64,000 bases of DNA from Cellulomonas sp. NS3 (GTDB lineage Bacteria > Actinomycetota > Actinomycetes > Actinomycetales > Cellulomonadaceae): assembly GCF_024757985.1 (NCBI RefSeq), contig NZ_CP103289.1:2356001-2420000 (forward strand), written 5' to 3'. The notes below the pieces were generated by a model that saw nothing but the letters and a program-made list of their open reading frames with translations, was not told the DNA's origin and did no database searches. Below are positions 1 to 64,000 of the stretch, one piece after another (position 1 is the stretch's first letter; the number at the start of each line of letters is the position of its first letter). The position numbers and the translations under genes were made by a program.

Positions 1-366
1 CACGTCGACGCCGTACAGCTGCAGGACGTCGAACACGAGGTAGCTCACCGGCAGCGTCCGCGACAGGGCGGCTGCACGGGCGGCGTCGCGCACGTGCATG
101 CGGGAGGCGAGCGCCTCGAACGACGGGATCCCGTCGGCCATCGCGACGACCTCCCCGTCGAGCACCGCGCCCGGGAGGTCCGCGAGCGCCGCGAGCTCGG
201 GGTAGGCGACGGTGACCTCCCGACCGCTGCGCGCGTGCAGCCGCAGGCGTCCGCTGGTGGTGTCGGCGAGCACGCGGACCCCGTCCCACTTGATCTCGAA
301 CGCCCACCCCGGGCCGCTCGGCAGGGGTGACCCGGGGGTCGTAGGGGTGGCGAGCATGGGCTGCAC
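1..366 (-). CDS. ATP-dependent DNA ligase, NHEJ type (N-terminal part, runs off the window)
   Basis: The minus-strand frame from GTG 366 to base 1 is open and gives 122 residues. It carries the nucleotidyltransferase motif I EIKWDGVR, so Lys26 is the expected adenylated lysine, followed by a DGEVVA motif and a VFDVLQL stretch, the usual order at the start of a LigD/LigC ligase domain. The family seals nicks with ATP and in bacteria works with Ku in non-homologous end joining. It is divergent from ku across 100 bases, which supports that role. An internal ATG at 357 is an alternative start; GTG 366 is preferred because CAGGAT lies six bases upstream, as in a leaderless promoter. Without the C-terminus, LigC and a LigD ligase module cannot be told apart. 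Confidence 0.85.
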   Translation of the reverse strand, partial: MQPMLATPTTPGSPLPSGPGWAFEIKWDGVRVLADTTSGRLRLHARSGREVTVAYPELAALADLPGAVLDGEVVAMADGIPSFEALASRMHVRDAARAAALSRTLPVSYLVFDVLQLYGVDV

Positions 367-466
367 GGGTCCATCCTGCCCAGGTAGGCCGTGTTCGGCG
401 CGCGCTCGAACGCGCTCTGCGGACCGGCGAGGCTGCGCGACACGGAGCTCGAGGAGGTGGTCGTCG

Positions 467-1564
467 GTGCGTGCCATCTGGAAGGGTGCCGTCGCCTTCG
501 GTCTGGTCAACGTCCCGGTGAAGCTCTACGCGGCCACGGGGGAGCACGAGGTCCCGCTGCACCAGGTGCACAAGGACGACGGCGGGCGGATCCGGTACCG
601 CAAGGTGTGCAGCGTGTGCGGCGAGACCGTCCAGTTCAGCGACATCGCCAAGGGCTACGAGACCGACGAGGGCGAGCTCGTGGTGCTGACCGACCAGGAC
701 CTCGCCGAGCTGCCGCTGGCGACCGAGCGCGAGATCTCGGTCGTCGAGTTCGTGCCTGCCGAGCAGGTCGACCCGATCCTCCTCGCGAAGACGTACTACC
801 TCGAGCCGGAGAAGACGTCCGCCAAGCCGTACGCGCTGCTGCGCGAGGCGCTCGAGGCGAGCGACCGGATGGCGGTCGTCAAGGTCGCGCTGCGGCAGCG
901 CGAGTCGATGGCGGTGCTGCGTGTCCGCGACAACGTGATCTGCCTCCAGACCCTGCTGTGGCCCGACGAGGTGCGTGAGGCGGACTTCCCGATCCTCGAC
1001 ACCGACGTCACGGTCCGCCCGCAGGAGCTCGCGATGGCGTCGTCCCTCGTCGAGTCGCTCGCGGGGGACTTCGACCCGTCGGGCTTCGAGGACTCCTACC
1101 AGGCGGCGCTCGAGTCGCTCATCGAGTCGAAGGTCTCGTCGGGCAGCACGCGTCAGGTGCCCGCGACGGCGGCGAAGGACGAGAGCACGGGCGGCGAGGT
1201 GGTCGACCTGCTCGCGGCGCTGCAGCGCAGCGTCGAGAAGGCCCGCGCGGGGCGCGGGGGAGCGGCGGACGCCGAGGCCGAGGCCCCCGCACCCGCGACG
1301 CGCACGCGTGCGTCGTCGGACGCGGACGGCGACGCCGGTGGCGCCGGTGGCGCCGGTGCTGGACGCAAGCCGGCGGCGAAGCGCGCGTCGAAGGCGTCCG
1401 CGAGCGCGAAGGACGACGCCCCGGCGGCGAGCACGAGGTCCCGCCGCGCGAAGGCCGACGACGACGGCGACGCGGCCGCGACCCCGAAGAAGCGCGCGTC
1501 GACGGCACGGTCGGGCGCGGCCAAGGAGCCCGCGAAGACCGCGTCGCGTCGTCGGGCGTCCTGA
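467..1564 (+). CDS. ku: Non-homologous end-joining protein Ku
   Basis: A 365-residue protein starting MRAIWKGAVAFGLVNVPVKL, the hallmark N-terminus of bacterial Ku. Ku forms a homodimeric ring on double-strand DNA ends and recruits the NHEJ ligase. GTG 467 is chosen because this is the conserved family start and GAGGAGGTGG lies six bases before it; the longer open frame upstream has no family similarity. Residues about 1-260 form the Ku core. From about residue 270 the protein becomes a low-complexity Lys/Ala/Arg-rich tail, as in other actinobacterial Ku proteins, where such tails bind DNA. The divergent ligase gene and the PHP gene five bases downstream complete a repair cluster. Confidence 0.95.
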   Translation: MRAIWKGAVAFGLVNVPVKLYAATGEHEVPLHQVHKDDGGRIRYRKVCSVCGETVQFSDIAKGYETDEGELVVLTDQDLAELPLATEREISVVEFVPAEQVDPILLAKTYYLEPEKTSAKPYALLREALEASDRMAVVKVALRQRESMAVLRVRDNVICLQTLLWPDEVREADFPILDTDVTVRPQELAMASSLVESLAGDFDPSGFEDSYQAALESLIESKVSSGSTRQVPATAAKDESTGGEVVDLLAALQRSVEKARAGRGGAADAEAEAPAPATRTRASSDADGDAGGAGGAGAGRKPAAKRASKASASAKDDAPAASTRSRRAKADDDGDAAATPKKRASTARSGAAKEPAKTASRRRAS

Positions 1565-1568
1565 GGCC

Positions 1569-2618
1569 GTGGGGCACGACCCGGCGGACCTGCGCGAGCG
1601 CGTGGTCGCGACGCTGCGGCGTGTCGCGTTCCTGCTCGAGCGGGCGCAGGAGAGCGGGTACCGGGCCGAGGCGTTCCGCGGGGCGGCGCGCGCGATCGAG
1701 AGGCTCGGGGCCGGCGAGGTCGCCGCACGCGTCGCCGCCGGGACCCTGACCGACCTCCCGGGCGTCGGCGCGCGCACCGCGCAGGTCGCTGCCGACGTGG
1801 CGGCCGGGGGAGCGGTCGCCTACCTCGCCGACCTCGAGGAGCGGCTCGGGGCACGCGCGTCGGACACCGGGCCGGGGGCGGCCCTCCGGGAGGCGCTGCG
1901 CGGGGACCTGCACGCGCACACCGAGGCCAGCGACGGGTCGAGCCCGGTGCAGGAGATGGTGCTCGCGGCGATCGACCTGGGCCACGAGTACCTCGCGATC
2001 ACCGACCACTCGCCGCGCCTCACGGTCGCGAACGGGCTGAGCGCCGCGCGGCTGCGGGCGCAGCTCGAGCAGGTCGCCGCGCTGAACCGCGCGGTCGGAC
2101 CGTTCCGGGTGCTCACCGGCATCGAGGTCGACATCCTCGACGACGGGTCCCTCGACCAGGACCCGGACCTGCTCGACGAGCTCGACGTCGTCGTCGCGTC
2201 GGTGCACTCGAAGCTGCGCATGGGCCGCGAGGAGATGACCCGGCGCATGGTCGCGGCGGTCAGCGACCCGCGCACCGACGTCCTCGGGCACTGCACGGGC
2301 CGGCGCCTCACCGGCCGGCCGCGCCCCGAGAGCGAGTTCGACGCCCGCGCGGTGTTCGAGGCGTGCGCGGCGCACGGTGTCGCCGTCGAGATCAACAGCC
2401 GCCCCGACCGGCTGGACCCGCCGCACGCACTGCTCGACGTCGCCGTCGAGGCCGGGTGCGTGTTCTCGGTCGACTCGGACGCGCACGCCCCGGGGCAGCT
2501 CGACTGGCAGGTCGCCGGCTGCGAGCGCGCCGTCCAGCACGGCCTGGGTCCGGACCGGATCGTGTGCGCCTGGCCCGTCGAGCGGCTCCTCGACCGGGCG
2601 GAGCGGCTCGTCGGGTGA
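1569..2618 (+). CDS. PHP-domain phosphoesterase with PolX-like helix-hairpin-helix N-terminus
   Basis: A 349-residue protein. Residues about 8-95 resemble the 8-kDa helix-hairpin-helix region of family X DNA polymerases, including LTDLPGVGART at 60-70. Residues about 112-349 form a PHP domain with the metal-binding motifs DLHAHTEASDGSS (His115, His117), ITDHS (Asp146, His147), VHSK, LGHCTGR, EINSRPDR and SVDSDAHA. No polymerase palm lies between the two parts. PHP domains in bacterial PolX are Mn-dependent 3'-5' exonucleases or phosphoesterases, so an end-trimming nuclease is plausible, though histidinol-phosphatase-like activity cannot be excluded. GTG 1569 lies five bases after the ku stop, suggesting co-transcription and a repair role. 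Confidence 0.8.
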   Translation: MGHDPADLRERVVATLRRVAFLLERAQESGYRAEAFRGAARAIERLGAGEVAARVAAGTLTDLPGVGARTAQVAADVAAGGAVAYLADLEERLGARASDTGPGAALREALRGDLHAHTEASDGSSPVQEMVLAAIDLGHEYLAITDHSPRLTVANGLSAARLRAQLEQVAALNRAVGPFRVLTGIEVDILDDGSLDQDPDLLDELDVVVASVHSKLRMGREEMTRRMVAAVSDPRTDVLGHCTGRRLTGRPRPESEFDARAVFEACAAHGVAVEINSRPDRLDPPHALLDVAVEAGCVFSVDSDAHAPGQLDWQVAGCERAVQHGLGPDRIVCAWPVERLLDRAERLVG

Positions 2619-2662
2619 CGCGCGCGACCCCCGTCCTGGCGTGCGCGGGCCTGAGCGGCCAC

Positions 2663-2668
2663 TAAGGT
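2663..2668 (+). promoter_or_regulatory. Candidate -10 box for hup
   Basis: TAAGGT lies about 115 bases before the hup start. Two stem-loops sit in the presumed leader: 2687-2712 (11-bp stem with one mismatch, CCCC loop) and 2733-2749 (7-bp stem, TGT loop). No clear -35 box is visible. Confidence 0.45.
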
Positions 2669-2781
2669 CGTCCGCGACAGGCCGACGGCGGAGGGGTCCC
2701 CACCCCGCCGCCACGGGTGCGGCCTGAACGTCCGGGCGTGTCGCCCGGGCAGGCACGTCCGACCTACAAGGAGCACATCCC

Positions 2782-3063
2782 GTGAGCGTGAACCGCACCG
2801 AGCTCGTCCAGGCCATCGCCGCCAAGGCGGGTCTGACCAACACCGCCGCCGACGCGGCGCTCAAGGCCTTCCAGGAGGTCCTGGTCGAGCAGCTCTCCGC
2901 CGGCGAGAGCGTCACCATCCCCGGGCTGCTCGCAGTCTCCCGTGCGGACCGTTCCGCTCGTACCGGCATCAACCCGCAGACCGGCGAGAAGCTCGAGATC
3001 CCCGCCGGCTACCGCGTGAAGCTCACGGCCGGCAGCGCCCTCAAGCGCGCCGTCGCCAAGTAG
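2782..3063 (+). CDS. hup: HU-family DNA-binding protein
   Basis: A 93-residue nucleoid protein that bends DNA as a dimer. The sequence starts MSVNRTELVQAIAAKAGLTN and includes the family signature GINPQTGEKLEIPAGYRVKL in the beta-arm region. The length is that of a classical HU, without the long lysine-rich tail of mycobacterial HupB. GTG 2782 is preceded by AAGGAG at 2769-2774. The gene stands alone between its own leader and a strong terminator. Confidence 0.95.
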   Translation: MSVNRTELVQAIAAKAGLTNTAADAALKAFQEVLVEQLSAGESVTIPGLLAVSRADRSARTGINPQTGEKLEIPAGYRVKLTAGSALKRAVAK

Positions 3064-3104
3064 TCGCACCCCCGCGGGCGCCGCATCCGGGCGCCCGACC
3101 GGCC

Positions 3105-3135
3105 CGGGCCCTCGTGCTGACCGCACGGGGGCCCG
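3105..3135 (+). terminator. Terminator after hup
   Basis: A 13-bp stem (3105-3117 pairing with 3123-3135, one G:T pair) closes on the loop TGACC. It lies 42 bases past the hup stop and just before the zur promoter. There is no T-run, as is usual in this genome. Confidence 0.7.
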
Positions 3136-3176
3136 CGCCGTGCGACCCCGACCCGGGCCTGCACGTGCCGCTCGCC

Positions 3177-3182
3177 TAGAAT
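3177..3182 (+). promoter_or_regulatory. Candidate -10 box for zur
   Basis: TAGAAT, one of the closest matches to TANNNT here, lies 66 bases before the zur start and directly after the hup terminator. No palindromic Zur operator was recognised beside it. Confidence 0.5.
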
Positions 3183-3247
3183 CGCCGGTGCGGACGGTTC
3201 GTCCCGCCCGCACCCCACCCGCCGCGTGACCGGACGGAGGAGAACCC

Positions 3248-3661
3248 GTGGCCGTGATCCAGCGCAACACGCGCCAGCGCGCGGAGATCCTCGCGCTGCT
3301 CGACGGGCTCGACGAGTTCCGCAGCGCCCAGCAGCTCCACGAGCTCCTGCGCGCCCAGGGGTCCTCGACGGGCCTGGCCACCGTGTACCGCGCGGTGCAG
3401 TCGCTCACCGAGAGCGGCGAGGTCGACGTGCTCCGCAGCGAGGACGGGGAGTCGGTGTACCGCCGGTGCGAGCGCCGCGGCAGCCACCACCACCACCTCG
3501 TGTGCCGGTACTGCGGGCGGACCGTCGAGATCGACGGGCCCGCCGCGGAGACCTGGGCGGACCAGATCGCCGCCGCGCACGCGTTCGTCGACGTCGAGCA
3601 CACCATCGAGCTCGTCGGGACGTGCGCGGACTGCCGGGCGGCGCGCAGCGCGCAGCACTGA
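3248..3661 (+). CDS. zur: Fur-family metalloregulator, Zur type
   Basis: A 137-residue repressor with an N-terminal winged helix (residues about 5-75, with TGLATVYRAV as recognition helix) and a C-terminal dimerisation domain. It has the His cluster GSHHHHLVC at 79-86 and the structural zinc pairs Cys86/Cys89 and Cys126/Cys129. HHHH next to the first CxxC is typical of actinobacterial Zur (FurB), which represses zinc uptake genes when zinc is plentiful. GTG 3248 has GGAGGAG six bases upstream. No zinc transporter genes are in the window, so the Zur call rests on sequence; another Fur subgroup is possible. Confidence 0.85.
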   Translation: MAVIQRNTRQRAEILALLDGLDEFRSAQQLHELLRAQGSSTGLATVYRAVQSLTESGEVDVLRSEDGESVYRRCERRGSHHHHLVCRYCGRTVEIDGPAAETWADQIAAAHAFVDVEHTIELVGTCADCRAARSAQH

Positions 3662-3722
3662 CGACCCCGGCCGCCGCGAGCGCCGCACGGACGGTGCGCC
3701 GGCGTGGGGGAGACTGGGACGC

Positions 3723-4775
3723 GTGAACCGACTGCACGACACCGAGCGGCGCGAGCTCGCGTCCGACAACTACGCCGGGGTGCACCCCGAGGTCCTGGCC
3801 GCGATCGCGGCCGCGAACGGCGGTCACCAGACCGCGTACGGCGGCGACGCGTACACCGCGCGCCTCCGGGAGGTCGCCGCGCAGCACTTCGGTGCCGGGG
3901 CGCACGCCTACCCCGTCTTCAACGGGACGGGCGCCAACGTGCTCGCGCTGCAGTCCGCGCTCCCGCGCTGGGGCGCCGTGATCTGCGCCGAGACCGCGCA
4001 CATCCACACCGACGAGAACGCCGCCCCCGAGCGGGTGGGCGGTCTCAAGCTGCTGACCGTCCCGACGCCCGACGGCAAGCTCACGCCGGAGCTCGTGGCC
4101 CGCCACGCGTGGGGGTGGGGCGACGAGCACCGCGCCCAGCCGGGCGTCGTCTCGCTCACCCAGTCGACCGAGCTCGGCACGACGTACACCCCCGACGAGG
4201 TCCGGGCGATCACCGAGCACGCGCACGGCCTCGGCATGCGCGTGCACATGGACGGCGCGCGGATCGCGAACGCCGCCGCGTGGCTCGACGCGCCGCTGCG
4301 CGCGTTCACGACCGACGCGGGCGTCGACCTCGTGTCGCTCGGGGGGACCAAGAACGGCGCGATGTTCGGCGAGGCCGTCGTCGTGCTCGATCCCACGGCC
4401 GTGACCGGGGTCGACTTCCTGCGCAAGATCGACATGCAGCTCGCGTCGAAGATGCGGTTCGTCTCGGCCCAGCTCGTCGCCCTGTTCGAGGACGACCTGT
4501 GGCTGCGCTCGGCCCGGCACGCCAACGCGATGGCGGCCCGGCTCCGCGCCGGCGTCGAGCGGCTCGACGGCGTCGCCCTGACGTTGCCGACCCAGGCCAA
4601 CGCCGTGTTCGCCGTCGTCCCGCCGCCGGTCGCGGAGCGGCTGCGCGAGGTCCGGCGCTTCTACGACTGGGACCCGGCCACGGGCTCCGTGCGGTGGATG
4701 TGCTCGTTCGACACCACCGAGGACGACGTCGACGGGTTCGTCGCGGCCCTCGAGGGCGAGCTGGCGCGGGTCTGA
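3723..4775 (+). CDS. Threonine-aldolase-family PLP enzyme (beta-eliminating lyase fold)
   Basis: A 350-residue fold-type I PLP enzyme resembling low-specificity L-threonine aldolases, which cleave threonine or allo-threonine to glycine and acetaldehyde. It starts near LASDNYAGVHPEVL and has FNGTGAN in the cofactor pocket, QSTELGTTY, HMDGARIANA (Asp contacting the pyridine nitrogen), and GGTKNG with Lys210 as the expected Schiff-base lysine. The length matches the family. GTG 3723 follows GAGACT by seven bases, so the transcript may be leaderless. It is monocistronic, between zur and a strong terminator. Substrate preference cannot be read from the sequence. Confidence 0.85.
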   Translation: MNRLHDTERRELASDNYAGVHPEVLAAIAAANGGHQTAYGGDAYTARLREVAAQHFGAGAHAYPVFNGTGANVLALQSALPRWGAVICAETAHIHTDENAAPERVGGLKLLTVPTPDGKLTPELVARHAWGWGDEHRAQPGVVSLTQSTELGTTYTPDEVRAITEHAHGLGMRVHMDGARIANAAAWLDAPLRAFTTDAGVDLVSLGGTKNGAMFGEAVVVLDPTAVTGVDFLRKIDMQLASKMRFVSAQLVALFEDDLWLRSARHANAMAARLRAGVERLDGVALTLPTQANAVFAVVPPPVAERLREVRRFYDWDPATGSVRWMCSFDTTEDDVDGFVAALEGELARV

Positions 4776-4785
4776 CCGCACGCAC

Positions 4786-4828
4786 GAGGCCCCGCGCGGC
4801 CGGTGGGGGACCGGACGCGCGGGGCCTC
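4786..4828 (+). terminator. Terminator after the aldolase gene
   Basis: A perfect 13-bp stem (4786-4798 with 4816-4828) and a 17-base loop, 11 bases past the aldolase stop. With the next hairpin it separates two convergent genes. Confidence 0.75.
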
Positions 4829-4868
4829 GCTGCTGTCACCCGGACATCACGGGGGGTGACACGTGGGG

Positions 4869-4907
4869 ACAGGTGCGGGGGGCGATCCGCCCGCCCCCCG
4901 CACCTGT
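4869..4907 (-). terminator. Terminator after the GH5 cellulase gene
   Basis: A perfect 16-bp stem (4869-4884 with 4892-4907) and a 7-base loop, 17 bases beyond the stop of the GH5 cellulase on the minus strand. Confidence 0.8.
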
Positions 4908-4923
4908 GCTCAGGGGCCGGCCG

Positions 4924-7176
4924 TCAGCCGGCGGTGCACGTCGCTCCGTTCAGGGTGAACGCGGTCGGTGCGGTGTTGGTCCCGGTGTGCGCGCCATTGA
5001 AGCCGATCTCGACGCTCGCACCGGGTGCGAGGCTCCCGTTCCAGGGCAGGGACGTCGCGGTGACGGCGGCCCCGGTCTGCGACCACGTCGCGCTCCAGCC
5101 CTGCGTCACGGTCTGCCCCGACGGGAATGCGAACCCGAGCGACCAGCTCGACAGCGCCGAGGCTCCGGTGTTGGTGAGCCGGAGGGTCCCCGTGAAGCCG
5201 GCGTTCCAGCCGTTCGCGGTGTACCTCACGGTGCACGCACCCGTCGCCCGGTCCGGCGGGGTCGTCACCGCGAGCGGCGTCGACGCGGCCGAGACGTTGC
5301 CGGCGACGTCCTTGGCGCGGACCGTGAAGCTGTACGCCGTGGCGGGGCTGAGCCCGGTCACCCCGAGGGTGGTCGTCGTGCTCGTGCCGACGAGCGTCGT
5401 CCCGCGGTACACGTCGTACCCGGCGATGCCGCTGCCACCTGCTCCGTCGGTCGAGGCGTCCCAGGCGAGGGCGACCGACGTCGCCGTGCCGGTGCCGGCC
5501 CGCAGACCCGTCGGCACGCTCGGTGCCGTCGTGTCGGTCGGGGTGGTCCCGGTCGTCGTGCGTGCGGCCACGGCGGCCGACGCGGCCGAGACGTTGCCGA
5601 CGCGGTCGGTGGCCCGCACCGTGAAGGAGTAGGCGGTGTCGGCGGTGAGCCCGGTCGCGGTGAACGACGTCGTCGTGGACGTGCCGACGCGCGTCGTGCC
5701 GCGGTAGACCTCGTAGCCCGCGACGCCCGAGCCGGCGTCGGTCGACGCGGTCCAGGTCAGCGACACGCTCGAGGCGGTGGTCGCCGCGACGGTCACGCCG
5801 GTCGGGACCGACGGGGCCGTGGTGTCGGTGGGCTCGCCGCCGCCTCCCGTCGCCTCGCTGAGCGAGATGCCCGTGGTGCTGGCCGCGCCGCCGAGCTTGA
5901 CCTGGTGGTCGAGGCTGATGAACTTGCCGCCCTCGGCCCACAGCGCGGGCTTCACGAGCGCGTACTTGGCCTCGTCCCACGACACCCAGTCGTTGCCGAG
6001 GAGGCCGCCGGTGTCGCCCGAGTTCGGGTTCAGGACCCAGAACGTGTGGTGCAGGCGGTACTTCGCGATGAGGTCGCGCAGCGCCGTCATCCACTTCTGG
6101 TTCGGGCCGCCGTCCATGAAGCCGCCCCACTCACCGATGAGGAGCGGCGCGATGTCCTGCTTGTGGATGTAGAGCCAGTTCGGGTCCCACACGTCGCGCT
6201 CAAGCGTCGTCGCGTCCCACGTGCCCGTGAACCAGGGCTGCTCGAACACGAGCGGGCCGTAGTCGTGCGGGGAGTACACGAGCTGGTCCTGGTTCGCCCC
6301 GAGGTCGATCGGGTGGTCGGCGACGCCGCGCAGCTGGCCGCCCCACCACGTGTTGTACCAGTCGTCCTTGTTCTTCGAGGTCCAGCTCGCGCCGTCCTTC
6401 GGGTACACCGCGGTGCCCTCGACGAAGATCAGCAGGTTCGGGTTGATCGCGAGGATCCGCCTGCCGGCGGTCTCGGCGAAGTGCTTGAAGTTGTCCGCGT
6501 CGGTGGTGTCGTTCCACTTCGCGAACTCCGGCTCCGAGAACGAGCCGTGCGGTTCGTTCTTGACGTCCGCACCGATGATCGTGTCGTTGGTCCTGTAGCG
6601 AGCGGTGACCCACTCCCACGCCTCGTAGACCTTCTCGGTCGTGATCGAGCCCTTCCACCACATCGGGTAGACGTGCCCGGAGTTGTCCGCCTCGGCGCTG
6701 TGCAGGTCGAGGAACACCTTGAGGCCGTACTTCTCGCACAGCTCGAGGAACCGGTCGAAGATCTGCAGGTTGTCCAGGCCGACCAGGTCCGGGTTCGCGA
6801 ACGTGTTGACGTTCGGCGCCGCGACGGTCCTGCCCTGGGACCACTCGAGGAGCAGCTGCGCGGAGATCGGCACGCGCACGACGTTGAGCCCGCGGTCCGC
6901 CATGGCCTTCGTGGTCTGCTCGAGGTTCGCGGACCACAGCCCGTGGAACACGCGCTCGCTCGCGTTGAACCCGAACCAGTTGACGCCGGTCAGCCAGACC
7001 TCCTGGCCGGCCTCGTCGACGATCTGGTTGCCCTCGACGTGCAGCCAGTCCTGCGCGGGGGCGGCCTGCGCGGGAGCCGCCAGGACCATCGGGCCGGCGA
7101 GGACCGCGGCGGCGGCGGCGGCCGAGACCGCGGCGCGCAGGCGGCGCGGGGCCGCCGACCAGGGTGCGTGGGACAC
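4924..7176 (-). CDS. cenD: Secreted GH5 endo-beta-1,4-glucanase with two FnIII repeats and CBM2 (CenD-like)
   Basis: A 750-residue secreted cellulase. Residues 1-38 are a signal peptide (PRRLR, Ala-rich core, likely cleavage after APAQA). About 45-440 is a GH5 catalytic domain with acid/base Glu208 in KNEPHG and nucleophile Glu349 in IGEWGG. Two fibronectin III repeats follow (about 450-540 and 547-638), then a C-terminal CBM2 (about 646-750) with end cysteines and WSATWSQTG. Order and length match C. fimi endoglucanase D. It cuts internal beta-1,4 bonds outside the cell. GTG 7176 is chosen because GGAAGG precedes it and a signal peptide follows; the frame stays open upstream to 7401 only as low-complexity APAPAP sequence. 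The GH6 gene is upstream, separated by a terminator. Confidence 0.93.
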   Translation of the reverse strand: MSHAPWSAAPRRLRAAVSAAAAAAVLAGPMVLAAPAQAAPAQDWLHVEGNQIVDEAGQEVWLTGVNWFGFNASERVFHGLWSANLEQTTKAMADRGLNVVRVPISAQLLLEWSQGRTVAAPNVNTFANPDLVGLDNLQIFDRFLELCEKYGLKVFLDLHSAEADNSGHVYPMWWKGSITTEKVYEAWEWVTARYRTNDTIIGADVKNEPHGSFSEPEFAKWNDTTDADNFKHFAETAGRRILAINPNLLIFVEGTAVYPKDGASWTSKNKDDWYNTWWGGQLRGVADHPIDLGANQDQLVYSPHDYGPLVFEQPWFTGTWDATTLERDVWDPNWLYIHKQDIAPLLIGEWGGFMDGGPNQKWMTALRDLIAKYRLHHTFWVLNPNSGDTGGLLGNDWVSWDEAKYALVKPALWAEGGKFISLDHQVKLGGAASTTGISLSEATGGGGEPTDTTAPSVPTGVTVAATTASSVSLTWTASTDAGSGVAGYEVYRGTTRVGTSTTTSFTATGLTADTAYSFTVRATDRVGNVSAASAAVAARTTTGTTPTDTTAPSVPTGLRAGTGTATSVALAWDASTDGAGGSGIAGYDVYRGTTLVGTSTTTTLGVTGLSPATAYSFTVRAKDVAGNVSAASTPLAVTTPPDRATGACTVRYTANGWNAGFTGTLRLTNTGASALSSWSLGFAFPSGQTVTQGWSATWSQTGAAVTATSLPWNGSLAPGASVEIGFNGAHTGTNTAPTAFTLNGATCTAG

Positions 7177-7198
7177 GGAGGGGACCTTCCGGTTCGGT

Positions 7199-7234
7199 GG
7201 TGCTGGTGCTGGTGCTGGTGCTGGTGCTCGTGCT
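7199..7234. repeat. Hexanucleotide tandem repeat (GGTGCT)x6 in the GH5 leader
   Basis: Five perfect GGTGCT units and a sixth with one change (CGTGCT), flanked on both sides by GGTTCGG. It lies 22-58 bases upstream of the GH5 start, between that start and the GH6 terminator. Copy-number change would alter leader length but not reading frame. Confidence 0.9.
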
Positions 7235-7250
7235 GGTTCGGGGTGCCGAG

Positions 7251-7285
7251 CCGTGGTCCCCGCCCGGGAGGGGCGGGGACCACGG
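7251..7285 (-). terminator. Terminator after the GH6 cellulase gene
   Basis: A perfect 15-bp stem (7251-7265 with 7271-7285) and loop GGGAG, 18 bases past the GH6 stop on the minus strand. It implies that GH5 is at least partly transcribed from its own promoter. Confidence 0.85.
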
Positions 7286-7303
7286 CCGACGGTCGTGCGG
7301 GTG

Positions 7304-9619
7304 TCAGCCGTTCGTGCAGACCGCGCCGTTGACCGCGAACGCGGTCGGGGCGTTGTTCGTGCCCGAGTGGCTGCCGTTGAAGCCGATGTCGGCGGTCGCA
7401 CCGGGCGCGAGCGTGGAGTTCCACGACGCGCCGGCGGCCGTGACCGTCGAGCCCGACTGGCTCCACGTGGCGCTCCAGCCCTGCTGGACCGCCTGCCCGT
7501 TGGCGAACGAGAACGTCAGCTTCCAGTTGGTCAGCGGCGTGGTCCCGGTGTTCTTCACCTTGACCGACGCCGTGAAGCCGGAGTTCCAGCTGTTGGCCGC
7601 GTAGGTCACGGAGCAGGCACCGGCCGGAACCGTGTCACCCGGCTTCGTGGTGACCGACAGCGCCGTCGACGCCGCCGACACGTTGCCTGCGGCGTCCTTG
7701 GCCTTGACGGTGAACGAGTACGCCGTGGCGGCCGTGAGGCCGGTCGCGGTGAAGCTCGTGGTCGTCGACGTGCCCACGGACGTGCCGTTGCTGAAGATCT
7801 CGTAGCCCGTCACGCCGACCGCGTCGGTCGAGGCGGTCCAGGAGATGGCGGCGGAGCTCTGCGTGACCGCGCCCGCAACGAGGCCCGAGGGCGCCGTGGG
7901 AGCGGTCGTGTCGACCGGCGGGACCGTCGTGTCGTTCGTCGTGCGGACCGAGACCGCGGTCGACGGCGACGAGACGTTGCCGGCGGCGTCCCGGGCGCGG
8001 ACGGTGAACGAGTACGCCGTGTTGGCCGTGAGGCCGGTCACCGTGTAGCTCGTCGACGTCGAGGTACCGACACGCGTCGCGCCCTGGTAGACGTCGTAGC
8101 CCGTGACGCCGACGGCGTCGGTCGAGGCCGTCCACGACAGCGCGACCGAGGTGTTCGTGACCGTGCCGGCCGTGACGCCCGACGGCGCCGTGGGGGCGGT
8201 GGTGTCGGTTGGGTCGACCGGGCCGGTGCCCTCGATGACCGGGTAGGCGTTCTTCACGAGGGTGACGAACTGGTCCTCGAACCACTGACCCGCGAGCGGG
8301 GCGTTGGGCGTGGCGCCCGTGAGCGCGCCGGCGAGCTTCGGGGAGTTGAACGTCGGGTCGCACATGCGGTCGAACCGCTTGCCCTGGTCGTTCGGGATCT
8401 CCGACGACGCACCGTCGGACTCGCCCGGAGGCTTGATCCAGACGAACGCGTCGAGGTGCGAGGCGGCGTAGCCCGACGGGGTCGCCTGCGGACGCTCACC
8501 GATGCCGGCGCCCAGCGGGTTGCACCACGCGCCGCGGTGCACGCGCTTGTCGATGCGGGACTGGTCGACGTAGGTGTCGAGCGTCGTGCTCGTCGAGGCG
8601 GCGGTCGGACGCGCGGGGCCGCCCCAGCCGTTGCGCGACGTGTCGATGAGCATGCCGGTGGTGGCCGGGAAGCCCTCGGCGACGAGCAGGCGGTGCAGGT
8701 GGGCGGTCCAGTCGATCTCGTCGAAGTCGGGGTTCCACTCGTAGAACTTGGCGGAGCGGACCTGGCCGCTGCCGACCTGCTTGGTCGGGTCCGTCAGGAA
8801 CGGCTCGACGAGCGGCGTGGTGTTGGCCGTGTTGGTGACGAAGCCGTCGATCGACGCGAAGCCCGCCTTGGTCGTCTTCGCGACGTCGGCGAAGAGCTTG
8901 GCGGCAGGACCGGCGTTCGAGTCCCAGCCGAGCCAGCCCGAGTGCGCCGCGTCGATGTAGTTGTAGACGTTCGGGATCGCGTGCAGCTTGTCGAGCGCGT
9001 ACTTGACGCCCTCGCGGTAGTACGGCGCCGCCTGCTGGCAGGTCGGCTCCGCGATGTTGGTGATGAGGTTCGGCAGCGAGTCCGGCTCGATCGTCGCCGC
9101 GATGCGGATGTCCTGGTACTTCGGGTCGGCCAGGAGCGCCGCGATCGGGTCGATGTACTCCGTCTTGTAGCGCGCGAGCCCGGCGTCCGTGGCGGGCAGC
9201 TCGCCGTTCGAGGCGAGCGCGTAGCAGTCGCGACCGGGCAGGTCGTAGATGACGAGGTTGAAGACGAGCGGCGTGCCGGCCTTCTTCTGCGCGACGGCGT
9301 TGTCGAGGTGGAACTTCAGCCCGTTGCCGTCCGCGTTGCCGGCGATGGCGCTGATGCGGTCCATCCACACCGCGGTCGGCATGCTCTTGATCGCGCGCAT
9401 CTTCGCGGCGAGCGAGGCGTCCGAGGCGCGCGTGGCAGCGCTCTCAACCGCTGCCGACCAGGTCGGGTTCACGTACTGCGTCGCACCCGCGTACGGGTTG
9501 TCGACGTGCGCCTCGGCCGCCTGGGCGCCGGTGGCGACGAACGTCAGCGGCGCGATGACGAGTGCCGCCGCGGCTGCGGCGGTGGTGGCGGCCCTCAGCC
9601 GCTTGGGGATCTTGGACAC
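7304..9619 (-). CDS. cbhA: Secreted GH6 exo-cellobiohydrolase with two FnIII repeats and CBM2 (CbhA-like)
   Basis: A 771-residue secreted cellulase. Residues 1-34 are a signal peptide ending TGAQA. About 40-465 is the GH6 domain, with the signatures VIYDLPGRDCYALASNGE (123-140) and ATIEPDSLPNLITN, where Asp180 matches the catalytic acid, plus AAHSGWLGW and FVWIKPPGESDG. Fibronectin III repeats lie at about 470-560 and 570-658 and a CBM2 at 666-771. This is the CbhA plan of C. fimi, which has three FnIII repeats; here there are two. The domain order suggests an exo-acting enzyme releasing cellobiose from non-reducing ends, complementing GH5. GTG 9619 has GGAGGA four bases upstream. Its FnIII and CBM2 modules are close relatives of those in the GH5 protein. 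Confidence 0.93.
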   Translation of the reverse strand: MSKIPKRLRAATTAAAAAALVIAPLTFVATGAQAAEAHVDNPYAGATQYVNPTWSAAVESAATRASDASLAAKMRAIKSMPTAVWMDRISAIAGNADGNGLKFHLDNAVAQKKAGTPLVFNLVIYDLPGRDCYALASNGELPATDAGLARYKTEYIDPIAALLADPKYQDIRIAATIEPDSLPNLITNIAEPTCQQAAPYYREGVKYALDKLHAIPNVYNYIDAAHSGWLGWDSNAGPAAKLFADVAKTTKAGFASIDGFVTNTANTTPLVEPFLTDPTKQVGSGQVRSAKFYEWNPDFDEIDWTAHLHRLLVAEGFPATTGMLIDTSRNGWGGPARPTAASTSTTLDTYVDQSRIDKRVHRGAWCNPLGAGIGERPQATPSGYAASHLDAFVWIKPPGESDGASSEIPNDQGKRFDRMCDPTFNSPKLAGALTGATPNAPLAGQWFEDQFVTLVKNAYPVIEGTGPVDPTDTTAPTAPSGVTAGTVTNTSVALSWTASTDAVGVTGYDVYQGATRVGTSTSTSYTVTGLTANTAYSFTVRARDAAGNVSSPSTAVSVRTTNDTTVPPVDTTAPTAPSGLVAGAVTQSSAAISWTASTDAVGVTGYEIFSNGTSVGTSTTTSFTATGLTAATAYSFTVKAKDAAGNVSAASTALSVTTKPGDTVPAGACSVTYAANSWNSGFTASVKVKNTGTTPLTNWKLTFSFANGQAVQQGWSATWSQSGSTVTAAGASWNSTLAPGATADIGFNGSHSGTNNAPTAFAVNGAVCTNG
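9433..9446. promoter_or_regulatory. Candidate LacI/CelR-type operator inside the 5' end of the GH6 gene
   Basis: TGGCAGCGCTCTCA matches the Thermobifida CelR operator TGGGAGCGCTCCCA (as recalled) at 12 of 14 positions. It is 173-186 bases into the coding region, where an operator could act as a roadblock. A chance match is possible. Confidence 0.35.
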
Positions 9620-9750
9620 ACGGTCCTCCGGGTTGGGATCGGCGTGCCGGTCCCGAAGCAGGAGGGTCCGGGCACGAGTCGCCCGGGGTGAGTCCTCGGC
9701 GACTGCCGTGAACCTCACACGCGGCGCCCCGGCGCGGGCAGCGGGTGAAG

Positions 9751-9779
9751 CGATTAGGCGTTTCCGCGTTACCTAATCG
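9751..9779. promoter_or_regulatory. AT-rich inverted repeat upstream of the GH6 gene
   Basis: Perfect 8-bp arms CGATTAGG and CCTAATCG flank 13 bases. It stands out as AT-rich in GC-rich surroundings, about 130 bases before the GH6 start and just past the end of the LacI gene. It could be an operator or a hairpin ending the LacI transcript. Confidence 0.5.
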
Positions 9780-9784
9780 TGACC

Positions 9785-9798
9785 TGAGCGCGCTCCCG
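9785..9798. promoter_or_regulatory. Second candidate LacI/CelR-type operator upstream of the GH6 gene
   Basis: TGAGCGCGCTCCCG matches the CelR operator consensus at 11 of 14 positions. It lies six bases beyond the AT-rich inverted repeat, in the GH6 upstream region. Confidence 0.3.
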
Positions 9799-9906
9799 GT
9801 GGGCGCGCTGGGTCGCAGGGTCGCGGCGAGGTGCGAGTCGCGTCCGGGGGCGACGGGGCACGCGTGCTGGAGCCGCGACGACCACGTGCCGCCGCCGGAG
9901 CGCGGG

Positions 9907-10953
9907 TCAGCGCGAGCGGGGACCCGTGCTCCCGCGCACCGCGATGCCGCCGATCGGGACCGTGCGCTCGACGTCGGGCGTGCCGTCGAGCACGGCGAGG
10001 ACCGCCTCGCCCGCCGCCGTCCCGAGGTCGCCGAGCGGCAGGGGGAGGGTCGTGATCGACGGGGTCGCGAGCCGGCACAGCGCCGAGTCGCTTCCCGCGA
10101 GGATCGACAGGTCCCAGGGCACCTCGAGCCCGGTGCGGCGCGCCACGTCGAGCGCCGCGACCGCCATCTGGTCCGAGTCGTACACGACGACCGACGGGGG
10201 GACCGGCGCCGTGAGCAGCCGCCGCGTCGCTGCCGCGGCCTCCTCCGGCGTCGCGTTGGTCGCCTCGTGCACGAGCGTCCCGCCGACCGCGTCCATCGCC
10301 CGCCCGAGCGCGTCGAGCCGCAGCCGGGTGCGGTGCAGCGTGGCCGGCGCCGTCACGGCGGCGACGTCGTGGTGGCCGAGCTCGAGCAGGTACGTCGCGA
10401 CGCGCGAGTAGGCCTCGTCCTCGTCGAGCGAGACCGACGCGAGCCCCTGCGCGACCGACGGGGGGCCGAGCACCACGGCAGGCGCCCGCATGCGGCGCAG
10501 TGCCTCGACCCGTGGGTCCTGCGTGAGGACGTCGGTGACCACCATGACGTCGAACCGCCGCTCGGCCCACCACTCGCGGTACGTCGTGACGGCCGCCTCG
10601 GCCGAGTCCACGATCTGCAGCACGAGGGCCAGCCCGCGCTGCGCGACGACGTCCTGCGTCGCCGTGACGAAGTCGAGGAACGACGTCGCGTGCGCGGCGG
10701 CCCCGGCGCCGCGGCTGAGCACGAGACCGACCGCGCGCGGGCCGGTCCGCATGGAGCGCGCCGCCGCGCTCGGACGCCAGCCGAACTCGTCCGCGACCCG
10801 CAGGACCCGCTCGCGCGTGGCGGCCGAGACCCCCGGCCGACCGTTCAGCGCGTACGACACGACGGCGATCGACACGCCCGCCGCACGTGCCACGTCGGAG
10901 ATCGTGGGGCGGCGGGAGAGCGATCCTGGGCTGTCTGCTGCGGGTGTGACCAC
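9907..10953 (-). CDS. LacI-family transcriptional regulator, likely cellulase repressor
   Basis: A 348-residue LacI protein. Residues about 15-65 are the DNA-binding domain (TISDVARAAGVSIAVVSYALNGRPGVS, then the hinge region ERVLRVADEFGWRPSAAARSMR), and about 70-345 the periplasmic-binding-protein-like effector domain. It is read in the same direction as the GH6 and GH5 cellulases just downstream. In actinobacteria CelR-type LacI proteins repress cellulases until cellobiose or cellodextrin binds, so a similar role is inferred. GTG 10953 starts at the divergent promoter region shared with the sensor-GGDEF gene. The effector has not been identified; another beta-glucan sugar is possible. Confidence 0.9.
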   Translation of the reverse strand: MVTPAADSPGSLSRRPTISDVARAAGVSIAVVSYALNGRPGVSAATRERVLRVADEFGWRPSAAARSMRTGPRAVGLVLSRGAGAAAHATSFLDFVTATQDVVAQRGLALVLQIVDSAEAAVTTYREWWAERRFDVMVVTDVLTQDPRVEALRRMRAPAVVLGPPSVAQGLASVSLDEDEAYSRVATYLLELGHHDVAAVTAPATLHRTRLRLDALGRAMDAVGGTLVHEATNATPEEAAAATRRLLTAPVPPSVVVYDSDQMAVAALDVARRTGLEVPWDLSILAGSDSALCRLATPSITTLPLPLGDLGTAAGEAVLAVLDGTPDVERTVPIGGIAVRGSTGPRSR

Positions 10954-10972
10954 AATCGCCTAGTGTGTCGCC

Positions 10973-10992
10973 CGATGCGTGCGAGCGCATCG
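10973..10992. promoter_or_regulatory. Inverted repeat between the LacI and sensor-GGDEF genes
   Basis: Perfect 7-bp arms CGATGCG and CGCATCG flank TGCGAG, placed 20 bases upstream of the LacI start and 34 upstream of the divergent start. TAGTGT at 10961-10966 could be a -10 box toward the plus gene. The position suits an operator for divergent or autogenous control. Confidence 0.45.
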
Positions 10993-11025
10993 TCTCGGCT
11001 CCGATGACGTGGACGAGGAGTGTGC

Positions 11026-13737
11026 ATGGGCACGATTCGGCGCGGCCCGGTGGCGGCGAGCGCTCGGCGCACCATCGGCGTCCTGTCCCCGGTCGTCGGG
11101 GGCTTCTACTTCGGCGGCCTGATCGCCGGCGTCTCCCGTGCGGCACGCACGTCGGGTCACCGCGTCGTCGCGGTGCAGACCTACCCCGCGGGCCTCGACC
11201 GCGAGCGCTACCCCGACGAGCCCCTCCTCGAGGTCCCCGTCGCGCTCGGTGCGGTCGACGGGATCGTCATCATCGCGAAGGCGGTGCGCCACGACCGGCT
11301 CGCGTCGGTCCAGGAGTGGGGCCGCCCGGTCGTCATGATCAGCGAGGACGAGACGCAGCTCCCGGCGCCGGTCGTCGTCCCCGACAACGCGGGCGGCGTG
11401 TGCGCGGCGGTCGAGCACCTGCTCGAGCACGGGCACATGCGCATCGCGTTCGTGGGCAACCTCGCGCAGCGCGACATCCGCGAGCGCTACGAGGCGTACC
11501 GCGAGACGCTCGCGGAGCACGGCGTCGAGCCGGACCCGGAGTGGTTCTACGAGACGGTCGACAACCACGAGCAGGGCGGCGCGGACGCGGCCGCCCGGTT
11601 CCTGGCGGCGGGCGTGCCGACCACGGCGACGGTCGCCGCGACGGACCGCAACGCGATCGGCTTCCTGCGGGCGCTGCGCGCGAGCGGGCTCGTCCTGCCC
11701 CGCGACCAGGCGGTCGTCGGGTTCGACCACACCGAGAGCGGCGCGCGCCTCGTCCCGCGACTGTCGACGGTCGACCCGCACAACGACCGGGTCGGCGAGC
11801 TCGCGGTCAAGCTGCTCCTCGCCCGCCTGCGCGGCGAGGAGGTGGCCACGGGCGCGCACCGGGCGCCGGCGACCCTCGTCACGCGCGAGTCCTGCGGGTG
11901 CGGCGAGCCCAGCACGACGCCCGACGCGTGCCACGACGACGGTGCGCTCGACACGTACGGCTCGACGCCGGCCCGGGCGCGGCTGCGGCGCCTGTCCGAC
12001 ACCGGTTTCGCAGGCCCGTCGGCGGCGGCGGGAACGCGCCGGGCGGGCGACGAGGCGCGCACGAGCTGGCTGCACGCGGTGGTCGACCCGATCGCGGCGG
12101 CCGCCGAGCGCGGGTCGGCTCCCTCCGGTGTCGCCCTGGGCCGCCTCGCGGACCTCACGTCGGCGCTCCAGCCCCACCCCGAGGCGCTCGAGCAGCTCGT
12201 GTCGGCCGTCCGGGACCTCGAGAGCGAGCTCATGGGCGCGCTCCCACCGACGTCGGACCGGCTCCCGGTGCTGCGCCGGGTGACGACCGAGGTGCTGCTC
12301 ACGCTGACCAAGGGCTGCACGCGACCGATGCTCGCGCGTAGCGGGTACCTCGAGCGGACGATCGCCGACCAGTACGAGGTCGACATGGACCTCCTGCGCG
12401 GCAAGGGCCCGAGCCCTCGCGCGCTGACGTGGCTCCCGCGGGCCGTGCGCGGACCGGCGTGCCTGGGCCTGTGGGTCGGTCACGAGCGCTCACCGGGCGA
12501 CCGGGAGATCGAGATCGTCGGGGTCAACGACACGTCCGGCACGCTCTCGCGCCTCATCGGGCTGCGCACGCCAGCGAGCCAGTTCCCGCCCCCGGCGCTC
12601 ACCCGCGCGGGGACGATCGGGAGCACCGAGCTCACCTTCGTCATCCCGGTGACCTTTGGCGGCAGCGACTGGGGCCTGCTCGCGATCGACGGGAACGTCG
12701 AGACCCGCATGACGAGCGCCCGGGACAAGTACAACCACTGGGCCGCCCTGCTCGCGGTCGCGCTCGACCAGGAGCGGCTCGTGGCCTCGCTGCGCGACCA
12801 GCGGCGGGCCCTGGAGCAGGCAGCAGCACGCGAGCGGGCGCTGGCCGACACCGTGCGCGCGAGCGAGGAGCGGTACGCGCTCGCGTCGATGGCGGCCCAG
12901 GACGGCACGTGGGACTGGGACGTGTCCGCGGGCACGGTCTACTACTCGCCGCGGTGGAAGCAGACGCTCGGGTACGACGAGGACGAGATCGGCTCGTCCC
13001 CGACGGAGTGGCTCGAGCGGGTGCACCCCGACGACCGCGACGAGCTGTCCGCGTCGATCGCCGCGCAGCTCGGTGGGGCCCGCACGCCGCTCGAGCTCGA
13101 GCACCGCGTGCGCACGTCGTCGGGCGACTACCGCTGGATGATGTGCCGCGCGGTCACCGTGCTCGACGACGCGGGGTGCCCGGCCCGGCTGGTCGGCGCG
13201 CTCGTCGACATGACCGAGCGCAAGGAGCAGGAGCTCGCGCTGCGCCGCAACGCCCTGCGCGACCCGGAGACCGGTCTCGCGAACCGCATGCTCTTCCTCG
13301 ACCGGCTCGGCGCCGCGATCAAGCGCACCCGTCGCTCGGGGGACTTCGACTGCACCGTCGTCCTCCTGCGCGTCGTCGCCGAGCCGGGTCACCCGCTGCG
13401 CGACGACGGCACCGAGCTCGGCGACGGGGACGTCGAGGTGCGACGCGAGGTGGTGCGCCGGCTGCGGCGCGCGCTGCACGAGGGCGACTCCGCGGCTCGG
13501 CTCGGTCAGGACGAGTTCGCGGTGCTGCTGGACGACGTCGGTGCGGGCGGCGACCCGGTGCGCGTCGAGGAGCTCCTGACCCACGTCCGGACCGACCTCG
13601 GCGTCGACGTCGCCGTCGGGGTCCTGTCGAGCATCCAGCGCTTCCACGACGCCGACGACGCGCTGCGCGAGGCCGACATCGCCCTGCTGCGGGCCCAGAC
13701 GCAGCCCGACCCCCGGCGCCGCTCGACCGTGCGCTGA
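11026..13737 (+). CDS. Cytosolic sugar-sensor / GAF-like / PAS / degenerate GGDEF signalling protein
   Basis: A 903-residue protein with an uncommon combination. About 14-290 is a LacI-type periplasmic-binding-protein domain (RRTIGVLSPVVGGFYFGGLI, VAATDRNAIGFLRAL, QAVVGFDHTESGARL) without a helix-turn-helix. It has no signal peptide or membrane segment. About 390-590 is a GAF-like region ending in a coiled coil. About 612-735 is a PAS domain (DGTWDWD, GYDEDEIG, VHPDDRDEL, TERKEQE). About 740-900 is a GGDEF-type domain (RDPETGLANRMLFLDRL), but the signature reads LGQDEF near residue 825, which suggests weak or lost diguanylate cyclase activity. ATG 11026 follows GAGGAG by five bases. Being divergent from the cellulase regulator, it probably senses a related sugar. 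Confidence 0.85.
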   Translation: MGTIRRGPVAASARRTIGVLSPVVGGFYFGGLIAGVSRAARTSGHRVVAVQTYPAGLDRERYPDEPLLEVPVALGAVDGIVIIAKAVRHDRLASVQEWGRPVVMISEDETQLPAPVVVPDNAGGVCAAVEHLLEHGHMRIAFVGNLAQRDIRERYEAYRETLAEHGVEPDPEWFYETVDNHEQGGADAAARFLAAGVPTTATVAATDRNAIGFLRALRASGLVLPRDQAVVGFDHTESGARLVPRLSTVDPHNDRVGELAVKLLLARLRGEEVATGAHRAPATLVTRESCGCGEPSTTPDACHDDGALDTYGSTPARARLRRLSDTGFAGPSAAAGTRRAGDEARTSWLHAVVDPIAAAAERGSAPSGVALGRLADLTSALQPHPEALEQLVSAVRDLESELMGALPPTSDRLPVLRRVTTEVLLTLTKGCTRPMLARSGYLERTIADQYEVDMDLLRGKGPSPRALTWLPRAVRGPACLGLWVGHERSPGDREIEIVGVNDTSGTLSRLIGLRTPASQFPPPALTRAGTIGSTELTFVIPVTFGGSDWGLLAIDGNVETRMTSARDKYNHWAALLAVALDQERLVASLRDQRRALEQAAARERALADTVRASEERYALASMAAQDGTWDWDVSAGTVYYSPRWKQTLGYDEDEIGSSPTEWLERVHPDDRDELSASIAAQLGGARTPLELEHRVRTSSGDYRWMMCRAVTVLDDAGCPARLVGALVDMTERKEQELALRRNALRDPETGLANRMLFLDRLGAAIKRTRRSGDFDCTVVLLRVVAEPGHPLRDDGTELGDGDVEVRREVVRRLRRALHEGDSAARLGQDEFAVLLDDVGAGGDPVRVEELLTHVRTDLGVDVAVGVLSSIQRFHDADDALREADIALLRAQTQPDPRRRSTVR

Positions 13738-13779
13738 TCGAGGGCGGCCGGGGGCCGGGTCGTGCTGCGGGCGGGCGCG

Positions 13780-13796
13780 GGCCGGGTGGCCCGGCC
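13780..13796. terminator. Hairpin between convergent genes
   Basis: A 7-bp perfect stem (GGCCGGG with CCCGGCC) and a 3-base loop in the 60-base gap between the sensor-GGDEF gene and the helicase gene. It could serve both strands. Confidence 0.45.
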
Positions 13797-13799
13797 GGC

Positions 13800-15626
13800 T
13801 CAGCGAGCGGCGTGCGGGCGGACGTGACGCTCGCGCGAGTCCGAGCGGTTCTCGGGACGGCGCTCGCCGCGGTGCGTGCTCGGACCGGTCGGTCGCGAGG
13901 CGCCCTGGCCGGTGCGCGGGCCCGGTCCTTCGTCGACGCGGATGCGCAGCGGACGGCCGGCGACGCGCGCACGCCCGAGGCGGTCGAAGGCCTCGGGGGT
14001 CAGGCCGCCGGGGATCTCGACGAGCGAGAAGCTCGGGAAGATGTCGATCTTGCCGAGGTCCTTGCCGGTCAGCCCACCCTCGTTCGTGAGCGCACCGACG
14101 ATCGCGCCCGGCTGAGCGCCGTGCGTGTGCCCGACCGCGATGCGGTACCGGAGCGCGCCGTCCGGGCGGTGGCTGGTCCGGCGCGGACCGGAGCTCGACG
14201 CGGACGACCGCTGGCCGTCACGCTCGGGGGACAGCGACGCCCGGGACAGCGCGTCGTCGAGGTCGTCGCCGTGGGCCGGTCGCGCGCTCGGGCCGGTGTC
14301 GCCGACGGCGAGCGCCGCGAGCACCGAGACGAGCTCCACCGGGTCGACGCCCGGGTTCGCGGCGAGGTACTCGCCGACCGCCGTGCGGTAGAGGTCGAGA
14401 CGGCCGAGGGCCGCACGCTCCTCGACCTGACCGAGCAGCTTCGTCACGCGGTGCGCGGAGACGTCGGCGGGCGAGGGGATCTGGATCTCCTCGAGGCGCT
14501 GGCGGGTGGTCCGCTCGATCGCGCGCAGGCGGTGCTGCTCGCTCGGCGTCACGAACGTGAGCGCCTCGCCGGTGCGCCCGGCACGGCCGGTGCGGCCGAT
14601 GCGGTGCACGTACGCCTCGGGCTCGGTCGGGACGTCGAAGTTGACCACGAGCCCGATCCGGTCGACGTCGAGGCCGCGCGCGGCGACCTCGGTCGCGACG
14701 AGCACGTCGAGCGTGCCGTTGCGCAGGCGCTCGACGATCTTCTCGCGGTCGCCCTGCGCGACCTCGCCCGAGATGTACGCCGCGGGGATGCCGCGCTCGA
14801 CGAGGGCGCTGCCGACCTCCTCGGCCGCGCCGCGGGTGCGCACGAAGACGATGGCGGCCTCGGCGTCCGAGACGGCGAGGACCCGCGCGAGCGCGCCGGT
14901 CTTGTGCCGGAACGGCACGACCGCGTACGTCTGGCGGATGTCGGTCACGGTCGACGACTGGCGCGAGACCGTGATCTCGACGGGGTCGGTGAGGTGGTGC
15001 GCGGCCACGCGGCGGATCGCGGGCGGCATGGTGGCCGAGAACAGCGCGACCTGGCGCTGGGTCGGGGCGAACGCGAAGATCTTCTCGACGTCCTCCGCGA
15101 AGCCCATGCGCAGCATCTCGTCGGCCTCGTCGAGCGCGAGGAAGCGCACGTCGTCGAGGCGCAGCGTGCGCCGGTCGAGGTGGTCCATGACGCGGCCGGG
15201 TGTGCCGACCACGATCTGCGCGCCGCGGGCGAGCGCGCGCTGCTGCGGGAGGAAGGGAGAGCCGCCGTAGACGGCGACGACCTCGACGCCGGGCAGGTGC
15301 CGGGCGAACGACTCGATGGCCTCGGCGACCTGCATCGCCAGCTCGCGCGTCGGGGTCAGGACGAGAGCCTGGACCTGGCGGAGCTCGGGGTCGATCGCGG
15401 CGAGGAGCGGCAGCCCGAACGCGGCGGTCTTGCCGGTGCCGGTCTGGGCGACGCCCGTGATGTCGCGGCCGGCGAGCAGCGCCGGGATGGCCTCGGCCTG
15501 GATCGCGGACGGCGTCTCGAAGCCGAGGTCGGCGATCGCGCGCTCGAGCGCCTCGGGCAGGCCGAGGTCGGCGAAGGCGGGGCCGCTGGGGGCGGTCGCG
15601 GGCAGCGTGGGGTCTGTCATGGTCAT
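13800..15626 (-). CDS. deaD: DEAD-box RNA helicase (DeaD/CsdA-like)
   Basis: A 608-residue ATP-dependent RNA helicase for RNA unwinding in ribosome assembly, decay or cold response. All core motifs are present: the Q-motif region FADLGLPEALERAI, AQTGTGKT (Walker A), PTRELAMQV, GTPGR, DEADEML (Walker B), SATMP, ATEVAARGLDV and HRIGRTGRAGR. After the two RecA domains (about 15-370) is a C-terminal RNA-binding region resembling the DbpA fold (about 470-560), then a basic, disordered Arg-rich tail. The tandem MTMTD start allows two start codons; ATG 15626 is used. It appears monocistronic. Confidence 0.93.
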   Translation of the reverse strand: MTMTDPTLPATAPSGPAFADLGLPEALERAIADLGFETPSAIQAEAIPALLAGRDITGVAQTGTGKTAAFGLPLLAAIDPELRQVQALVLTPTRELAMQVAEAIESFARHLPGVEVVAVYGGSPFLPQQRALARGAQIVVGTPGRVMDHLDRRTLRLDDVRFLALDEADEMLRMGFAEDVEKIFAFAPTQRQVALFSATMPPAIRRVAAHHLTDPVEITVSRQSSTVTDIRQTYAVVPFRHKTGALARVLAVSDAEAAIVFVRTRGAAEEVGSALVERGIPAAYISGEVAQGDREKIVERLRNGTLDVLVATEVAARGLDVDRIGLVVNFDVPTEPEAYVHRIGRTGRAGRTGEALTFVTPSEQHRLRAIERTTRQRLEEIQIPSPADVSAHRVTKLLGQVEERAALGRLDLYRTAVGEYLAANPGVDPVELVSVLAALAVGDTGPSARPAHGDDLDDALSRASLSPERDGQRSSASSSGPRRTSHRPDGALRYRIAVGHTHGAQPGAIVGALTNEGGLTGKDLGKIDIFPSFSLVEIPGGLTPEAFDRLGRARVAGRPLRIRVDEGPGPRTGQGASRPTGPSTHRGERRPENRSDSRERHVRPHAAR

Positions 15627-15844
15627 GTGGGATCACCGATCGTGTGCGGGGGAGTGGCGTCGTGGCCGGCCAGGAGGGCCGTCCAGGAGGTCGCTTGTCC
15701 CGAACACATCGACGGTGCGGACACCGGCACAGACACACGAGGGAAGCGCGACAAACTCCGGGGGTGCCTCAAGACTACCGGGCAGGCGCCGACCTGGCGT
15801 GCTGACCGGGGGTGACGTCGGGCACACGGGCCCAGGACGCCGTG

Positions 15845-16264
15845 TCACGCGAGGCCCGCGCGCCGCCCCTCGATCACCGGGCACGTGTCCATGACGACGT
15901 CGAGCCCCGCGGCGAGCGCGCGCTGCGCGGCCTCCTCGTCGACCACACCGAGCTGCAGCCACACCGCGCCGGCGCCGACCGCGATCGCGTCGTCGACGAC
16001 GGCCCCGGCGAGCCGCGAGTTCACGAAGACGTCGACGACGTCCACCCGCCCGGGGACGTCCGCGAGCGCCCGGTACCCACGCGCGCCGTGGACGGTCTCC
16101 GCCCGGGGGTGGACGGGGACGATCTCGTGGCCGAGCGTGCCCTGGACGTAGGCCGCGACGCCGAACGCCGCGCGCGCCCGGCTGGTCGACAGCCCGACGA
16201 CGGCCCAGCGCCCGGGGCTCGTCAGGAGCCGGTGGATCACCTCGGGGTTGTTGACGTGGCTCAC
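15845..16264 (-). CDS. CoA-binding domain protein (YccU family)
   Basis: A 139-residue single-domain Rossmann protein. WAVVGLSTSRARAAFGVAAY contains the nucleotide-binding glycine region, followed by GHEIVPVHPRAETVHGARGY, VDVVDVFVNS and AVWLQLGVVDEEAAQRALAAGLDVVMDTCPVIE, the usual order of the family. These proteins resemble the CoA-binding part of succinyl-CoA synthetase; their role is unknown. GTG 16264 gives the usual family length of about 140; an upstream GTG at 16297 would add 11 residues with no family similarity. It is divergent from the RNB gene with overlapping promoter regions. Confidence 0.8.
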   Translation of the reverse strand: MSHVNNPEVIHRLLTSPGRWAVVGLSTSRARAAFGVAAYVQGTLGHEIVPVHPRAETVHGARGYRALADVPGRVDVVDVFVNSRLAGAVVDDAIAVGAGAVWLQLGVVDEEAAQRALAAGLDVVMDTCPVIEGRRAGLA

Positions 16265-16343
16265 CCGCTCAGCGAACCACAGCGGCCCGCCCGGCACAGC
16301 GTCGACGCCCGGCGGGCACCCGGCAGGCCACGGGGGCCGGCCC

Positions 16344-16349
16344 TACTGT
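16344..16349 (+). promoter_or_regulatory. Leaderless -10 box for the RNB gene
   Basis: TACTGT is followed by exactly six bases and GTG 16356, the spacing of leaderless actinobacterial transcripts. It decides the start of the RNB protein. Confidence 0.6.
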
Positions 16350-16355
16350 GAGGGC

Positions 16356-17813
16356 GTGCCGAGACCATCGCTGACCCTGGCCGCCGACGGCGACGTCCTG
16401 CGCGGGGCCTTCGCCGCCGTCCGCCGCGAGCTCGAGGTGCCGGAGGAGCTGCCCGCCGAGGTGCTCGCCGAGGCGCACGCCGCCGCGACGTCGGGCACGG
16501 ACCCGTACGCCGACGAGCGCACCGACCTGCGGGACGTCCCGTTCGTGACCATCGACCCGCCCGGGTCGACCGACCTCGACCAGGCGGTGCACCTCGCCCG
16601 CCGGCCGACCGGGTACCGGGTCCGGTATGCGATCGCGGACGTCGCCGCGTTCGTCCGTGCGGGCGGCGCGATCGACGGGGAGGCGCACCGGCGCGGGGAG
16701 ACCGTGTACTGCCCGGACGGGCGTGTCCCGCTGCACCCCGAGGAGCTGTCCGAGGGTGCGGCGTCGCTGCTCGCCGCTGTCGAGCGGCTCGCCGTCGTGT
16801 GGACGTTCGACCTCGACGCGGACGGGGCAGTGACCTCGACCGATGTGCGTCGCGGCCGGGTCCGCAGCCGCGAGCAGCTCGACTACGCCGGTGTCCAGGC
16901 GGCGCTCGGGTCGGCGGGCCGCGACGACCTCCCGACCCTGCTCGCCGAGATCGGGACGCTGCGGGCGCAGCAGGAACGGGCCCGCGGGGGCGTCTCGCTC
17001 GGCCGCCCGGAGCAGGAGGTCACGCCGGACGGCGACGGCTGGCGCCTCGAGTACCGGGCGCCGCTGCCGGTCGAGGACCACAACGCGCAGGTCTCGCTGC
17101 TGACGGGCATGGCCGCCGCGGGCCTCATGCTCGACGCCGGGGTGGGCGTGCTGCGGACCATGCCCCCGGCCGACCACGAGGCGCTGGCCCGGCTGCGGCG
17201 CCAGGCGCGCGCCCTGGGCGTCGCGTGGGCCGACGGCCAGGAGTACGGTGACGTGCTCGCCCGGCTCGACCACACGCAGCCGGCGACGGCCGCGTTCCTC
17301 TCCGCCGCGACCGCGCTCTTCCGTGGGGCGGCGTGGACGACGTTCGACGGCACCCCGCCCGCGCAGGAGCTGCACGGCGCGATCGCCGCGCCGTACGCGC
17401 ACGTGACGGCGCCGCTGCGCCGGCTCGTCGACCGGTACGGCCTCGAGGTGAGCCTCGCGGCGCACGCCGGCCGGCCGGTCCCGGAGTGGGTCACGGCGGC
17501 GCTCCCGACGCTCGGTGAGGAGATGGCCCAGGCCGCCCGGCGGTCGTCGGCGGTCGACCGCGCGTGCACGGACGTCGTCGAGGCGGCCGTGCTCGCCCCG
17601 CACGTCGGGGAGGTCTTCGACGGGGTGGCGCTCGACCACGACACCGTCCAGCTCACGGACCCCGCGGTCGTGGCCCGCTGCGACGGCGAGGACCTGCCCG
17701 TCGGCGAGCGCGTCCGGGTGCGGCTCGTGCGCGCCGACGTCGACGCCCGTGACGTCCGCCTCGCGCTCGACGCGACCGCCCCGGACGCGCCGGTGGCACG
17801 CCCGCGAGCCTGA
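16356..17813 (+). CDS. RNB-domain ribonuclease
   Basis: A 485-residue protein of the RNase II/R catalytic type, which degrades RNA processively from the 3' end with Mg. The active-site loop reads TIDPPGSTDLDQAVHLARR (about residues 65-83), with the clustered Asp residues that bind metal, and YAHVTAPLRRLVDRYG near residue 350 matches the conserved RNB C-terminal motif. It lacks the flanking cold-shock and S1 RNA-binding domains of E. coli RNase R, as is common for the short actinobacterial form. GTG 16356 is supported by the leaderless promoter. A small hairpin follows the stop. Confidence 0.88.
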   Translation: MPRPSLTLAADGDVLRGAFAAVRRELEVPEELPAEVLAEAHAAATSGTDPYADERTDLRDVPFVTIDPPGSTDLDQAVHLARRPTGYRVRYAIADVAAFVRAGGAIDGEAHRRGETVYCPDGRVPLHPEELSEGAASLLAAVERLAVVWTFDLDADGAVTSTDVRRGRVRSREQLDYAGVQAALGSAGRDDLPTLLAEIGTLRAQQERARGGVSLGRPEQEVTPDGDGWRLEYRAPLPVEDHNAQVSLLTGMAAAGLMLDAGVGVLRTMPPADHEALARLRRQARALGVAWADGQEYGDVLARLDHTQPATAAFLSAATALFRGAAWTTFDGTPPAQELHGAIAAPYAHVTAPLRRLVDRYGLEVSLAAHAGRPVPEWVTAALPTLGEEMAQAARRSSAVDRACTDVVEAAVLAPHVGEVFDGVALDHDTVQLTDPAVVARCDGEDLPVGERVRVRLVRADVDARDVRLALDATAPDAPVARPRA

Positions 17814-17826
17814 GGCGGCCCGGAGG

Positions 17827-17843
17827 ACCGGCGCCGCGCCGGT
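17827..17843 (+). terminator. Hairpin after the RNB gene
   Basis: A 7-bp stem, ACCGGCG with CGCCGGT, and loop CCG, 13 bases beyond the RNB stop. It is short, so only moderately convincing. Confidence 0.4.
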
Positions 17844-17918
17844 GCCCCCGACGGGCCACTTCTCCCCGCGGTCGCTGGTCACCCGCGTGTGCCGGTCCGG
17901 CACGCCCGCGCTCCCGCA

Positions 17919-17924
17919 TAGGAT
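17919..17924 (+). promoter_or_regulatory. Candidate -10 box of the envelope/division operon
   Basis: TAGGAT lies 36 bases before GTG 17961 and is the only good -10 in the gap. It probably drives the CDP-alcohol phosphotransferase, DUF881, sbp and DUF881 genes. Confidence 0.5.
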
Positions 17925-17960
17925 CGTCCCCGTCCATCCGGGTCGACGTCAGGGGAGGCA

Positions 17961-18548
17961 GTGACCGAGCAGGGTGCCGTCTCGGATCGCGTCCTGACCG
18001 TCCCGAACGTGATCAGCCTCGTCCGGCTGGTGCTCGTCCCGGTGTTCGCGGTCCTCATCGCTGTCGGCAACGACGGGTGGGCGCTCGTCGTGCTCGCGGT
18101 CTCGGGCGCGAGCGACTGGCTCGACGGGGTGCTGGCGCGGCGGCTCGGCCAGGTCTCGAAGCTCGGGCAGATGCTCGACCCCGCGGCGGACCGCCTCTTC
18201 ATCCTCGTGACGCTGCTCGGGCTGGCGTGGCGCGACCTCGTGCCGTGGTGGCTCGTCGCCGTGCTCGTCGCGCGCGACGTGATGCTGCTCGGGCTGTTCG
18301 CGGTCGTGGCGCGGCACGGCTACGGCCCGCTGCCGGTCCACCTCGCGGGCAAGGCCGGCACGTTCGCGCTGCTCTACGCGTTCCCCCTCCTGCTGCTCGC
18401 CGAGTGGCGCGAGCCGATCGGGACCGTCTGCTACGTCCTCGGCTGGGCGTTCGCGTGGTGGGGTCTCGCGCTGTACTGGTTCGCGGGCCTGCTCTACGTC
18501 GTCCAGGCGCGCCGCCTCCTCACCGTCGACGAGCGCAGCGACGCATGA
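17961..18548 (+). CDS. CDP-alcohol phosphatidyltransferase (PgsA-like membrane enzyme)
   Basis: A 195-residue integral membrane enzyme of phospholipid synthesis, transferring a phosphatidyl group from CDP-diacylglycerol to an alcohol acceptor. The signature is complete: Asp-x-x-Asp-Gly-x-x-Ala-Arg in SDWLDGVLARR, then GQMLDPAAD with the two metal-binding Asp residues. Several hydrophobic segments (VISLVRLVLVPVFAVLIAV, LVPWWLVAVLVARDVMLLGL) span the membrane. The acceptor could be glycerol-3-phosphate, inositol or another alcohol. It opens a block matching M. tuberculosis Rv1822 (pgsA2) onward and overlaps the next gene by four bases (ATGA). Confidence 0.88.
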   Translation: MTEQGAVSDRVLTVPNVISLVRLVLVPVFAVLIAVGNDGWALVVLAVSGASDWLDGVLARRLGQVSKLGQMLDPAADRLFILVTLLGLAWRDLVPWWLVAVLVARDVMLLGLFAVVARHGYGPLPVHLAGKAGTFALLYAFPLLLLAEWREPIGTVCYVLGWAFAWWGLALYWFAGLLYVVQARRLLTVDERSDA

Positions 18549-19501
18549 CCTCCCGGCACCGTCCCGCGCCGCGGCCGACCACCGTGCCGCGCGTGGCGGA
18601 CGCGTCGATGACGCTGCTCAACGAGGTGATCCGTCGCCCGCTCGACCCCGGGTACGCGATGGTCGCCGAGCGGCGCCGGAGCCAGGGCGACCCGCCGCGC
18701 TCGAGGCCGCGTCGGGTGCTGCTGCTGCTCACCGCCGTCGGCCTCGGTATCGCGACGACGGCAGCGACTCTCGCGCTGCGGGCACCGGAGCCGTCGGTCC
18801 TGGCGGCGCGGACGCTCCTCGAGGAGCAGATCGCGGAGCGCACCGCGAGCGTCGAGCGGCTGCGTGAGGAGAACGCCGACCGCAGCCGGGAGATCGCGGA
18901 CCTGCAGGCTGCGGTGCTCGCGGCCGAGGACACCGAGCTGCTGGAGCGGATCGCCGCGGACTCGCTCGTCTCCGGTGCCGTGCCCGTGACGGGGCCGGGG
19001 CTGCGGATCACCATCACGGACGGCCCCGCCCGGGCGCCCGACGAGGAGGCGCTGTCCCGCGTGCAGGACCAGGACCTGCAGATCCTCGTCAACGGGCTGT
19101 GGGCGGTCGGCGCGGAGGCGATCGCCGTGGACGGGCAGCGCCTGACGTCGACCACGGCGATCCGCAGCGCGGGCAGCGCGATCCTCGTCGACCTCGTCCC
19201 GCTCTCCGGGCCGTACGTCGTCGAGGCGATCGGCGACACCCAGAAGATGCACACCGGCCTCGCGCGCTCGAGCGTCGGCCCGTACCTCAGCGACCTCACG
19301 GTGAGCTGGGGCATCGGGGTCGACATCGCGTCGCAGACCCAGCTCGAGCTGCCGTCGGCCGCGCGACCGGGCCTGCGGTCCGCGAGCGTGCCCCTCGGCG
19401 TCCCCCTCCTGGGTGGCGCGGGCGAGGGCCCGGTGGGCACGGGCACACCGACGGGTACCGTGACGGGCGAGCAGCAGGACCCGGCGGGGTCCGGGGGATG
19501 A
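18545..19501 (+). CDS. DUF881 family membrane-anchored protein (first copy)
   Basis: A 318-residue protein. Residues 1-55 are cytoplasmic and basic, about 56-78 form one membrane helix (VLLLLTAVGLGIATTAATLAL), about 85-130 a coiled coil (LLEEQIAERTASVERLREEN), and about 135-290 the DUF881 domain with VTGPGLRITITDGP and ILVNGLWAVGAEAIAVDGQR. The tail is Gly/Thr-rich. DUF881 proteins are conserved in Actinobacteria and Firmicutes near division and envelope genes; no biochemical function is established. ATG 18545 overlaps the previous stop. It corresponds to Rv1823. Confidence 0.85.
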   Translation: MTSRHRPAPRPTTVPRVADASMTLLNEVIRRPLDPGYAMVAERRRSQGDPPRSRPRRVLLLLTAVGLGIATTAATLALRAPEPSVLAARTLLEEQIAERTASVERLREENADRSREIADLQAAVLAAEDTELLERIAADSLVSGAVPVTGPGLRITITDGPARAPDEEALSRVQDQDLQILVNGLWAVGAEAIAVDGQRLTSTTAIRSAGSAILVDLVPLSGPYVVEAIGDTQKMHTGLARSSVGPYLSDLTVSWGIGVDIASQTQLELPSAARPGLRSASVPLGVPLLGGAGEGPVGTGTPTGTVTGEQQDPAGSGG

Positions 19502-19523
19502 CGCGCATGAGGAGGAGCTGTCC

Positions 19524-19856
19524 GTGATCGCAGTGATCGGCCTGGTCGTGGGCGTCGTGGCGGGGCTCCTCGTGCAGCCCACCGTGCCCGTCGGCCTGCA
19601 GCCCTACCTGCCCATCGCGGTCGTGGCGGCGCTCGACGCGCTCTTCGGCGGTCTGCGGGCGCTGCTCGACGGGATCTTCGACGACCGGGTCTTCCTCGTG
19701 TCGTTCCTGTCCAACGTGGTCGTCGCCGCGTTCATCGTGTTCCTCGGCGACCAGCTCGGGGTCGGGACGCAGCTCTCGACCGGCGTCGTGGTCGTGCTCG
19801 GCATCCGGATCTTCTCGAACGCGGCGTCCATCCGTCGCCACCTGTTCAAGGCATGA
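19524..19856 (+). CDS. sbp: Small basic protein (DUF1290)
   Basis: A 110-residue membrane protein with three hydrophobic stretches (VIGLVVGVVAGLLVQPTVPV, YLPIAVVAALDALFGGL, SNVVVAAFIVFLGDQ) and a conserved ending IRIFSNAASIRRHLFKA. The family is named after B. subtilis Sbp, encoded near ftsA-ftsZ; function is unknown. GTG 19524 has AGGAGGAG in good position. Between two DUF881 genes it matches Rv1824, and overlaps the next gene by four bases (ATGA). Constant co-occurrence with DUF881 suggests one membrane complex, which is inference. Confidence 0.88.
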   Translation: MIAVIGLVVGVVAGLLVQPTVPVGLQPYLPIAVVAALDALFGGLRALLDGIFDDRVFLVSFLSNVVVAAFIVFLGDQLGVGTQLSTGVVVVLGIRIFSNAASIRRHLFKA

Positions 19857-21337
19857 CGCGCCCACCGGAACCCCGGGAGCGGGCCGAGGTCGACGCCGGA
19901 CCGGTCGACCCGCCCGCCGAGGCCGCGACCCCCGTCGAGCCGACCCCCGCCGAGGAGCCCCTCGCCGAGGAGCTCGAGGTGCCGCGCCACGACGTGCCCT
20001 CGGACGAGGCCGCGTGGGAGCGCGCCGCGCGCGCGGCGGCGCACGACGACGCGCCGCTCGGGGACGCGGGGCCGACGGACGCGTACGACGACGAGGTGGC
20101 GCCCCCCACCCGGCTCGTGCCGCGCGTCGCGCCGGCAGCGTCGGTGACCGGCGACCTCGGGTCCGACCCGGTCGCCGCCCCGGCGGGCACCACCGACGAC
20201 GACGCCGCCGACCGCGCGGTTCCGCCCGAGGGCGAGCCCGAGGCCCTCGGCCCGGCCGGCCACGCGGGCGACGGGGTCCCCGGCGACGCACCCGTCCCCG
20301 ACGCGCACGAGGTCGACGCACCCGAGGTTGCCACGCACGACCTCGACGCGCACGACCCCGGCGACCGCGACCTCGGGCCGCACCACGACGACGTGTCCGA
20401 CGGCCCTCCCGCCGCACCCACGGACGAGGTGCACGAGGCCGCGGACGGCGCCTTCCCGCTCGACGCCGGGGGAACTCCGCCCGGTGTCCTGGCGCCCGAC
20501 CCGGCGTCGACCGGCCCGGGCACGTCCGGGCCGGCACCGGTGCCCGCCGCTCACGCACCCGTCCACGCTCCTGCGCCCGGGCCGGCACAGCCGTCCGGCG
20601 ACGTCCCGCCGCCCGAGGCCTGGCGCACGCTCGGCCGCAGCCTGCGGCCCCGGGTCAACCGGGCCCAGGTCCTCGCGGGACTGCTCTGCGGGATGCTCGG
20701 CTTCGCGGTCGTCGTGCAGGTCCGCCAGACGCACGACGAGGGCCTGTCCACGCTGCGCCAGTCGGAGCTCGTCGGCATCCTCGACCAGACGACCCGCCAG
20801 GGCGACGAGCTCGAGCGCGAGGCCGACTCGCTCGAGCGGACCCGCCAGAAGCTGCTCAGCGGCTCGACCAGCAGCCAGGCCGCGCTCGACGCCGCGATGA
20901 GCAGCGCCGCGACGCAGGGCATCCTCGCGGGCCGGCTGCCCGCCGAGGGACCGGGGCTGAGCATCACCGTCGCCGACCCCGACGGCGTCGTCGCGGCCCG
21001 GTCGCTGCTGAACCTGCTCGAGGAGCTGCGCAACGCGGGCGCCGAGGCCGTGCAGCTCAACGACCTGCGGATCACCGCGAGCAGCTACGTCGTCGAGGGC
21101 GAGGGCCGGGGGGTCGTGGTCGACGGCGTCGCGGTCGAGCCCCCGTACCGGTGGCTGGTGATCGGCGACCCCGCGACCATGGGGAACGCGATGGAGATCC
21201 CGGGCGGGGCGTTCGCGACCATCCGCAACGACGGCGGGCGCCCGACCGCCGTGCAGCAGGACGAGCTCAGCATCCTCGCCACCCGCACGGTCCCCGAGCC
21301 CCGCTTCGCGACCCCGCTCGCGCCCGAGGAGGGCTGA
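19853..21337 (+). CDS. DUF881 family protein with long acidic N-terminal region (second copy)
   Basis: A 494-residue protein. Residues 1 to about 255 are disordered, Asp/Glu/Pro/Ala-rich and without recognisable fold; about 278-298 form a membrane helix (VLAGLLCGMLGFAVVVQV), about 305-350 a coiled coil, and about 355-480 the DUF881 domain (GPGLSITVADPDG, LLEELRNAGAEAVQLNDLRI). The long N-terminus would be cytoplasmic and is far longer than in the first copy; acidic low-complexity segments often mediate partner contacts. ATG 19853 overlaps the sbp stop. It matches Rv1825. The gcvH gene that follows in mycobacteria is absent, and a new promoter precedes the FHA gene. Confidence 0.85.
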   Translation: MTRPPEPRERAEVDAGPVDPPAEAATPVEPTPAEEPLAEELEVPRHDVPSDEAAWERAARAAAHDDAPLGDAGPTDAYDDEVAPPTRLVPRVAPAASVTGDLGSDPVAAPAGTTDDDAADRAVPPEGEPEALGPAGHAGDGVPGDAPVPDAHEVDAPEVATHDLDAHDPGDRDLGPHHDDVSDGPPAAPTDEVHEAADGAFPLDAGGTPPGVLAPDPASTGPGTSGPAPVPAAHAPVHAPAPGPAQPSGDVPPPEAWRTLGRSLRPRVNRAQVLAGLLCGMLGFAVVVQVRQTHDEGLSTLRQSELVGILDQTTRQGDELEREADSLERTRQKLLSGSTSSQAALDAAMSSAATQGILAGRLPAEGPGLSITVADPDGVVAARSLLNLLEELRNAGAEAVQLNDLRITASSYVVEGEGRGVVVDGVAVEPPYRWLVIGDPATMGNAMEIPGGAFATIRNDGGRPTAVQQDELSILATRTVPEPRFATPLAPEEG

Positions 21338-21408
21338 CGCCGGTCCTGCGTGGGGTGTCCGTGCGGGTCGACCGGAGTCGCGTGCTGCATGCAGGGGCTG
21401 CGTCCGCA

Positions 21409-21414
21409 TAGGCT
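21409..21414 (+). promoter_or_regulatory. Candidate -10 box for garA
   Basis: TAGGCT lies 57 bases before ATG 21472, in the only gap of the cluster long enough for a promoter (134 bases). Confidence 0.45.
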
Positions 21415-21471
21415 GTGCGCGACCCGGCACCCGTGCCGTGGTCGTAGGCACGACGAGTCCCGGGAGGCGGC

Positions 21472-21993
21472 ATGAGCGACGAACGGCACCTGCCCGAGCA
21501 GCGTGGTGCGCAGGACGCCGGGCAGTTCGCCCGGACGTCGTCCGACACGACGATCAGCTTCGGCAACCTGGACCCGGTCGACCTCGACCTGGTCGCCCCC
21601 TCGGGCCTCACGGCCGACGAGCTCGCGGCGGTCCAGGCGCTCCCGCCGACGTCGGCGCTCCTGATCATGCAGCGGGGACCGTCGGTCGGTGCGCGCTTCC
21701 TGCTCGACGCCGAGCGCACCGTCGCCGGGCGCAGCACGGACGCGGACGTGTTCCTCGACGACGTCACGGTCTCGCGCAAGCACGCGGAGTTCGTCCGCGA
21801 GGGCGACGAGTTCGTCGTGCGCGACATCGGCTCGCTGAACGGCACGTACGTGAACCGCCGACGCATCGACGCGGCCGCGCTGCGCGCCGGTGACGAGGTG
21901 CAGATCGGCAAGTACCGCCTGACGTTCCACCCGAGCCCGGCGCGGGACGGCGACCGTCGCGGCCCTGCGAGCTCTGCCGACGCCCGGTCATGA
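21472..21993 (+). CDS. garA: FHA-domain regulator of 2-oxoglutarate metabolism (GarA/OdhI)
   Basis: A 173-residue protein. The N-terminal tail contains TSSDTTISFG with Thr26/Thr27 placed like the ETTS phospho-motif of GarA, the target of PknB and PknG. About 75-155 is the FHA domain, with GRSTDADVFLDDVTVSRKHAEF (Arg, Ser and His of the phosphothreonine pocket) and SLNGTYVNRR. In relatives the unphosphorylated form inhibits 2-oxoglutarate dehydrogenase and activates glutamate synthase; phosphorylation makes it bind itself and switch off. GGGAGG precedes ATG 21472. It overlaps ftsR by four bases and matches Rv1827. Confidence 0.9.
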   Translation: MSDERHLPEQRGAQDAGQFARTSSDTTISFGNLDPVDLDLVAPSGLTADELAAVQALPPTSALLIMQRGPSVGARFLLDAERTVAGRSTDADVFLDDVTVSRKHAEFVREGDEFVVRDIGSLNGTYVNRRRIDAAALRAGDEVQIGKYRLTFHPSPARDGDRRGPASSADARS

Positions 21994-22793
21994 GGGCGGG
22001 CGAGCGCGCGTCCCGGCTCGCCGCAGGCTCGGAGGGTGTCGCATCGGGAGCTCCTGACCCGCAGTCGGGCGAGGACGCCGTCGTCGAGCCGTGGCCCCGG
22101 GGCATCTCGCGCCGCGCGTCGATGCGGATCTCCGACGTGCTGGCCGCGCTGCGCATCGAGTTCCCCGCGGTCACCAACAGCAAGCTCCGTTTCCTCGAGG
22201 AGCAGGGGCTCGTCGAGCCGGTCCGGACGCCCGCGGGCTACCGGCAGTACAGCCCGGCGGACATCGAGCGGCTGCGCTACGTGCTGCGCCAGCAGCGCGA
22301 CCGCTACGTCCCGCTCAAGGTCATCGGGGAGCAGCTCGCCGCGCTCGACGCGGGGGAGGACGACGAGCCCGCACCGCGTGCCCAGCTCGCGACGCGCGAC
22401 GGAGTCGTGCAGGGCCCGGCGGTCGCGGCGCGCTACACGGGCGACGCGCTCGCCCGGGAGGCGGGCGTCGACGTCGCGCTCGTCGACGAGCTGGTGCGCT
22501 CGGGGGTGCTGCGTCCGAGCGTGTCCGGTCACTTCGACCCGTGGGCCCGGGACGTCGTGGTGCTCGCGGCGGCGCTCGGCGAGCACGGGGTCGACGCGCG
22601 TCACCTGCGCGTCTTCCGCGCGGCGGCGGACCGCCAGGCCGACCTGGTCGAGCAGATCGTCGCGCCCTGGCGCGGCCAGAACGCCGCGTCGTCGCGTGCC
22701 CGCGCCGGCACCCTGGCCGCGGAGGTCGGCGAGCTCTGCACGCAGCTGCACACCGCCCTGCTCCGTTCCGCCGTCTCGGGTCTCACGTCCTGA
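21990..22793 (+). CDS. ftsR: MerR-family regulator (FtsR-like)
   Basis: A 267-residue regulator. About 44-102 is a MerR winged helix (MRISDVLAALRIEFPAVTNSKLRFLEEQGLVEP, then GYRQYSPADIERLRYVL). The C-terminal region of about 140 residues is helical and lacks the cysteines of metal sensors. Residues 1-43 are an Ala/Gly-rich extension. Position next to GarA and before the DUF151 gene matches Rv1828 and C. glutamicum FtsR, reported as an activator of ftsZ. ATG 21990 overlaps the garA stop, so the pair is translationally coupled. Confidence 0.85.
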   Translation: MRAGERASRLAAGSEGVASGAPDPQSGEDAVVEPWPRGISRRASMRISDVLAALRIEFPAVTNSKLRFLEEQGLVEPVRTPAGYRQYSPADIERLRYVLRQQRDRYVPLKVIGEQLAALDAGEDDEPAPRAQLATRDGVVQGPAVAARYTGDALAREAGVDVALVDELVRSGVLRPSVSGHFDPWARDVVVLAAALGEHGVDARHLRVFRAAADRQADLVEQIVAPWRGQNAASSRARAGTLAAEVGELCTQLHTALLRSAVSGLTS

Positions 22794-22857
22794 GCGGTGC
22801 GTCACGAGGCGCGCGAGCGCGCGGGGTTCTCGTGCAGACGCGCGGCCGTTCGGGTCG

Positions 22858-22863
22858 TAGCGT
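22858..22863 (+). promoter_or_regulatory. Leaderless -10 box for the DUF151 gene
   Basis: TAGCGT is followed by six bases and then GTG 22870, the leaderless spacing. It fixes the start of the DUF151 protein. Confidence 0.6.
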
Positions 22864-22869
22864 GAGGGT

Positions 22870-23439
22870 GTGGCGGACGACGAGCAGCTGGTGCAGGTCG
22901 AGGTCGTCGGGGTGCGTCAGCACCTCGTGGACGACGAGCTCGTCGTGCTGCTCCTGGACCCGGCCGCGGAGCTGTTCGTCCCGATCCTGATCGGCCCGAC
23001 GGAGGCGACCGCCATCGCGTCGGCGCAGGCCGGCATCGTGCCGCGCCGGCCCATGACCCACGACCTGCTGTGCGACGTCGTGGCGGCGCTCGGGTCGGCG
23101 GTCGCGACGGTCGAGATCACCGAGCTGCGCCAGGGCGTCTTCCACGCGGCGCTCGTGCTGGCGTCCGGGGTCCGCGTCGACTCGCGCGCGTCGGACGCGA
23201 TCGCGGTGGCGGTGCGCGTCGGCTGTCCGGTGCTGTGCGCCGCGGAGGTCGTCGCGGTCGCCGGGATCGAGGCGTCGGACGGGCCGTCCGAGCAGGAGGT
23301 CGAGCGTTTCCGCGCGTTCCTCGAGCAGGTCAGCGCGGAGGACTTCCTCACGGGCCAGGAGCCTGGCGACCCGGGGACGCACGACGAGGACACGGAGGAG
23401 GACGCCGGCGACGACCCGGAGCAGCGACCCGGCGCGTGA
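22870..23439 (+). CDS. Bifunctional nuclease family protein (BFN, DUF151)
   Basis: A 189-residue protein. About 5-140 match DUF151: VEVVGVRQHLVDDELVVLLLD, FVPILIGPTEATAIASAQAGIVPRRPMTHDLL, VEITELRQGVFHAALVL and VDSRASDAIAVAVRVGCPVL. Plant family members show DNase and RNase activity; the bacterial role is not well defined. The last 45 residues are acidic and probably disordered. Counterpart of Rv1829, in the same place between two MerR genes. It has its own leaderless promoter and is followed by two stem-loops. Confidence 0.88.
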   Translation: MADDEQLVQVEVVGVRQHLVDDELVVLLLDPAAELFVPILIGPTEATAIASAQAGIVPRRPMTHDLLCDVVAALGSAVATVEITELRQGVFHAALVLASGVRVDSRASDAIAVAVRVGCPVLCAAEVVAVAGIEASDGPSEQEVERFRAFLEQVSAEDFLTGQEPGDPGTHDEDTEEDAGDDPEQRPGA

Positions 23440-23442
23440 GGA

Positions 23443-23467
23443 TCTCACCCTCAAGCAGAGGGTGAGA
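23443..23467. promoter_or_regulatory. Perfect 10-bp inverted repeat between the DUF151 and MerR genes
   Basis: Arms TCTCACCCTC and GAGGGTGAGA flank AAGCA, starting four bases past the DUF151 stop. It could be a MerR-type operator (such sites are dyads) or part of the terminator. Confidence 0.55.
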
Positions 23468-23472
23468 CACGC

Positions 23473-23505
23473 CGGAGCGACACGCCGGTTCGGCGCGTCG
23501 CTCCG
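23473..23505 (+). terminator. Terminator-like hairpin after the DUF151 gene
   Basis: A 14-bp stem with one G:T pair (23473-23486 with 23492-23505) and loop GGTTC. It sits between the dyad and the next promoter. Confidence 0.6.
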
Positions 23506-23510
23506 CGTCG

Positions 23511-23539
23511 TTGACGCCCCCAGGGTGCAGGCTTAGCGT
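23511..23539 (+). promoter_or_regulatory. Sigma-70-type promoter of the second MerR gene
   Basis: TTGACG (23511-23516), a 17-base spacer and TAGCGT (23534-23539): one of the clearest housekeeping-type promoters in the window. It leaves a leader of about 95 bases before GTG 23641. Confidence 0.7.
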
Positions 23540-23640
23540 TGCAAGGTCAGACATCCGAGGCAGGACGGCGCCGCAACGCACGACGCGGCCTCCTGAGCAG
23601 GCGCCGATCAGGGCGGGTGCGGGCGGTGAGTGGAGGACTC

Positions 23641-24240
23641 GTGAGCGGCAGCGGGGAGAGCGTGGAGGTCGCGGGCGGGGTCCCGCAGCGCGCGCAGGGG
23701 CTGCTGTTCGGCGACGAGCTGCCGGACCTCGACACGGCGACGGGGTACCGCGGTCCCACGGCGTGCCGTGCCGCCGGCATCACCTACCGCCAGCTCGACT
23801 ACTGGGCGCGGACCGGGCTCGTCGAGCCGACGATCCGCCCGGCGACCGGCTCGGGCACGCAGCGCCTCTACAGCTTCCGCGACATCCTCGTGCTCAAGGT
23901 CGTCAAGCGGCTGCTCGACACCGGCGTCTCGCTGCAGCAGATCCGCGCGGCGGTCGGCCACCTGCGCGAGCGCGGCGTCGACGACCTGGCCCGCATCACG
24001 CTCATGTCCGACGGCGCGAGCGTCTACGAGTGCACGTCCGCCGACGAGGTCATCGACCTCGTGCAGGGCGGGCAGGGCGTCTTCGGCATCGCCGTGGGGC
24101 GCGTCTGGCGCGAGGTCGAGGGCACGCTCGCCGAGCTGCCGACCGAGCGCGCGGACGACGACGCGCACGACGCCGTCCCGGCCCAGCCGAGCGCGGCGGA
24201 CGAGCTCGCGGCGCGCCGGCAGGCCCGCACCGCCGGCTGA
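23641..24240 (+). CDS. MerR-family regulator (Rv1830-like)
   Basis: A 199-residue protein whose HTH (about 40-105: GPTACRAAGITYRQLDYWARTGLVEP, then TQRLYSFRDILVLKVVKRLLDTGVSLQQIR) is typical of the second MerR gene in this cluster, matching Rv1830, linked in mycobacteria to cell-division control. A small C-terminal domain (about 115-175) follows, then an Ala-rich tail. GTG 23641 is chosen with GGAGGA three bases upstream; a TTG start at 23539 would coincide with the -10 box and is rejected. A strong terminator follows. Confidence 0.85.
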   Translation: MSGSGESVEVAGGVPQRAQGLLFGDELPDLDTATGYRGPTACRAAGITYRQLDYWARTGLVEPTIRPATGSGTQRLYSFRDILVLKVVKRLLDTGVSLQQIRAAVGHLRERGVDDLARITLMSDGASVYECTSADEVIDLVQGGQGVFGIAVGRVWREVEGTLAELPTERADDDAHDAVPAQPSAADELAARRQARTAG

Positions 24241-24255
24241 CCGGAGCACGAGAGG

Positions 24256-24282
24256 ACCCGGGTGCGCACAGCGCACCCGGGT
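24256..24282. terminator. Bidirectional terminator
   Basis: A perfect 12-bp stem (24256-24267 with 24271-24282) and a 3-base loop between the convergent MerR and ParA genes. Confidence 0.8.
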
Positions 24283-24317
24283 ACCGACGCGTGCGCCGGC
24301 TGACGGCTGCTGACGGC

Positions 24318-25094
24318 TCAGCGCGAGCCGGGTGCCCGCAGCGCGCGCTCGAGGAGGTCCTCGAAGACCTGCGCGAGCTCGGCGGCCGCAGCCCCGGGCC
24401 AGGCGTGCACCGGCTGGGCGGCGCCCTGCGCCTGCTGCAGCGCGGCGCGCTCCGGGATCTGGGGGGCCAGCACGAGCGGTCCGTAGAGCGTGCGGAGCTC
24501 CTCGAGCCGGAACGCCTGCTCGACCGAGCGCGAGCGCACCCGGTTGACGACCACGCCGAGCGGCTGGAGCGACGGCGCGACGCCGCGGCGCAGCTCGTCG
24601 ATCGTGCGCATCGCCCGCCCGACGGCCATGACGGAGAACAGCCCGGGCTCCGTGACGATCACAGCCCGGTCGCTCGCGGCGAGGCCGGTGCGGGTCAGCC
24701 CGCCCAGCGACGGCGGGCAGTCGACGAGCACGAGGTCGTACCCGCTCACCCAGGAGAGCGCGAACCGCAGGCCGTCGAGCCCACCGCCGGCGTCGTCGAG
24801 CCGGTCGTGGCGCACGGAGCGGGACGAGCCGACGAGCACGTCGAGGCCGTCGTCAGCCCACGAGCTGGGCACCGTGGCCCGCAGCATCGTCTCCGCGGTG
24901 GGGTCGTCGAGCACCGCGGCGACGTCGTCCTGGCCGTCCGCACCCGCGCCCAGCGCGAGCGTGCAGTCGGCCTGCGGGTCGAGGTCGACGACGAGCGTCC
25001 GCAGGCCCAGCTCGAGCGCCGCCGAGGCGAGGCCGAGCGTGACGGACGTCTTCCCGACACCACCCTTGAGGCTGCACACTCCGAGGACCAGCAC
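24318..25094 (-). CDS. ParA/MinD-family ATPase
   Basis: A 258-residue P-loop ATPase starting MLVLGVCSLKGGVGKTSVTL, the deviant Walker A of ParA/MinD with the signature lysine, followed by VVDLDPQADCTLALG and DLVLVDCPPSLGGLTRTGLAASD. Such proteins position DNA, plasmids or protein clusters using ATP-driven dimerisation. There is no parB partner beside it and no C-terminal amphipathic helix of MinD type, so it is an orphan ParA whose cargo is unknown. GTG or ATG variants of the start differ little; 25094 puts the Walker A at the usual position. It is divergent from pyc. Confidence 0.85.
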   Translation of the reverse strand: MLVLGVCSLKGGVGKTSVTLGLASAALELGLRTLVVDLDPQADCTLALGAGADGQDDVAAVLDDPTAETMLRATVPSSWADDGLDVLVGSSRSVRHDRLDDAGGGLDGLRFALSWVSGYDLVLVDCPPSLGGLTRTGLAASDRAVIVTEPGLFSVMAVGRAMRTIDELRRGVAPSLQPLGVVVNRVRSRSVEQAFRLEELRTLYGPLVLAPQIPERAALQQAQGAAQPVHAWPGAAAAELAQVFEDLLERALRAPGSR

Positions 25095-25262
25095 GGCGTC
25101 ACGGTAACGCCGTGATCAGTCCTCGCACGAATCCCTGCGCCGAAACAGAACCGTGGCAGGATTCCGACCGGTGCCCCGCACCGGTGTTCGGTATGCGGTT
25201 GGTCATGACCGGCCCCGGCGCCGGTCGCTACGGTGCTGCCGAATCTACGGATGGGGTGAGTC

Positions 25263-28200
25263 GTGTTCTCCAAGGTGCTGGTCGCGAACCGCGCTGAGAT
25301 CGCCGTGCGGGCGTTCCGCGCCACGTACGAGCTGGGCGCGCGCACGGTCGCCGTGTTCCCGCACGAGGACCGGAACTCCGAGCACCGGCTCAAGGCCGAC
25401 GAGGCGTACCCGATCGGGACGCCGGGCCACCCGGTGCGTGCCTACCTGGACATCGAGGAGATCATCCGCGTCGCGCACGACTCGGGCGCGGACGCGATCT
25501 ACCCGGGCTACGGGTTCCTCTCGGAGAACCCGGACCTCGCCCGTGCGGCGCAGGCCGCCGGGATCACGTTCATCGGTCCTCCGCCCGAGGTGCTCGAGCT
25601 CGCGGGCAACAAGGTCCGCGCGCTGCAGGCGGCGCGCGACGCGGGGATCCCGGTGCTCCCGTCGACCGCGCCGTCCAAGGACGTCGACGAGCTCATCGCC
25701 GCGGCGGACGAGGTCGGCTTCCCGATCTTCGTCAAGGCCGTCGCGGGCGGTGGCGGGCGCGGGATGCGTCGCGTCAACACCCGGGAGGCGCTGCCCGACG
25801 CGCTCGCCGCGGCGATGCGCGAGGCGGACGCCGCGTTCGGCGACCCGACGGTGTTCCTCGAGCGTGCCGTCCTGCGCCCGCGGCACATCGAGGTGCAGAT
25901 CCTCGCGGACGGCGAGGGCAACGTCGTCCACCTCTTCGAGCGCGACTGCTCGCTGCAGCGGCGCCACCAGAAGGTCGTCGAGATCGCGCCGGCGCCCAAC
26001 CTGGACCCGGCTGTCCGGGACGCGCTGTGCCGCGACGCCGTGGCGTTCGCCCGGAGCATCGGCTACCAGAACGCCGGAACCGTCGAGTTCCTCCTCGACA
26101 CCGTCGGCGAGCGCGCGGGCGAGCACGTCTTCATCGAGATGAACCCCCGCATCCAGGTCGAGCACACGGTGACCGAGGAGGTCACCGACATCGACCTCGT
26201 CTCGTCGCAGATCCGGATCGCGGCGGGGGAGACCCTCGCGGACCTCGGGATCTCGCAGGAGACGGTGCGGGTCAACGGGTCGGCGCTGCAGACGCGCATC
26301 ACGACCGAGGACCCGGCGAACGGCTTCCGCCCCGACACGGGCCGGATCATCGCCTACCGCTCGCCGGGCGGCGCGGGCGTGCGCCTCGACGGCGCGACGG
26401 CGACGGCCGGCTCGGAGATCTCCGGGCACTTCGACTCGATGCTGGTCAAGCTCACGTGCCGTGGGCGGGACTTCCCGACGGCGGTGCGCCGTGCGCGTCG
26501 CGCGCTCGCCGAGTTCCGCATCCGCGGGATCCGCACGAACATCCCGTTCCTGCAGGCGGTGCTCGCGGACCCGGAGTTCGCGGCGGGCCAGGTGTCGACG
26601 TCCTTCATCGACGAGCGCCCCGAGCTGCTCGCGGCGCGCGAGAACCGCGACCGCGGGACGCGGCTGCTGTCCTACCTCGGCGACGTGACGGTCAACCGTC
26701 CGCACGGCCCGCGGCCCTCGGACGCGATCGACCCGCGCACCAAGCTCCCGAAGGTCGACCTGACCGCTCCGGCGCCGCACGGCAGCCGCCAGCGCCTGCT
26801 GGAGCTCGGTCCCGACGGCTTCGCGCGGGCGCTGCGCGAGCAGACCGCCGTGGCGGTCACGGACACGACGTTCCGCGACGCGCACCAGTCGCTCCTCGCC
26901 ACGCGCGTGCGCACGCACGACCTGCTGGGCGTCGCGCCGACGCAGGCCCGCGCGCTGCCGCAGCTGCTCTCGGTCGAGGCCTGGGGCGGGGCGACCTACG
27001 ACGTCGCGCTGCGGTTCCTCGGCGAGGACCCGTGGGAGCGGCTCGCGGCGCTGCGCGAGGCCATGCCGAACCTCGCGATCCAGATGCTGCTGCGCGGGCG
27101 CAACACGGTCGGCTACACGCCGTACCCGACCGAGGTGACCGAGGCGTTCGTGCGCGAGGCGACCGCGACGGGCATCGACATCTTCCGGATCTTCGACGCC
27201 CTCAACGACGTCGAGCAGATGCGGCCCGCGATCGACGCGGTGCGCGAGGCGGGGACCCCGGTGGCCGAGGTCGCGCTGTGCTACACGGGCAACCTGCTCG
27301 ACCCGGCGGAGGACCTGTACACGCTCGACTACTACCTGCGCCTCGCGGACCGCATCGTCGAGGCCGGCGCGCACGTGCTCGCCATCAAGGACATGGCGGG
27401 TCTGCTGCGTCCGGCCGCCGCCGCGAAGCTCGTCACGGCGCTGCGGTCGCGGTTCGACCTCCCGGTGCACCTGCACACGCACGACACGACGGGCGGCCAG
27501 ATGGCGACGCTGCTCGCCGCCGTGGACGCGGGGGTGGACGCGGTGGACGCGGCGAGCGCCGCGATGGCCGGCACGACGAGCCAGCCGCCCATGTCCGCGC
27601 TCGTCGCAGGGCTCGAGCACACGCCGCGCGACACGGGCCTGAGCCTGCGCACGGTGTGCGACCTGGAGCCGTACTGGGAGGCGGTGCGCCGTCTGTACCG
27701 GCCGTTCGAGTCGGGCCTGCCCGGTCCGACGGGCCGCGTGTACGAGCACGAGATCCCGGGCGGGCAGCTCTCGAACCTGCGCCAGCAGGCCATCGCGCTG
27801 GGCCTCGGCAGCCGGTTCGAGGACATCGAGTCGACGTACGCGGCCGCTGACCGGATCCTCGGCCACCTCGTGAAGGTCACGCCGTCGTCGAAGGTCGTCG
27901 GGGACCTCGCGCTGCACCTCGTCGCGCGCGGGGCGGACCCGGCGGAGTTCGCGGCGAACCCGCAGGACTTCGACATCCCCGACTCGGTGATCGGCTTCCT
28001 GTCCGGGGAGCTCGGCGACCCGCCCGGCGGCTGGCCCGAGCCGTTCCGCTCGCGCGCCCTCGCGGGCCGCACGGTGCGGACGGCGATCACCCCGCTCAGC
28101 GACCAGGACCGCCAGGACCTGGACGGGGACTCCGCGACGCGCCGCGACCGCCTGAACCACCTGCTGTTCGCGGGGCCGACCAAGGAGTACGAGACGTTCA

Positions 28201-28664
28201 ACCGCGCCTACGGGGACGTGAGCGTGCTCGACACGACGCGCTACCTCTACGGCATGGCGGCGGGCGACGAGGTCGACATCGTGCTCGGGCGCGGCGTGCG
28301 GCTCCTCGTGGCGCTCGAGGCCGTGGGCGAGGCCGACGAGCGCGGCATGCGGACGGTGATGTTCACGCTGAACGGTCAGATCCGCCCGCTGCAGGTGCGC
28401 GACCGCACGGTGGAGGTCGACATCGCAACCGCCGAGAAGGCCGACCCCGGCACGCCCGGGCACATCGCCGCGCCGTTCGCGGGTGCGGTCACCCCGGTCG
28501 TGCAGGAGGGTCAGGCGGTCGAGGCCGGGCAGACCGTGGCGACCGTCGAGGCCATGAAGATGGAGGCCGCGATCACGACCCCCGTGGCCGGCAAGGTGCA
28601 GCGGCTCGCGATCGGCGCCGTCCAGCAGCTCGAGGGCGGCGACCTGGTGATGGTCGTCGCCTGA
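25263..28664 (+). CDS. pyc: Pyruvate carboxylase
   Basis: A 1133-residue biotin enzyme converting pyruvate, bicarbonate and ATP to oxaloacetate, replenishing the TCA cycle. Domains in order: biotin carboxylase (1-450; KVLVANRAEIAVRAFRA, KAVAGGGGRGMRRV, FIEMNPRIQVEHTVTEEVT), carboxyltransferase (about 535-800; TDTTFRDAHQSLLATR, HTHDTTGGQ), and a biotin-carboxyl-carrier end with EAMKMEA, Lys1099 being the biotinylated residue. It is a full-length single-chain enzyme. GTG 25263 follows a 168-base divergent region; TACGGT at 25229 is a possible -10. It appears monocistronic. Confidence 0.96.
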   Translation: MFSKVLVANRAEIAVRAFRATYELGARTVAVFPHEDRNSEHRLKADEAYPIGTPGHPVRAYLDIEEIIRVAHDSGADAIYPGYGFLSENPDLARAAQAAGITFIGPPPEVLELAGNKVRALQAARDAGIPVLPSTAPSKDVDELIAAADEVGFPIFVKAVAGGGGRGMRRVNTREALPDALAAAMREADAAFGDPTVFLERAVLRPRHIEVQILADGEGNVVHLFERDCSLQRRHQKVVEIAPAPNLDPAVRDALCRDAVAFARSIGYQNAGTVEFLLDTVGERAGEHVFIEMNPRIQVEHTVTEEVTDIDLVSSQIRIAAGETLADLGISQETVRVNGSALQTRITTEDPANGFRPDTGRIIAYRSPGGAGVRLDGATATAGSEISGHFDSMLVKLTCRGRDFPTAVRRARRALAEFRIRGIRTNIPFLQAVLADPEFAAGQVSTSFIDERPELLAARENRDRGTRLLSYLGDVTVNRPHGPRPSDAIDPRTKLPKVDLTAPAPHGSRQRLLELGPDGFARALREQTAVAVTDTTFRDAHQSLLATRVRTHDLLGVAPTQARALPQLLSVEAWGGATYDVALRFLGEDPWERLAALREAMPNLAIQMLLRGRNTVGYTPYPTEVTEAFVREATATGIDIFRIFDALNDVEQMRPAIDAVREAGTPVAEVALCYTGNLLDPAEDLYTLDYYLRLADRIVEAGAHVLAIKDMAGLLRPAAAAKLVTALRSRFDLPVHLHTHDTTGGQMATLLAAVDAGVDAVDAASAAMAGTTSQPPMSALVAGLEHTPRDTGLSLRTVCDLEPYWEAVRRLYRPFESGLPGPTGRVYEHEIPGGQLSNLRQQAIALGLGSRFEDIESTYAAADRILGHLVKVTPSSKVVGDLALHLVARGADPAEFAANPQDFDIPDSVIGFLSGELGDPPGGWPEPFRSRALAGRTVRTAITPLSDQDRQDLDGDSATRRDRLNHLLFAGPTKEYETFNRAYGDVSVLDTTRYLYGMAAGDEVDIVLGRGVRLLVALEAVGEADERGMRTVMFTLNGQIRPLQVRDRTVEVDIATAEKADPGTPGHIAAPFAGAVTPVVQEGQAVEAGQTVATVEAMKMEAAITTPVAGKVQRLAIGAVQQLEGGDLVMVVA

Positions 28665-28741
28665 CCCGGCGGGGGTCGGCCGCCTGCCGCGGTCGACCTC
28701 CCCGGGGCGTCCTCGCCTGGCGGGTGCGACCCGTGGGACGA

Positions 28742-28747
28742 CATGCT
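28742..28747 (+). promoter_or_regulatory. Leaderless -10 box for the metal-dependent hydrolase
   Basis: CATGCT is followed by six bases and ATG 28754. The match to TANNNT lacks the first T, so confidence is modest. Confidence 0.4.
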
Positions 28748-28753
28748 GGGCCC

Positions 28754-29407
28754 ATGACGACCGAGCTCAGCTTCTGGGGCCATGCCTGCATCCGTCTCGA
28801 CCGGGAGGGTCGGCGCCTCGTCGTCGACCCGGGGTCGTTCAGCTCGCCCGACGCCCTCGCCGGTGCGCACGCGGTGCTCGTGACGCACGAGCACGCCGAC
28901 CACGTCGTGCCCGACCAGCTGCGTGCGGTGCTCGAGGCCCAGCCCGAGCTCGAGGTGTGGGCGCCGGCGTCGGTCGCGGACCAGCTCGCCGGGGTGACCG
29001 GCGGTGCGGAGCGCGTGCACGCGGTGGTCCCGGGGGACCGGGTCACGGCCGGGGGGTTCGACGTCGTCGTGGTCGGCGGGAGCCACGCCGTGATCCATCC
29101 CGACGTGCCGGGGATCGCGAACGTCGGCTACCTGGTCGACGGCTCGGTGCTGCACCCGGGCGACGCGTTCGACGTCCCGGAGGGCGCGCACGGCGTCGAC
29201 GTGCTGTGCCTGCCGGTGGCGGCGCCATGGCTCAAGGTCGGCGAGGCGATCGAGTTCGCCCGGGCGATCGGCGCGCGCACTCTCGTCCCCATCCACGACG
29301 CGCACCTGAGCGGGGCCGGGAACGCGCTGGTCGACCGGCTGGTGTCCGGCCTGGCGCCGGGGGAGTACCGGCGCCTGTCGATGGGCGACAGGCTCCCGCT
29401 CGGCTGA
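28754..29407 (+). CDS. Metallo-beta-lactamase-fold hydrolase (UlaG-like)
   Basis: A 217-residue MBL-fold protein with WGHACIRLDREGRRLVVDPG and the metal motif THEHADHV (HxHxDH); later GGSHAVIHPD, HPGDAF and PIHDAHLSG supply further metal ligands. It resembles the beta-lactamase-like UlaG subgroup of metal-dependent hydrolases, whose substrates are diverse and here unknown. ATG 28754 is chosen over an upstream start at 28724 because of the leaderless promoter and because similarity begins at MTTELSFWGHA. It is in the same direction as the small acidic gene and the GNAT gene, but 73 bases apart. Confidence 0.82.
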   Translation: MTTELSFWGHACIRLDREGRRLVVDPGSFSSPDALAGAHAVLVTHEHADHVVPDQLRAVLEAQPELEVWAPASVADQLAGVTGGAERVHAVVPGDRVTAGGFDVVVVGGSHAVIHPDVPGIANVGYLVDGSVLHPGDAFDVPEGAHGVDVLCLPVAAPWLKVGEAIEFARAIGARTLVPIHDAHLSGAGNALVDRLVSGLAPGEYRRLSMGDRLPLG

Positions 29408-29480
29408 CCCGGCGGTGCGCCGCGCTGCCCGCCGAGCGCACCGCCACTACCGTGGACGGACCCGACCGAAGGAGCGCCCT

Positions 29481-29687
29481 GTGACCATCCCCGTGCCCGA
29501 GAACCCCGACGTCGCGCAGCCCGCCACCGTCCCGGGGGCGTCCGAGGAGGTCGAGCTCCTCGAGGTCGACGAGACGGTCCCGCCGCGCCCGGAGGAGGAG
29601 ATCGCCGACGTCGCCCGCTCCCTGCCCGACCCAGACGGGCACGGAGGCACTCCCGAGGCCGAGGTCACCGCACGCGAGCTGCCGTGA
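29481..29687 (+). CDS. Small acidic hypothetical protein coupled to a GNAT gene
   Basis: A 68-residue protein, rich in Glu, Asp and Pro, with no signal peptide or membrane helix and no recognised domain; it is probably disordered. GTG 29481 has AAGGAG seven bases upstream, a strong ribosome-binding site, which argues that it is real. Its stop overlaps the GNAT start by four bases (GTGA), so the two are translationally coupled. It might be a substrate or partner of that acetyltransferase, though it contains no lysine; that is speculation. Confidence 0.6.
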   Translation: MTIPVPENPDVAQPATVPGASEEVELLEVDETVPPRPEEEIADVARSLPDPDGHGGTPEAEVTARELP

Positions 29688-30196
29688 CGGCAACGGTCAC
29701 GCGGCTCGACGAGGACGACTGGGAACGGCTGGCGGAGGTCCGGCTGCGCGCGCTGCGCAGCGACCCGGAGGCGTTCGCGTCCTCGCTCGCGCGCGAGGAG
29801 CTGTTCCGGGAGCAGCACTGGCGGATGCGGCTGCGGTCGAGCCCCTGGTGGGTGGCAACCGTGGAGGGTGGCCCGCCGGTCGGGCTGGCCTGCCTGATCG
29901 AGGAGCCCGGGTCGCCCGGCACCGACCGCCACCTGGTCGCGCTGTGGGTCGACCCCGCGGTGAGGAACCGCGGCGTCGGCACGGCGCTGCTGGCCGCGGC
30001 GGAGGGTGCGGCGCTCGACGTGGGGGCGGAGACGCTGTCGCTGTGGGTACGGGAGGACAACGCGGCCGCCCTGCGCCTGTACGACGCGCTGGGCTTCGCG
30101 CCCACGGGGGAGCGGCACCCGGTACCCGGCCGCGAGGGGCTCGTCGAGCTCCGGTACGCGCGCGCGCTGACGCCGGAGAGCACGGCGACCGCCTGA
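29684..30196 (+). CDS. GNAT-family N-acetyltransferase
   Basis: A 170-residue acetyltransferase. The acetyl-CoA pyrophosphate loop is VDPAVRNRGVGTALLAAAE (about 85-105, Q/RxxGxG/A type), preceded by HLVALWV and followed by LSLWVREDNAAALRLYDALGFAPTGERHPV, the usual motif B region. The N-terminal RLRALRSDPEAFASSLAREE is seen in small-molecule or protein N-acetyltransferases of RimI/YjgM type. The acceptor is not predictable. GTG 29684 overlaps the preceding stop, the only sensible start. Confidence 0.85.
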   Translation: MTATVTRLDEDDWERLAEVRLRALRSDPEAFASSLAREELFREQHWRMRLRSSPWWVATVEGGPPVGLACLIEEPGSPGTDRHLVALWVDPAVRNRGVGTALLAAAEGAALDVGAETLSLWVREDNAAALRLYDALGFAPTGERHPVPGREGLVELRYARALTPESTATA

Positions 30197-30397
30197 CGCG
30201 CCCCGTCGGACGGCCGGACCCGCGCGGGTCCGGGCACGCGTCGTGGTGTGGGCGCCTCGGCCTCGTGCGCTGGCTCTGCCGGCGTGCCGTGGGGTGAGGG
30301 CGCCGTCGGTCGTGCGGGGCCGCGCCCGCCCGGTCGGCGGTCGGGGTGCTCCCGAGGCTGTGCTCCGAGATGGCGGCTGCGGTCGGCGCCGGCCGTC

Positions 30398-30416
30398 GCG
30401 CAACTGATGGTTGCGC
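30398..30416. promoter_or_regulatory. Operator 1 of the SRPBCC-ArsR operon
   Basis: GCGCAAC and GTTGCGC, perfect 7-bp arms, flank TGATG. The right arm overlaps the -35 box. It matches operator 2 in arms and 5-base spacing, so both are probably bound by the same dimer, most likely the ArsR protein encoded downstream. Confidence 0.7.
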
Positions 30417-30439
30417 AGTGCGCCGGAGGGGCGTAGCGT
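30411..30439 (+). promoter_or_regulatory. Promoter of the SRPBCC-ArsR operon
   Basis: TTGCGC (30411-30416), a 17-base spacer and TAGCGT (30434-30439). Operators overlap the -35 and the start-site region, an arrangement suited to repression. Confidence 0.65.
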
Positions 30440-30442
30440 CAT

Positions 30443-30461
30443 GCGCAACCAAACGTTGCGG
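30443..30461. promoter_or_regulatory. Operator 2 of the SRPBCC-ArsR operon
   Basis: CGCAAC and GTTGCG arms flank CAAAC, the same half-site and spacer length as operator 1, with centres 45 bp apart. It covers the expected transcription start and ends before the ribosome-binding site. Confidence 0.7.
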
Positions 30462-30470
30462 GAGGATGCC

Positions 30471-30932
30471 ATGGAGCTAGGAACGATCGAACGGGAGATC
30501 TACGTCGACGCGTCGCCCGAGGTCGTGTTCGACGTCGTGAGCAGCCCGGAGCACCTCACGGGCTGGTGGCCCGACGAGGCGCGCTATGCGCAGGTGCCCG
30601 GCGCACCGGGGGAGATCGTCTTCGGCGACCCGGCCGACGGCGGGGTGGTGGTGGCGTTCACCGTCGTCGACTCGCGGCCGCCGCGCACGTTCTCCTTCCG
30701 CTGGACGCACCCTGCGGGGGAGGTCGCCGCCCCGGGGAACTCGCTGCTCGTCACGTTCGAGCTGACCTCGTCGGGCAGGGGCACGCTCCTGCGGATGACC
30801 GAGACCGGCTTCCGCGAGCTCGGCTGGGAGGCGGCCGTCCTCGAGCAGCAGTACCGGGAGCACGTGACCGGCTGGGACTTCTTCCTCCCACGGATCGCTC
30901 CCTACGTCGCGACGCTCGAGGTGCGGCCGTGA
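30471..30932 (+). CDS. SRPBCC (AHSA1-like) domain protein
   Basis: A 153-residue single-domain START-like protein of the activator-of-Hsp90 homologue group: IEREIYVDASPEVVFDVVSSPEHLTGWWPDEAR, GEIVFGDPADGGVVVAFTVVDSRPPRTFSFRW and VTFELTSSGRGTLLRMTETGFRELGW. These proteins form a hydrophobic cavity and are often paired with ArsR repressors; ligands are usually unknown. ATG 30471 has GGGAGGA upstream. The stop overlaps the ArsR start by four bases, and two matched operators precede the operon, so it is likely autoregulated. Confidence 0.88.
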   Translation: MELGTIEREIYVDASPEVVFDVVSSPEHLTGWWPDEARYAQVPGAPGEIVFGDPADGGVVVAFTVVDSRPPRTFSFRWTHPAGEVAAPGNSLLVTFELTSSGRGTLLRMTETGFRELGWEAAVLEQQYREHVTGWDFFLPRIAPYVATLEVRP

Positions 30933-31279
30933 GCGCCGCCATGGTCGAGGTGGTCGACGACGAGCTCTGGTCCGCCGTCGGTGACCCGACGCGGCGCCGC
31001 ATGCTCGACCTGCTGCTCGCCGACGGTGGGGGAACCGCCACCACGCTCAGCCAGCACCTGCCCGTGACCCGTCAGGCCGTCGCCAAGCACCTCGGCGTGC
31101 TCGACCGGGTCGGGCTCGTCACGGCGGCACCCGCCGGCCGCGAGAGGCGCTACCAGGTCGACGAGGCGCAGCTCGCGCGGGCGGTCGCCCAGCTCACCTC
31201 GGTGGGCACGACCTGGGACGCCCGCCTGCAGCGCATCAAGCGCCTCGCCGAGGCGATCGAGCGCGCCCAGCAGGGCTGA
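30929..31279 (+). CDS. ArsR-family transcriptional regulator
   Basis: A 116-residue winged-helix repressor: DELWSAVGDPTRRRMLDLLLADGG, TTLSQHLPVTRQAVAKHLGVLDRVGLV (recognition helix) and ERRYQVDEAQLARAV. It lacks the Cys motif of metal-sensing ArsR proteins, fitting the subgroup that pairs with SRPBCC proteins and responds to unknown signals. GTG 30929 overlaps the preceding stop, so the genes are translationally coupled. It probably binds the two operators upstream of the operon. Confidence 0.9.
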   Translation: MSAAMVEVVDDELWSAVGDPTRRRMLDLLLADGGGTATTLSQHLPVTRQAVAKHLGVLDRVGLVTAAPAGRERRYQVDEAQLARAVAQLTSVGTTWDARLQRIKRLAEAIERAQQG

Positions 31280-31490
31280 GCCGGGGGCAAGCGGGACCGA
31301 CGCCCCTGCGGGCGGACCGATGTGTGGGCGGCGGCCGGTGCGTGGAGCGCCCCGGTGGGGGAGGGCGACGCACTCGGGCGGGCTGCGCGACTCCGGTACG
31401 GCCGGCGCGCGGTCCGAGCGGTAACCGCCGACCACCCAAGACTTCACGCCCGCAGGACCGGGCGCACGCAGAAGGGGGCGTACGGGTCGC

Positions 31491-31543
31491 GCACACGAAG
31501 AACCGAGCACACACGAAGGATCGAGCACACGAAGGAGAGACGA
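31491..31543. repeat. Three imperfect 16-19 bp tandem repeats in an SRPBCC leader
   Basis: Units start at 31491, 31507 and 31525, each beginning GCACAC and containing ACGAAG; the third supplies the ribosome-binding site GAAGGAG. They directly precede ATG 31545. Confidence 0.75.
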
Positions 31544-31544
31544 G

Positions 31545-31991
31545 ATGGTGGACATCCTGCACAGGGTCGGGGCCGTGACCCCGACGACCGCCGCGGTGTA
31601 CGACGCGCTCACGAGGGTCGACGCGCTCGCGGCCTGGTGGACCGAGGACACGCAGGGGAGCGGTGACGCGATCGGTGACACCCTCGCGTTCCGGTTCCCC
31701 GCCGGCGGCTTCGACATGGAGGTGGTCGACCTGGTGCCGTCGGAGCGCGTCGTGTGGCGCGTGGTCGACGGACCCGAGGAGTGGGTCGGGACGACCGTCG
31801 AGTGGGACCTCCGTCAGGAGGGCGAGCACGCGATCGTCCTGTTCGCGCACCGCGGCTGGCGCGAGCCGGTGGAGTTCATGCACCACTGCAGCACCAAGTG
31901 GGCGTCGTTCCTCCTGAGCCTGAAGGCGCTCGTGGAGACCGGCGCGGGTGCTCCGGCACCGCGGGACGTGCGCATCGACAACTGGAACTGA
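31545..31991 (+). CDS. SRPBCC domain protein (second copy)
   Basis: A 148-residue START-like single-domain protein: HRVGAVTPTTAAVYDALTRVDALAAWWTEDTQG, FRFPAGGFDMEVVDLVPSERVVWRVVDGPEEWVGTTVEWDL, and AHRGWREPVEFMHHCSTKWASFLLSLKALVETG. It belongs to the same superfamily as the SRPBCC protein of the ArsR operon 0.6 kb upstream but is a distinct member, not a recent duplicate. GAAGGAG before ATG 31545 comes from the last of three tandem repeats. It is the last gene before the dif region. Confidence 0.85.
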   Translation: MVDILHRVGAVTPTTAAVYDALTRVDALAAWWTEDTQGSGDAIGDTLAFRFPAGGFDMEVVDLVPSERVVWRVVDGPEEWVGTTVEWDLRQEGEHAIVLFAHRGWREPVEFMHHCSTKWASFLLSLKALVETGAGAPAPRDVRIDNWN

Positions 31992-32051
31992 GCGGACGCG
32001 TCGAGGGTCGGCAAGGGGAAGCGGACTCCAAGGGCTCCGCCCTCCACGCGG

Positions 32052-32079
32052 AAATGTCATAATGTGCATTATCGGCGTT
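32052..32079. other. dif: Chromosomal dif site (XerCD dimer-resolution site)
   Basis: A 28-bp site of the 11-6-11 dif plan. On the minus strand the XerC-side arm is AACGCCGATAA, the centre TGCACA and the XerD-side arm TTATGACATTT. The TTATG and CCGATAA cores are those of dif sites, and against the actinobacterial consensus as I recall it about 23 of 28 positions agree. XerC and XerD resolve chromosome dimers here with FtsK, so this should mark the replication terminus. It is AT-rich in very GC-rich surroundings, and intergenic. Confidence 0.85.
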
Positions 32080-32566
32080 ACGTCGACGGTGACGGGCACA
32101 GGCGATCGGGGTGCCAGGACGTGGTTCCCGAGCTCCTGACGACGCACGACTGCGAGCTGCACCGCCACGACACGCAGCCTGCCGGGCGCGCACGCACGAG
32201 CGCATGTGCAGACGCCGGCGCCGACCGCAGACCGCGGCCGACGTCGGTGCCGGCGTGCAGCACGGCGCCGGCGGCGTCGATGTGCCCGGCGACGCCGACG
32301 TGGCTCAGCGCGTCGGCGTCGCTGACGGCACGGCGGTGCGACTCGGACCGTCCACGACGAGCCCGAGCTGATCGTCCGGTCGCCGAGCCGCCCCGAACCG
32401 AACCAGATCGCGACCCGTCCGGCGGGATGACGCGCAAGCGCCCCGAACGCCTCGGCGCTCGCGGTCGTGACGCGAGTGCTGCTGCTGCGGACGCTCCGCC
32501 GTCGAGTCCGGCTTGCGGCTTGCTCGCTCAGGGTGCCCCTGGCTCTCCCCGGTGCTGCCGCCGCTG
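32080..32566. other. Non-coding stretch between dif and the lox-like site
   Basis: Open frames exist on both strands, but none has a ribosome-binding site, a leaderless promoter, or recognisable similarity, and their compositions disagree with the neighbouring genes. It may be decayed coding DNA. I see no RNA gene here. Confidence 0.5.
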
Positions 32567-32598
32567 AATACGGAGATAACGGACATTATCTACGTATT
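32567..32598. other. Lox-like tyrosine-recombinase core site
   Basis: A 32-bp inverted repeat: 13-bp arms AATACGGAGATAA and TTATCTACGTATT, agreeing at 12 of 13 positions, around the 6-bp centre CGGACA. Arm length and centre suit a tyrosine-recombinase crossover site (loxP: 13-8-13; dif: 11-6-11). Both arms resemble the XerC-side arm of the dif 490 bp away (TTATCnnCGT). The recombinase gene starts 885 bp downstream. Confidence 0.65.
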
Positions 32599-32769
32599 GC
32601 TTTCGCTAGACGCATCCTTGACTCTAGTCGCCCGAGACGTGCACCGGTAGGTTGCTCCCCTGACTCCGCGCCGAGCATGACGGTCGAGAGAGTGCACGGC
32701 ACGGTCTTCTCGTCGCTCTCCCGGCTCCGCGCCGTCCCGGTCGAGCGTCGACGCCGGCGCGCGCACTCC

Positions 32770-33286
32770 CCCGTTCCCCATGTTGGTCAGGTCGTCGGCC
32801 AGGCGATGCGCGCGGACGAGAGCTGGAGGGGGTTCGTGTGGAACCCCGGCACCGAGGTGATGACGGATCTCGGGCGCTTCGCGAGGACGGGAGTCGTGGG
32901 CTGCGGACATCAACGACGCCGGGAACGTCGTCGGGACGTCGTCGGTCGAGCCGGCTCCGCCGGTTTCCTGTGGTCGGCACGCACGGGTCGCATGACCGCG
33001 GTGCCCGGGATGGCGTGGGGACCGGCATCAACGAGCGCGGCGACGTGGCTGGCTGGCAGGTGACCGAGACCGGTACGAGGCGGCCGCCGTGTGGCCGCGG
33101 TCCCTCGGGTCGGTCGTGCGCCTTCCGGCCCTCGACGCCGGGCAGCCGCCGGACATCGGCCCGGGCGGGTGGTCGTCCCCCGGGGACATCTCTGACGAGG
33201 TCGCGGTCGCCGGGCGGGCGTACGGGTACCGGGACGACGGGAGCTTTCTCGAGACGCCCGTGATGTGGGCGCCGCGCCGGTCCTGA
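32770..33286 (+). pseudogene. Frameshifted HAF-repeat extracellular protein remnant
   Basis: Pieces of HAF-type repeats appear in order but in different frames: GQVVGQAMRADESWRGFVWNPGTEVMTDLG from about 32782, DINDAGNVVGTSS from 32906 in another frame, GFLWSARTGRMTAVPG from 32962, GINERGDVAGWQVTETG from 33024, and AAVWPRSLGSVVRLPALD to EVAVAGRAYGYRDDGSFLETPVMW up to 33286. At least four frame changes are needed, so it cannot be expressed whole. Intact relatives are secreted repeat proteins of unknown role. No signal peptide or start remains upstream. Sequencing error is unlikely because neighbouring genes are intact. Confidence 0.7.
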
Positions 33287-33470
33287 GCGTCGCGCACCGC
33301 CGACGCAGCACGGGCGAGGGCGGACGCGGGCAGCTCGCCTGGGCCCGAGCGGGGCTCCCGGCGTCGGTGTGGGGCGCTGGTCCTGCTCGACCGCTCCCCC
33401 GCCTGCGTTCCTGCGGCCCGCGCTCCGAGGTCCGACGTTCGCGTGGCCGGGTGATGTGGGTGGTGCACGG

Positions 33471-33476
33471 CAGACT
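33471..33476 (+). promoter_or_regulatory. Leaderless -10 box for the tyrosine recombinase
   Basis: CAGACT is followed by six bases and ATG 33483. It lacks the first T of TANNNT, but no ribosome-binding site is present, so a leaderless transcript is likely. Confidence 0.4.
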
Positions 33477-33482
33477 GCCCGC

Positions 33483-34646
33483 ATGGGCGGCCTGAGCTTC
33501 GCGGACGAGGTCGACGTCAGCCCCGACTCGCCGCTGCTTCCCGTGTTCGTCGAGTGGGTCACCGTGCTGACCGGCGAGAAGTCCCGGGCCACGGTCCGCG
33601 CGTACGTCGCCGACGTCCAGCTCGTCGCACGCCTGCTGACGGAGATCCTCGGGCGCGAGGTCCCGCCGTCCCTGGACGGCACCGCCTCGCAGCGGGTGCC
33701 GGCGGGTGTGAGCCCGACGACCTATCACGAGACGGTCCGGCTCGTGTCCGTGCTGACGCTCGGCGACCTCCACCCGCGTCACCTCGCGGAGGCGTTCGCC
33801 GCGTTCGGGTCGCGGGCCCCGGACCGGCGCCGCGTCGTGCGGCCCGGGATCGACCCCGAGCCTCGGCGGGCGGCGACCCGCCGGCGTGCCGCGGCCGCGT
33901 GGACGGCCTTGTGCGAGCACGCACGTGCCCATGGCCTCCTGGCCGCGAACCCGATGAAGGACCCCCGGATCAGCAAGGGCCCGAAGCCCACCTACTCCCC
34001 CACGCCGTTCGAGCTCCACGAGGCCGAGCGTCTGCTGCGGACCGTCGCCACGCCCGACGTCGCCCGGACGTCGCGACGCCCGTGGCCCGCCCGCGACCTC
34101 GCGCTCGCGTCCGTCCTCCTGACGTCGGGGATCCGGCTCTCGGAGGCCTGTGCCGTCACGGTCGGCGACGTGCGCGACCTGACCGGGTCACCCCACCTGC
34201 ACGTGCTCGGCAAGGGCAACAAGCACCGCACCGTCCCGCTCGCCCGGGCGACGGTCGGGACCGTCGAGGCCTACCTCGCGCAGCGCGAGGACACCCTCGC
34301 CCGACCGGGGGCCTCCGAGGCGCTCTTCGTGCAGCGCGACGGACGCCCGTTCACGCCACGCGCGATGCAGCACCTCGTCTACCGCTGGTACGCGCGCGCC
34401 GGGATCACACCCCGCGGCGAGTCGTGCGTGCACGCGCTGCGGCACACGTTCGCGACGCAGCTCGTCAACAGTTCGGCGTCGATCGTCGAGGTGATGGAGC
34501 TGCTCGGGCACGAGAGCCTCGACACCACGAAGAGGTACCTGCAGTCGGTCGGGCACGGCCTGCGCGACGCGGTCGAGGCGAACCCCGGCGCGCACCTGGT
34601 GCACGAGGTCACGCGTCCCGACCCGGTCGTCGACGCGCGGCGCTGA
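33483..34646 (+). CDS. Xer-like tyrosine recombinase
   Basis: A 387-residue site-specific recombinase. About 20-160 is the SAM-like core-binding domain, with an insertion at about 60-125 relative to XerC/D. The catalytic domain (about 170-365) has the full set: Arg218 in TSGIRLSEA, a lysine in GKGNKHRTVPL (Lys244 or Lys247), His317 and Arg320 in HALRHTFATQL, His343 in LLGHES and nucleophile Tyr352 in TTKRYLQ. At 387 residues it is longer than XerC or XerD (about 300). It lies 1.4 kb from dif, 885 bp from a lox-like site, and convergent with a degenerate paralogue. Substrate sites are inferred, not shown; it could also be an integrase left by a mobile element. Confidence 0.88.
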   Translation: MGGLSFADEVDVSPDSPLLPVFVEWVTVLTGEKSRATVRAYVADVQLVARLLTEILGREVPPSLDGTASQRVPAGVSPTTYHETVRLVSVLTLGDLHPRHLAEAFAAFGSRAPDRRRVVRPGIDPEPRRAATRRRAAAAWTALCEHARAHGLLAANPMKDPRISKGPKPTYSPTPFELHEAERLLRTVATPDVARTSRRPWPARDLALASVLLTSGIRLSEACAVTVGDVRDLTGSPHLHVLGKGNKHRTVPLARATVGTVEAYLAQREDTLARPGASEALFVQRDGRPFTPRAMQHLVYRWYARAGITPRGESCVHALRHTFATQLVNSSASIVEVMELLGHESLDTTKRYLQSVGHGLRDAVEANPGAHLVHEVTRPDPVVDARR

Positions 34647-34741
34647 CGCAGGCAGCACGGTGCCGGGCAGGACAGTGCCGGGCACCGCCGCGGGCGTCCC
34701 CGGAGCGCGACCGGTCCGGGGACGCGCACCGCGCGCACGCG

Positions 34742-35593
34742 TCAGGCGCGGGCGTCCTCGAGGCGGCCCAGCGCGCGGACGTCCCGGACGCTGACCTCGG
34801 CGACGCGGGGGTCCTCGGCGGCGAGGGCGGCGCGGACGGTCTGGAACGACAGCCGCAGGCCCCGGGCACTGATCGCGAGCCCGGCCGGGGCGATGACGCC
34901 GGTGCGGCGGTCCTTGCCCGGGTGGATCCGGATCCACAGCGCTGCCGGGTCGGAGCCGCTGAGCCGGCGCACGACGTCGCTCCGGGCGGCGAGCCACACC
35001 TCGAGCGAGCGGCGGGCGGGGTCCGGCAGCGGGACGGTCCCGCCGCGCAGGGTCACGACGTCGTGGCGCGGCCCCAGGTCCTCGACACGCAGCCGGGCCA
35101 GGTCGTTCTCGCCGGCACCGGTGGCGGCCAGCAGGTGCACGTGCGCGGAGAACCGAGCCCACACGGCGGCGGGGACTCCCCAGGGGCTTCCCGACGACGC
35201 CATCGACAGCAGGTACCGGCCCGCGCGCGGGTCGTGGACCGCTGCTGCGGTGTCCGGCCTGCTCAGGGCGTCCCCGACGTCGGCGAGCCCGGGCACGAGG
35301 TGGTGGTCCCGGACGAACTCGGTGAGCGCCCGCGCGGCGCTCGCGCGCGCCCGGACGCCGGCGACGGACGCGGGTCGTCCGTCCTCGGGCGTCTCCCGGG
35401 CGGCGAGCCACGCAACGAGGGCCTCGGGCTGCAGCGCGTCCAGGGCCTGGGCGCGCCCGGCCTCCTCCGCGTGCTCGCACAGGTCGCGCAGGGCCCACCG
35501 CCGCTGACGCTGCGTCGACGCGGACGCCTCGAGCCCGGCCAGGTACCGGTCGGTCACGTCGTGGACGGTCAGGGTGCGACCCGCGCTGCTCAT
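34742..35593 (-). CDS. Degenerate tyrosine-recombinase-like protein, catalytically inactive
   Basis: A 283-residue protein with an N-terminal SAM-like domain (about 10-105) and a recombinase-like region (about 145-283). LLAATGAGENDLARLRVEDL (154-173) aligns with the Arg I box of active enzymes, but the arginine is replaced; the lysine hairpin is shortened to TLRGGTVPLP; the HxxR box reads VSVRDVRALG without its histidine; and the chain ends before the second His and the Tyr. The frame is intact with normal codon use, so it looks maintained, perhaps as a DNA-binding partner. ATG 35593 follows TACACC by six bases. An alternative is a C-terminally truncated relic. Confidence 0.7.
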   Translation of the reverse strand: MSSAGRTLTVHDVTDRYLAGLEASASTQRQRRWALRDLCEHAEEAGRAQALDALQPEALVAWLAARETPEDGRPASVAGVRARASAARALTEFVRDHHLVPGLADVGDALSRPDTAAAVHDPRAGRYLLSMASSGSPWGVPAAVWARFSAHVHLLAATGAGENDLARLRVEDLGPRHDVVTLRGGTVPLPDPARRSLEVWLAARSDVVRRLSGSDPAALWIRIHPGKDRRTGVIAPAGLAISARGLRLSFQTVRAALAAEDPRVAEVSVRDVRALGRLEDARA

Positions 35594-35655
35594 GGCACAG
35601 GTGTACCGGTTCTCACCCACACCGCGTGGACGGGGCCTCGTCCGGTTCTGAGTTT

Positions 35656-35669
35656 CGATAACGGAAACA
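35656..35669 (-). repeat. 14-bp inverted element, left copy
   Basis: CGATAACGGAAACA; its minus strand reads TGTTTCCGTTATCG, pointing toward the degenerate recombinase. An identical copy in inverse orientation starts exactly 100 bases later. It shares TnTCCGTTATC with the lox-like site at 32567. Confidence 0.75.
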
Positions 35670-35755
35670 TGCCCCTCGCCTCCCTTTCCTTGCTGACGCG
35701 CGCAGCGCGCGCGCCGGGCTGGCCGAACGGCGCCACGAGGAGGGATGACAAGGCG

Positions 35756-35769
35756 TGTTTCCGTTATCG
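35756..35769 (+). repeat. 14-bp inverted element, right copy
   Basis: TGTTTCCGTTATCG on the plus strand, the exact inverse of the left copy, pointing toward the ligase gene. Either divergent regulator sites or recombinase half-sites. Confidence 0.75.
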
Positions 35770-35911
35770 TACCCGCGGTGTGTATCCCCTGTCGTATCGG
35801 CACGGACGGTCCTCGACTCGAGGCCGGAGGACTCGCCACCGCCTTGGGCGGTCCTCCCCGTCCGGGCCCCCTGCACAGGACATCCCCGCCGCTCACCCCC
35901 ACACTGTGCGC

Positions 35912-37018
35912 ATGCGCAGCATCGGAATCGAGGAAGAGTTCCTGCTCGTCTCCCCCGACGGGACCCCACGGGCGGTCGCCGCCGCCGTCCTGCAGCACGC
36001 GTCCGCGCGCATGCCCGAGCCCGCCCCGGACTCCACACCCGGCGGCGAGCTCGAGAAGGAGTTCACGCAGGAGCAGGTCGAGACCTCCACGCACCCGTGC
36101 ACCGAGCTCGACGCCCTGCTGACCGAGGTCCGGTCAGGCCGCGCCCGGGCCGACGCGTCCGCCCAGCACGCGGGCGCCCGCGTCGCCGCTCTCGGGACCG
36201 CACCCCAGCGCGTCGCGGCCACGGTCATCGCGAACCACCGGGCGCGGCAGATCCGGACGGAGTTCGGGCAGGTCGCGCGCGACCAGCTCACCTGCGGGTG
36301 CCACGTCCACGTCGAGGTGCGGGACGACGACGAGGGTGTCGTCATCCTCGACCACCTGCGCCGCTGGGCGCCGGTGCTCCTCGCCCTCAGCGCGAACAGC
36401 CCCTACTACCAGGGCGAGGACACGAGCTACGCGAGCTTCCGGTCCCAGGTGTGGGGACGGTGGCCGACGGCCGGCCCGACCGCGCCCTTCGGCGACGTCG
36501 GGACGTACCGCGCCGTGGTCCGCGACCTGCTGGCGAGCGGGACCATCCTGGACGACGGGATGATCTACTTCGACGCCCGGCTGTCCGCGCGCTACCCCAC
36601 CGTCGAGGTGCGCGTGCCGGACGTGTGCCTCGACCCGGCCGACGCGGTGCTGCAGGGGGCCCTCGTGCGCGCGCTCGCCGACACGGCCGTCGCCCAGGCG
36701 GACGGGCCACCCGTGCTCGAGCAGCCGCGGACCGAGGTCCTGCGCGTCGCCGCGTGGCGTGCGGCACGCTCCGGCCTGAGCGGCGGTCTCGTCGACCCCC
36801 TGCACGGCACCACCGTTCCCGCCGCCGACGTGGTCGCCGGGCTGCTCGCGCACGTGCGGCCGGCGCTCGAGGCCTGCGGCGACCTCGAGTGGGTCACGAG
36901 CCACCTCAAGGAGGTGCTCGCGCGCGGGAACGGCGCGATCCGGCAGCGCCGGTGGCGCGAGGAAGGCGCGGACGACTCGGCGCTCGTCGCACGCGCGGTC
37001 GAGGCGACGCTTGCCTGA
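35912..37018 (+). CDS. Carboxylate-amine ligase / glutamate-cysteine ligase type 2 (YbdK family)
   Basis: A 368-residue ligase of the GCS2 family: MRSIGIEEEFLLVSPDGTP at the N-terminus (the Glu cluster binds Mg), EFTQEQVETSTHPC, CGCHVHVEV, ANSPYYQGEDTSYASFRSQVWGRWPTAGP and YPTVEVRVPDVC. E. coli YbdK has weak gamma-glutamate-cysteine ligase activity. In actinobacteria such genes serve varied ATP-dependent amide formation, so the substrate is open; mycothiol rather than glutathione is the expected thiol. ATG 35912 begins at the conserved family start. The ABC transporter follows after 10 bases and may be co-transcribed. Confidence 0.88.
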   Translation: MRSIGIEEEFLLVSPDGTPRAVAAAVLQHASARMPEPAPDSTPGGELEKEFTQEQVETSTHPCTELDALLTEVRSGRARADASAQHAGARVAALGTAPQRVAATVIANHRARQIRTEFGQVARDQLTCGCHVHVEVRDDDEGVVILDHLRRWAPVLLALSANSPYYQGEDTSYASFRSQVWGRWPTAGPTAPFGDVGTYRAVVRDLLASGTILDDGMIYFDARLSARYPTVEVRVPDVCLDPADAVLQGALVRALADTAVAQADGPPVLEQPRTEVLRVAAWRAARSGLSGGLVDPLHGTTVPAADVVAGLLAHVRPALEACGDLEWVTSHLKEVLARGNGAIRQRRWREEGADDSALVARAVEATLA

Positions 37019-37028
37019 GACTGGTCCC

Positions 37029-39179
37029 ATGACCCCCGAGCCGGACGGCATCCCCGGCACCTCGCACCCCGCCGCGCCGTCGGGGACGGACCCCGCACGG
37101 ACCGCGCCCCCGACGGCCGCGCCCACCACGTCCGCCCGTGCCGGCGACGCCGGCCTGCTGCGCCGCATCGGTGCCCTCCTCGCCCCGCACCGCGGTGCCC
37201 TGCTGCTGGTCGCGCTCTCGATCGTCGTCGCGTCCGTGCTCGGGATCGTCACGCCGTTCCTCACGCAGCGCGTGTTCGACGACGCGCTGTTCCCGGTGGA
37301 CGGCTCCGGCGTCGACCTGCCCCTGCTCACGTGGCTCGTCGCCGCGATGATCGTCATCCCGCTGCTCAGCGCCGCGATCGGCGTGGGCCAGACCTACCTG
37401 ACGACCAAGATCGGCAACCTCGCGATGGCCGACCTGCGCGGCCGGCTGTTCGAGCACCTCGAGCGGATGGAGCTCGCGTTCTTCACCGCGACGAAGACCG
37501 GCTCCATCCAGTCGCGCCTCGCGAACGACGTGGGCGGCGTCCGCTCCGTGCTGACCACGACGGCGTCGTCGATCCTCTCGAACACCGTCACCGTGCTCGC
37601 CTCGCTCGTCGCGATGCTCCTGCTGAGCTGGCAGCTCACGGTCGTCGCCGTCGCGCTCATGCCGGTGTTCATCGTGCTGCAGCGCCGCGTCGGCGCCCGT
37701 CGGCAGGTCATCGCGCGCCAGACGCAGGAGTCGCTCTCGGACATGACGGCGATCACCGAGGAGGCGCTGAGCGTCTCCGGGGTGCTGCTGACGAAGGTGT
37801 TCAACCGCTCGGACACCGAGATCGCGCGGTACCGGGCGGAGAACGACCGGCAGGTCACCCTCCAGGTGCGGCAGGCGATGGCCGGGCAGGGCTTCTTCGG
37901 CGTCGTCACCGCCTTCATGGCGATCACCCCCGCGCTCGTGTACCTCGTCGCGGGCTACATGATCGACGGACGCGCGGGGACGGCGACGCTGACCGCCGGC
38001 ACGCTCGTGGCGTTCTCGACGCTGCAGGCCCGCCTGCTCATGCCCGTCATCTCCCTCATGCGCGTCGCGCTCGACGTGCAGACGTCGCTCGCCCTGTTCC
38101 GGCGGATCTTCGAGTACCTCGACCTGACGCCCGCGATCACGGACCGCCCTGGTGCCGTGCACCTCGACCCGCAGGGGACCCGGGGTCGGGTCGAGCTCGA
38201 CCACGTGTGGTTCCGGTACCCGCCCCCGCCCCGGCTGACGCAGCCGCCTCCGGCACCAGGAGGTCGCGGCGGCGGCTCCGGCATGCGTGGGGCGATGGCC
38301 GGTCTCGCTGCACCGTCCGGCGGCGGGCACCCCGGCGGCGGCGGGCCGGTGCGCCTGCCCCGTGACGAGCCGGCTGCGGCCACGGGCGACGCGCTCGCCG
38401 GGTCGCGGCGGCGCGCCTGGGCCGTGCGCGACGTCTCGCTCGTGGTCGAGCCCGGACAGCTCGCGGCGTTCGTCGGCCCGTCCGGGGCGGGCAAGACGAC
38501 CCTCAGCTACCTGGTCCCGCGGCTGTACGAGGTCGACCGGGGCGCCGTGCGCGTCGACGGCCACGACGTCCGGGACCTGACGCTGTCGAGCCTCGCGGAC
38601 ACCGTCGGCATGGTCACGCAGGACCCGTACCTGTTCCACGCGACGATCGCGGACAACCTCCGCTACGCCCGCCCCGACGCGACCGACGACGAGCTCGTCG
38701 AGGCGTGCCGGGCCGCGAACATCCACGACCGGATCGAGGCGTTCGAGCACGGCTACCGGACGCTCGTGGGTGAGCGCGGCTACCGGCTGTCCGGCGGGGA
38801 GAAGCAGCGCATCGCGATCGCGCGCGTCCTGCTCAAGGACCCCCGCATCCTCATCCTCGACGAGGCGACGTCCGCGCTCGACACCGCGTCCGAGCGGCTC
38901 GTGCAGGGTGCGCTCGCCCGGGCGGTGCGGCAGCGCACGACCCTCGCGATCGCGCACCGGCTCTCGACGATCCGCGACGCGGACGTCATCTTCGTCGTCG
39001 ACGACGGCCGCGTGGTCGAGCGCGGCTCGCACGAGGAGCTCGTGACCGCTCCGGACGGGCTCTACGCACGTCTGTACGCCGAGCAGTTCGGGGGCGGGCG
39101 GGTCGAGGCCCGGTTCTCCGACGGGGTGATGTTCACCGACGGTGTCGTCCTCGCCCAGCCGGCGCCGCCGCACGCCTGA
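37029..39179 (+). CDS. ABC exporter, fused membrane and ATPase domains (MsbA/LmrA type), with an NBD insertion
   Basis: A 716-residue half-transporter. Residues 1-40 are Pro/Ala-rich; about 45-330 hold six membrane helices of the type I exporter fold. The ATPase has Walker A GPSGAGKTT (about 484), Q-loop TQDPYLFH, signature LSGGEKQR (about 587), Walker B ILILDEATS and the H-loop AIAHRLST. Unusually, about 66 residues of Gly/Pro-rich sequence (about 397-463) interrupt the ATPase right after HVWFRYP, before AWAVRDVSL. It probably works as a homodimer exporting lipids or drugs; the substrate is unknown. ATG 37029 is chosen over a TTG at 37011 that would overlap the ligase gene. Confidence 0.9.
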   Translation: MTPEPDGIPGTSHPAAPSGTDPARTAPPTAAPTTSARAGDAGLLRRIGALLAPHRGALLLVALSIVVASVLGIVTPFLTQRVFDDALFPVDGSGVDLPLLTWLVAAMIVIPLLSAAIGVGQTYLTTKIGNLAMADLRGRLFEHLERMELAFFTATKTGSIQSRLANDVGGVRSVLTTTASSILSNTVTVLASLVAMLLLSWQLTVVAVALMPVFIVLQRRVGARRQVIARQTQESLSDMTAITEEALSVSGVLLTKVFNRSDTEIARYRAENDRQVTLQVRQAMAGQGFFGVVTAFMAITPALVYLVAGYMIDGRAGTATLTAGTLVAFSTLQARLLMPVISLMRVALDVQTSLALFRRIFEYLDLTPAITDRPGAVHLDPQGTRGRVELDHVWFRYPPPPRLTQPPPAPGGRGGGSGMRGAMAGLAAPSGGGHPGGGGPVRLPRDEPAAATGDALAGSRRRAWAVRDVSLVVEPGQLAAFVGPSGAGKTTLSYLVPRLYEVDRGAVRVDGHDVRDLTLSSLADTVGMVTQDPYLFHATIADNLRYARPDATDDELVEACRAANIHDRIEAFEHGYRTLVGERGYRLSGGEKQRIAIARVLLKDPRILILDEATSALDTASERLVQGALARAVRQRTTLAIAHRLSTIRDADVIFVVDDGRVVERGSHEELVTAPDGLYARLYAEQFGGGRVEARFSDGVMFTDGVVLAQPAPPHA

Positions 39180-39287
39180 CCGTCGGCGCCCGCCGCGCGC
39201 CACCCACAGGCCCGGCACGTGTCGCCTCGACCGCCGCCCGCGCCGGTGGGCCGCGACCCCGGCGCCCCGGTCCGCGACCGTCACGCC

Positions 39288-39887
39288 ATGAGCTCCGACG
39301 ACGACCAGCTGCTCCCCCGCCCGCGCCCCCACCGGGAGACCCTCCCGCCGGACGAGCCCCTTCCCCACTCCCCCGAGAACGCACGGGCCGGCCACCGCGC
39401 TCCCCCGCCACCCGGCCCGCACGCGACACCCGCGGTGCCGCCGGATCCCTGGGACGCCCTCCGCCTCCCGGAGCACGGTGCGCCCGACGCGGTCGGCCGC
39501 ACCCTCGAGAGCGTCGACGAGGCTCTCGCGCTCCTGCTCGGCCTCGTCGGCCGCGACCGCTCGGGACCGCCGGCCCTGTGGTTCGTCGTGCTCGACGCGG
39601 ACGACCGGGTGCTCCCCGTCGTCCTGCCGATCCCCGAGGTGCCGCTCGTCGCCGACCCCGTCGTGGCGTCGAACCTCCTGCACGTCCTCGCCTCCGTCCT
39701 CGAGCACGACGCTCCCGGAGGCTCGCTGCTCGTGGCGTACGTCCGACGCGGCGGCGGGGACCGCGGCGCGTTCGAGGGCGGGTGGTCGCGTGTGCTGCAG
39801 GCGGAGGCCGGGCGGGTCGGCGTGCGGATCCGGGCCGAGGCGGCCCTCGGACAGGACCGCGCCCGGGTCCTCGACCCACGCTGGTGA
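39288..39887 (+). CDS. Conserved hypothetical protein with Pro-rich N-terminus
   Basis: A 199-residue protein not assigned to a family. Residues 1-65 are rich in Pro, His and charged residues and likely disordered. Residues about 70-199 look like a compact alpha/beta domain: VGRTLESVDEALALLLGLVG, ALWFVVLDADDRVLPVVLPIPEVPL, VASNLLHVLASVLEHDAPGGSLLVAYVRRGG and WSRVLQAEAGRVGVRIRAEAAL. There is no signal peptide, membrane helix or Cys/His metal motif. Codon use matches the neighbours. ATG 39288 is preferred over 39219; no good ribosome-binding site is visible at either. It stands between the ABC exporter and rbpA. Confidence 0.65.
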   Translation: MSSDDDQLLPRPRPHRETLPPDEPLPHSPENARAGHRAPPPPGPHATPAVPPDPWDALRLPEHGAPDAVGRTLESVDEALALLLGLVGRDRSGPPALWFVVLDADDRVLPVVLPIPEVPLVADPVVASNLLHVLASVLEHDAPGGSLLVAYVRRGGGDRGAFEGGWSRVLQAEAGRVGVRIRAEAALGQDRARVLDPRW

Positions 39888-40067
39888 CCCGCATCACGCG
39901 CGAGCGGGTCGCCCGCGAGGGGCCCCGACCGACCCCGACCGGCCGGTAAGCGAGACGTCCGTCACACCCCCGTGGCACCCCGAGCAGGGTTTCGTCCGGG
40001 TATGCCCGGCTCTGCATCTGCGCTGCTCCTGGCCCCGCGCGCGTTCACGAGACCTTCACGGCAGACT

Positions 40068-40093
40068 GGAACACCCAGGGTCCCTCCATCGTT
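40068..40093 (+). promoter_or_regulatory. ECF sigma (SigR/SigE-like) promoter of rbpA
   Basis: GGAAC (40068-40072), a 17-base spacer and CGTT (40090-40093): the consensus of the actinobacterial oxidative and envelope stress sigma factors. The rbpA gene of Streptomyces is known to be under SigR control. Confidence 0.65.
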
Positions 40094-40139
40094 GAGCCCG
40101 GTGGAAGATCTCGTAAGGCAACAGCACGGAGGTCCACAG

Positions 40140-40484
40140 ATGTCGAACCGGTCACTGCGCGGTATGCGCATCGGTTCTCACAGCATGGAGACCGAGGACG
40201 GCGTCGAGTTCGCCCCTCGCCTCCAGGCGCACTACGACTGTCCCAACGGTCACACCATCATCCTCCCGTTCTCCGTCGAGGCCGACGTCCCGCTCGTCTG
40301 GGAGTGCCGCTGCGGTGAGGAGGCGCTCCTGCGCGACGCGTCGCGTCCGGAGCCGAAGGCCGGCAAGCCGCCGCGCACCCACTGGGACATGCTGCTCGAG
40401 CGACGGACGGTCAAGGAGCTCGAGGAGCTCCTCGACGAGCGTCTCGGACTGCTCCGGGCGGGCAAGCTGCGCCGCAGCGCGTGA
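40140..40484 (+). CDS. rbpA: RNA polymerase-binding protein RbpA
   Basis: A 114-residue actinobacterial transcription factor that binds RNA polymerase and the principal sigma factor and stabilises open complexes. MSNRSLRGMRIGSHSMETEDGVEFAPR is the N-terminal tail; YDCPNGHTIILPFSVEADVPLVWECRCGEEAL is the core domain with its cysteines; HWDMLLERRTVKELEELLDERLGLLR is the sigma-interacting helix. ATG 40140 follows ACGGAGG at 40125-40131 with eight bases between. The ECF-type promoter upstream and convergent lnt downstream fit other actinobacteria (Rv2050 beside Rv2051c). Confidence 0.95.
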   Translation: MSNRSLRGMRIGSHSMETEDGVEFAPRLQAHYDCPNGHTIILPFSVEADVPLVWECRCGEEALLRDASRPEPKAGKPPRTHWDMLLERRTVKELEELLDERLGLLRAGKLRRSA

Positions 40485-40524
40485 CGCCGTGACGGCGTCC
40501 GCACCGCGATGAGGTGAGGATCAA

Positions 40525-40564
40525 CGAAGGGCGGGTACCGGCTGATGCCGGTACCCGCCCTTCG
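40525..40564. terminator. Bidirectional terminator between rbpA and lnt
   Basis: A perfect 17-bp stem (40525-40541 with 40548-40564) and loop CTGATG. The stem begins with GAAGG and ends with CCTTC, so both strands carry a short T-containing end. Confidence 0.88.
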
Positions 40565-40622
40565 TCGTGCAGCCCCCGCGTTCGTCGCTGCGCGCACGGT
40601 CCGGCAGGTGCGGCGCCTGGTC

Positions 40623-42188
40623 TCAGCCGACGCCGTCCGGCCGCTCTCCCCGCCGGATGCGCCGCGCGCCCGCCATCCCGGTCACCACGACGCAGAGCGC
40701 GAGAGCGTCGACGACCCACGCCGGCCACCCGCCCAGGCGCGACGCCACCGTCAGCGAGTCCCGCAGCGGCAGGGACGCGACGAGCTGCTCCGCGGTGAAC
40801 AGCCCCGTCTGCTGGCTCACGACGCCGTTCGGCTGGATCACCGCGCTCACGCCCACCGTCGAGATCTGCACCGTCGCCCGCCCGTGCTCGACGGCCCGCA
40901 CACGGGACATCGCGAGCTGCTGCGTCGACTCGGCGGTGTACCCGAACGACGCGTTGTTCGTCTGCACGACGAGCACCTCCGCGCCCGCCCGGACCGCGTC
41001 CCGGGGCAGCGCGTCGTACGCGACCTCGAAGCAGATCACGTCGCCGATGCCGACGACGCGACCCAGCCGCTCCGACTCGAGCGGCACGAGCCCGACCTTC
41101 GTGCCCGGCAGCATGTCGTTGCGGACGAGGTCCACCGCAGAGGAGAACGGCCGCACGAGCGACCGGAGCGGGATGTACTCGGCGAAGGGCGCGGGGTGCT
41201 GCTTCGAGTACGTCGCCACGACGCCTTGTGCGGGCACCCACAAGACCGCGGTGTTGTACCGGTCCCCGGACTCGGGGTACTCGACCGTCCCTACGAGCAT
41301 CGGCGCCCCGACCGCCTGCGCCGCGGCGTCGATCTCCTCCGCGGCCGCCGCGTCCACCTGCGGGTCGACGTCCGTCCCGTTCTCGGGCCACAGCACCAGG
41401 TCGAGCTCGCCGGGCTCCACCTGCTCGAGGAGCGCGTGGGTCCCGACGGCGTGGTTGTGCAGCACCTCGCGCTGCTGGGCGAACGCGTCCAGGCCCGGGG
41501 TGGGGACGTTGCCCTGCACGGCTCCGACGCGCAGGCTCCCCGCCTCGGCGTCCGACGGGAGCGGCACCAGGAGCGCCCCGACGACGACGGCGAGCGCAGC
41601 GCCCACCCGCAGCGCGGTGCTCCCCACCGCGAGCCGGCGGGCCGCGAGGACGGCGAGGGCGAGCAGGACGCCGATCATGGCCGTGAGGAGCGACAGGAGG
41701 GGCGCGCCGCCCCACGAGGCGTAGGCGAGGACCGGTGAGTCGGCCTGGGAGAACGCGAGCCGGCCCCAGGGGAACCCGCCGAAGGGCCACGCGGACCGCA
41801 GCTCCTCGACGGCGACCCAGAGCACCGCGAAGACGATCAGCTGGAGCCGGGCGTCACGCCACACGGCGTTGCCGCGCCGCGCCCAGCTCCACGCGGCGCC
41901 GAAGAGCGCGACGAAGCCGGCCTCGACGACGGACAGCGCGACCCACGGCACCGGGCCGACGGCGTAGTCGGCCCACGCGATGTGCGGGAGGAAGAAGACG
42001 AGGCCCCAGACGAGGCCGAGCAGGGCGTTCCACCGGGCGCTGTCGCGCCGCATCGCGAGGAACAGGGCGGCGACCGCGAGGTAGGCCGTCCCCCACCACC
42101 CCACGTCGGGGAACGCAGCCCAGGCGAGCACGCCGCCGACGGCGGCGAGCGCGAGGCTGAGCGCACGCGAGGGCTCTCGGGCTGGCAC
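40623..42188 (-). CDS. lnt: Apolipoprotein N-acyltransferase
   Basis: A 521-residue membrane enzyme that adds the third acyl chain to lipoproteins. The N-terminal half (about 8-210) has several membrane helices; about 218-480 is the nitrilase-like domain facing outward, with the catalytic triad Glu269 (WPENGTD), Lys329 (YSKQHPAPFAEY) and Cys386 (DVICFEVAYD), followed by a last helix. In mycobacteria Lnt is fused or next to the Ppm1 mannosyltransferase; none is present here. GTG 42188 is the start; a possible -10, TAGAAA on the minus strand, lies about 90 bases upstream. Confidence 0.92.
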   Translation of the reverse strand: MPAREPSRALSLALAAVGGVLAWAAFPDVGWWGTAYLAVAALFLAMRRDSARWNALLGLVWGLVFFLPHIAWADYAVGPVPWVALSVVEAGFVALFGAAWSWARRGNAVWRDARLQLIVFAVLWVAVEELRSAWPFGGFPWGRLAFSQADSPVLAYASWGGAPLLSLLTAMIGVLLALAVLAARRLAVGSTALRVGAALAVVVGALLVPLPSDAEAGSLRVGAVQGNVPTPGLDAFAQQREVLHNHAVGTHALLEQVEPGELDLVLWPENGTDVDPQVDAAAAEEIDAAAQAVGAPMLVGTVEYPESGDRYNTAVLWVPAQGVVATYSKQHPAPFAEYIPLRSLVRPFSSAVDLVRNDMLPGTKVGLVPLESERLGRVVGIGDVICFEVAYDALPRDAVRAGAEVLVVQTNNASFGYTAESTQQLAMSRVRAVEHGRATVQISTVGVSAVIQPNGVVSQQTGLFTAEQLVASLPLRDSLTVASRLGGWPAWVVDALALCVVVTGMAGARRIRRGERPDGVG

Positions 42189-42560
42189 CGCAGAAGCCTA
42201 CGTCAGCCGGGTGACCCGGCCGACCGGCCCGCGTGTCCTTCGTGCCGGACGCCACGACCGTGTGGTGCGGCGTACGTTTTCTACTGAACACGCGGGCCCA
42301 GCCGGGTCCTCCTGTACGGGCGGCGGGCCCTGGGTGCCTGAGCGCATCTCCGGACCGACCGTCGTCCGCCAGAGCGGAACACCACGTGAACCTACCGGCT
42401 GCGCAGCACGTGTCAAGGCCGTGTCGTCGCAGGTCATGCGTCTAGCGGCAGGTCAGCGTGGCCGGTCGCGGCGTGTCGTCCCCGGACGCCCCGGCGTGTC
42501 GCCCGGTGTGTCGTCGTGACGGCCGACACGTCCGCCCGTTGGGGTGGTGCTCCTGCGGGG
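42189..42560. other. Intergenic region upstream of lnt
   Basis: 372 bases with no convincing gene. It contains the lnt promoter region near 42276-42284 and, near the amidohydrolase stop, three direct copies of GTGTCG (about 42473-42513). No operator or RNA gene was recognised. Confidence 0.5.
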
Positions 42561-44222
42561 TCAGCCGAGCTCGTCGTGCAGGACGACGCCCGCACGCACC
42601 GTGCGCAGGCAGCGCGGGGCCGGTGCGCCGGGGCTGACGTCGGGCAGGAGCGGTGTGCCCGCGCGGGCGTCGGTGCTCCACGCGGAGACCCGCCCGTCCG
42701 CGGCCTGGACGGTGAGGTGCTCGGCCCGCCACACGGCGAGGTGCGCGGGCGCTCCGAGCCGGATCTCCCCCGCGCCGGTGTGGTCGAGACCCGCGGCCCG
42801 CCAGCCGCCCCGCGTGTGCGCGCGGAACGCCGCGCGGGCGGAGATGCGCTGGTCGGGGGCATGGTGCGTGACGGCGGCCCGCACGGCGCCCCAGGGGTCG
42901 AACGGCGTGACCGGCGAGTCCGAGCCGAAGGCCAGCGGGATGCCGGCGGCGGCGAGGTCGGCCAGGGGGTGCAGGGCGTCGGACCGGCCCTCGCCGAGCC
43001 GACGGGAGTACATGCCCCCGGCACCGCCCCACGCGGCGTCGAACGCGGGCTGGGTGCTGACCCGCACGCCGAGCAGCACGAGGGCGGCGAGCGTCGGGGC
43101 GTCGATCATCGAGGCGTGCTCGAGCCGGTGACCCGCGCCGCGGATCGCGCCGACCCCCTCGACGTCCACGGCGGCGCGCAGGCCCACGAGGACCTCGTCC
43201 ATCGCGCGGTCGCCGATCACGTGGAAGGCGGCGTGAGACCCGGCGCGTGTGACCGCGGCGACGTGGTTGCTCACCTGGCCTGCCGTGAGGTGCAGGACGC
43301 CGCCGGGGTGCTCGGCGCCGGCGGGGGCGTCCGTGTACGGCGAGCGCAGCGCGGCGGTGCGGGAGCCGAGCGAGCCGTCGACCGACAGGTCACCCCCGAT
43401 CCCGGTCAGCCCGGGGATCGCCGCGAGGAGCTCGCGGGCGTCGTCGCTCGTCACGCACAGCTCGGCGCGGTAGCCGGCGACGTGCGGCAGGCCGGAGGCG
43501 GCGTCGGCCGTCATCCCGAGCAGGGCGACGAGACCCTCGCGGGTGTCCACGTGCGGTGCGCTGTGCTCGTGCAGCGCGACGATGCCGGCGGCTGCCGCGC
43601 TCCGGAGCACGCGCGTGTAGAGCGCGTCGCGCCGGGCCGCGTCGACGTCCCGGGCCCCGTCGCGCGCGGCGTGGTGCGCGTCGAGCGTCACGAGGCCGTC
43701 GTCGCGCCAGCCGCGCAGCGCCGGGAGGCCGAGCGCCTCGGCGAACGACGTCGAGACGACGGCCGAGTGCACGTCGACGCGGGCCAGGTAGACGGGTGCG
43801 CCGCCGGCGGCCCGGTCGAGCTCGTCGCGGGTGGGCGCACGGCCCTCGGGCCAGGCCAGCTCGTCCCAGCCGTGGCCGAGGAGCGGGAGGCCGGCACGGT
43901 CCCCGCCCGCGGCCCGGACCTCCTCGGCGGCGGCGTGCACCGCGTCGAGCGCGTCCTCGAGCGACGTCACGCCGGCCGCGGCCGACAGGTCCACGCCCTC
44001 GAGCGCGAAGCCGGTCTCGAGCACGTGCGCGTGCGCGTCGACGAACGCGGGGGCGACGAGCGCGCCGTCGAGGTCGACGACCTCGTCGGCCCGGTCCGCG
44101 AGCCCGTCGGCGGTGTCGTCGGCCCCGATCCACACGACGGTCCCGTCCTCGACGACGAGGGCCTCGGCGAAGGGGTCCGCGGACGAGTGGACGACGCCGC
44201 GCCGGTACAGGGTGGAGGTCAC
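42561..44222 (-). CDS. Amidohydrolase family protein (YtcJ-like)
   Basis: A 553-residue metal-dependent hydrolase of the amidohydrolase superfamily. VAPAFVDAHAHV carries the HxH metal motif, followed by GHGWDELAWPEGRAPTRDELD, GDLSVDGSLGSRTAAL, AAFHVIGDRAMDEVLVGL (His and metal-bridging region), GHRLEHASMID and PLAFGSDSPVTPFDPWGAV with the active-site Asp. The order and the HSAVVS segment are typical of the YtcJ group, whose substrates are mostly unknown. GTG 44222 is supported by a leaderless promoter; the frame remains open upstream to 44303 but without a ribosome-binding site. It lies alone between lnt and helY. Confidence 0.87.
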   Translation of the reverse strand: MTSTLYRRGVVHSSADPFAEALVVEDGTVVWIGADDTADGLADRADEVVDLDGALVAPAFVDAHAHVLETGFALEGVDLSAAAGVTSLEDALDAVHAAAEEVRAAGGDRAGLPLLGHGWDELAWPEGRAPTRDELDRAAGGAPVYLARVDVHSAVVSTSFAEALGLPALRGWRDDGLVTLDAHHAARDGARDVDAARRDALYTRVLRSAAAAGIVALHEHSAPHVDTREGLVALLGMTADAASGLPHVAGYRAELCVTSDDARELLAAIPGLTGIGGDLSVDGSLGSRTAALRSPYTDAPAGAEHPGGVLHLTAGQVSNHVAAVTRAGSHAAFHVIGDRAMDEVLVGLRAAVDVEGVGAIRGAGHRLEHASMIDAPTLAALVLLGVRVSTQPAFDAAWGGAGGMYSRRLGEGRSDALHPLADLAAAGIPLAFGSDSPVTPFDPWGAVRAAVTHHAPDQRISARAAFRAHTRGGWRAAGLDHTGAGEIRLGAPAHLAVWRAEHLTVQAADGRVSAWSTDARAGTPLLPDVSPGAPAPRCLRTVRAGVVLHDELG

Positions 44223-44228
44223 ACCCGC

Positions 44229-44234
44229 ACGATA
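44229..44234 (-). promoter_or_regulatory. Leaderless -10 box for the amidohydrolase
   Basis: On the minus strand TATCGT is followed by six bases and GTG 44222. Confidence 0.6.
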
Positions 44235-44344
44235 GCCAGGTTCACCGCACCTGACCTGCGAAGGAGCCTGCACGAGGGTGCACGCGGGGCGAGCACGGCC
44301 CACGCGAGGCCCTTGACGGTCGTCCCAGGCAGCTCACAGCGGCC

Positions 44345-47308
44345 TCACAGCGACGAGTAGGACACCACGCCCCGCCGCAGCGCGCCGACCGCGCGGCCCG
44401 CGGTATGCCGCACGTGCGGGTCGGGCGCGGACTGCGCGAGCTGGTCGAGCAGGTCGATCACCTGCTTGCACCAGCGCACGAAGTCGCCCGCCGCGAGCTC
44501 GCTGCCGCGCAGCACCGCGTCGAGGCTGCGACCCGCCGCCCACCGGTGGATCGACTGGACGAGGCCGAGGTCCGGCGGTGCGAGGGTCTCGAGGCGGTGC
44601 TCCCGCTCGAGGTCCTCGAGCTCGGACCAGATCCGGACCGTCTCGTCGAGCGCGCGCCCCAGCGTCCCGGCGGGACCGCCGGGGATGCCCGGCTCGGCCT
44701 CGCGGTCGTCACGCCGCGCGGAGTAGACCAGGGCGGAGACCGCGGCAGCCAGGCCGGGGGCGTCGAGCTCGTCCCAGGCGCCCCGGCGCAGGCACTCCGC
44801 GAGCAGCAGGTCGTTCTCGGCGTAGAGCCGGCGCAGCCACCGGCCGTCGGGCGTGACCACGGTGCGCGTGCCGGCGCCCGCGCGCCCGGTCGCCGACCCT
44901 CGGGACGGGACCGGCGGCCACGCCCCGTCGCCGTCCTCCGAGGTGCCCGGCGCGGTGACGGGCTCGGGGTCGGCGGTCGTGAGGTAGCCGAGCCGCAGCA
45001 GGACGTCGCACGTGCGGTCGAAGACCTTGGCGATGGACCCTGTGCGCCCCTCGATACGGCGGACGAGGGAGTCGTGCTCGGCGCGCAGGCGCTCCCAGCG
45101 CTCGGCCCAGCGGGCGTGCTCCTCCCGGTCGGGGCACTGGTGGCACGGGTGCGCACGGAGCCGGCGGCGGAGCTCGTCGAGCGTCGCGTCCTCGCGGGCG
45201 CCGGACCTCCCGCGCGCCCGACGGCCCCCGTCGCGCCGCGCGCCGTCGCCCGAGGGCAGCTCGGCCACGAAGTCGCGCAGCGTCGCCGCGAGGTCGCGGC
45301 GGGCCGCGGCGACGCGCCCGTTGAAGCCCTTGGGCACGCGCAGGTGCCCGACGGTCGTCACGCCGGTGCCGACGTCCGCGACGGCGAGCCGCCGGACCTG
45401 CCGGTCGGTCGTCAGGACGGTCGGGCGCGGTCCGTCGAACCCGCCGGCCGTGCCCGGGTCGAGCACCACCGCGTGCGCGCCACGACGGCCCCACGGCACC
45501 TCGATGACGTCGCCGACCCGCAGGCCCTCGAGGGAGCGGACCACGTCGGCGCGCCGCGCGGCGGACGACTCCTTGGCGATCGTCCGTTCGCGCGCGCTGA
45601 TCGCCCGGCGGATGCCCGCGTACTCGGAGAAGTCCCCGAGGTGGCAGCTCATCGCCTTCGCGTACCCGTCGAGCGCCTCGGTGTGCGCCTGCGCCTGGCG
45701 GGCGAGGCCGACGACGCCGCGGTCCGCCTGGAACTGCGCGAAGGACGTCTCGAGCACCTCGCGCGCGCGGTCCCGGCCGACCTGCGCGACGAGGTTGACC
45801 GCCATGTTGTACGTGGGCCGGAAGCTCGACTTGAGCGGGTAGAGCCGCTTGGACGCGAGACCGGCGAGAGCCACGGGGTCGAGCCCCGGGTGCTCGACGA
45901 CGACGGCGTGCCCGTCGACGTCGATGCCGCGGCGCCCGGCCCGCCCGGTCAGCTGGGTGTACTCCCCCGGTGTCATGTCGACGTGGTTGGACCCGTCCCA
46001 CTTGACGAGCTTCTCGAGGACCACCGAGCGCGCGGGCATGTTGATCCCGAGCGCGAGGGTCTCGGTCGCGAAGACCACGCGAACGAGGCCGCGCGCGAAC
46101 AGGTGCTCGACGGTCTCCTTGAAGACGGGGAGCATGCCCGCGTGGTGCGCCGCGATGCCGCGTGCGAGCGCCTCGGTGAACGCCCAGTAGCCGAGCACCT
46201 CGAGGTCCTCGGGCGGGATCGACGCGCACCGCTCCTCGACGACGCGGCGGATCTCCGCCTCGTGCGCCGGGGTCGTGAGCCGCAGCCCCGCGGCGAGGCA
46301 CTGCGAGACGGCACCCTCGCACCCGGCGCGGGAGAAGATGAAGAAGATCGCGGGCAGCAGCTCGGCCTGCTCGAGGACGTCGACCACCGCGAACCGCGGC
46401 GTCGGCCGGTTCCCGGCCAGCGCGTTCGACGGCCCGTGACCGCGCCCGCGGAAACCGCGATCGCCGGGGCCGCGTCGGCCGCGGTGCGGTCCGTCGATGC
46501 GCTCCTGGCGGCGCAGCAGGTGCGTGATCTCCGGGTTGATCGGCGGGTTCGGTCCCGGGTCGGTCGGGTCGACCTGGCCGGCGTAGAGGTCGAGCAGGTC
46601 GCCGCGGATCAGCACGTGCTGCCACAGCGGCACGGGCCGGCGCTCGCTGACCACGACCTGGGTGTCGCCGCGGACCATCGTCAGCCAGTCGCCGAACTCC
46701 TCGGCGTTCGATACGGTGGCCGAGAGCGACACGAGCTGGACGTCGTCGGGCAGGTGGATGATCACCTCCTCCCAGACCGGTCCGCGGAAGCGGTCGGCGA
46801 GGTAGTGCACCTCGTCCATCACGACGTAGCCGAGCCCGTCGAGCGCACGCGAGCCCGCGTAGAGCATGTTGCGCAGCACCTCGGTGGTCATGACGACCAC
46901 GGGAGCGTCGCCGTTGACCGACGTGTCACCGGTGAGCAGGCCGACGTTGTCCGCGCCGTGCCGCCGGGCGAGGTCCGCGTACTTCTGGTTCGACAGCGCC
47001 TTGATCGGCGTCGTGTAGAACGCCTTGCGCCCGGACGCGAGCGCGAGGTGCACCGCGAACTCCCCGACGACCGTCTTGCCCGCACCGGTCGGCGCCGCGA
47101 CGAGCACGCCGCTGCCGCGCTCGACGGCCTCGCACGCCTCGACCTGGAACGGGTCCAGGCCGAACTCGAAGCCCTCCGCGAACCGGGCGAGCTCGGTGCG
47201 CTCGGCGGCGGTGCGCCGCCGGGCCGCCGCGTACCGCTCGGCCGGGGAGAGCGCCGCAGAGCCGGCTGCTGGGTGCGACGCGGGTCGCGATCGTTCGGTG
47301 CGTGCCAC
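44345..47308 (-). CDS. helY: Ski2-like superfamily II helicase HelY
   Basis: A 987-residue ATP-dependent RNA helicase of the Ski2/Mtr4 group found in actinobacteria. Motifs: LDPFQVEACEAVERGSGVLVAAPTGAGKT (Q region and Walker A), TTPIKALSNQKY, TTEVLRN, VMDEVHYLADRFRG (DEVH Walker B), SLSATVSNAEEF, ATETLALGINMPA and QLTGRAGRRGID. About 290-330 is an Arg/Gly-rich insertion between the two RecA domains. The C-terminal DSHCT-like domain ends the protein, and CHQCPDREEHARW lies in a helical insertion. It probably acts in RNA turnover or processing. Gene order helY-tatC-tatA-pafC-pafB is that of Rv2092c to Rv2096c, here with a lipid kinase and a small membrane gene inserted. Confidence 0.93.
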   Translation of the reverse strand: MARTERSRPASHPAAGSAALSPAERYAAARRRTAAERTELARFAEGFEFGLDPFQVEACEAVERGSGVLVAAPTGAGKTVVGEFAVHLALASGRKAFYTTPIKALSNQKYADLARRHGADNVGLLTGDTSVNGDAPVVVMTTEVLRNMLYAGSRALDGLGYVVMDEVHYLADRFRGPVWEEVIIHLPDDVQLVSLSATVSNAEEFGDWLTMVRGDTQVVVSERRPVPLWQHVLIRGDLLDLYAGQVDPTDPGPNPPINPEITHLLRRQERIDGPHRGRRGPGDRGFRGRGHGPSNALAGNRPTPRFAVVDVLEQAELLPAIFFIFSRAGCEGAVSQCLAAGLRLTTPAHEAEIRRVVEERCASIPPEDLEVLGYWAFTEALARGIAAHHAGMLPVFKETVEHLFARGLVRVVFATETLALGINMPARSVVLEKLVKWDGSNHVDMTPGEYTQLTGRAGRRGIDVDGHAVVVEHPGLDPVALAGLASKRLYPLKSSFRPTYNMAVNLVAQVGRDRAREVLETSFAQFQADRGVVGLARQAQAHTEALDGYAKAMSCHLGDFSEYAGIRRAISARERTIAKESSAARRADVVRSLEGLRVGDVIEVPWGRRGAHAVVLDPGTAGGFDGPRPTVLTTDRQVRRLAVADVGTGVTTVGHLRVPKGFNGRVAAARRDLAATLRDFVAELPSGDGARRDGGRRARGRSGAREDATLDELRRRLRAHPCHQCPDREEHARWAERWERLRAEHDSLVRRIEGRTGSIAKVFDRTCDVLLRLGYLTTADPEPVTAPGTSEDGDGAWPPVPSRGSATGRAGAGTRTVVTPDGRWLRRLYAENDLLLAECLRRGAWDELDAPGLAAAVSALVYSARRDDREAEPGIPGGPAGTLGRALDETVRIWSELEDLEREHRLETLAPPDLGLVQSIHRWAAGRSLDAVLRGSELAAGDFVRWCKQVIDLLDQLAQSAPDPHVRHTAGRAVGALRRGVVSYSSL

Positions 47309-47317
47309 TCGACAACC

Positions 47318-48244
47318 CTAGGCGCTGGTGCCTCCGAGCACCCGGACAGCGCCGGGGTGGACGTCGGCGCGCAGCGGGAGCGGGCCGAGGCGCTCGCCGT
47401 CGGCGAACGCGTGCGATGGCTCGGCGCCGAGCCGCTCGACCGGCTCGATGAGCACGGAGCGGGACCGGAGGACCTGCACCGCGGGGTGCGTGACGTGCCG
47501 GCCCGCGTACATGCCGGGGAAGATCCGCACGACGCCGGCCTTCGTGAACGGCCCGGCGACGACGACGTCGAGGAGGCCGTCGTCGAGGACCGCGCCGGGC
47601 GCGATGTGCACGCCGCCCCCGAACCACGGCGCGTTGGCGACGGCGACGAGCGTCCCGGCGGACTCCCACACCGCGTCGTCGAGCGTCAGGCGGTACCCGT
47701 ACGGCCGGAACCGGGCGAGCTCGCCCGCCAGCGCACGGACGTAGCGCGCGCTCCCCCGCGGCCAGGTGAGGGCGTTCGCGCGGGCGTTGACCGCGGCGTC
47801 GATCCCGCAGGAGAGCACCCCGACGTACCACTCGCGCGCGGTGTGCTCGGGCGGCCCGGCGCTCACGGCGTCGATCGACCGGGGGCCGGCAGCGAGCCCC
47901 CGCTCGATCGCCGCGACGTGCTCCTCGACGCCGCGCCGCGGGATGCCGAGGGCCCGAGCGAGGTCGTTGCCCGTGCCGGCGGGGACGATCGCCAGCGGCA
48001 GGTCGGTGTCGGCGACGACGTTCGCCCCGAGGTGCACCATGCCGTCACCGCCGACGACCACGAGCGCGTCGAGCCCCTCGACGGCGGCGTGTCGCGCGGA
48101 GGCGCGCGCCCGCTCCGCGTCCGGGGCGGACAGGTCGAGCACGGTGTGCCCGCGGGCCCGCAGCCGCGCGATGGTCCCGGACCCGACGCGGGCGCCCCGG
48201 CCGCGGGCCGCCGTCGGGTTCACGACGACGCCGAGCCGGGTCAC
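47318..48244 (-). CDS. Diacylglycerol kinase family lipid kinase
   Basis: A 308-residue enzyme of the DagK/YegS group. LGVVVNPTAARGRG starts the nucleotide-binding domain, VVVGGDGMVHLGANVVADTDLPLAIVPAGTGNDLARALGIP has the GGDG and PxGTxND motifs binding ATP, and VANAPWFGGGVHIAPGAVLDDGLLDVVV is the second-domain signature. It phosphorylates diacylglycerol or a related lipid at the inner membrane; in mycobacteria relatives feed phosphatidylinositol mannoside or ceramide pathways. GTG or ATG at 48244 starts at the conserved MTRLGVVVNP. The gap to helY is 9 bases, so both are probably in the tat operon. Confidence 0.88.
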   Translation of the reverse strand: MTRLGVVVNPTAARGRGARVGSGTIARLRARGHTVLDLSAPDAERARASARHAAVEGLDALVVVGGDGMVHLGANVVADTDLPLAIVPAGTGNDLARALGIPRRGVEEHVAAIERGLAAGPRSIDAVSAGPPEHTAREWYVGVLSCGIDAAVNARANALTWPRGSARYVRALAGELARFRPYGYRLTLDDAVWESAGTLVAVANAPWFGGGVHIAPGAVLDDGLLDVVVAGPFTKAGVVRIFPGMYAGRHVTHPAVQVLRSRSVLIEPVERLGAEPSHAFADGERLGPLPLRADVHPGAVRVLGGTSA

Positions 48245-48328
48245 GCGGCGGGACCGTCCGCGCGGCCGGCAGCGCGCCCCGCGGGGCGGCTCACCGGGTG
48301 GGGACCGGCGGTGCGGTGCACGGACGGC

Positions 48329-49153
48329 TCACGACGTGGTGAGGCCCTCGCCCGGGACGGACCCGTCGAGCCGCGGCAGCCCCTCCGCGAGGCGCTTGCG
48401 GTCGACACGGCGGTCGTGCACGAGGCAGACGCCGAGCGCCAGGAAGTACAGCCCGCAGATCGGCAGCGCCATGACGATCATCGTCACGGCGTCCGGCGTG
48501 GGGGTCATCACGGCGGCGAAAACGAACGCCAGCAGCACCGCCCAGCGCCAGCCGTGGCCCCACGTCGCGGCGCGCACGAGCCCGGCGAGGTTGAGGCACA
48601 CCATGATGACCGGCAGCACGAACGCGACGCCGAAGGCCAGGATGAAGCGCATGACGAAGCTCAGGTAGGTCTGGGCGTCGACGAGGTTGGTCGAGTCCTC
48701 GGGGATGAAGTCGGTGAGGACCCGCACGGCCGCGGGGAGCGTCGTCCACGCGAGAAACGAGCCGCTCAGGAACAGGGGGACGGCGGCCGCGACGAAGCCG
48801 ACCGCGTAGAGCCGCTCGCGACGGGTGAGCCCGGGGGTGACGAACGCCCACAGCTGGTAGAGCCACCACGGGCTCGTGAGGATCGCACCGAGGAACAGCG
48901 AGACCTTGACCCGCATGTCGAACGCGGTCGCCAGGCCACCGAAGTTGACCGAGGCGGACGCGTCGCGCTCGGCCGCCGCGTTCAGGAGCGGTGCCTGGAG
49001 AGCGTCGAACACCGGGTCGAACAGCAGCCACCCGGCGACGGCGCCGAGCACGAGACCGCACGCCGCGAGGAACAGCCGCTTGCGGAGCTCGAGGAGGTGC
49101 TCGCGCAGCGGCATCCGGCCGCCGGGCTCGCCCCGGCGGCGCTCAGCAGGCAC
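48329..49153 (-). CDS. tatC: Twin-arginine translocase subunit TatC
   Basis: A 274-residue membrane protein and receptor of the Tat pathway, which exports folded proteins. MPLREHLLELRKRLFLAA is the conserved cytoplasmic N-terminus (with the Glu and Arg that contact the twin-arginine signal), followed by six membrane helices; FGGLATAFDMRVKVSLFLGAILTSPWWLYQLWAFVTPGL is the family hallmark. Start 49153 leaves a 13-residue lead; a downstream ATG at 49111 would begin at MPLREH. The gene follows tatA by six bases. A highly charged C-tail follows the last helix. Confidence 0.94.
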   Translation of the reverse strand: MPAERRRGEPGGRMPLREHLLELRKRLFLAACGLVLGAVAGWLLFDPVFDALQAPLLNAAAERDASASVNFGGLATAFDMRVKVSLFLGAILTSPWWLYQLWAFVTPGLTRRERLYAVGFVAAAVPLFLSGSFLAWTTLPAAVRVLTDFIPEDSTNLVDAQTYLSFVMRFILAFGVAFVLPVIMVCLNLAGLVRAATWGHGWRWAVLLAFVFAAVMTPTPDAVTMIVMALPICGLYFLALGVCLVHDRRVDRKRLAEGLPRLDGSVPGEGLTTS

Positions 49154-49159
49154 GACGCG

Positions 49160-49486
49160 TCAGACCCGGGGCTGGCCGCCGCCCTCGACGGGCGGCTCGG
49201 CCGGACGCACGGGCTCCGTGGCGACGACGGGGTCGGGGATCGAGCCGTTCGCGTAGGGCGCCGGGGGTGTCGCGGGCGTGGTGTACGTCGTGGGCGCGCC
49301 GGCGACGGGCGCCGAGGGGGTGCCCTTGTCCTTGTCGTCGGTGAGGTCCTTGACCTCGCTCTTGAAGATCTTGAGGGACTGGCCGACGCTGCGTGCGAGG
49401 TCGGGAAGCCGCTTCGCCCCGAAGAGCAGGATGATCACGATCACCAGGATCAGGATGTGCGTGGGCTTCACAGCGTTGCCGAACAT
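49160..49486 (-). CDS. tatA: Twin-arginine translocase subunit TatA
   Basis: A 108-residue protein: a short outside N-terminus, one membrane helix (THILILVIVIILLFGAKRLPDLARSVGQSLKIFKSEV) with the FGxKxLP hinge and amphipathic helix of the family, then a Pro/Thr/Ala-rich tail. It oligomerises into the Tat pore. ATG 49486 is chosen because GGGAGAG precedes it and similarity begins at MFGNAVKPTHI; an ATG at 49507 would add seven residues. It is directly upstream of tatC. The tail is unusually rich in Pro and Thr. Confidence 0.93.
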   Translation of the reverse strand: MFGNAVKPTHILILVIVIILLFGAKRLPDLARSVGQSLKIFKSEVKDLTDDKDKGTPSAPVAGAPTTYTTPATPPAPYANGSIPDPVVATEPVRPAEPPVEGGGQPRV

Positions 49487-49567
49487 GGGGTGCTCTCCCT
49501 CGAACATCGGTGGGTCAGACGATCCTAACCCCGTCGAAGCGCTTCGACCGTCGATCCGGCGATCTGT

Positions 49568-49894
49568 TCAGCGGCTGTACGCCCGCCACCGCGCGTAGGT
49601 CTCCTGGTGCTGCAGCCGGCGCACCGCACGGCGGCCCCCCGCCGCACGACGCAGCTCCGCGAGCCGCTCGCGCAGGACGTGCGTGTCGTCGAACAGCTGC
49701 GCCCGCACCGGCTCCTGCTGCCCCGCCGCGTCCGCGAGCGCGTCCACCTGGTCGGCGAGGCGCCCGAGCACGTCGGAGGCTTCCGCGGCGGCGGCTCCGA
49801 GGTCCCGGACCTTGCGCCAGAGGCTGCGGCCGAGCAGGAAGGCGCCGGCCACGGCGGCGAGCACGAGGACCGTCCAGACGGTGAACCACAGCAT
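49568..49894 (-). CDS. Small membrane protein with coiled coil
   Basis: A 108-residue protein: one N-terminal membrane helix (MLWFTVWTVLVLAAVAGAFLLGRSLWRKV), then a helical, probably coiled-coil cytoplasmic part (GAAAAEASDVLGRLADQVDALAD) and a basic C-terminus. Not assigned to a family, though such a gene is common between pafC and tatA in related actinobacteria. ATG 49894 is supported by a leaderless promoter (TACGCT, six bases upstream). There is a short gap to tatA. Confidence 0.75.
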   Translation of the reverse strand: MLWFTVWTVLVLAAVAGAFLLGRSLWRKVRDLGAAAAEASDVLGRLADQVDALADAAGQQEPVRAQLFDDTHVLRERLAELRRAAGGRRAVRRLQHQETYARWRAYSR

Positions 49895-49900
49895 CGGGCC

Positions 49901-49906
49901 AGCGTA
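49901..49906 (-). promoter_or_regulatory. Leaderless -10 box for the small membrane protein gene
   Basis: Minus-strand TACGCT followed by six bases and ATG 49894. Confidence 0.55.
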
Positions 49907-49995
49907 GTCGTGGGTCGCGTGCGGCTGCGGCGTCGGCGGGGCCGGCGGGGCAGCTCGGTGCGGTGTGGCGCGGCGTCTCCGTGCGGCGCGGCCGG

Positions 49996-50961
49996 TCAGT
50001 CCGCGAGGGGCCCGTAGGCGTCGAGGGCGGCGCTGGCGACGGCGGAGACGTCGGCGGCGGCGTCGGCGGGGCGGACCTCGAGGATGTCGTCGGCGGCCTG
50101 GAGGAGCAGGTGGCGCAGGAACGCCCGGGAGGCGATGCGCAGGTCGACCTCGAAGGTGCCGTCGTCGTGGTTGCGGACGGCCTCGACCGGGACGTTCTCG
50201 GCGACCCAGCGGCCCTGGCTGGTCAGGTGCAGGGTGACGAGCCCGCCGGCGGGGTCGGGGCGGAAGACGTCGGCGTCGGCGCGTACGCGGTGGGGCTGGG
50301 CGGGTTCGTCGAGGACCTCGGCGCGCAGGATGCGGTCGACGCGGAAGAGGCGTTCGTCGTCGGCACGCAGGCACCAGGCGAGCAGGTAGGAGCGTTCGTC
50401 GTCGGTGACGAGGCGGACGGGGTCGACGTCGCGGGTGCTGGCGACGTCGGCGGCGTTGACGTAGCGCAGGCGCAGGCGGCGGGCGTCGCGCAGGGCGGCG
50501 GAGAGGGCCTCGACGACCTCGGGGGCGCCGTCGACGGCGAGGCGGACGTCGATGGTCGCGGCGGCCTCGCCGGTGGCGGCGGTGAGCTTGGCCAGCGCGG
50601 AGGAGAGCACGGCGGCGCGGGCGGGCTCGAGGCGGGGGCCGAGGGCCTCCTCCATGGCGCGCAGGGCGGCGACGAGCGCGACGGCCTCACGGGTGCCGAG
50701 GCGCAGGGGTCGGGTCATGCCGCGGGACTCGGTGAGGCGGACGACGCCGGCCTCGTAGGACGCCGCGTCGAAGTCGATGAGGTCGTGCGGGAAGTAGCCG
50801 GGCGTTCCGGTCATCCAGAGGGTGTCGACGTCGTCGATGACCTGGGCGGGCGTCACCCCGAACTGCTCGGCGACCTGCTCGACGGGGACGCCGGCGTGGC
50901 GGTCGAGGTAGGTGATCATGCCGAGCATGCGCAGGAGGCGGTCGCTCGCGCGTTCAGCCAT
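49996..50961 (-). CDS. pafC: WYL-domain regulator PafC
   Basis: A 321-residue regulator: an N-terminal helix-turn-helix (MAERASDRLLRMLGMITYLDRHAGVPVEQVAEQFGVTPAQVIDDVDTLWM), a WYL domain (about 140-230; LRYVNAADVASTRDVDPVRLVTDDERSYLLAWCLRADDERLFRVDRI) and a C-terminal WCX region. PafB and PafC form a heterodimer that activates most DNA-damage genes in mycobacteria independently of LexA; the WYL domain is thought to sense single-stranded DNA. It overlaps pafB by eight bases. The pupylation gene pafA, usually nearby, is not in the window. Confidence 0.9.
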   Translation of the reverse strand: MAERASDRLLRMLGMITYLDRHAGVPVEQVAEQFGVTPAQVIDDVDTLWMTGTPGYFPHDLIDFDAASYEAGVVRLTESRGMTRPLRLGTREAVALVAALRAMEEALGPRLEPARAAVLSSALAKLTAATGEAAATIDVRLAVDGAPEVVEALSAALRDARRLRLRYVNAADVASTRDVDPVRLVTDDERSYLLAWCLRADDERLFRVDRILRAEVLDEPAQPHRVRADADVFRPDPAGGLVTLHLTSQGRWVAENVPVEAVRNHDDGTFEVDLRIASRAFLRHLLLQAADDILEVRPADAAADVSAVASAALDAYGPLAD

Positions 50962-51985
50962 GGTCGGCTCCCCGGGTGACGAGGTCGGCGGCGGTGCGCA
51001 GCAGGCGCAGGACGGTGGCGCGGAGGGGCTCGGGGGCGAGCACGACGACGGCGTCGCCGTAGCCGACGATCTCCTCGGCGAGATCCCACAGCGCGGTGAA
51101 GGGGATGCGGACGACGTCGCGGTCGGCGAGGACGGCGGCGACGCGGGGGTCGGCGAGGTCGACGTCGTCGGGCGTGGTGGCGGGGGTGCGGACGGCGCGC
51201 ACGCGCAGGGCCTCGGCGCGCTCGGGGCGGATGGCGAGGGTCGCGATGCGCTCCTCCCCCGCGCCCCAGCTGCGCAGGGCCGTGCCGAGACGCTCGACGT
51301 CGGGCTCGGGGAACGCGCCGGGGGCGCCGACGGTGCGGACCTTGCCCTCGACGCGGCTGAGCCGGAAGGAGCGGGGCGCGTCGCGGTCGCGGTCGTGGCC
51401 GACGAGGAACCAGCCGCCGCGCCGGGCCAGGAGCTTCCACGGTTCGACGACGCGCTCGCGGACCTCGCCGGTGCTCGCGGCGCGGTAGGTGAAGCGCACG
51501 GCCTGGCGGGCGTGCACGGCGTCGAGCAGGGGGCCGAACGCTGCCCCGGCGGCGCGCACGCGGGGGGCGAGGCCGGCGACGAGGTCGGACGCCTCGGGGG
51601 CGTCGCCGACGGCGCGGAGCTTGGTCAGCGCGCGCTCGGTGTCGGTGCGCACGGACTTGTCCTGCCAGAACTCCGAGGCGAGCGAGAGCACGCCCAGCTC
51701 GGCGGCGGTGAGGTCGACGGGCGGGAGGGCGTAGGCCTCCTGGTCGATGCGGTACCCGATGTCGTCGCCGTGCCCGGCGCCCGTCACGGTGAGCACGGGG
51801 ATGCCGAGGTCGCGGAGCGTGTCCTTGTCGCGCTCGAACATGCGTTCGAACGCGTCGTCGGACGGGGCGTCGGCGTACCCCGCGACGCTGCGACGGATCT
51901 GCTCCTTCGTCATGCGCGCCGAGGTGTTGACCAGGGCGATGACGAGGTTGAGCAGCCGTTCGGCGGGGTGGATCTGGTCGGGCAT
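50954..51985 (-). CDS. pafB: WYL-domain regulator PafB
   Basis: A 343-residue partner of PafC with the same plan: HTH (about 5-75, ERLLNLVIALVNTSARMTKEQIRRSVAGY, then FERMFERDKDTLRDLGIPV), a WYL domain (about 150-235; VRFTYRAASTGEVRERVVEPWKLLARRGGWFLVGHDRDRDAPRSFRLSRV) and a C-terminal WCX domain. It activates DNA-repair genes as a PafB-PafC dimer. ATG 51985 follows TACGGT by seven bases; a GTG nine bases upstream is an alternative. The FERMFERD segment is encoded by a perfect LexA box. It is divergent from the DUF3866 gene with start codons 33 bases apart. Confidence 0.9.
   Translation of the reverse strand: MPDQIHPAERLLNLVIALVNTSARMTKEQIRRSVAGYADAPSDDAFERMFERDKDTLRDLGIPVLTVTGAGHGDDIGYRIDQEAYALPPVDLTAAELGVLSLASEFWQDKSVRTDTERALTKLRAVGDAPEASDLVAGLAPRVRAAGAAFGPLLDAVHARQAVRFTYRAASTGEVRERVVEPWKLLARRGGWFLVGHDRDRDAPRSFRLSRVEGKVRTVGAPGAFPEPDVERLGTALRSWGAGEERIATLAIRPERAEALRVRAVRTPATTPDDVDLADPRVAAVLADRDVVRIPFTALWDLAEEIVGYGDAVVVLAPEPLRATVLRLLRTAADLVTRGADHG
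51834..51849. promoter_or_regulatory. Perfect SOS (LexA) box inside pafB
   Basis: TCGAAC, ATGC, GTTCGA: exact match to the actinobacterial SOS consensus TCGAAC-N4-GTTCGA. It is 137-152 bases into the coding sequence. It uses a rare GAA codon where GAG is the norm here. Confidence 0.5.
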
Positions 51986-51992
51986 CGCCTCC

Positions 51993-51998
51993 ACCGTA
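51993..51998 (-). promoter_or_regulatory. -10 box for pafB
   Basis: Minus-strand TACGGT, seven bases before ATG 51985; a leaderless or near-leaderless transcript. Confidence 0.55.
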
Positions 51999-52006
51999 GT
52001 CGCCGG

Positions 52007-52012
52007 TAGCCT
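52007..52012 (+). promoter_or_regulatory. Leaderless -10 box for the DUF3866 gene
   Basis: TAGCCT, six bases, GTG 52019. With the pafB box it forms a back-to-back promoter pair inside 33 bases. Confidence 0.6.
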
Positions 52013-52018
52013 GCAGCG

Positions 52019-53176
52019 GTGATCACGTGGCGTGCGGGTGTCGTGGTGTCGGGCGGCGCGTCGTGGCCCGGGGCGGTCGAGATGCAGGTCGAGCTCGAGG
52101 GCGAGCCGGTCGGCGGGCTGCCCGCGGACGGCCGGGTGCGGGCGCTCGCGTACCCGGGGCTCGTCGGGGAGCCGCAGGTCGGCGACCGGGTGCTGCTGAA
52201 CGTGTCGGCGCTCGCGCGCGGGCTGGGGACGGGCGGCTACGCGATGGTCGTCGCGCTCGGGGACCGGGTGCCCGCCGACCCGCCGGCCGGGCCCGGGCAC
52301 CTGGTGAAGGCCCGGTACACCCCGCTGCAGGCCACGGTCCTCGGCGTCGACGACCAGGAGTCCGCGCACCACGAGGTGCTGCGCGACGCCGACGACCTCG
52401 CCGGGCTGCCGGTGGTCGTCGCGGACCTGCACTCGGCCCTGCCCGCGGTCGTCGCGGGGGCCCGGCACTCCGCGGCGCTGCACGGGCGGCCCGCGCCGCG
52501 CGTCGTGTACGTCATGACGGACGGTGGCGCGCTGCCCGCGTGGTTCTCCCGGACGGTCGCGGGGCTGCGGGACGCGGGCTGGCTCGAGGCGTGCGTGACC
52601 ACCGGGCAGGCGTTCGGGGGCGACCTCGAGGCCGTCACGGTGCACACGGGCCTGCTGGCGGCGCGGCTCGTCGCCGGGGCGGACCTCGCCGTCGTCGCGC
52701 AGGGCCCGGGCAACCTCGGCACCGGGACGCGGTGGGGGTTCTCCGGGGTCGCCGCGGGTGAGGCCGTCAACGCCGTCGGTGTGCTCGGGGGGCGCGCGGT
52801 GGCGTCGCTGCGGGTCTCCGGGGCCGACGCGCGCGAGCGCCACCTGGGCGTCTCCCACCACTCCACGACCGCGTACGGGCGGGTGGCCCTGTCCCCCGCC
52901 GACGTCGTCGTCCCCGGGCTCGCGGCCGCCGGGGCGGGGCTCGACGAGCTCGACGCCCGGGTGCGGGCGCAGGCGCAGGCCCTCGCGGCTCCCGCAGGGC
53001 GGCACCGGCTCGTCGACGCGGCGACCGGGCCGGACCTCCTCGAGGCGCTGCGCGGGACGCCGGTGCGGCTCTCCACGATGGGGCGCGGGCTCGACGGTGA
53101 CCCGGCAGCGTTCCTCGCGGTCGCCGCGGCCGGGGTGCACGCCGAGCGGCTCGCCGCGGAGCCCGCGAGCGCCTGA
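52019..53176 (+). CDS. DUF3866 family protein
   Basis: A 385-residue protein of a conserved, uncharacterised family usually next to pafBC. Recognised segments: MITWRAGVVVSGGASWPGAVEMQVEL, LNVSALARGLGTGGYAMVVAL, HLVKARYTPLQATVLGVDDQESAHHEVL, VVYVMTDGGALPAWFSRTVAGLRDAGWL, TTGQAFGGDLEAVTVHTGLLAARLV, VVAQGPGNLGTGTRWGFSGVAAGEAVN and RHLGVSHHSTTAYGRVAL. There is no signal peptide or membrane helix. The glycine-rich QGPGNLGTGT suggests a nucleotide- or phosphate-binding loop, which is inference. GTG 52019 is fixed by the leaderless promoter. Confidence 0.85.
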   Translation: MITWRAGVVVSGGASWPGAVEMQVELEGEPVGGLPADGRVRALAYPGLVGEPQVGDRVLLNVSALARGLGTGGYAMVVALGDRVPADPPAGPGHLVKARYTPLQATVLGVDDQESAHHEVLRDADDLAGLPVVVADLHSALPAVVAGARHSAALHGRPAPRVVYVMTDGGALPAWFSRTVAGLRDAGWLEACVTTGQAFGGDLEAVTVHTGLLAARLVAGADLAVVAQGPGNLGTGTRWGFSGVAAGEAVNAVGVLGGRAVASLRVSGADARERHLGVSHHSTTAYGRVALSPADVVVPGLAAAGAGLDELDARVRAQAQALAAPAGRHRLVDAATGPDLLEALRGTPVRLSTMGRGLDGDPAAFLAVAAAGVHAERLAAEPASA

Positions 53177-53184
53177 GCGGTCGC

Positions 53185-53676
53185 TCAGTCGTCGCGGGCG
53201 GTGCGCGAGTGCAGGGCGACGAGGGTCGCGAAGCGCCGGGCCTGCGCGTCGGCGTACGCGCCGTCGGAGCGCTGCACGCCCATGACGGCGAGGGTGTCGC
53301 CGTCGGCGAGGTCGAGCTGGACCCAGGGGCGGCCCTGACCGAAGCGGACGGAGACGATCTCGGGCCAGGTGAGCCGCCGGGTGAGCAGCAGGTTGCGGAC
53401 GGTGACGCCGTCGCGGTCGACGCGCGCCTGGACGCTGGCCTGCCGCCAGCAGAACCAGGCGATGCCGGCGCCGAGCAGGCCCATGCCGAGCTGGTCGCCG
53501 AACGACTCGCCCTCGGGGCCGATGGACGGCAGGGCGACGACGAGGGCGGCGGTGAGCGCGAGCACGAGCACCATGAGCGCGAGCGTGACGACGCGCGCGA
53601 GCCGCGGGCGGAACGTCGCGTAGAGCCCGGCGATGCGGTCGGCGTGGGGTCCGGCGTCGGGGTCGCCGCTGGTCAT
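53185..53676 (-). CDS. PH-domain membrane protein
   Basis: A 163-residue protein with two membrane helices (LARVVTLALMVLVLALTAALVVAL and GDQLGMGLLGAGIAWFCW) and a C-terminal bacterial PH-like domain (VQARVDRDGVTVRNLLLTRRLTWPEIVSVRFGQGRPWVQLDLADGDTLAVMGVQRSD). Such proteins are common next to hisG in actinobacteria; function unknown. The start at 53676 gives a short acidic N-terminus. It is 31 bases downstream of hisG and may end that operon. Confidence 0.8.
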   Translation of the reverse strand: MTSGDPDAGPHADRIAGLYATFRPRLARVVTLALMVLVLALTAALVVALPSIGPEGESFGDQLGMGLLGAGIAWFCWRQASVQARVDRDGVTVRNLLLTRRLTWPEIVSVRFGQGRPWVQLDLADGDTLAVMGVQRSDGAYADAQARRFATLVALHSRTARDD

Positions 53677-53707
53677 GGTGCCTCTCCGGGGGCGGTGCGC
53701 CGGGGGG

Positions 53708-54556
53708 TCAGAGCCGGCACGCGTGGATCGAGGTCACCAGGATCGCGCGAGCGCCCACGTCGTACAACGCGTCCATGACACGGTTGGTCTCGTCGCGCCG
53801 GACCATGGCGCGCACGGCGGCCCACTCGCGGTTGTGCAGCGGGGACACGGTCGGGGACTCGAGCCCGGGAGTGATGGCGACGGCCCGGTCGACGAGCGCG
53901 AGCGGCACGTCGTAGTCCATGAGCACGTACTGCTGGGCGGTCAGGACGCCCTGGATGCGGCGGGTCAGCACGTCGAGGCCGGCGGGCTCGTCGCCGTCGG
54001 CGCGGCGCACGAGGACGGCCTCGGAGCGCAGGATCGGCTCGCCGAAGATCTCGAGGCCGGCGGCGCGCAGCGTGGTGCCGGTCTCGACGACGTCCGCGAT
54101 GACGTCGGCGACGCCGAGGCGGATCGCGGTCTCGACGGCGCCGTCGAGGCGCACGATGCCGGAGGCCTCGACGCCGCGCTCGCGCAGGTAGTCGGCGACG
54201 AGGACCGGGTAGGACGTCGCGACGCGGTGCCCGGCGATCTGGGTGACGTCGGTGAGCTGCCCGGCGGGGGCGGCGAACCGGAACGTCGAGCGCGCGAAGC
54301 CGAGCCGGAGGTGCTCGGTCGCCGTCGAGGCGGAGTCGAGCAGGAGGTCCCGGCCGGTGATGCCGACGTCGACGGTGCCCTCCCCCACGTACACCGCGAT
54401 GTCGCGGGGGCGCAGGAAGAAGAACTCCACGTCGTTGTCGGGGTCGGGCAGCACAAGCTCGCGGGAGTCGCGGCGCTGGCGGTAGCCGGCCTCGCGGAGC
54501 AGGTCGGCGGCGGGCTCGGACAGGGAGCCCTTGTTGGGGACGGCGATCCTCAGCAC
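53708..54556 (-). CDS. hisG: ATP phosphoribosyltransferase (long form)
   Basis: A 282-residue enzyme for the first step of histidine synthesis, ATP plus PRPP to phosphoribosyl-ATP. [25 protein letters not shown] is the start; VGITGRDLL and [34 protein letters not shown] bind substrate (PRPP loop region). About 210-282 is the extra regulatory domain that makes it the long, histidine-inhibited form independent of HisZ. ATG 54556 starts directly at the conserved N-terminus. It follows hisE by 84 bases, as in other actinobacteria. Confidence 0.94.
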
Positions 54557-54640
54557 GTGGTCCTCACGGGGTGGTTCGGTCGGGTGGGGGCCCGGGCGCG
54601 GCGGGTGTGCCGGGGCCGGGGCCGGGGTCGTGCCGGCGCC

Positions 54641-54904
54641 TCAGAGGTGGGCGTAGACGTCCTCGAGCGTGAGCCCGCGCGCGAGCATGAGGACCTGCAG
54701 GTGGTAGAGCAGCTGCGAGATCTCCTCGGCGGTGCGCTCGTCGCCCTCGTGCTCGGCGGCCATCCACACCTCGGCGGCCTCCTCGACGATCTTCTTGCCG
54801 ATCGCGTGGACGCCGGCGTCGAGCTCGGCGACGGTTCCGGATCCTGCGGGGCGGGTGGTGGCCTTCTCGGCCAGCTCGGCGAACAGCGAGTCGAACGTCT
54901 TCAC
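54641..54904 (-). CDS. hisE: Phosphoribosyl-ATP diphosphatase
   Basis: An 87-residue all-alpha MazG-like enzyme, second step of histidine synthesis, removing pyrophosphate from phosphoribosyl-ATP. [43 protein letters not shown] carries the EExxE and ExxD-type metal-binding positions of the family. GTG 54904 lies 9 bases after ribM, so hisE is probably transcribed from the rib operon as well. HisE and HisI are separate proteins here. Confidence 0.92.
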
Positions 54905-54913
54905 GCGCTGAGC

Positions 54914-55627
54914 CTAGACGCCCGCGCGGTCGCCGGCGGGCGCGTCCACCGCGAGGGTGCCCGCCCCGGCCGACGCGGTGACCTCCTGGGCCTGCCCGGT
55001 GCGCTGCGCGCGGACCCACACGGTGAACCCGTAGAGCACCACGCCGCCGTACACGGCGTACAGGACGGCCGACGGGTAGTACCCGGCGCGCAGCAGCAGC
55101 GGGACACCGACGGCGTCGACCGCGATCCACACGAGCCAGAACTCCGTCCAGCCGCGCGCCATGCCGTAGGTCGCCAGCAGGCTGCCGGTGAAGATCCACG
55201 CGTCGGCCCACGGCCCCCACGAGCCGAGCGCCTGGAACACCAGCGCGGCGACGACGGTCCCGCCGACGGCGGCGACGAGCAGCTGGACCCGGCCGCGGGT
55301 GCCCGCCCAGGACGGCACGATCGCCGGCCCGTCCCCGGCGCCGCGGGCCTGGCGCCAGCGCACCCACCCGTAGACCGCGACGACCACGAAGAACACCTGC
55401 CTCCCGGCCTGCCCGTAGAGGTCCTTCGCCTGCGGGGTGTCGAACACCCCGCCGAGGAACACCGTGAACAGCAGCACGTTGCCGACGATCCCGACGGGCC
55501 ACGCCCACACGCGCCGGCGCAGACCCCCGACGGCGGACGCGAGCCCGAACAGGTTCCCGACGACCTCGCGGACGAGGATGGGCGCACCCGCGACGACGAG
55601 CTGGGCGTCGAAGAGCCAGTCGATCAC
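54914..55627 (-). CDS. ribM: PnuC-type vitamin transporter, probably riboflavin importer RibM
   Basis: A 237-residue membrane protein of the PnuC family (DUF class of SWEET-like vitamin carriers): [130 protein letters not shown]. PnuC moves nicotinamide riboside, but the member inside rib operons (RibM/PnuX of Streptomyces and Corynebacterium) imports riboflavin. Position within the riboswitch-led operon supports RibM. GTG 55627 overlaps the ribH stop by four bases. About seven membrane segments. Confidence 0.85.
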
Positions 55628-56118
55628 CGTGCGCCCCCGAGCGACGCACCGAGCGACCCGCGCAGGGCCACGACGGTCGCGACCGCGGCCTGTGCGGCCT
55701 CCGTGCCCTTGTCCTCGTGCGACCCGGGCAGGCCCGCGCGGTCGAGGGCCTGCGCCTCGTCGTCGCACGTGAGGACCCCGAAGCCGACGGGGACGCCGGT
55801 GCGGACCGCGACGTCGGTCAGCCCGAGGGTCGCGGCCTGGCACACGTAGTCGAAGTGCGGGGTCCCGCCGCGGATGACGACACCGAGCGCGACGACGGCG
55901 TCCGCGCCGTGCTCGGCGGCGTGCTTCGCGGCGACGGGCAGCTCGAACGTGCCCGGCACGCGCACGACGGTCACGTCGCTCACGTGGGCGTCGGCGAGCG
56001 CGCGCTGCGCCCCCGCGAGGAGGCCGTCCATGACGACGGTGTGCCAGCTCGCGGCGACGACGACGACGCGCAGCCCGGTGCCGTCGACGGTGAGGGTGGG
56101 GGCTCCGGCGCCGCTCAT
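55624..56118 (-). CDS. ribH: 6,7-dimethyl-8-ribityllumazine synthase
   Basis: A 164-residue enzyme condensing the pyrimidine from RibD with dihydroxybutanone phosphate from RibB to lumazine. [66 protein letters not shown] (GxVIRGxTxHFD signature with the catalytic His) and [21 protein letters not shown] are standard. It assembles into pentamers or 60-mers. ATG 56118 overlaps ribBA by four bases. Full length. Confidence 0.95.
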
Positions 56119-57581
56119 GCGGGGGTCTCCTGGTTCGTGGGGGTGGTGCGGGGGCTGGGGACGGGGGTGCCCGCCGGGACGGTCGCGCCGTCGAGGACGT
56201 GGTCGGTGGTGTCGGTGCCCGGCAGGGGCGGGGAGGCGCGCACCGGGTCGACGTGCACGGGCGCGACGGTGCGGGGCTCGGCGTGCGGGGCGTGCGCCCC
56301 GCGGCCGTCCAGACCGGGCAGCACGTGGCCCATCGCGGTCGCCTTGGTGCGCAGGTAGGCCTCGTTGTGCGGGGTGCGCCCGACCTCGAGGCCGCGGACC
56401 TCGGTGACGGCGACGCCGTGGGCCTGCAGCCCCGTGACCTTGGCGGGGTTGTTCGTCAGGAGCCGCACCCGGGTCACGCCGAGGTCGGTGAGGATCGCGG
56501 CGGCGGCGCCGTACTCGCGGCGGTCCGCGGGCCAGCCGAGGTCGAGGTTCGCCTCGACGGTGTCGCGGCCCTCGTCCTGCAGCGCGTAGGCGGCGACCTT
56601 CGCGAGCAGGCCGATGCCGCGGCCCTCGTGCCCGCGCAGGTAGACGACCGCGCCGCCCTCGCGGGCCGCGAGCGCGAGGGCGGCGTCGAGCTGGGGGCCG
56701 CAGTCGCAGCGGGCGGACCCGAAGGCGTCGCCCGTGAGGCACTCGGAGTGCACGCGCACGACGGGGACGTCGGCGAGGCCCGCGGTCGAGACGAGCGCGA
56801 CGTGCTCGGCGCCGGTGCGCAGGTCGCGGTACCCGTGGATGCGGAAGTCCCCGTGCCGGGTCGGCAGGTACGCGGTGTGGGTCGGGTGCACGCGGGCCTG
56901 GGCGGGGGCGCCCGGCGCTGCGGCGTGGCCGGCGGTCTCGGGGCCGGGCGGCTCGACGGGGTCGTGGGTGCGCCGCCAGGCGACGAGGTCCTCGATGGTC
57001 AGGAGCACGAGCCCGTCGCGCTCGGCGAGGGCGGCGGCCTCGGGGAGCCGGACCATCGTGCCGTCGTCGTTGACCAGCTCGGCGATGGCGCCCACGGGCT
57101 CGAGGCCCGCGAGGCGGCACAGGTCGACGGCGGCCTCGGTGTGCCCGGCCCGGTGCAGGACGCCGCCGGGGACGGCGCGCAGGGGCAGGACGTGCCCGGG
57201 GCGGATGAGGGACTCCGGGCCGGACGAGGGGTCGGCGAGCGTGCGCAGCGTGTGCGCGCGGTCCGCGGCGGAGATGCCGGTCGTGACCCCGCGGGCGGCG
57301 TCGACCGTGACGGTGTAGGCGGTGCGGCGCGGGTCCTCGCTGCGCGGGACCATGAGCGGGAGCTCGAGGGCGTCGGCGCGGGCGGCGGGCATGGGCGCGC
57401 ACAGGTAGCCCGAGGAGTGCCGGATCGTCCACGCGACCCACTCGGGGGTCGCGGACCGGGCGGCGAGGATGACGTCGGCCTCGTTCTCCCGCTCCGGGGA
57501 GTCCGCGACGAGCACGGGGCGGCCGGCGCGCAGCGCGTCGAGCGCGTCCTCGACGGTGCCGAGGCGCACGGGTGCGCTCAC
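56115..57581 (-). CDS. ribBA: Bifunctional DHBP synthase / GTP cyclohydrolase II
   Basis: A 488-residue fusion. About 5-205 is RibB ([45 protein letters not shown]), making dihydroxybutanone phosphate from ribulose-5-phosphate. About 235-435 is RibA ([26 protein letters not shown] with the Zn-binding cysteines, [33 protein letters not shown]), opening GTP to the pyrimidine precursor. The last 50 residues are Pro/Thr/His-rich and disordered. GTG 57581 overlaps the ribE stop by four bases. The ribulose-5-phosphate it uses connects to rpe upstream. Confidence 0.95.
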
Positions 57582-58210
57582 CGGGTCACCGCGCCGGTCG
57601 CGAGCAGGCGCTCGACGTACTTGGCGAGCACGTCGACCTCGAGGTTCACGCGCGAGCCGGGCGCGAGGCCGCCCAGCGTCGTGGCCTCGAGGGTCGTGGG
57701 GATGAGTGAGACGCCGAACGCGTCGTCGGACACGTGCGTGACCGTCAGCGAGACCCCGGAGACGGTGATCGACCCCTTCTCCGCGACGTACCGCGCGAGG
57801 TGCGGGTCGAGCGCGATCTCCACCTCGTCCCAGCGGGGTCCGGGCCGGCGGGCCCGGATGGTCCCGACCCCGTCGACGTGCCCCTGCACGACGTGCCCGC
57901 CGAGGCGCGCGTCGGCCCGCAGCGCCCGCTCGAGGTTCACCGGGCTGCCCGCCGCGAGGTCACCGAGCGCGGTGCGGCGCAGCGACTCGGGCATGACGTC
58001 GACCGTGAAGGTGCCGTCCTCGCCGAGGGCGGCGACCGTGAGGCAGACCCCGGACACCGCGATGGAGTCCCCGAGGCGTGCGTCGGACGCGACGAGCGGC
58101 CCCCGCACCGTCAGCCGCGCGTCCCCCTCGCCGCCGCCCGTCGTGCCGTCGTGCGCGCCCGGCTCGAGCGCGACGACCGCGCCGACCTCCTCGACGATGC
58201 CTGTGAACAT
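57578..58210 (-). CDS. ribE: Riboflavin synthase alpha subunit
   Basis: A 210-residue enzyme that dismutates two lumazines into riboflavin. It begins [12 protein letters not shown], and has the two internal repeats of the family: [12 protein letters not shown] and [28 protein letters not shown] in the first half, [15 protein letters not shown] and [16 protein letters not shown] in the second. It acts as a trimer. ATG 58210 overlaps the ribD stop by one base (TGATG), so translation is coupled. Full length; the repeat pair shows no loss. Confidence 0.95.
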
Positions 58211-59436
58211 CAGCTCTCCTCGCTGGTCGTGCTCGTGCCGGTCAGGGGCGCGGGGGCGTCCGGGGTCGCCACGACGAGGACGTCGGGCCCGAGGTGGACG
58301 ACCTCGCGGGGGGTCAGGCGCAGCGCGCCCGCGATCGTGGTGACGCCGAGGTCCGCGAGCGCGGGCGGCCCCGCGCCGAGCAGGACGGGTGCGACGTAGG
58401 CGTGCACCTCGTCGACGAGGCCGGCGCGCAGGAACGCCGCGGCGAGCGTCGGGCCGCCCTCGACGAGGACGTGCCGGGCCTCGCGCCCGTGCAGGACGCG
58501 CAGCACCTCGTGGGGGTCGTGGGAGCGCACGTGCAGCAGCTCCCCGCCGGCGCCGTGCAGGCGCGCGCCGGCGGGCAGGTCCCGGTGCCCGACGACGACC
58601 CGCAGCGGCTGGTGGTGGGTCAGGGCGCCGTCGGCGGTGCGGGCGGTCAGCGACGGGGCGTCGGTGAGCGCGGTGCCCGTGCCGACGACGATGGCGTCGA
58701 CGTCGGCGCGCAGGTCGTGCGCGTGCCGGCGGGACTGCGCCGAGGTGATCCAGCGGCTCGACCCGTCCGGGGCGGCGACGCGGCCGTCCAGGCTCGTGGC
58801 GAGCTTGAGGGTGACGAACGGGCGCGCGCGCTCGACGGCGGGCAGCCAGGCGCCGAGGGTCTCCCGGCCCTGCTCGGTGAGGAGCCCCTCCCGGACGTCC
58901 ACGCCCGCGGCGCGCAGGCGGTCCGCTCCCCCGGCGGCCTGCGGGTTCGGGTCGGCCACGGAGACCACGACGCGGGCGACACCCGCGTCGAGGAGCGCGA
59001 CGCTGCACGGGCCGGTGCGCCCCGTGTGGTCGCACGGCTCGAGCGTCACGACGGCCGTGGCGCCCCGCACGTCGTGGCCGCGGCGGCGGGCGTCGGCCAG
59101 GGCCGCGACCTCGGCGTGCGCGGTCCCCGCGCCCTGGTGCCAGCCCTCGCCGAGGACGGCGGCGGGCTCCGGTGCGCCGGACGGGTCGGTGCCGGCGCCG
59201 GGGGCGAGGAGCACGCAGCCGACCCGCGGGTTGGGTCCGTGGGCGGGACCGCGGCGCGCGAGGTCGAGGGCGTGACGCATGGCGGCGGTCTCCGCGGGGG
59301 TCACGGCCGCCGTGGGCGCCGGGACCGTCGCGGGGAGACCGGCGGGGGTCGTGGCGGTGCCCGGTGCGGGGCGGGGAGCCCGGGCACGGGCGTGCGTGCC
59401 GAGCAGCGTCGCGCCGTGGTGGGTCTCGGTGCCCAT
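58210..59436 (-). CDS. ribD: Bifunctional deaminase/reductase RibD
   Basis: A 408-residue enzyme for two steps after GTP cyclohydrolase. Residues 1-45 are an unusual Ala/Pro/Thr-rich extension. About 48-185 is the deaminase (NPRVGCVLL, HAEVAAL, LEPCDHTGRTGPC: zinc His and two Cys). About 195-400 is the NADPH reductase (PFVTLKLATSLDGRVAAPDGSSRWITS, VDAIVVGTGTALTDAPSLTAR, HVLVEGGPTLAAAFLRAGLVDEVHAYVAPVLLGAG). ATG 59436 is about 105 bases downstream of the FMN riboswitch. First gene of the rib operon. Confidence 0.94.
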   Translation of the reverse strand: MGTETHHGATLLGTHARARAPRPAPGTATTPAGLPATVPAPTAAVTPAETAAMRHALDLARRGPAHGPNPRVGCVLLAPGAGTDPSGAPEPAAVLGEGWHQGAGTAHAEVAALADARRRGHDVRGATAVVTLEPCDHTGRTGPCSVALLDAGVARVVVSVADPNPQAAGGADRLRAAGVDVREGLLTEQGRETLGAWLPAVERARPFVTLKLATSLDGRVAAPDGSSRWITSAQSRRHAHDLRADVDAIVVGTGTALTDAPSLTARTADGALTHHQPLRVVVGHRDLPAGARLHGAGGELLHVRSHDPHEVLRVLHGREARHVLVEGGPTLAAAFLRAGLVDEVHAYVAPVLLGAGPPALADLGVTTIAGALRLTPREVVHLGPDVLVVATPDAPAPLTGTSTTSEES

Positions 59437-59540
59437 CGCCGTCCTCCCGTGCCGGTCAGGGCTCCGGGGTCTCGGCGGAGGACGACCCCAGGGGTCGCCG
59501 CTGCCACGTGCGCGCGACCGACGGCCGCGTGCACGCCACG

Positions 59541-59666
59541 TCTCCTCCCATCCGGACTTTCACCGTCGGTCCCGGAGTTCCACCAGGTCAACCGCTCGGC
59601 TCACGAGGAGCCTCACGGGTCGCGGACTGTCACCGCCGGCTCGGAATTGCACCGACCCCGGAGCAC
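59541..59666 (-). promoter_or_regulatory. FMN riboswitch (RFN element)
   Basis: Read on the minus strand the element has the conserved boxes in order: GCTCCGGGGTCGGTG and CAATTCCGA at the 5' side, then GGCGGTGACAGTCCGCGA, GGTTGACCTGGTGGAACTCC, and ACCGACGGTGAAAGTCCGG with GATGGGAGGAGA at the 3' end. Upstream of ribD it lets FMN shut off the rib operon. The last box ends in GGGAGGAGA, a ribosome-binding-like run, but ribD starts about 105 bases on. Confidence 0.95.
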
Positions 59667-59837
59667 GTGTGTGCGTGTTCTTGCTGAGCAACGATCATGG
59701 CACACCGCGCATTCCCGCTCGGTGGGGTGTCCGGGTGCCGACACGCCCGGTCGCGGCGCGCCGGACCGTGCCGGCGGTCCGCTCCGGGTGCGGGTGCGGG
59801 TGCCTCGCCGTCGTGCCCGGCGGTCGTGCGGCGCCGG

Positions 59838-60509
59838 TCACTCCCCGGCGCGCAGCGCCTGCTCTGCGAGGTCGCGCAGCGCGCCGATCTCCGCCGCGAC
59901 GTCGTCGGCGCCGTAGACCGCCGACCCGGCGACGAAGACGTTCGCGCCGGCGGCGGCGACGCGCTCGATCGTGCTGCGGGACACCCCGCCGTCGACCTGG
60001 ATCCACGTGTCCGCGCCGGCGGCCGCGATCGCGGCGCGGGCACGGCGGATCTTCGGCAGCGTGCCCTCGATGAACGACTGGCCCCCGAACCCGGGCTCGA
60101 CCGTCATCACGAGGATCATGTCGAGCTCGTCGAGCAGGTCGAGGTACGGCTCGACGGGCGTCGCCGGCCGCACCGCCACGGCGGCGCGGGCCCCGAGGGA
60201 CCGCAGCTCGCGGGCGAGGCGCACCGGCGCCTGCGCGGCCTCCGCGTGGAACGTCACGGACGCGGCACCGGCCTCGGCGAACGCGGGCGCCCACCGGTCC
60301 GGGTCCTCGATCATCAGGTGCACGTCGACCGGGACCGGGGAGACCTCGACGAGCCGCTGCACGACGGGCAGGCCGATCGTGAGGTTCGGCACGAAGTGGT
60401 TGTCCATCACGTCGACGTGCGCGTAGTCGGCGCCCGCGATCGCGGCGAGGTCGCGCTCGAGGTTGGCGAAGTCGGCGGACAGGATGCTCGGGTTGATCAG
60501 CGCGCGCAC
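59838..60509 (-). CDS. rpe: Ribulose-phosphate 3-epimerase
   Basis: A 223-residue TIM-barrel enzyme interconverting ribulose-5-phosphate and xylulose-5-phosphate. [20 protein letters not shown] is the family start; [20 protein letters not shown] (metal-binding His, Asp), [31 protein letters not shown] and [30 protein letters not shown] (phosphate-binding end) are standard. GTG or ATG 60509 gives the full length. The order fmt-rsmB-rpe-ribD is that of Rv1406-Rv1409. Confidence 0.95.
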
Positions 60510-60601
60510 CCGGTCAGCCTAGTCACGGCGCGGCACGGCCGGCCGACCGGCGGCACCCGACTACCCCGCGGCGGCCACCGCCCCGCCGGCCACCGCGCCG
60601 G

Positions 60602-62146
60602 TCAGGACGTGCGGCGCAGCAGCGTCAGGTGCATCGCGTCCGTCCCGTGCACGTGCGGCCACAGCTGCACGTCGTCGCGCTCGGGCAGCTCGATCGCGGG
60701 CGCCACCGCGAGGACCGCCGCGCGGGCGTCGAGGACCTCGACCCCGTCGCCGGCCTTCGTCCGGGCCCGCACGACGTCCTTGACGACGAGCTGGGTCTCC
60801 GCGAGGTGCGGGGAGCAGGTCACGTAGGCCACGACGCCCCCGACGCGGACGGCGGCGAGCGCCGACGTGAGCAGGGCGCGCTGCAGCTCGGCGAGACCGG
60901 CGAGGTCGGCCGGGCTCCGCCGCCAGCGCGACTCGGGGCGCCGGCGCAGCGCCCCGAGACCGGTGCACGGTGCGTCGACGAGGACCCGGTCGTAGGCGCC
61001 CGGGTCGTCGGTGCCGAGCGTGCGGCCATCACCGGTGCGGACCGCCTCGACCGCACCCGCGGGCAGCCCGGCGACGGCCTGCTCGACGAGCCGTGCCCGG
61101 TGCGGCTGCACCTCGTTGGCGACGAGCCGGGCCCCGCGCTGCGCGGCCACCGCACCGATCAGGGCCGCCTTGCCCCCGGGTCCCGCGCACAGGTCGAGCC
61201 ACCGCTCGTCCGGGCCCTCGAGCGGGGCGCCGGTGAGCGCGAGGGCCACGAGCTGGCTGCCCTCGTCCTGCACGCCGGCCCGCCCGTCGCGGACCGCGGC
61301 CAGCGCGGCCGGGTCGCCGCCGCCCTCCAGCACGAGCGCGGTCGGCGCCCACCGGCCCGGTCGGGCGCCCCCGGCGTCCGCGGCGAGCTCGTCGGGCTCG
61401 ACCAGGCCGGGCCGGGCGACGAGCGTCACCTGGGGTGCCTGGTTGTCCGCGCGCAGCAGGTCCCCGAGCTCGGTGACCGCCCGCCCGGACCCGGCGAGGG
61501 CCTCCCGCAGCGCCCGCACCACCCACGCGGGGTGGCTCTCGGTGACCGCGAGCCGGGTCGTGTCGTCGGCGGGCTGCGCCGCGTCCGCGATGCGCTCGAG
61601 CCACGTCTCGAGCGGCTCGCGCGACGCCGCACGCAGGACGGCGTTGACGAACTGCGACGCACCCGTCCCGGCGCGCTCGCGGGCGAGCCCGACGGTCTCG
61701 GAGACCGCGGCGTGCGCGGGCACCCGCATGCCGAGCACCTGGTGCATCCCGAGGCGCAGGAGGTCGAGCACCGGGGGGTCGATCGACGCGGCGGGACGCG
61801 ACGCGCACAGCTCGATCACCGCGTCGTAGCGCCCGCGCAGCCGCAGCGTCCCGTAGGCAAGCTCGGTCGCGAACGCCGCGTCGCGCCCGGCCACCCGGCG
61901 CTCGCGCAGCAGGGGCGGGAGCACCAGGTTGGCGTAGGAGTCGCTCGTGTCGACGGCCCGCAGGACGTCGTACGCGGCGCCGCGCGCCGGGTCCCCCGCA
62001 CGCCGGCGGGCCGACGGCGCCGCGGCCGTCCGGGCGCCCCGCCCCTGCGCGCGGGCCGCCCCGCGCTCGCGGCCCTGCCGGTCACGCCGGTCCGCCCCGC
62101 CGCGGGGACGCTCGCCCGTGCCGCCCGTGCCGCCCGTGCCGCTCAT
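60602..62146 (-). CDS. rsmB: 16S rRNA (cytosine-967-C5) methyltransferase RsmB
   Basis: A 514-residue SAM enzyme. Residues 1-55 are a Gly/Arg-rich extension. About 58-190 is a NusB-like RNA-binding domain ([27 protein letters not shown]), about 270-514 the methyltransferase: [18 protein letters not shown] (SAM loop), [22 protein letters not shown] (motif IV Cys) and [17 protein letters not shown] (motif VI catalytic Cys). ATG 62146 overlaps fmt by four bases (ATGA). The N-terminal extension is longer than in E. coli and basic, probably aiding RNA contact. Confidence 0.93.
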
Positions 62147-63093
62147 GCGTGCTCCACCACGGCCGCACCGAGCACCGTGCCGGGCGCCGGGCGTGCGCCG
62201 CGCGCCCAGTCGACGGCGGGCATCGTGCGCTTGCCCGCGGGGGTCACGTCCCCGAGGCGGACCGCGTGGGTCGCGGTGCCGACGAGCACCGCGTCCTTGC
62301 CCGCCCGCAGCTCACCGGGCGCCAGGTCGGTCACGTCGGGGGCCGGCGTCACCGGGCCCAGCCCGAGCCGGGCCCCGTCCGGGGTGCGGGTCCAGGCGCC
62401 CGGCGCGGGCGTGCAGCCACGCACGCGGCGGTCCACCGCGTACGCGGGGTGCTCCCAGCGCACCCGCGCGTCCTCGACCTCCAGCCGCGGGGCGTGGCTG
62501 ACCCCCTCGGACGCCTGCGGCACCGGCGCGAGGATGCCGTCCTCGATCGCGTCGAGCGTGCTCACGAGCAGCCCGGCACCGGCCACCGCGAGCCGGCCGA
62601 GCAGGTCGCCCGACGTGTCCCGCGGCCGGATCTGCTCCGTCAGGACCCCGAACACCGGACCGGTGTCGAGCCCCTCCTCGATCCGGAACGTGCTCGCGCC
62701 CGTGACCTCGTCGCCCGCGAGCAGCGCGTGCTGCACGGGCGCCGCGCCGCGCCACGCCGGGAGCACCGAGAAGTGCAGGTTGACCCAGCCGTGCCGCGGC
62801 ACGTCGAGCACGGCGGGCGGCAGCAGCGCCCCGTACGCGACCACGGGTGCGGCGTCCAGGTCGAGCTCGGCGAGCCGTGCCTGGAAATCGGCGTCCCGCG
62901 GCGACCGCGGGGTCAGGACCTCGAGGCCCGCGTCCAGCGCGCGCTGCTTGACCGGGCTCGGCGCGAGGGTCCGGCCGCGCCCCGCACGGGCGTCCGGGCG
63001 GCTCAGCACCGCGACGACGTCGTGCCGGGAGGCGAGCAGGGCGTCGAGGGCCGGGACGGCGACGTCCGGGGTCCCGGCGAAGAGGAGGCGCAT
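62143..63093 (-). CDS. fmt: Methionyl-tRNA formyltransferase
   Basis: A 316-residue enzyme formylating initiator Met-tRNA with formyl-tetrahydrofolate. [22 protein letters not shown] begins the Rossmann-like domain; [64 protein letters not shown] carries the catalytic Asn-His-Asp region. About 205-316 is the C-terminal tRNA-binding barrel. ATG 63093 starts at the conserved N-terminus. Upstream is a HAD gene; downstream the stop overlaps rsmB. Full length. Confidence 0.95.
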
Positions 63094-63126
63094 GGGCTCG
63101 ATCCTAGGCGGCGCCCCAGGACCCGT

Positions 63127-63753
63127 TCAGACGCCGACGCCCCGGGCGGCGAGCTCGGCACGGGCCGCCGCCGCCGTGGTGAAGAGCACGGCCGCGAACC
63201 CCTCGGCCGCCGCTCCCGCGACGTTCACCGGGCTGTCGTCGAGGAACACCGTGCGCGCGGGGTCGAGCGAGAACCGCTCCGCGAGCAGCCGGTAGATCCG
63301 CGGGTCCGGCTTGGCGACCCTCACCTCCCCCGAGACCAGCACGCCCTCGAGCAGCCCCACCGCGGGTGCCGCCGGCTCGGCGTGGTGGAACGTCTCCGCG
63401 GACCAGTTCGTCAGGCCCAGCACCCGCACCCCGGCCGCGAGGAGGTCCCGCACGAGCTCCTCCGAGCCGGGCACCGGCCCGGGCAGCGCGGCCCGGAAGT
63501 GCTCGACGTACAGGTCGAGGGCCGGCAGGTGCTGCGGCAGCCGGGCCTGCACGTCGGCGCGCGCGTGCGCCCAGGGCCGCCCCGCGTCCTGCAGGTGGTT
63601 GAACGCCGGGAAGTCGACGTCCCGGAAGAAGGCGTCGACCGCCGCGCGCGGGAGGCGCCCCTCGTACGGGCCGTACGGGTCCCAGCGGACCAGGACGTTG
63701 CCGAGGTCGAAGACGACCGCGTCCACGGGCGGCGCGGCGCCGGGGACGCTCAC
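63127..63753 (-). CDS. HAD-superfamily hydrolase (IA type)
   Basis: A 208-residue phosphatase-like protein. Motif I is VVFDLGNVLVRWD (nucleophile Asp), motif II LGLTNWSAETF, motif III Lys in VRVAKPDPRIYRLL and motif IV FLDDSPVNVAGA; the cap domain (about 25-95) is helical. The LGNVLVRWDP form is that of the epoxide-hydrolase-like and YihX-type phosphatases; the substrate is unknown. GTG 63753 overlaps the priA stop by four bases, so it is translationally coupled with priA. Between priA and fmt it is not universal. Confidence 0.87.
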   Translation of the reverse strand: MSVPGAAPPVDAVVFDLGNVLVRWDPYGPYEGRLPRAAVDAFFRDVDFPAFNHLQDAGRPWAHARADVQARLPQHLPALDLYVEHFRAALPGPVPGSEELVRDLLAAGVRVLGLTNWSAETFHHAEPAAPAVGLLEGVLVSGEVRVAKPDPRIYRLLAERFSLDPARTVFLDDSPVNVAGAAAEGFAAVLFTTAAAARAELAARGVGV

Positions 63754-64000
63754 AGCATCTCCGCCGGGTCGACCTGCACGCGCACCGTGCCGCCCTCGCG
63801 CCGCGCGCTGCGCACCGCGACCGACGCCGCGACGGTCCGCACGAGCGCATCGCCCGCCGCGACGGGGGCCCGCACGAGCGCCCGCACCTCCGGCTCGAAC
63901 GAGCCCTGCGCCGGTGCGGCAGCCGCCCGCGCGCGGCCCGACGCGACCCCGGTGCGCACGACGCCGGAGCCGCCCTCGTCGACCGGCACCGGGCCCAGCA
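63750..64000 (-). CDS. priA: Primosomal protein N' (PriA), C-terminal part
   Basis: The minus-strand frame from 64000 to the stop at 63750 gives the last 83 residues: LGPVPVDEGGSGVVRTGVASG at the window edge, VRALVRAPVAAGDALVRTVAASVAVRSARREGGTVRVQVDPAEML at the end. VRVQVDP plus a hydrophobic end is the C-terminal signature of PriA. Actinobacterial PriA is a helicase-like replication-restart protein, usually with helicase motifs degenerate. Placement next to fmt-rsmB supports this. Most of the gene is outside the window. Confidence 0.82.
   Translation of the reverse strand, partial: LGPVPVDEGGSGVVRTGVASGRARAAAAPAQGSFEPEVRALVRAPVAAGDALVRTVAASVAVRSARREGGTVRVQVDPAEML

Follow-up and report, generated by a model that had tools for sequence, protein, structure and literature searches.

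A conserved, inactive tyrosine-recombinase-fold protein and polar sites bracketing dif: what looks like an undescribed chromosome-terminus system with fork-trap architecture in Actinomycetota

RTP of Bacillus subtilis is a winged-helix protein that acts as dimers, and the RTP-Ter system has a closely spaced pair of oppositely oriented sites next to the RTP gene. According to the cited sections of a 2023 review (PMC10331603), fork traps occur in the Tus-bearing groups (Enterobacterales, Pseudoalteromonas and Aeromonadales) and in some Bacillus, and the review infers that perhaps most bacteria are without one. The same sections describe a ter site in the promoters of both the Tus and the RTP genes, and place dif between the innermost ter sites in the Tus-bearing species examined. 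Among the matches listed from the open-access literature (most subscription papers and all preprints lie outside it), no fork trap or polar terminus-site system was found in Actinomycetota, and no dead recombinase used in this way. Here we describe what looks like an undescribed system of the actinobacterial chromosome terminus, with the architecture of the Tus-Ter and RTP-Ter fork traps on an unrelated protein. A first-pass annotation of this DNA had suggested that it could hold an undescribed terminus-linked recombination or regulatory system; the link to the terminus stands, and no description of such a system was found in that literature.

The analysed window comprises 64,000 bases (2356001-2420000) of the complete 4,776,279-bp chromosome of Cellulomonas sp. 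NS3 (G000). With dnaA at position 94, the canonical dif at 2388066 (32052..32079 of the window) lies 50.0% round the chromosome. Its minus strand reads AACGCCGATAATGCACATTATGACATTT, with 21 consecutive bases identical to the Frankia alni dif given in the cited part of PMC3025954, and it forms a conserved island in the comparison with the relative G002. What had been annotated under the name of dif comprises two separate sites, the canonical one and a lox-like site (32569..32596) ~0.5 kb away. Two recombinase-like genes were found beside dif in convergent orientation, as had been proposed: an active tyrosine recombinase of 387 aa (33483..34646, plus strand), whose gene starts ~1.4 kb right of dif, and an inactive, C-terminally truncated protein of 283 aa (34742..35593, minus strand), encoded ~3 kb from dif, which is the candidate terminus-site-binding protein.

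The Pfam scan of the inactive protein returned no family at E up to 1, which places it outside the Tus and RTP families. Weak NCBIfam matches were obtained to NF001399 (E 0.0018) and to XerC (E 0.014), the latter at 14.8 bits against an equivalog cut-off of 335, and XerD was not matched, so that the protein does not qualify as XerC or XerD. A PDB sequence search gave three rows, none of them a recombinase. Comparison of the inactive-protein profile with Xer proteins (hhalign) gave a probability of 97% (E 4.5e-11), and the best 50 PDB matches of the predicted model (pLDDT 79.6, pTM 0.54) in Foldseek were all tyrosine recombinases (XerA, Tn1549 Int, Cre, lambda Int and XerH), the best being XerA at E 7.3e-5, with low TM-scores of 0.26-0.44. 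By profile and predicted structure, the protein has a tyrosine recombinase fold. Among 16 homologues, Pfam at E up to 0.01 gave PF00589 alone, in three of them. Five of the 16 family members matched PHROG phrog_6657, an unnamed phage protein family (best E 4.5e-6); a tblastn search of phage records with three members gave no match, and PADLOC added nothing.

The inactive copy had been annotated as keeping its fold and open frame, lacking each catalytic residue and stopping before the tyrosine. Fold, frame and the stop ahead of the Tyr position stand, and so does the loss of Lys and of Arg-I, which is Gly here (TGAGE), but the wording was slightly too strong for the HxxR Arg, which seems to be retained (RGLR in the alignment with Xer proteins). 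The Arg-I position is Gly in the Cellulomonas rows, and an Arg is retained in the Quadrisphaera and g63 rows. The aligned family has no conserved C-terminal Tyr, and the inactive protein is without the full R-K-HxxR-H-Y set of a catalytic tyrosine recombinase. The hallmark GSDPxALWxRxxPxxDxRTGxxxPAGLxxxxRGLR was found in most of 16 aligned members. In the Quadrisphaera versions (L014:1486-2778, L131 and L132) a long and variable insertion of low complexity interrupts the catalytic-like domain in its middle.

The inactive protein recurs in several actinobacterial genera and is under purifying selection: dN/dS is ~0.10 (NG86, G000 versus G002), with 12, 14 and 83 differences at codon positions 1, 2 and 3. 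Orthologues with open frames were found in the genus and family at 92, 57, 55, 54 and 50% identity, and those at 50-57% exclude a reading frame that is open by chance. An order-wide search detected the protein at E 1e-12 in 18 of 396 genomes. Seventeen weak matches (L015-L031) had no dead-recombinase reading frame, L026 being an ordinary Xer, and 18 of 29 further inspected loci were rejected as family members because the active-site pattern is retained. Among the other 11, L338 yielded no reading frame, L334 resembles an ordinary Xer interrupted by Ns and L333 has a largely spurious frame; the remaining eight (L329-L332, L342-L344 and L350) look like true members, five of them with a motif-like upstream site.

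Two inverted elements lie upstream of the inactive gene, at 35656..35673 (plus strand, CGATAACGGAAACATGCC) and 35752..35769 (minus strand, CGATAACGGAAACACGCC), and both contain CGATAACGGAAACAYGCC. The first-pass annotation had grouped such inverted elements with dif and the lox-like site and had proposed a test for inversion or excision products; neither is implied, since the two elements are convergent copies of a polar motif found again at other places around dif. The motif CRATAACGGAAACANGC occurs only five times in the 4.78-Mb genome, always within 124 kb of dif. A search of the whole chromosome with RATAACGGAANCANG, allowing at most one mismatch, gave 2264573+, 2351501+, 2391657+, 2391754- and 2437594-, with no match for the reversed control, and the pattern CGATAACGGAAACA returned the identical five sites. 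The outer three are plus to the left of dif and minus to the right of it, and the close pair lies 3.6 kb to the right of dif and is convergent. In a weight-matrix scan of 404 kb the five sites reached 30-34 bits, against 15.2 for the runner-up position and 10.8 for shuffled sequence. Because the five are among the 18 training sites of the matrix, what counts as evidence is the gap to the runner-up and not the score. The 12-base core GATAACGGAAAC has one exact match away from the terminus (4648727+) and two with a single mismatch (116500- and 3663343-), all lacking the flanking bases. A control set of 33 two-mismatch matches away from the array was reduced to 32 by leaving out 2388575, the lox-like site; 14 of the 32 were concordant with dif, a random proportion.

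The convergent pair upstream of the inactive gene was also present in G002, G003, G005, G006, G051 (where one half has two mismatches) and G067. Clade-specific convergent pairs were found in the Quadrisphaera group (G067, G130, G144, G157, G170 and G196), one site in four g20 genomes and two same-direction sites in six g63 genomes, and in most genomes read a Ter-like pair or site lies upstream of the gene, in its putative promoter. The upstream site was not clear in G222, L343, L350, L385 and L386, nor in the partner half of G434. The site reads GATAACGGAANCANGC in Cellulomonas and GATAACRGAACC, RATAACRGAANCNNG, GATAACAGGCY or GATAACAGCAAG in other clades, the motif changing together with the protein clade. 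Seven gene-bearing genomes contained 24 matches, 15 of them perfect, against three to the reversed pattern, while 17 relatives without a credible homologue gave 17 of each and none perfect, which is background. Clade-specific scans of 11 whole genomes yielded 60 matches against three reversed ones. The six g63 genomes yielded 59 against 14 for the control pattern, indicating that some of the g63 sites are chance matches.

Polar, oppositely oriented sites bracket dif, as in fork traps. In 15 gene-bearing genomes that have sites and dif on one contig, every isolated site points towards dif (55/55), and the order of plus sites followed by minus sites is perfect in all 15 contigs. When members of close pairs were counted the figure was 63 of 71, because both members of some close pairs lie slightly to the same side of dif. 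The polarity count excluded sites off the dif contig (one each in G002, G157, G144 and G067, three each in G170, G222 and G227, and six in G122), two sites of G434 that could not be placed, the pair-only genomes G003, G005, G006 and G051, and, in G188, eight of 11 sites at distances from dif above 340 kb; all eight are concordant and would raise the count to 63/63. In G188 all 11 motif matches are in the replichore orientation, including weak ones at distances of up to more than 2 Mb from dif, a hint of motif strand bias or of far-flung sites. The gene contigs of G162, G175 and G250, outside the polarity count, show the same plus-then-minus order.

Our preferred reading, at a rough probability of 0.45, makes the inactive protein a polar roadblock that binds at the terminus, most likely one against replication forks. 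Judged from sequence, the protein probably binds the polar sites. It would do so sequence-specifically and with one polarity over 15-20 bp, and the recognition would be inherited from the Xer half-site, with GATAA common to both. At the upstream pair, or at the single or two same-direction sites of some clades, it would repress its own promoter. The further sites flank dif on both sides and are directed at the terminus, and protein bound there would show one face to it. Such a complex would be a one-way block, so that forks could enter the terminus region and could not leave it. Published features of fork traps (PMC10331603 and PMC8707476, cited sections) include a small number of polar sites, their opposite orientations, the position of dif between them and a site in the promoter of the protein's gene, and for this reason fork arrest is ranked first and a translocase roadblock second. 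A wider proposal, which we put forward tentatively, is that this would be a third, independently evolved bacterial fork trap, derived in Actinomycetota from a dead Xer-type recombinase, and that the gene-plus-pair version on Streptomyces plasmids may be its mobile ancestor.

The same binding system could have another client, which we consider possible but unlikely: at the terminus the bound protein would stop DNA translocases (SMC/condensin or FtsK) in one direction or mark where they are unloaded. The inactive protein is Xer-derived, dif and the lox-like site both have the site core GATAA as their inner arm, and XerD-mediated SMC unloading at dif is described in the cited section of PMC13342612. 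A translocase client would also fit the pair-only genomes G003 and G005, in which sites do not bracket dif: over the 400 kb read the pair stands alone, at a distance from dif of 89 kb in G003 and 113 kb in G005. In a fork trap the skew switch usually lies at the sites. In these two genomes, however, the GC3 skew, corrected for gene strand, flips at 15-17 kb to the left of dif (permutation p 0.014 for G003 and 0.016 for G005) and not at the pair; a convergent pair should halt forks from both sides and so have shifted the flip, which indicates no such halt over evolutionary time in these two genomes and counts against the preferred reading. In Cellulomonas sp. NS3 no GC3 skew flip was detectable (p 0.56), and plain GC skew over 404 kb of the terminus was also flat. 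On the other hand, a likely XerD is also present and could do this job, fork traps are the systems known to combine strict polarity with a site in the promoter of the gene, and nothing in these data indicates contact with SMC or FtsK.

An autoregulated transcription factor, with the upstream pair as operator and the outer sites as further operators, would explain why most genomes have a pair or site ahead of the gene, and why nothing else is present within 400 kb in G003 and G005 or on two complete plasmids. Thirty-three Streptomyces plasmid records (92-438 kb) encode a homologue of the inactive protein, annotated "hypothetical protein" in nearly all, among them NZ_CP109386.1 (L378, L379) and NZ_CP101138.1 (L380-L382); a search of plasmids with the Cellulomonas protein itself gave no match. 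The two Streptomyces plasmids that were read completely carry the gene without dif, one upstream convergent pair (GATAACAGCAAGAAGC) and no further site, and their skew was uninformative; they also encode ParAB, their own dnaE and a type I-E CRISPR-Cas system. In eight more plasmids the motif pair was recognisable in four (in one of them ahead of the preceding gene), a less similar inverted repeat was present in two, and two had none; three of the ten Streptomyces plasmids opened are linear according to their records. More distant partial homologues of the g63-clade protein were found in NC_006912.1, NC_013449.1 and 12 other Streptomyces plasmid records (36-186 kb); some are annotated as tyrosine-type recombinases, and they may sit near the family root. 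Pair-only genomes and plasmids together suggest that the pair alone has a job other than fork trapping, or that arrest is weak. Regulation as the whole function is nevertheless improbable. Operators would not sort by strand about dif in 15 of 15 contigs. By approximate GC3 gene calls, which are incomplete and missed the inactive gene itself, the site at 2437594 in Cellulomonas sp. NS3 lies between two gene 3' ends, which makes it an unlikely operator; by the same calls, none of the five sites overlaps a gene.

The first-pass annotation had suggested that the inactive protein could bind DNA as a partner, or serve as directionality factor, which would be for the active recombinase at dif or the lox-like site. 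DNA binding is probable; the partnership is very improbable. In its favour, the two genes are adjacent and convergent in G000 and G002, beside dif and the symmetric lox-like site. However, G003, G005, G006, G051 and G067 have the inactive protein with matches to the active one only at XerC/D level, and the polar sites are at neither dif nor the lox-like site. In a survey of 99 relatives that took matches down to E 1e-20, only G002 had a close orthologue of the active protein (90%), and G073 and G090 had relatives at 42-45%. The reading of the two genes as a pair thus fails, since several relatives retain the inactive protein without the active one, and a two-protein recombination system was rejected on the same ground. 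Linkage to dif elsewhere, expected of both genes, does not hold for the two together; the inactive gene alone is usually close to dif (0.5-37 kb in the contigs examined, 89 kb in G003 and 113 kb in G005).

The active recombinase is accordingly regarded as a lineage-specific neighbour without a constant role as partner. It scored 108.9 bits against PF00589 in the Pfam scan, and R, K, HxLRH, H and Y are invariant in a 14-row alignment that includes it, in agreement with the full R-K-HxxR-H-Y active site first read from its translation. It falls far under the NCBIfam equivalog cut-offs for XerC (150 of 335 bits) and XerD (121 of 330 bits); two stronger PF00589 matches elsewhere in the genome are likely the host XerC and XerD. 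Its dN/dS is 0.13 (G000 versus G002). The lox-like site is nearly symmetric, with arms TACGGAGATAA and TTATCTACGTA around the spacer CGGACA, and forms a 32-bp conserved island in a stretch that is otherwise poorly conserved in the comparison with G002. The arms are identical at 10 of 11 positions here and at 11 of 11 in G002, where both carry the same A/G difference, so that the symmetry seems to be under selection. This site is probably the target of the active recombinase and probably lies outside the polar-site system. Recombinase and symmetric site would probably form a lineage-specific single-recombinase system, which is a separate matter.

Truncation and the loss of catalytic residues would suit a decaying recombinase pseudogene with a coincidental motif, a reading that the dN/dS of 0.10, the open frames at 50-57% identity and the motif statistics make negligible, and the copy is retained as first supposed, with no neutral decay.

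If a disarmed recombinase does run this dif-bracketing site system of several actinobacterial genera, terminus marking would have evolved again, from the dimer-resolution machinery itself. With concrete sites and a single gene, the purpose of fork trapping (or of SMC unloading) at the terminus, a long-standing question, becomes testable in a new phylum. The polar sites also serve as practical terminus markers for genomes with weak GC skew.

Among known systems, Tus-Ter resembles the present one in having few polar sites, in two oppositely oriented groups about dif, with a site in the promoter, as described in the cited parts of PMC10331603 and PMC8707476. Tus-Ter belongs to Enterobacterales and others, whereas the system described here is found in Actinomycetota and has an unrelated site and an unrelated protein of tyrosine recombinase fold without a Pfam Tus match, with arrest as a putative function. 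RTP-Ter of B. subtilis likewise has a terminator site in the promoter of its gene (PMC10331603, cited section), but the protein here is Xer-derived. In the unloading of SMC by XerD in B. subtilis, a Xer protein acts at the terminus other than by recombination (PMC13342612, in the section cited); there the agent is XerD itself, and here it would be a dedicated inactive paralogue with strictly polar sites. XerCD-dif, XerS/difSL and XerH/difH have in common with the present system the fold, the GATAA inner arm and the nearness to dif, and differ from it in that the protein here has no catalytic Tyr and its sites are single polar elements rather than two-arm sites of 28 bp. The active recombinase next to it, with the symmetric lox-like site, may belong to the Xer systems of this kind. 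KOPS, the guides of FtsK, are numerous. They are also oriented from origin to terminus on each chromosome arm, and according to the cited section of PMC2680272 they are 8 bp long, whereas the polar sites described here span 15-20 bp and number 1-13 matches per gene-bearing genome.
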